From positions 1 to 10,446 of the forward strand of contig JPPB01000287.1 of NCBI GenBank assembly GCA_001483205.1: a DNA stretch of 10,446 nucleotides. The letters are read 5' to 3'. Source of the stretch: an alpha proteobacterium 3107. Lineage in GTDB: Bacteria > Pseudomonadota > Alphaproteobacteria > Rhodobacterales > Rhodobacteraceae. The notes under the pieces are model-generated. The model was not told where the DNA came from, ran no database searches, and was given only the letters and a program-made list of their open reading frames with translations. Positions 1 through 10,446 of the stretch are shown in pieces (position 1 is the first letter of the stretch; each line of letters begins with the position of its first letter). A program made the position numbers and the translations under genes.

Positions 1-67
1 TGCCAAGGTCTTTTCAGCGAAAAAGCTGCGGCAGAGCTGTGATCAGATTATCATACTTTGGCCATAT
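1..67. repeat. Left copy of a 61-bp dispersed segment
   Basis: Positions 7-67 match 1897-1957 at a constant offset of 1890, with three A/G differences (at 20, 35 and 45). The segment begins with GGTCTTTT, the outer edge of the terminal motif shared by the other repeats here, so the window probably opens at the right end of one more element. On the minus strand both copies carry a short open frame that stops with TGA directly beside this edge. The segment may be a relic of a larger element, but its function is unknown. Confidence 0.7.
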
Positions 68-172
68 GGGCTCAGCCGGGCAGCGCCTGCCGGGGGGCAG
101 GCAGGCGCTGCTTGGGCAGCAAGCGCCGGGCGGACGGTTTGGCCACTGACGCGCTATTATACAGAGGTCTTT
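62..172. repeat. Dispersed hairpin-rich repeat, copy E1
   Basis: The right end, ATTATACAGAGGTCTTT, is the family's terminal motif. The inside holds AGCGCCTGCC, a run of six G, then CAGGCAGGCGCT, which folds into a 10-bp hairpin. Positions 119-171 are a perfect 53-bp inverted match to 2042-2094 in copy E2b. The usual GCCCGG hairpin is replaced by a different one around GCTGC-TTGG-GCAGC (107-120). The left end lacks a good terminal motif and runs into the 61-bp segment. It lies upstream of the alpha/beta hydrolase gene and codes for nothing I can recognise. Confidence 0.8.
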
Positions 173-408
173 TCCGAGAGCTGCGTTCCTGTCCCTGCCC
201 GGTCGCAAGACCGGGCCGCGCCGCCTCACCCCTCAATGAGGTGGGGTGGCGCGCCCCCCTTGCAAGCCGGACGCGGCCCTTCGGACTGTGCGCGCACCTT
301 TACCGGCAAATCCCCCTGCCCCCTGCCGCCCGCATTTGCATATTGGGCACGGGGGCGCTACAGGTCTGAACCGGGCACAACAGCAAACCCAAGGGGGCGC
401 ACACCGCC
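173..408. other. Intergenic stretch with decayed repeat modules
   Basis: I see no gene in this stretch. Positions 197-216 (GCCCGGTCGCAAGACCGGGC) are identical to 4785-4804 inside copy E4 and form an 8-bp hairpin with a GCAA loop. A second inverted repeat follows at about 222-249 (CCTCACCCC/GGGGTGG region). The rest is GC-rich without recognisable content. The several open frames here have unnatural composition and overlap one another, so I treat them as chance. No clear promoter for the downstream hydrolase is visible. Confidence 0.5.
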
Positions 409-1167
409 ATGCCGGACTTCATCACAACCGATCAGGGCCGCCGGATCGCCTTTGCCCGCACCGACGGCAAACAGCCGGGCGTGGTCTTTCTGGGCGGTTT
501 CGCCTCGGACATGACCGGAACCAAAGCCACCCATCTTGAGGCATGGGCGCGCGCCCGTTCCCGCGCCTTTCTGCGCTTTGACTATTCCGGGCACGGGCAG
601 TCCTCGGGCGATTTCACCGACGGCTGCATCGGGGACTGGGCCGAAGACGCGATGGCGGCAATCAGGGCGCTGACCCGGGGGCCGCAGGTGCTGGTCGGCT
701 CTTCAATGGGCGGCTGGATTGCGCTTCTGGTCGCCCGCGCCATGCCCGCGCACGTCGCCGGGCTGGTGGGGATCGCCGCCGCCCCCGATTTCACCGAAGA
801 CGACATGTGGGCCGGGTTTGATGCCGCACAAAGGGCTGATCTGGCGGAAAAGGGGCGGGTCGAACTGCCGTCGGACTATTCGGACGCACCCTATGTCATC
901 ACCCGCAGGCTGATCGAGGATGGCCGCAAGCGGCTGGTCCTGCGCGACCCTCTGCGGCTGGCCTGCCCTGTCCGGTTCCTGCAAGGCTCGGCAGATGCGG
1001 ATGTGGACATGTCGGTGGCACTGCGGCTTTTTGATCATGCCGAGGGCGATGACATCCGCCTGACGCTGGTCAGGGGGGCGGATCACCGCTTTTCGTCGCC
1101 CGGCTGTCTGGCGCTGATCGGGGCCGCGATTGAGGATGTGTCGGGCGCGCGGAAGGACAAGCCATGA
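409..1167 (+). CDS. Alpha/beta hydrolase (ABHD10-like serine esterase/thioesterase)
   Basis: This is a 252-residue single-domain alpha/beta-fold hydrolase, probably cytoplasmic because no signal peptide is visible. The oxyanion loop is GGF at 29-31 and a DYSGHGQS segment lies at 59-66. The nucleophile elbow is GSSMG at 97-101, giving Ser99. The likely acid is Asp198 (or Asp196) in the SADADVD segment, and the likely base is His226 in GADHRF. The order and spacing resemble ABHD10/acyl-protein-thioesterase-like proteins; the substrate cannot be read from the sequence. The ATG at 409 is the only sensible start, with a distant AAGGGGG as a weak ribosome site. Its stop overlaps the start of the VOC gene (ATGA), so the two are probably one operon. 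A 2-hydroxymuconate-hydrolase-like role is possible but nothing nearby supports it. Confidence 0.88.
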   Translation: MPDFITTDQGRRIAFARTDGKQPGVVFLGGFASDMTGTKATHLEAWARARSRAFLRFDYSGHGQSSGDFTDGCIGDWAEDAMAAIRALTRGPQVLVGSSMGGWIALLVARAMPAHVAGLVGIAAAPDFTEDDMWAGFDAAQRADLAEKGRVELPSDYSDAPYVITRRLIEDGRKRLVLRDPLRLACPVRFLQGSADADVDMSVALRLFDHAEGDDIRLTLVRGADHRFSSPGCLALIGAAIEDVSGARKDKP

Positions 1168-1625
1168 AAACAGGAGCCGTTATGGAACAGCGTGTCAGTC
1201 TGATCACCCTGGGGGTTGCCGACATGGACCGGTCGCGGGCGTTTTATATGGCGCTTGGCTGGGAACCGGTCGAAAGCCCGGACGGGGTTGTCGCCTTTGA
1301 CCTGATCGGGCAGACGCTCGGCCTGTATCCGAAGGCGATGCTGGCCGAAGAGCTGGGGATTGACGCCGCCGGGATCGGCGGGTTCTCGGGGATCACCCTT
1401 GCGCATAATCTGCGGTCAAAGGCAGAGGTCGCGCCGTTTCTGCGTCGGGCCGCCGAGGCCGGGGCAAGGATCATCAAACCGGCGCAGGATGTGTTCTGGG
1501 GCGGGTATCATGGCTATTTCGCTGACCCGGACGGGCATATGTGGGAAATCGCCTGGAACCCGTTTTCGCCGCTTGGGGCTGATGGGGCGTTTCAGTGGAA
1601 CGGGGTGGCTGAAGGCGGGGGGTGA
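1164..1625 (+). CDS. VOC-family (glyoxalase/bleomycin-resistance fold) protein
   Basis: A 153-residue protein with the opening typical of the vicinal oxygen chelate superfamily (ITLGVADMDRSRAFYMALGW, 14-33) and its closing signature DPDGHMWEIAWNP (121-133), where Glu128 is the expected metal ligand. The first-strand position that is often a metal-binding His is not His here (LITLGV), so classical glyoxalase I activity is unlikely; the substrate is unknown. Two starts are plausible: ATG at 1164, overlapping the hydrolase stop as ATGA and preceded by GGAAGGA, and ATG at 1182, preceded by AGGAG at 1172-1176. The second removes six residues and fits where homologues usually begin. I keep 1164 because the overlap suggests translational coupling. 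No terminator is seen before the repeats downstream. Confidence 0.87.
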   Translation: MKTGAVMEQRVSLITLGVADMDRSRAFYMALGWEPVESPDGVVAFDLIGQTLGLYPKAMLAEELGIDAAGIGGFSGITLAHNLRSKAEVAPFLRRAAEAGARIIKPAQDVFWGGYHGYFADPDGHMWEIAWNPFSPLGADGAFQWNGVAEGGG

Positions 1626-1686
1626 CGGCGCGCCTTTGCAGGGCTGACCCGTTTCGGCTATATGTGGCCGGGAAGGGGGATCCAGC

Positions 1687-1776
1687 ATTGATCATATTCT
1701 GAAGCACCAAGACGCCGTGCTTGCTTGCATGGGGCAATTCATGGGGAATGTGGAACAGGCACTGCAAAATCAGTGA
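1687..1776 (+). other. Doubtful 29-codon open frame ending beside a repeat
   Basis: A short frame ending NVEQALQNQ followed by TGA at 1774-1776 has protein-like composition with spaced hydrophobic residues (DHILKHQDAVLACMGQFM). There is a GGAAGGGGG ribosome-site-like stretch just upstream, but the codon at the matching distance is ATT, not ATG. Repeat E2a starts three bases after the stop. It may be the remains of a larger gene, a tiny gene with a rare start, or chance. I cannot assign it to a family. Confidence 0.15.
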
Positions 1777-1779
1777 CAG

Positions 1780-1904
1780 AAGACCTCTGCATAAGGCTGT
1801 ATCGCCCCCCGAATGTCCCGCCGGGCCGGGCGCTGCCCTCACCGGTCTTGTGAAACCCATCACCCATGTCTCTCCCGGACCCGGACATCATGCAGGGGTC
1901 TTTT
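1780..1904. repeat. Dispersed repeat, copy E2a
   Basis: The 125-bp copy runs from AAGACCTCTGCATAAGG to CATGCAGGGGTCTTTT, which are inverted versions of the same terminal motif. The left arm (GGCTGTATCGCCCCC, then ATGTCCCGCC) is the one also found at the left end of copy E6 (6986-7013). The right half is not shared with other copies in this window. It is followed directly by the 61-bp segment at 1897-1957. No coding sequence is seen. Confidence 0.72.
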
Positions 1905-1957
1905 CAGCGGAAAAGCTGCGGCAGGGCTGTGATCGGATTATCATACTTTGGCCATAT
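1897..1957. repeat. Right copy of the 61-bp dispersed segment
   Basis: This is a direct copy of 7-67 with three differences. It shares GGTCTTTT with the right end of E2a, so the element end and this segment are fused. The minus strand holds the frame WPKYDNPITALPQLFR followed by TGA, against WPKYDNLITALPQLFR in the other copy. Two of the three base differences are silent in that frame. About 84 bp of sequence with no visible function follow before copy E2b. Confidence 0.7.
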
Positions 1958-2041
1958 TGTGTTTTGCCAGAGTGGCGACTGCGCCGGACCAACCGCACCG
2001 GGTTAACCGTTTCCGGCCACGCCGCCCTGCCAATCCCCATC

Positions 2042-2160
2042 AAGACCTCTGTATAATAGCGCGTCAGTGGCCAAACCGTCCGCCCGGCGCTTGCGCCGGG
2101 CAGCGCCTGCCTGCCCCCCGGCAGGCGGCTGCCCGGCTGAGCTATTATGCAGGGGCCTTT
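2042..2160. repeat. Dispersed hairpin-rich repeat, copy E2b
   Basis: This compact 119-bp copy has both ends intact: AAGACCTCTGTATAATAGC on the left and GCTATTATGCAGGGGCCTTT on the right. It contains the perfect hairpin GCCCGGCG-CTTG-CGCCGGGC (2082-2101) and the C-run hairpin around 2102-2127. Positions 2042-2094 are a 53-bp perfect inverted match to E1. Its right end is two bases from the stop codon of the ureidoglycine aminohydrolase gene, so it may lie in that gene's 3' untranslated RNA. No poly-U intrinsic terminator is present. Confidence 0.85.
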
Positions 2161-2162
2161 CA

Positions 2163-2987
2163 TCAGACGCCGAGCCTCATATGCCGGTTCACATCCTTAT
2201 AGAGCAGATAGCGGAACGGCCCCGGCCCGCCCGCATAACACGCCTGCGGGCAAAAGGCGCGCAGCCACATGTAATCCCCGGCCTCTACCTCTACCCAATC
2301 CCGGTTCAGCCGGTAAACCGCCTTGCCCTCAAGCACATAGAGACCGTGCTCCATCACATGGGTTTCAAGGAACGGGATAACGCCGCCCGGCTGAAAGGTG
2401 ACGATGGTGATGTGCATATCATGGCGCAGGTCGTCGGGATCGACAAACCGTGTCGTCGCCCAGACACCGCCGGTATCCGGCATCGGCTCCGGCGGGGTCG
2501 CCTGATCGCTGGTAAAGATCGGATCGGGCGCGCCAAAGCCCTCCACCGCCTCATAAGCCTTGCGAATCCAGTGAAAGCCCGCAACCGCGCCGGACCGGTT
2601 GCGCAGGCTCCAGCCACTGCCCGGCGGCAGATAGGCAAAGCCGCCCGCGCCAAGGGTGTGGGTCTTGCCCGCCAGTGACACCTCAACCTGCCCCGCTGTC
2701 ACGAACAGAGCACCCTCTGCGCCCGGATCAGGCTCTGCCCGGTCACTGCCGCCGCCGGGGGCAACCTCGACGATATAGTGGGAAAATGTCTCGGCAAAGC
2801 CGGTCATCGGGCGGGCAATCACCCAGACCCGCGTGTCGGTCCAGAACGGCAGGCGGCTGGTCACGATGTCGCGCATGGTGCCGCGCGGGATCACCGCATA
2901 GGCCCCGGTGAACACGGCCCGGTCGCTCAGAAGCTGAGTCTGCGGGGGCAGGCCGCCCGCCGGAGTGTGGTAATGTGGTTTCATCAT
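2163..2987 (-). CDS. allE: (S)-ureidoglycine aminohydrolase, bicupin
   Basis: A 274-residue protein with two cupin domains (roughly 60-145 and 185-270). It hydrolyses (S)-ureidoglycine, the product of allantoate amidohydrolase, to (S)-ureidoglycolate and ammonia in purine breakdown, and is expected in the cytoplasm. The C-terminal cupin carries the probable metal set Glu208, His210, His214 and Gln248 (ETHVMEHG and FCPQACYAGG). Their spacing is the same as I recall for the Arabidopsis enzyme's Mn ligands. Starts at 2987 and 2984 (ATGATG) are equally possible; a GAGGGG stretch lies just upstream. It stands alone here: no allantoinase, allantoate amidohydrolase or ureidoglycolate lyase is in the window. 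A palindrome over the likely promoter suggests repressor control. The family call is confident from the overall sequence. Confidence 0.93.
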   Translation of the reverse strand: MMKPHYHTPAGGLPPQTQLLSDRAVFTGAYAVIPRGTMRDIVTSRLPFWTDTRVWVIARPMTGFAETFSHYIVEVAPGGGSDRAEPDPGAEGALFVTAGQVEVSLAGKTHTLGAGGFAYLPPGSGWSLRNRSGAVAGFHWIRKAYEAVEGFGAPDPIFTSDQATPPEPMPDTGGVWATTRFVDPDDLRHDMHITIVTFQPGGVIPFLETHVMEHGLYVLEGKAVYRLNRDWVEVEAGDYMWLRAFCPQACYAGGPGPFRYLLYKDVNRHMRLGV

Positions 2988-3014
2988 GCCCCTCGTCTGG
3001 CCGGTGACAGAGTT

Positions 3015-3049
3015 CGGTTTATCAAACCGGTGGCGGCGTCAAAATCCAA
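3015..3049 (-). promoter_or_regulatory. Likely promoter and operator of the ureidoglycine aminohydrolase gene
   Basis: On the minus strand, TTGGAT (3049-3044) and TTTGAT (3026-3021) are separated by 17 bp, a plausible but imperfect sigma-70 promoter. The palindrome CGGTTTATCAAACCG (3015-3029; 6-bp arms, 3-bp centre) covers the -10 box, 28 bases upstream of the ATG. That position is typical of a repressor operator. The sequence loosely resembles GntR-family half-sites, but the regulator is unknown. Confidence 0.4.
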
Positions 3050-3099
3050 CCCCCGGGCGCGGTATGCCGGACAGAAACAGATGATTGCTTTTTTTGAAG

Positions 3100-3310
3100 A
3101 AGACCTCTGTATGATGGCTTAGCCGGGCAGCCGCCTGCCTGGGCGGGCGCTTTTCGCGATATTTCACATTGGCAGTGGTCATGCCATAAAGTCCATACGT
3201 TGCAACAGGTTGAGACACTTAAAGCGCCTGCCGGGGGGCAGGCAGGCGCTGCCCGGCGTTCCGCCGGGCGGGCTGTTTGGCCGCCGATGTGCCAATATGC
3301 AGAGACCTTT
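3100..3310. repeat. Dispersed repeat, long form, copy E3
   Basis: The 211-bp copy begins AAGACCTCTGTATGATGGCTTAGCC and ends CCAATATGCAGAGACCTTT. It is homologous along its length to E5 and, inverted, to half of E6. The order is: the GCCGGGCAGCCGCCTGCCTG arm, a less GC-rich core with GTTGCAACAGGTTGAG, the G6 hairpin (3223-3250), the perfect hairpin GCCCGGCG-TTC-CGCCGGGC (3251-3269), then the GGCCGCCGATGTGCCAATATG arm. TTTGAAG lies at both borders (3093-3099 and 3308-3314) and may be a target duplication. A TTGACA box (3316-3321) follows at once and may serve ugd, although no good -10 box is seen 16-18 bp further on. Confidence 0.88.
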
Positions 3311-3382
3311 GAAGATTGACAGGGCGGCCCGCATCCGCGCATGTCCGAAGCGCACAGAGGGTTTTCGGCTCAGGGGGCATTG

Positions 3383-4711
3383 ATGAAAATAGCGATGATC
3401 GGCACCGGATATGTCGGGCTTGTCTCCGGCGTGTGCTTTTCGGATTTCGGCCATGATGTCGTCTGCGTGGACAAGGATGCGGCAAAGATCGCGCGGCTGG
3501 AGGCCGGGGACATTCCGATTTTTGAGCCGGGCCTTGAGGGGCTGATTGCCCGGAATGTCGGGGCCGGGCGGCTGACCTTCACCCGCGATCTGGCGGGGGC
3601 GGTTGCGGCGGCAGAGGTCGTCTTTATCGCGGTCGGCACACCTGCGCGGCGCGGCGACGGCCACGCCGACCTGCGCTTTGTCTACGCCGCCGCCGGGGAA
3701 ATTGCCCGCGCGCTGTCGGGCTATACGGTGGTGGTGACCAAATCAACCGTGCCCGTCGGGACCAACCGCGAGGTCGGGCGCATCATCCGCGCCGCCAACC
3801 CCGCCGCCGATTTCGACATGGCCTCGAACCCCGAGTTCCTGCGCGAGGGCGTGGCGATCGACGATTTCATGCACCCGGACCGGGTGATCATCGGCGTCGA
3901 ATCAGAGCGCGCGGCAGAGGTCATGGCCCGGATTTACCACCCGCTTGTCCTGCGCGACCGTCCGATTATCACCACCGACCCGGAATCCGCCGAAATGATC
4001 AAATACGCCGCCAACGGGTTTCTTGCGGCCAGAATCACCTTCATCAACGAAATTGCCGCCCTGTGCGAGCGGGTGGGGGCCGATGTCGGGCAGGTCGCCC
4101 GCGGCATGGGGTTTGATCGCCGGATCGGGAGCGGGTTCCTGCGCGCAGGCCCCGGCTATGGCGGGTCATGCTTTCCGAAGGACACAAGGGCGCTGGCGCG
4201 GATCGGGCAGGAACACGCGGTGCCGATGCAGATCACTGAGGCGGTGATTGAGGTCAATGAGGGGGTCAAGCGCCGCATGACCGGCAAGATCACGGATGTC
4301 TGCGGCGGGTCGGTGAACGGCAGGACCATCGCGGTTCTGGGCGTCACCTTCAAGCCCGACACTGACGACATGCGCGATGCGCCTGCCCTGACCATCGTGC
4401 CCGCGCTTGTCGGTGGCGGGGCGGTGGTTCGGGTTGTCGATCCGCAGGGGCGGCGCGAGGGCGAGGCGCTGTTGCCCGGTGTTGGCTGGTATGAGGACGC
4501 TTATGCGGCGGCAGAGGGGGCGGACGCGGTGGTCATCCTGACCGAGTGGGCCGCGTTTCGGGCGCTTGATCTGGGGCGTCTGGCCGGTGTGATGGCGCAT
4601 CCGGCGATGGCCGATCTGCGCAATGTCTATTCGGTAGATCAGGCGCGCCGGGCCGGGTTCGCGGTTTATGCCGCCGTCGGGCGCGCGGGCTATGGCCTGC
4701 CCGAGACCTGA
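3383..4711 (+). CDS. ugd: UDP-glucose 6-dehydrogenase
   Basis: A 442-residue cytoplasmic enzyme that oxidises UDP-glucose to UDP-glucuronate with two NAD+, supplying acidic sugars for exopolysaccharide, capsule or lipid decoration. The N-terminal Rossmann motif is GTGYVGL (7-13). The active-site set is Lys207 and Asn211 (EMIKYAANGFLA), catalytic Cys263 and Asp267 (GYGGSCFPKDT). Each is three positions later than the numbering I recall for the Streptococcus pyogenes enzyme. The C-terminal UDP-binding domain includes GVTFKPDTDDMRDAP (320-334). The frame is open from ATG 3341, but MKIAMIGTGYVGL at 3383 is the usual family start and has a GGGGG stretch upstream; the earlier start would add 14 unrelated residues. 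No polysaccharide genes are adjacent, so its end product is unknown. Confidence 0.95.
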   Translation: MKIAMIGTGYVGLVSGVCFSDFGHDVVCVDKDAAKIARLEAGDIPIFEPGLEGLIARNVGAGRLTFTRDLAGAVAAAEVVFIAVGTPARRGDGHADLRFVYAAAGEIARALSGYTVVVTKSTVPVGTNREVGRIIRAANPAADFDMASNPEFLREGVAIDDFMHPDRVIIGVESERAAEVMARIYHPLVLRDRPIITTDPESAEMIKYAANGFLAARITFINEIAALCERVGADVGQVARGMGFDRRIGSGFLRAGPGYGGSCFPKDTRALARIGQEHAVPMQITEAVIEVNEGVKRRMTGKITDVCGGSVNGRTIAVLGVTFKPDTDDMRDAPALTIVPALVGGGAVVRVVDPQGRREGEALLPGVGWYEDAYAAAEGADAVVILTEWAAFRALDLGRLAGVMAHPAMADLRNVYSVDQARRAGFAVYAAVGRAGYGLPET

Positions 4712-4743
4712 GTGCGGGGGCAGCTTCAGGCGGAATGGTGGCA

Positions 4744-4903
4744 AAAGACCTTTGTATTTTGGAGTATCGGCCGCCAAACCGTCCGCCCGGTCGCAAGACC
4801 GGGCAGCGCCCGGCCCCCCACCCGCGGCCAGGACGGGGGCGGTAATGCCCCGGTGGAGCGGCCAAACCGTCTGCCCTGCCCAAGCCAATATGCAGAGGTC
4901 TTT
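4744..4903. repeat. Dispersed repeat, copy E4, abutting tRNA-Tyr
   Basis: The 160-bp copy begins AAAGACCTTTGTATTTTGG and ends CCAATATGCAGAGGTCTTT. Both flanks carry the GGCC(G)CCAAACCGTC or GGCCAAACCGTC arm in opposite orientation, so the whole copy is a large imperfect palindrome. The hairpin GCCCGGTC-GCAA-GACCGGGC (4785-4804) is identical to the one at 197-216. The last base of the right end is also the final A of the tRNA-Tyr CCA (minus strand). The copy therefore forms the immediate 3' trailer of the tRNA transcript and separates it from the convergent ugd gene. Confidence 0.85.
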
Positions 4904-4986
4904 GGTGGGCGACCCTGGAATCGAACCAGGCGTGCGTCTCCGCGAGGGAGTTACAGTCCCCTGCCACACCTTGCGGCCTGTCGCCC
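4903..4986 (-). tRNA. tRNA-Tyr (anticodon GTA)
   Basis: The 84-base class II tRNA read on the minus strand has acceptor stem GGGCGAC/GTCGCCC, discriminator A and an encoded CCA. The anticodon stem-loop is GGGGA-CTGTAAC-TCCCT with anticodon GTA. A long variable arm follows (CGCGGAGACGCACG), then the T arm CCTGG-TTCGATT-CCAGG. All stems pair. It is divergent from rlmB and convergent with ugd, and has its own promoter. Confidence 0.97.
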
Positions 4987-4996
4987 GACGCGAGCG

Positions 4997-5025
4997 GAAA
5001 TAGACAAGCCCGCCCCGTGCGTCAA
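4997..5025 (-). promoter_or_regulatory. Sigma-70-type promoter of tRNA-Tyr
   Basis: On the minus strand TTGACG (5025-5020), a 17-bp spacer and TATTTC (5002-4997) lie just upstream of the tRNA 5' end at 4986. Transcription would start near 4990, leaving a leader of a few bases. The GC-rich stretch between the -10 box and the tRNA (CGCTCGCGTC) resembles the discriminators of stringently controlled tRNA promoters. Confidence 0.6.
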
Positions 5026-5060
5026 CCGGAAATTCCTTGCGCCTGCCGCCCCAGGCGCGC

Positions 5061-5888
5061 ATGATCCGCCCCGCCTTCACCCAGGGACCAACCGCCGTGC
5101 AGAAATCCGGGCGTCTGACCGCAAATGACACCGCAAATGACCGGGCCGGGCGCGCCCCCGCCCGCCGGAGCGTCTGGCTTTTCGGCCTTCATGCGGTGCG
5201 CGACGCGCTGTCCAACCCGGCGCGCGACAAACGACGCCTGATCGTGACCCGGAACGCTGCCGACAAACTGGCCGAGGCCATCGCCGCCGCGGGCATTGCC
5301 CCCGAAATCGCCGATCCGCGCCGGTTTCCGGCCCCGCTCGACCCGGCATCGGTGCATCAGGGCGCGGCGCTTGAGGCCGGGCCGCTTGACTGGGGCCGCC
5401 CGGAAGAGCGCTGCGCCACCGGGGGCGGCCCCGCCTGTGTTGTGTTGCTCGATCGGGTGACCGACCCGCACAATGTCGGGGCGATCCTGCGCTCGGCAGA
5501 GGTGTTCGGTGCCCGTGCCGTCATCGCGCCCGCCCGTCATTCGGCCCCCGAAACCGGCGCGCTGGCCAAGGCCGCCTCGGGCGCGCTGGAGCGCCAGCCG
5601 TATCTGAGGGTCCGCAACCTGGCCGAGGCCATCCGCAGCCTTCAGGCCATGGGGTATTTTGTGCTGGGGCTGGAGGGCGAGGCCGAACGGACCATCGCGC
5701 AGGCGCTGCAAGGGCGGGCCGACGGCCCGGTTGCGCTGGCGCTCGGGGCTGAGGGGGCGGGGCTGAGGGCGCTCACCCGCGAGCTGTGCGACGGGCTGGC
5801 GCGGATTGCGCCTGCGGGCGGGTTCGGTTCGCTCAATGTTTCCAACGCGGCGGCTGTGGCGCTTTACAGCCTGACGGCGGGGCGGTGA
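5061..5888 (+). CDS. rlmB: 23S rRNA (guanosine-2'-O-)-methyltransferase RlmB
   Basis: A SpoU/TrmH-family methyltransferase of 275 residues from the chosen start. It is expected to 2'-O-methylate the 23S rRNA guanosine equivalent to E. coli G2251 using S-adenosylmethionine. The N-terminal substrate-binding domain starts at WLFGLHAVRDAL (39-50). The knotted catalytic domain shows motif 1 (DRVTDPHNVGAILRSAEVFG, 131-150; Asn138, Arg144), motif 2 (LGAEGAGL, 228-235) and motif 3 (SLNVSNAAAV, 257-266). The start is uncertain. TTG 5037 lies close to the tRNA-Tyr promoter; ATG 5061 has only a weak AGG; GTG 5097 has AGGGA nine bases upstream and is a strong alternative. The N-terminal 35 or so residues are probably disordered. 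A paralogous TrmH-like target is possible but less likely, because the substrate-binding domain matches RlmB. Confidence 0.92.
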   Translation: MIRPAFTQGPTAVQKSGRLTANDTANDRAGRAPARRSVWLFGLHAVRDALSNPARDKRRLIVTRNAADKLAEAIAAAGIAPEIADPRRFPAPLDPASVHQGAALEAGPLDWGRPEERCATGGGPACVVLLDRVTDPHNVGAILRSAEVFGARAVIAPARHSAPETGALAKAASGALERQPYLRVRNLAEAIRSLQAMGYFVLGLEGEAERTIAQALQGRADGPVALALGAEGAGLRALTRELCDGLARIAPAGGFGSLNVSNAAAVALYSLTAGR

Positions 5889-5967
5889 GGGCAGGGTGCG
5901 CCGCTGGTCCTGTGGGGGCGGCGGACCTGATTGCGGATGACCCGAAAGGCCGTGTCCTGCCCGCTCT

Positions 5968-6181
5968 AAGACCTCTGCATATTGACTGAGCCGGGCAGCC
6001 GCCTGCCTGGGCGGGCGCTTTTTCCGACAGTCCGCATTGGCGACGCCCTTGCCATAAAGCCCATATGTTGCAACAGATTGAGGCGTCTGTAAGCGCCTGC
6101 CGGGGGGGGCAGGCAGGCGCTGCCCGGCGTTCCGCCGGGCGGGACGGGGTGGCCGCCGATGTGCCAATATGCAGAGGTGTC
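5968..6181. repeat. Dispersed repeat, long form, copy E5
   Basis: A near full-length homologue of E3 in the same orientation: AAGACCTCTGCATATTGACTGAGCCGG on the left and GTGCCAATATGCAGAGGTGTC on the right. It contains the core with GTTGCAACAGATTGAG, the same GCCCGGCG-TTC-CGCCGGGC hairpin (6122-6140), and a G run of eight instead of six. It differs from E3 mainly in the core, while the arms and hairpins are well conserved. It separates rlmB from the YHS-domain gene. The 79 bp between the rlmB stop and this copy show no terminator. Confidence 0.88.
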
Positions 6182-6310
6182 TATACGCGCCGACACCCAA
6201 GGAAAAAGATGAGGGCCACGCCCGCCCCGACTGATCACAGTTGCGTCAGGTGTCTTTTCATTTCCGCCCCAGCCCTCATGTTGTCAGAACCAACGGAAAG
6301 GAGAGACAAA

Positions 6311-6769
6311 ATGATCCCACGCCGCGCCTTCCTGGCCATTGCCGCCGTTTCTGCCTCTGCCGGGCTGCTGGCTGTCGCCGTCCGCGCCGAAGAGCCGCAG
6401 GTCTATGCAACGGATGGCGTCGCCATCAACGGATACGACCCGGTCGCCTATTTCACCGAAGGCGCGCCGGTCAAGGGGTCCGAACAGATCACCCACGAGT
6501 GGAACGGCGCGACATGGCAATTCGCCTCTGCCGAAAACCGCGATGCTTTTGCCGCCGACCCGGACGCCCACGCGCCGCAATATGGCGGCTATTGCGCCTA
6601 TGCCGTGTCCAGAGGTTACATCGCCACCACCGATCCCGACGCCTGGACGGTGCATGACGGCAGGCTTTACCTGAACTACAGCCTGCGGGTGCGCCGCCAG
6701 TGGGAGCGGGACATTCCGGGCAATATCGAAAAGGGAGACGCCAACTGGCCCGGCGTTCTGGACGGATAA
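6311..6769 (+). CDS. Exported YHS-domain protein
   Basis: A 152-residue protein with an N-terminal signal peptide: MIPRRAFL, a hydrophobic stretch at 7-24, and probable cleavage after VRA at 24-26. The RRAFL sequence suggests Tat export, though Sec is possible. The mature part has the YHS signature GYDPVAYFTEG (41-51), ASAENRDAFAADP (72-84) and YGGYCAYAVSRGY (91-103) with the conserved Cys95. YHS domains are thought to bind metal or act in redox proteins; the exact role of this family is not established. The frame is open from further upstream inside repeat E5, but ATG 6311 is preceded by AAAGGAGAG and gives the signal peptide. The 5' leader holds an inverted ATGAGGGC/GCCCTCAT pair about 55 bp apart, of unknown meaning. 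The gene appears to be a single unit. Confidence 0.9.
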   Translation: MIPRRAFLAIAAVSASAGLLAVAVRAEEPQVYATDGVAINGYDPVAYFTEGAPVKGSEQITHEWNGATWQFASAENRDAFAADPDAHAPQYGGYCAYAVSRGYIATTDPDAWTVHDGRLYLNYSLRVRRQWERDIPGNIEKGDANWPGVLDG

Positions 6770-6803
6770 CGGGGCGATCACAACTATATTATGTCATGCC
6801 CCC

Positions 6804-6832
6804 TTCAAAAGCCGGGATATGATGTCTATATT
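6804..6832 (+). promoter_or_regulatory. Possible sigma-70 promoter for a small RNA
   Basis: TTCAAA (6804-6809) and TATATT (6827-6832) are separated by exactly 17 bp. Four of six and five of six bases match the consensus. This is in AT-richer sequence just after the YHS gene, and transcription would begin near 6840. The call rests on motif match alone. Confidence 0.35.
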
Positions 6833-6839
6833 GCCAGAC

Positions 6840-6926
6840 AGGAGCGCGAAACAGGAACTATCGTGCTTCTCTTCACTGTCCCTCGTTCCACGACTGCGCC
6901 CGGAAAATTTACCCGGGCGCTTTTTT
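6840..6926 (+). ncRNA. Candidate small RNA, about 87 nt
   Basis: The interval lies between a promoter-like pair and a strong intrinsic terminator. A GGAAC (6854-6858)/GTTCC (6885-6889) stem would present a loop rich in pyrimidines (CTTCTCTTC), like the anti-ribosome-site loops of bacterial regulatory RNAs. The terminator hairpin with its U tract completes a typical sRNA shape. It matches no family I can name. The alternative is that this is simply the 3' untranslated end of the YHS mRNA, possibly processed. The open frame at 6791-6973 runs through the terminator and is not credible. Confidence 0.3.
6896..6926 (+). terminator. Rho-independent terminator after the YHS gene
   Basis: GCGCCCGG (6896-6903) pairs perfectly with CCGGGCGC (6913-6920) over a nine-base loop and is followed by six T (6921-6926). 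It ends the YHS transcript or the candidate small RNA. Confidence 0.85.
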
Positions 6927-6971
6927 GTGTGCTGAGGGGTGGTAGAAGTGCGGGCAGAGGATGCTTTTTCT

Positions 6972-7236
6972 AAGACCTTTGCATAAGGCTGTATCGCCCC
7001 CAAAATGTCCCGCCCGGCGGCACGCCGGGCAGCGCCTTTGGGCTCCGCCCGTTCGGCCCTGAAACGGTCCACCGGACCGTTTCCAAGGCGGGCCTCACCC
7101 CCCGGCAGGCGCTTTGAACGTCTCAACCCTTTGCAACGCTTGGACTTTACGGGAAAGCCATCTCCAATTTGGAATGTCGCGAAAAGCGCCCGCCCAGGCA
7201 GGCGGCTGCCCGGCTGAGCTATTATGCAGAGGTTTT
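6972..7236. repeat. Chimeric dispersed repeat, copy E6
   Basis: At 265 bp this is the longest copy. It starts AAGACCTTTGCATAAGG with the E2a-type arm and continues into the hairpin GCCCGGCG-GCA-CGCCGGGC (7012-7030). A module shared with E7 follows and ends in the 10-bp hairpin GAAACGGTCC-ACC-GGACCGTTTC (7061-7083). From about 7100 on it is an inverted copy of the left half of E3/E5, including the core with TTGCAA, and ends GCTATTATGCAGAGGTTTT. The make-up suggests recombination between copies. It lies 30 bp beyond the tRNA-Ala 3' end. No frame within it is conserved between copies. Confidence 0.85.
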
Positions 7237-7266
7237 AGGCATATGTCCCGAAAAGCGACGGCGGGG

Positions 7267-7342
<76 letters not shown>

Positions 7343-7418
7343 GAAGCGCGGGCAGTAAACGGACGCCCGCCCTACGCGCATGGCCGCTGTCTAGGCGAGG
7401 GCGCAGGGCACTTCAAGC

Positions 7419-7466
7419 GAAAAATCCCCTGTCCGGCCCGGCGGACGGGCGGCCTGACAGGGGCGA
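7419..7466 (-). terminator. Rho-independent terminator on the minus strand
   Basis: Read on the minus strand, CCCCTGTC (7463-7456) pairs with GACAGGGG (7433-7426) around a GC-rich inner loop, followed by ATTTTT. No T tract exists on the plus side, so it acts leftward. It would end the DUF2007/methyltransferase/DUF465 transcript, or an unrecognised RNA from 7470-7919, just before the tRNA-Ala promoter region. Confidence 0.75.
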
Positions 7467-7469
7467 TTC

Positions 7470-7919
7470 GGCCCGAATGACCGGCTATTGATCATGGGTC
7501 GCCACCATCCGGCCCGGTTTCCGCGCATTGTTTCCCCGACGCGAACGGCAAGGCGGGAACGGTTTGGCCCCGGGCAGGGATGTGGCAGACATGTGCCTGA
7601 CCGGTATCAGGGCCAAGCGGTCCGGGGGGCCGTTGCCCGCCTCAGCAGCGTTGCCTCTGAGCGGTCTGGCCCGGTTTGTTCTGATACGCCGCCGCAGGCC
7701 GGTGACCTGAGTCCCTCCCCCGGGAGCCGCGCCGGGTGCTTTTCCGCAGAGATCGGGAGCGCCCGGCGCGGTTTTGGCGTGTTCCGGCATTCCGTCGGGC
7801 GGCATCCGGCCTTCAGGCTGAATTGTGTCGCGCCCAAAACCAAATCCCCCGCCCGGCGACCCCGGGCGAATCAACATGTGGGCGCACTGCCCGCCCCGGC
7901 CTACCGCCGGTCGGCTGCT
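7470..7919. other. 450-bp stretch with no recognised gene
   Basis: Frames are open on both strands (7488-7940 plus; 7485-7877 minus). The minus frame would give a basic, Pro/Gly/Arg-rich 130-residue product that stops 19 bases before the terminator. However, it has no ribosome site, uses ATA, AGA and AGG codons that are rare in the neighbouring genes, and has weak third-position GC bias. I looked for conserved motifs of RNase P RNA, tmRNA and SRP RNA and found none. The DNA is GC-rich with several hairpins. It may be a long 3' untranslated region, a structured RNA or a decayed gene. Confidence 0.4.
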
Positions 7920-8087
7920 TCAGGCGCGGGTCAGGCGTGAGATTTCTTCCTTGAGCCTGAGCTTCTGCTTTTTCAGGGCCGAGATTTCAAGGTCATCGAT
8001 TCCGGGGTGTTTCCGGGCCTCCTCGACCTGCTGCGACAGACTTTCATGCTTTTTACGAAGCTCCTGCACATGGGCGCTCACGCTCAT
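7920..8087 (-). CDS. DUF465 (YdcH-family) small coiled-coil protein
   Basis: A 55-residue charged helical protein beginning MSVSAHVQELRKKHESLSQQ and ending EEISRLTRA. It contains the family pattern of a short N-terminal helix, a turn at HPGIDDLEIS (27-36), and a second helix with LKKQKLRLKEEI (38-49). It is predicted to be a cytoplasmic helical hairpin; the family's function is unknown. The start is certain: AGGAGG (8099-8094) lies six bases before the ATG. It follows the methyltransferase on the same strand after a 121-bp gap holding a direct repeat that could be a control site. The length is normal for the family. Confidence 0.88.
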   Translation of the reverse strand: MSVSAHVQELRKKHESLSQQVEEARKHPGIDDLEISALKKQKLRLKEEISRLTRA

Positions 8088-8152
8088 TCCTGACCTCCTT
8101 AAATTGAGTTTTCATCCTGCCAGTCCAGCACAGAATCCGCCCGCTGTCACGC

Positions 8153-8180
8153 GATTGTGCAAAAAATCGGCGGATTGTGC
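8153..8180. promoter_or_regulatory. Direct repeat GATTGTGC with 20-bp period
   Basis: GATTGTGCAAAA begins at 8153 and GATTGTGCGAAG at 8173, exactly 20 bp apart, so both face the same side of the helix. They lie upstream of the DUF465 start on the minus strand and downstream of the methyltransferase stop. They could be a protein-binding site, but no regulator can be named. Confidence 0.3.
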
Positions 8181-8208
8181 GAAGGATTGCCGATCAGCAC
8201 CAAGGCCG

Positions 8209-8976
8209 TCAGCCGGGAAAGTCCAGCCCGTGGCCCCCGCGCAGGATGCCGCTGAGCTGCTCGGTATAGCTGTCGCCGTCCCGGTCGTGATGCGACCCTT
8301 TGTGCATAATCAGCGGGAAATGCAGGCGAAACGCTGCCCGTCCCCCCTTGCGCGCCCGGACCAGCGCCAGATGCGGGGCGCGGCCCGTGCGCGCCGACAC
8401 CGGCAGAACCTCCGCACTGCCCAAACCGGTCGTGTCAATCGCAGTCAGAAGCTCGGGCAGGCGGCGCATGTCCTGAATGACGCTGAGGCACCCCCTGGGG
8501 GACAAACGCTTTGCAGCAACCCCGATCCAGTCGGTCAGCGCCGTTGCCCCCGCCCGCGCCGTATCGCGGCCCGGCTCTTTGGCCGGGGGGCCGGTTTCGC
8601 GCCGGAAATAGGGCGGGTTGGCCATCACATGATCAAAACCCCGACCGCGAAGGGCCTCGGGCAGCGCCCGCAGATCGGCGACATGAACCGCCATCGCGCA
8701 GCCGTTCCGGGCCGCATTCCGCCGGGCGAGCTCCGCATAATCCGCCTGCACCTCTACCCCGGACAGCTCAAGGCCGGGCACACGGGCGGCAAGGCACAGA
8801 CAGGCAACCCCCGCCCCGCAGCCCAGTTCCAGCACCGACTGCCCCGGATGCGCCGGAACCGACGCCGCCAGCAGCACCGGATCAACCCCGGCGCGGTAGC
8901 CTTTCGCCGGTTGTGCGACACTCAGTCGCCCGCCGAGAAACCGGTCATGGGTCAGGGCGTTTTCAGGGAAACTCAC
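8209..8976 (-). CDS. tRNA1(Val) A37 N6-methyltransferase (TrmN6-like)
   Basis: A 255-residue class I S-adenosylmethionine-dependent methyltransferase of the TrmN6/YfiC group. Motif I is LELGCGAGVA (49-58), the adenosine-contacting acidic residue is probably Glu75 (SGVEV), and the catalytic NPPY is at 120-123, as in N6-adenine methyltransferases. The N-terminal GYRAGVDPVLLAASVP (26-41) is characteristic of the group. The E. coli member methylates A37 of tRNA1(Val); the exact target here is inferred. The start is GTG 8976, overlapping the DUF2007 stop as GTGA and preceded by GGAAGG, which indicates translational coupling. The frame is open further upstream, but that part is out of family and overlaps DUF2007. 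Confidence 0.88.
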   Translation of the reverse strand: MSFPENALTHDRFLGGRLSVAQPAKGYRAGVDPVLLAASVPAHPGQSVLELGCGAGVACLCLAARVPGLELSGVEVQADYAELARRNAARNGCAMAVHVADLRALPEALRGRGFDHVMANPPYFRRETGPPAKEPGRDTARAGATALTDWIGVAAKRLSPRGCLSVIQDMRRLPELLTAIDTTGLGSAEVLPVSARTGRAPHLALVRARKGGRAAFRLHFPLIMHKGSHHDRDGDSYTEQLSGILRGGHGLDFPG

Positions 8977-9191
8977 AACCCTTCCGCCTCGATCCCGTTG
9001 TCCTTCAGAATAGCGCGCGCCCGGAACAGATCGCCGGTTCTGACCATCAGGCGGCGCGGCAGAATACCGATGGAGCCTTCGAGAACACTCATGTTTACGT
9101 CCATCGGAAAGCAGTCTATACCTTCGCCCCGGAGCAGGGCCGAGGCATAGGCGATGAGCGTAGGGTCGTTTGTCCGCAGAAGCTCTTTCAT
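8973..9191 (-). CDS. DUF2007 small protein
   Basis: A 72-residue protein starting MKELLRTNDPTLIAYASALL, with the DUF2007 pattern of an N-terminal strand, a helix, then GEGIDCFPMDVNMSVLEGSI (22-41) and LMVRTGDLFRARAIL (48-62). The fold resembles a small ferredoxin-like domain sometimes annotated as a putative signal-transducing protein; its role is unknown. ATG 9191 fits the family start but has no ribosome site; the bases before it are TTATGTCCCGGT. It may be read from a leaderless mRNA, or an ATG at 9211 may be used. It overlaps the methyltransferase start by four bases and is divergent from the polyprenyl synthase. Confidence 0.85.
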   Translation of the reverse strand: MKELLRTNDPTLIAYASALLRGEGIDCFPMDVNMSVLEGSIGILPRRLMVRTGDLFRARAILKDNGIEAEGL

Positions 9192-9257
9192 ACCGGGACA
9201 TAAAAGCATGGCGACAGGTTTGTCGAGACCGGACGCCACCAAAGGCATGGCGCTGTG

Positions 9258-10256
9258 ATGAGTCTGGATGAGACCGCCGTCAAACCCCATGATGCTCTGG
9301 CCGCCTGTCTGGCGGACGAGATGGAGGCCGTGAACCGGCTGATCCGGGAGCGCATGGCATCGCGCCACGCGCCGCGCATTCCGCAGGTCACCGCCCATCT
9401 GGTCGATGCCGGTGGCAAGCGGCTGCGCCCGATGCTGACACTGGCGGCGGCAAAGCTGTGCGGCTATCAGGGGCCGTATCATGTCCACCTCGCGGCGACG
9501 GTCGAGTTCATCCATACGGCGACGCTCTTGCATGACGATGTGGTCGATGAAAGCGCCCGGCGGCGGGGCAGGCCGACCGCCAACCTGTTGTGGAATAACA
9601 AGTCGAGCGTGCTGGTCGGGGATTACCTGTTTTCCCGGTCCTTTCAGTTGATGGTTGAGGCCGGGTCGATCCGGGTTTTGGGCATTCTTGCCGATGCGTC
9701 GGCGACCATCGCCGAGGGCGAGGTTCTGCAACTGGGCGTCGCCCATGACATCCGCACCGATGAGGGCGTCTATATGCGGGTGATCCGGGGCAAGACTGCG
9801 GCCCTGTTTGCCGCCGCCGCCGAGGTGGGGGGGGTGATCGCGGGCGCGCCCGAGGATCAGGTCAGGGCGCTTCATGCCTATGGCGACGCGCTGGGGATCA
9901 GCTTTCAGATTGTTGATGACCTGCTGGATTACTGGGGCACGGGGGCGACCGGCAAGAACACCGGCGACGATTTTCGCGAGCGCAAGCTGACGCTGCCGGT
10001 GATCAAGGCGCTGACCGGGGCCGGGGACGAGGAACGGGCGTTCTGGACCCGCGTGATCGGGCAGGGGGTGCAGCGGGAGGGCGACCTGGAGCAGGCGCTG
10101 GAATTGCTGAACCGGCGCGGCGCGATGGAGCAGACCCGAAACGAAGCACTTGCCTGGGCGGACAGGGCGAGGGCCGCGCTGGAGGCTCTGCCGGATGATC
10201 CGGTGCGGGACATGTTGCGGGACATGGCGGGTTACGTCACCGAGCGGATTGTGTAG
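9258..10256 (+). CDS. ispB: Long-chain polyprenyl diphosphate synthase (probably decaprenyl)
   Basis: A 332-residue trans-isoprenyl diphosphate synthase. It adds isopentenyl diphosphate units to make the C40-C50 side chain of ubiquinone; in this bacterial group the product is usually decaprenyl (UQ-10), so ddsA would also be a fitting name. Visible motifs are GGKRLRP (52-58), the first Asp-rich motif DDVVD (93-97), GKT (178-180) and the second Asp-rich motif DDLLD (220-224). The residue five before the first Asp motif is Ala88 in HTATLLHDD, as in long-chain synthases. GTG 9255 is directly followed by ATG 9258; the ATG is preferred. The 66-bp gap to divergent DUF2007 must hold both promoters. 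A 16-bp palindrome (CTTATCCGCGGATAAG, 10270-10285) follows the stop without a T tract. Confidence 0.94.
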   Translation: MSLDETAVKPHDALAACLADEMEAVNRLIRERMASRHAPRIPQVTAHLVDAGGKRLRPMLTLAAAKLCGYQGPYHVHLAATVEFIHTATLLHDDVVDESARRRGRPTANLLWNNKSSVLVGDYLFSRSFQLMVEAGSIRVLGILADASATIAEGEVLQLGVAHDIRTDEGVYMRVIRGKTAALFAAAAEVGGVIAGAPEDQVRALHAYGDALGISFQIVDDLLDYWGTGATGKNTGDDFRERKLTLPVIKALTGAGDEERAFWTRVIGQGVQREGDLEQALELLNRRGAMEQTRNEALAWADRARAALEALPDDPVRDMLRDMAGYVTERIV

Positions 10257-10323
10257 GGCAGGGGGGCGGCTTATCCGCGGATAAGGTCAAGGCTTCTGAC
10301 ATATTATGGCCTGAGCACTGTAA

Positions 10324-10446
10324 AATGACCTCTGCATATTGGTGGGTCGGCAACCAACCCGTCCGCCCGGCGGAACGCCGGGCAGCGCCCGCCATAGGGC
10401 TCCGCCCGTTCGGCCCTGAAACGGTCCACCGGACCGTTTCCGAGAC
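10324..10446. repeat. Dispersed repeat, copy E7, cut by window end
   Basis: It starts AATGACCTCTGCATATTGG, then carries the ACCCGTCCGCCCGG arm, the hairpin GCCCGGCG-GAA-CGCCGGGC (10365-10383) and the shared module GGGCTCCGCCCGTTCGGCCC. It ends in the hairpin GAAACGGTCC-ACC-GGACCGTTTC (10418-10440), identical to that of E6. The right end lies outside the window. It sits 68 bp after the polyprenyl synthase stop. Confidence 0.82.

Follow-up and report, generated by a model that had tools for sequence, protein, structure and literature searches.

The intergenic repeats of a 10,446-nucleotide contig from alpha proteobacterium 3107 (Rhodobacteraceae; the whole stretch is referred to here as the window) almost certainly belong to a family of MITEs with IS5-type ends, which were probably inserted by the transposase of an insertion sequence (IS) and which, in the main class, hold a folded module found across the host family. 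MITEs are usually viewed as decaying passengers whose ends are the conserved part. In these repeats conservation is higher in the folded cargo than in the ends, and the module is kept independently by almost half of the host-family genera that were sampled. This opens to testing the idea that mobile elements may disperse a functional non-coding structure within a genome, and the host family gains a candidate structured element that has no match in Rfam.

Eight copies had been proposed from the letters of the window alone, and all are real, lying within a few bases of where that sequence-only reading placed them (Table 1). With up to three mismatches allowed, the end motif AAGACCTCTGCATA is found 15 times in the window (shuffled sequences averaged 0.30 and never exceeded 2), and 14 of these are element ends, in agreement with the inverted ends first described; the match at 5493 is inside a gene and looks like chance. 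The copies were said to encode no protein, and none overlaps the eight genes called in the window by a codon model, seven of whose proteins were scanned against Pfam. One correction concerns the interiors, which differ between copies; lengths fall into clusters of 69-89, 111-131 and 203-214 bp, with singletons of 158, 177, 181, 224 and 265 bp.

Table 1. Copies of the repeat family and associated features in the window
Feature	Position	Strand	Ends or match	Remarks
Further copy, probable right end, cut by window start	1..12		TGCCAAGGTCTT vs TGCAGAGGTCTT, 2 mismatches in the 12 bases present, by eye	
MITE copy, left end degenerate	62..171		right end 158-171 TATACAGAGGTCTT, 1 mismatch	53-bp exact inverted match in common with 2042-2094
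MITE copy, 123 bp	1780..1902		end mismatches 0 + 2	flanks GACAG/TTCAG, clear duplication absent
MITE copy, 118 bp	2042..2159		end mismatches 1 + 2	flanks CCATC/TCATC, equal at 4 of 5 bases
5-bp target duplication TGAAG, left	3095..3099		exact match to 3310-3314	
MITE copy, main 211-bp class, orientation of alignment A1	3100..3309	-	end mismatches 2 + 2	nhmmer 219.6 bits across entire profile (copy itself in profile)
Module-model match within copy 3100-3309	3196..3269	-	model R1, 36.9 bits, E 1.1e-4	
5-bp target duplication TGAAG, right	3310..3314		exact match to 3095-3099	
MITE copy, 158 bp, mosaic interior	4745..4902		end mismatches 3 + 0	directly abuts tRNA-Tyr (4903-4986; ARAGORN)
MITE copy, main 211-bp class, 214 bp	5968..6181	-	end mismatches 0 + 2	nhmmer 203.2 bits (copy itself in profile)
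Module-model match within copy 5968-6181	6064..6140	-	model R1, 40.4 bits, E 3e-5	
MITE copy, 265 bp, main class + ~55-bp extra segment	6972..7236	+	end mismatches 1 + 1	nhmmer 169.6 bits; extra segment recurs at 10390-10444
MITE copy cut by window end	10325..10446	+	left end, 1 mismatch	

Across the 2.17-Mb draft genome, the end motif has 460 matches with no more than two mismatches (227 + 233), compared with six (2 + 4) for a reversed-motif control, and the same end has been amplified in two other genera. The repeats are therefore not local duplications of one locus, a reading that could draw on the 95% identity of window segments 7-67 and 1897-1957 and that these genome-wide and cross-genus counts rule out. 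An intergenic bias, which had been put forward for checking, is evident in 431 kb comprising the window and 40 further stretches: 67 of 68 exact matches fall between genes, though 80% of the bases are predicted to be coding, in a sample that is not random because the stretches were chosen for containing copies. One of the 58 paired copies lies mostly within a predicted gene; its ends are poor (2 + 3 mismatches) and it looks spurious. A 21-base exact form of the end has no match in collections of genome contigs and viral contigs, which is a weak negative, since this form occurs at only 16 sites in 431 kb of its own genome.

Mobility of the family, also part of the original proposal, is well supported. 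Exact 5-bp duplications flank 10 of the 58 paired copies, where 0.32 are expected and at most 4 were seen in 2000 shuffles, and no other duplication length stands out. Nested insertion is seen at L068:2872-3082, where one copy sits inside another with ATAAA on each side; when the L068 flanks are joined, a single match of 135 bits replaces two of 82 and 42 bits. The suggested search for empty sites was successful in another genus, the relatives having included no congener of the window's genome: copy L220:7302-7508 of genome G061, which has the same architecture as the MITEs of the window, is missing in G422 of the same genus, and its flanks TTTCA/TTTGA correspond to a single TTTGA. A second G061 copy (L220:13912-14131) is also missing in G422, but other bases are present and the site is not clean; another G061 copy has an orthologue there. 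The nested copy and the one clean orthologous empty site provide insertion polymorphism in elements that are short (69-265 bp), non-coding and dispersed, with terminal inverted repeats and a duplication of fixed length, as is typical of MITEs. The lack of an exact duplication at 48 of the 58 pairs counts against this reading and is not easily explained by decay alone, given the well-kept ends; recombination between copies is our guess as to the cause.

A vertically inherited structured RNA or terminator that has never moved would fit the structured, family-wide module and the number of copies per gap, which is highest between convergent genes. Such a static element is nevertheless very improbable in the face of the nested insertion, the orthologous empty site and target duplications that bracket the entire element; if it applies at all, it applies only to the module in its free-standing form.

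The likely partner of the MITEs is an IS5-family insertion sequence with a 335-aa transposase. A transposase gene bounded by similar ends, which had been listed as a thing to look for, occurs in relatives, and in the window's own genome as fragments only. Insertion sequences of Rhodobacteraceae (for example in Sedimentitalea nanhaiensis, Roseovarius and Pararhodobacter; NF033581/PF01609) have ends near AAGACCTCTGCATAA or AAGACGTCTGCGTAA, like the MITEs, and of 14 loci at which the transposase gene has both ends, 7 also show exact 5-bp duplications. They encode a transposase, mostly of 335 aa, whereas the MITEs encode nothing. Assignment to IS5 comes from a 242-aa C-terminal part from G070, which scores 152.1 bits against NF033581 (cut-off 140) and also matches PF01609. 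To our knowledge, 5 bp is not among the duplication lengths of the named IS5 subgroups.

Two transposase fossils have been found in the window's genome. One retains the last 33 residues (L081:2060-1962, 73% identity, E 1e-7), about 90 bp from a three-mismatch end at 1855; the other retains residues 303-334 of 335 (L142:1596-1501, 62.5% identity), and roughly 100 bp away lies an end that matches the MITE profile over its first 48 bp (22.4 bits, E 2.5e-7). Eight relatives' insertion sequences have only the end motif in common with the MITEs, and neither their right ends nor the L081 fossil match the profile, so that the L142 fossil alone links MITE and IS beyond that motif; its end could be a MITE remnant adjoining a transposase remnant by chance. 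Searches of the draft genome with three Pfam transposase families and one protein query found no intact partner in an assembly of 337 contigs, from which a multi-copy IS is easily lost, and a search for rve transposases gave one sub-threshold piece only. Because an intact IS was not found, transposition in this genome appears to have largely stopped. Dispersal of REP/BIME-like elements by a RAYT (REP-associated tyrosine transposase) might be considered from the palindromic GC-rich interior, the intergenic placement and the strong folding, but is scarcely tenable: Y1 transposase (PF01797) has no matches in the draft genome, and 5-bp duplications with inverted ends suit a DDE transposase.

The alternative first offered to mobility, a conserved structured element, proved partly true, in that the interior of the 211-bp class is a GC-rich folded module that is found on its own as well. 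Of 120 genera of the family, 55 have matches to a model of the module (six of the 55 by construction), and the combination of IS-type vehicle and module cargo occurs in at least three genera (those of the window's genome, G061 and G192). The free-standing module is palindromic and GC-rich, adjoins gene ends and comprises about 80 nt with several helices. Compensatory changes support its folding, but they are seen for both candidate folds, including an alternative from RNAalifold where the partner of the first arm is the second arm and not the last; the fold is not settled, since the two covarying folds partly exclude each other. The repeats gave no Rfam match at gathering scores (the scan of the window found one tRNA only), and the 18 of 30 module loci that were scanned gave only one unrelated serC leader.

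In the main class, mean identity to the consensus is 98% and 96% in the arms, 93% in the ends, 81% in the loop and 78% in the left subterminal part, the arm, loop and subterminal values being from earlier nearest-right-end pair sets (3 of 58 pairs wrong) that left out main-class copies L061 and L063. One explanation would be gene conversion among copies, or hairpin-templated repair, in an otherwise ordinary decaying MITE. There are hundreds of copies within one genome, the arms are long GC-rich inverted repeats, and nested and adjoining copies exist. Conversion should also have homogenised the loop between the arms, however, and it does not account for a module kept alone, with compensatory changes, in other genera that have few copies per genome; we regard this explanation as rather unlikely. 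Selection on the arms after insertion, most likely as a REP-like hairpin at 3' ends, is what the pattern suggests to us. A fuller account, which we offer tentatively as a possibility short of even, is that the module is an undescribed selected element at gene 3' ends, acting as RNA or as cruciform DNA, that an IS5-type MITE picked up and dispersed in hundreds of copies, the cargo then being maintained by selection as its ends decayed.

The history of the MITEs may be pictured as follows. An IS5-family transposase would have recognised ends of about 14 bp much like those of its own IS, the left end of the MITE having probably originated as the right end of an IS of this kind. Insertion would have taken place at 5-bp staggered cuts, most commonly with T as the first base and A as the last, and in the 211-bp class the IS-type ends would have carried the family-wide module. 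Insertions inside genes were presumably purged, leaving survivors mostly between genes, where the apparently selected arm hairpin may render them harmless or useful.

Other miniature elements offer useful comparisons. TIMEs, which are derived from Tn3, also make 5-bp duplications, but the likely partner here is an IS5-family IS, and Tn3 ends are about 38 bp long with a different start. The free-standing module resembles REP/BIME sequences in being palindromic, GC-rich and beside gene ends, and differs from them in its length and several helices and in that no Y1 transposase was found in the window's genome. Bacterial MITEs such as Correia (Neisseria), Chunjie (Geobacter) and ERIC are short elements that have inverted ends, come in size variants and number from tens to hundreds of copies (PMC10969869), all features that the present repeats have in common with them. 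The present MITEs are distinguished by an interior that has free-standing counterparts across the host family. We know of no end among those three families that is the same as the ends found here. Literature searches found nothing on Rhodobacteraceae miniature inverted-repeat intergenic elements or Roseobacter palindromic intergenic repeats, nothing related on Rhodobacteraceae repetitive extragenic palindromic sequences, no paper with the motif GACCTCTGCATA and, among the matches listed for the pieces AAGACCTCTGC and GCAGAGGTCTT, none related by title.

End pairs 300-4500 bp apart, with at least four of five flank bases equal, were found in three cases. Two are compound copies, and the third (L031:7817-10114) overlaps two predicted genes and has no IS5 transposase match. 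Genome G173 has 163 matches to the transposase query, and many among the matches listed have internal stop codons. The plasmid collection yielded eight transposases, all below 60% identity, and one short module match, in Tritonibacter.

The repeats are best interpreted, from their sequences, as MITEs that would be mobile through an IS5-family transposase. Exact 5-bp flank duplications occur at 10 of 58 paired copies, against 0.32 expected and a maximum of 4 in 2000 shuffles, and flanks with at least four of five bases equal occur at 16 pairs (1.7 expected, shuffle maximum 7); at other duplication lengths the flanks of the paired copies show no comparable excess. Most copies are without an exact 5-bp duplication, which is accounted for only in part. 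One MITE copy lies inside another with ATAAA at each side, and deletion of the nested copy and one ATAAA gives back a continuous host copy. The sequence-only reading had proposed a search for empty sites in sister strains, and a clean one was found in a second genus: a 207-bp copy of genome G061 is absent from its congener G422, where a single 5-bp site remains. A second G061 copy is also absent from G422, at a site that is not clean. Match coordinates indicate that a third, of 122 bp, apparently has a longer orthologue in G422, and short MITE forms may thus arise through loss of the loop. A 651-bp difference nearby between these genomes is something else, not a MITE copy.

The suggested transposase gene with the same ends is present in relatives, as an IS5-family insertion sequence (IS), but G000, the draft genome of the window, yields fragments only. 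The end lies ahead of the start of the transposase gene in genome G080, at contig ends, and behind the gene's end in G070; the transposase at these ends is of the IS5 family. Its homologues are mostly of 335 amino acids among the matches listed (120 of 733). Where loci carrying this transposase come from named genomes, the majority belong to Rhodobacteraceae or its order; together with the more than 390 genera that the family of G000 has in the collection, this points to Rhodobacteraceae as that family. Named genomes provided 32 related loci, and 14 of these (our count) have both ends at the gene, seven with exact 5-bp duplications: GGCAA, TTACA, TCTGA and TCAAA, all four from one species, and TTCGT, AGAAT and TGAAA. 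One of the remaining two-ended loci agrees at four of five flanking bases and six agree less well.

Searching G000 with the transposase gave three matches at two places. Stretch L081 retains the last 33 residues of the transposase, with a degenerate end about 90 bp away and another IS5-type fragment adjoining. L142 retains residues 303-334, and some 100 bp from them is an end that matches the MITE profile over its first 48 bp. This remnant may be what is left of the IS from which the MITE directly descends, as if the MITE left end had derived from the right end of an L142-type IS; in eight IS of relatives the right end gave no match to the profile.

All eight copies listed from sequence alone are real. 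In G000 (2.17 Mb, 337 contigs) the end motif was matched 460 times with at most 2 mismatches, and a reversed control 6 times; if two such ends make one element, and the average of 159 bp for the 58 paired copies holds, G000 would hold roughly 230 elements, or 1.7% of the genome. A survey of 394 family genomes, one per genus, showed amplification of the end in three (at most 1 mismatch: G000 319, G173 114, G061 71; next highest 8). G173, in many contigs, has 223 end motifs (at most 2 mismatches) beside 163 IS5 transposase matches, many of those listed being broken by stops; IS5 copies in decay abound in this genome.

Intergenic bias was borne out, as was the lack of a catalogued family in Rfam, which gave no match to the repeats of the window or to the module (18 of 30 module loci scanned). 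A codon-model finder was run on the window and 40 stretches picked because copies are present (431 kb). There, 67 exact ends are intergenic and 1 genic, though 80% of bases are coding; at up to 2 mismatches the numbers are 155 and 6. The finder calls eight genes in the window, and by eye missed at least one small gene. The 58 non-redundant pairs, tallied before correction of three, fall in convergent (20 pairs, 50 gaps), divergent (9, 48) and tandem gaps (22, 144), with 6 at stretch edges and 1, apparently spurious, mostly inside a gene. Copies per base in convergent gaps are about twice those in divergent gaps.

Main-class copies fold as one long branched hairpin (z-scores -6.4 for one copy as RNA, -3.4 for another as DNA). 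In 28 pairs of 195-235 bp, taken by ends and length only, both module arms are at least 90% identical to consensus in 26; mean identities are 98 and 96% for the arms, 81% for the loop, 78% for the left subterminal part and 93% for the ends, the last flattered by the selection. In an alignment of 31 sequences, mostly picked by profile score, pairwise identity averages 99.5 and 97.2% in the arms and 85% in the ends; the first hairpin has 84%, the loop 75% and the left subterminal part 66%. There is a good, though unproved, case that this cargo is under selection, the main rival being that gene conversion explains its conservation.

In relatives the module is also found free-standing. A model, R1, built from six such modules, finds it in 55 of 120 family genera at E 1e-3 and 41 at E 1e-4 (our count; E-values rough, only part of the candidates scored per genome, the six model-supplying genera and G000 included). 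Of 190 genomes in a class-wide sample, two have an R1 match at E 1e-4, and each belongs to this family. When 31 matches are aligned by fitting to the model, 9 of 26 pairs have two-sided changes, in 37 cells against 6.0 for shuffles; when 30 are aligned by plain MAFFT, a second fold has them at 7 of 17 pairs, in 21 cells against 3.1. The sequence of the first hairpin can be wholly replaced, the hairpin being retained. No long common flanks were seen by eye around twenty copies in two genomes; four in G105 share a few bases. Of 30 module loci, 21 are in tandem gaps, 6 in convergent gaps and 1 in a divergent gap; of the other two, one falls within a predicted gene and one at an edge. G061 and G192 have MITEs of 207-221 bp with parts in the same order (four copies, 56.5-72.8 bits over the whole profile).

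Coordinates of individual features (L numbers, fetched stretches)
Stretch	Position	Feature
Window	3100-3309	MITE copy, TGAAG at each side
Window	7-67, 1897-1957	61-bp segment repeated at 95% identity, starting both times at a MITE right end
Window	4902/4903	tRNA-Tyr, 0 bases from MITE end
Window	7236/7267	tRNA-Ala, 30 bases from MITE end
Window	197-280	module variant, same hairpin order, different stems (GGGCCGCGCC..GCGGCCC), R1 39.3 bits
L033	about 18320-18410	similar to the variant at window 197-280 (by eye)
Window	7033-7087, 10390-10444	55-bp segment (GGGCTCCGCCCGTTCGGCCC..) common to two MITE copies
L034	12169-12392	contains the 55-bp segment, reversed (by eye)
L077, L033, L070	4055-4146, 18282, 1073	more repeat modules near or directly behind the same end, e.g. 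CCTGACGCCCGGATTTTGAGT (by eye)
L142 (G000:C72)	1404-1596	transposase C-terminal remnant near end with MITE-like subterminal sequence
L216 (G061)	5050-5171	122-bp copy, TATTC at each side

The 55-bp segment may represent a second interchangeable interior, and the repeat modules at L077, L033 and L070, lying near the same end, suggest that still further MITE interiors exist.
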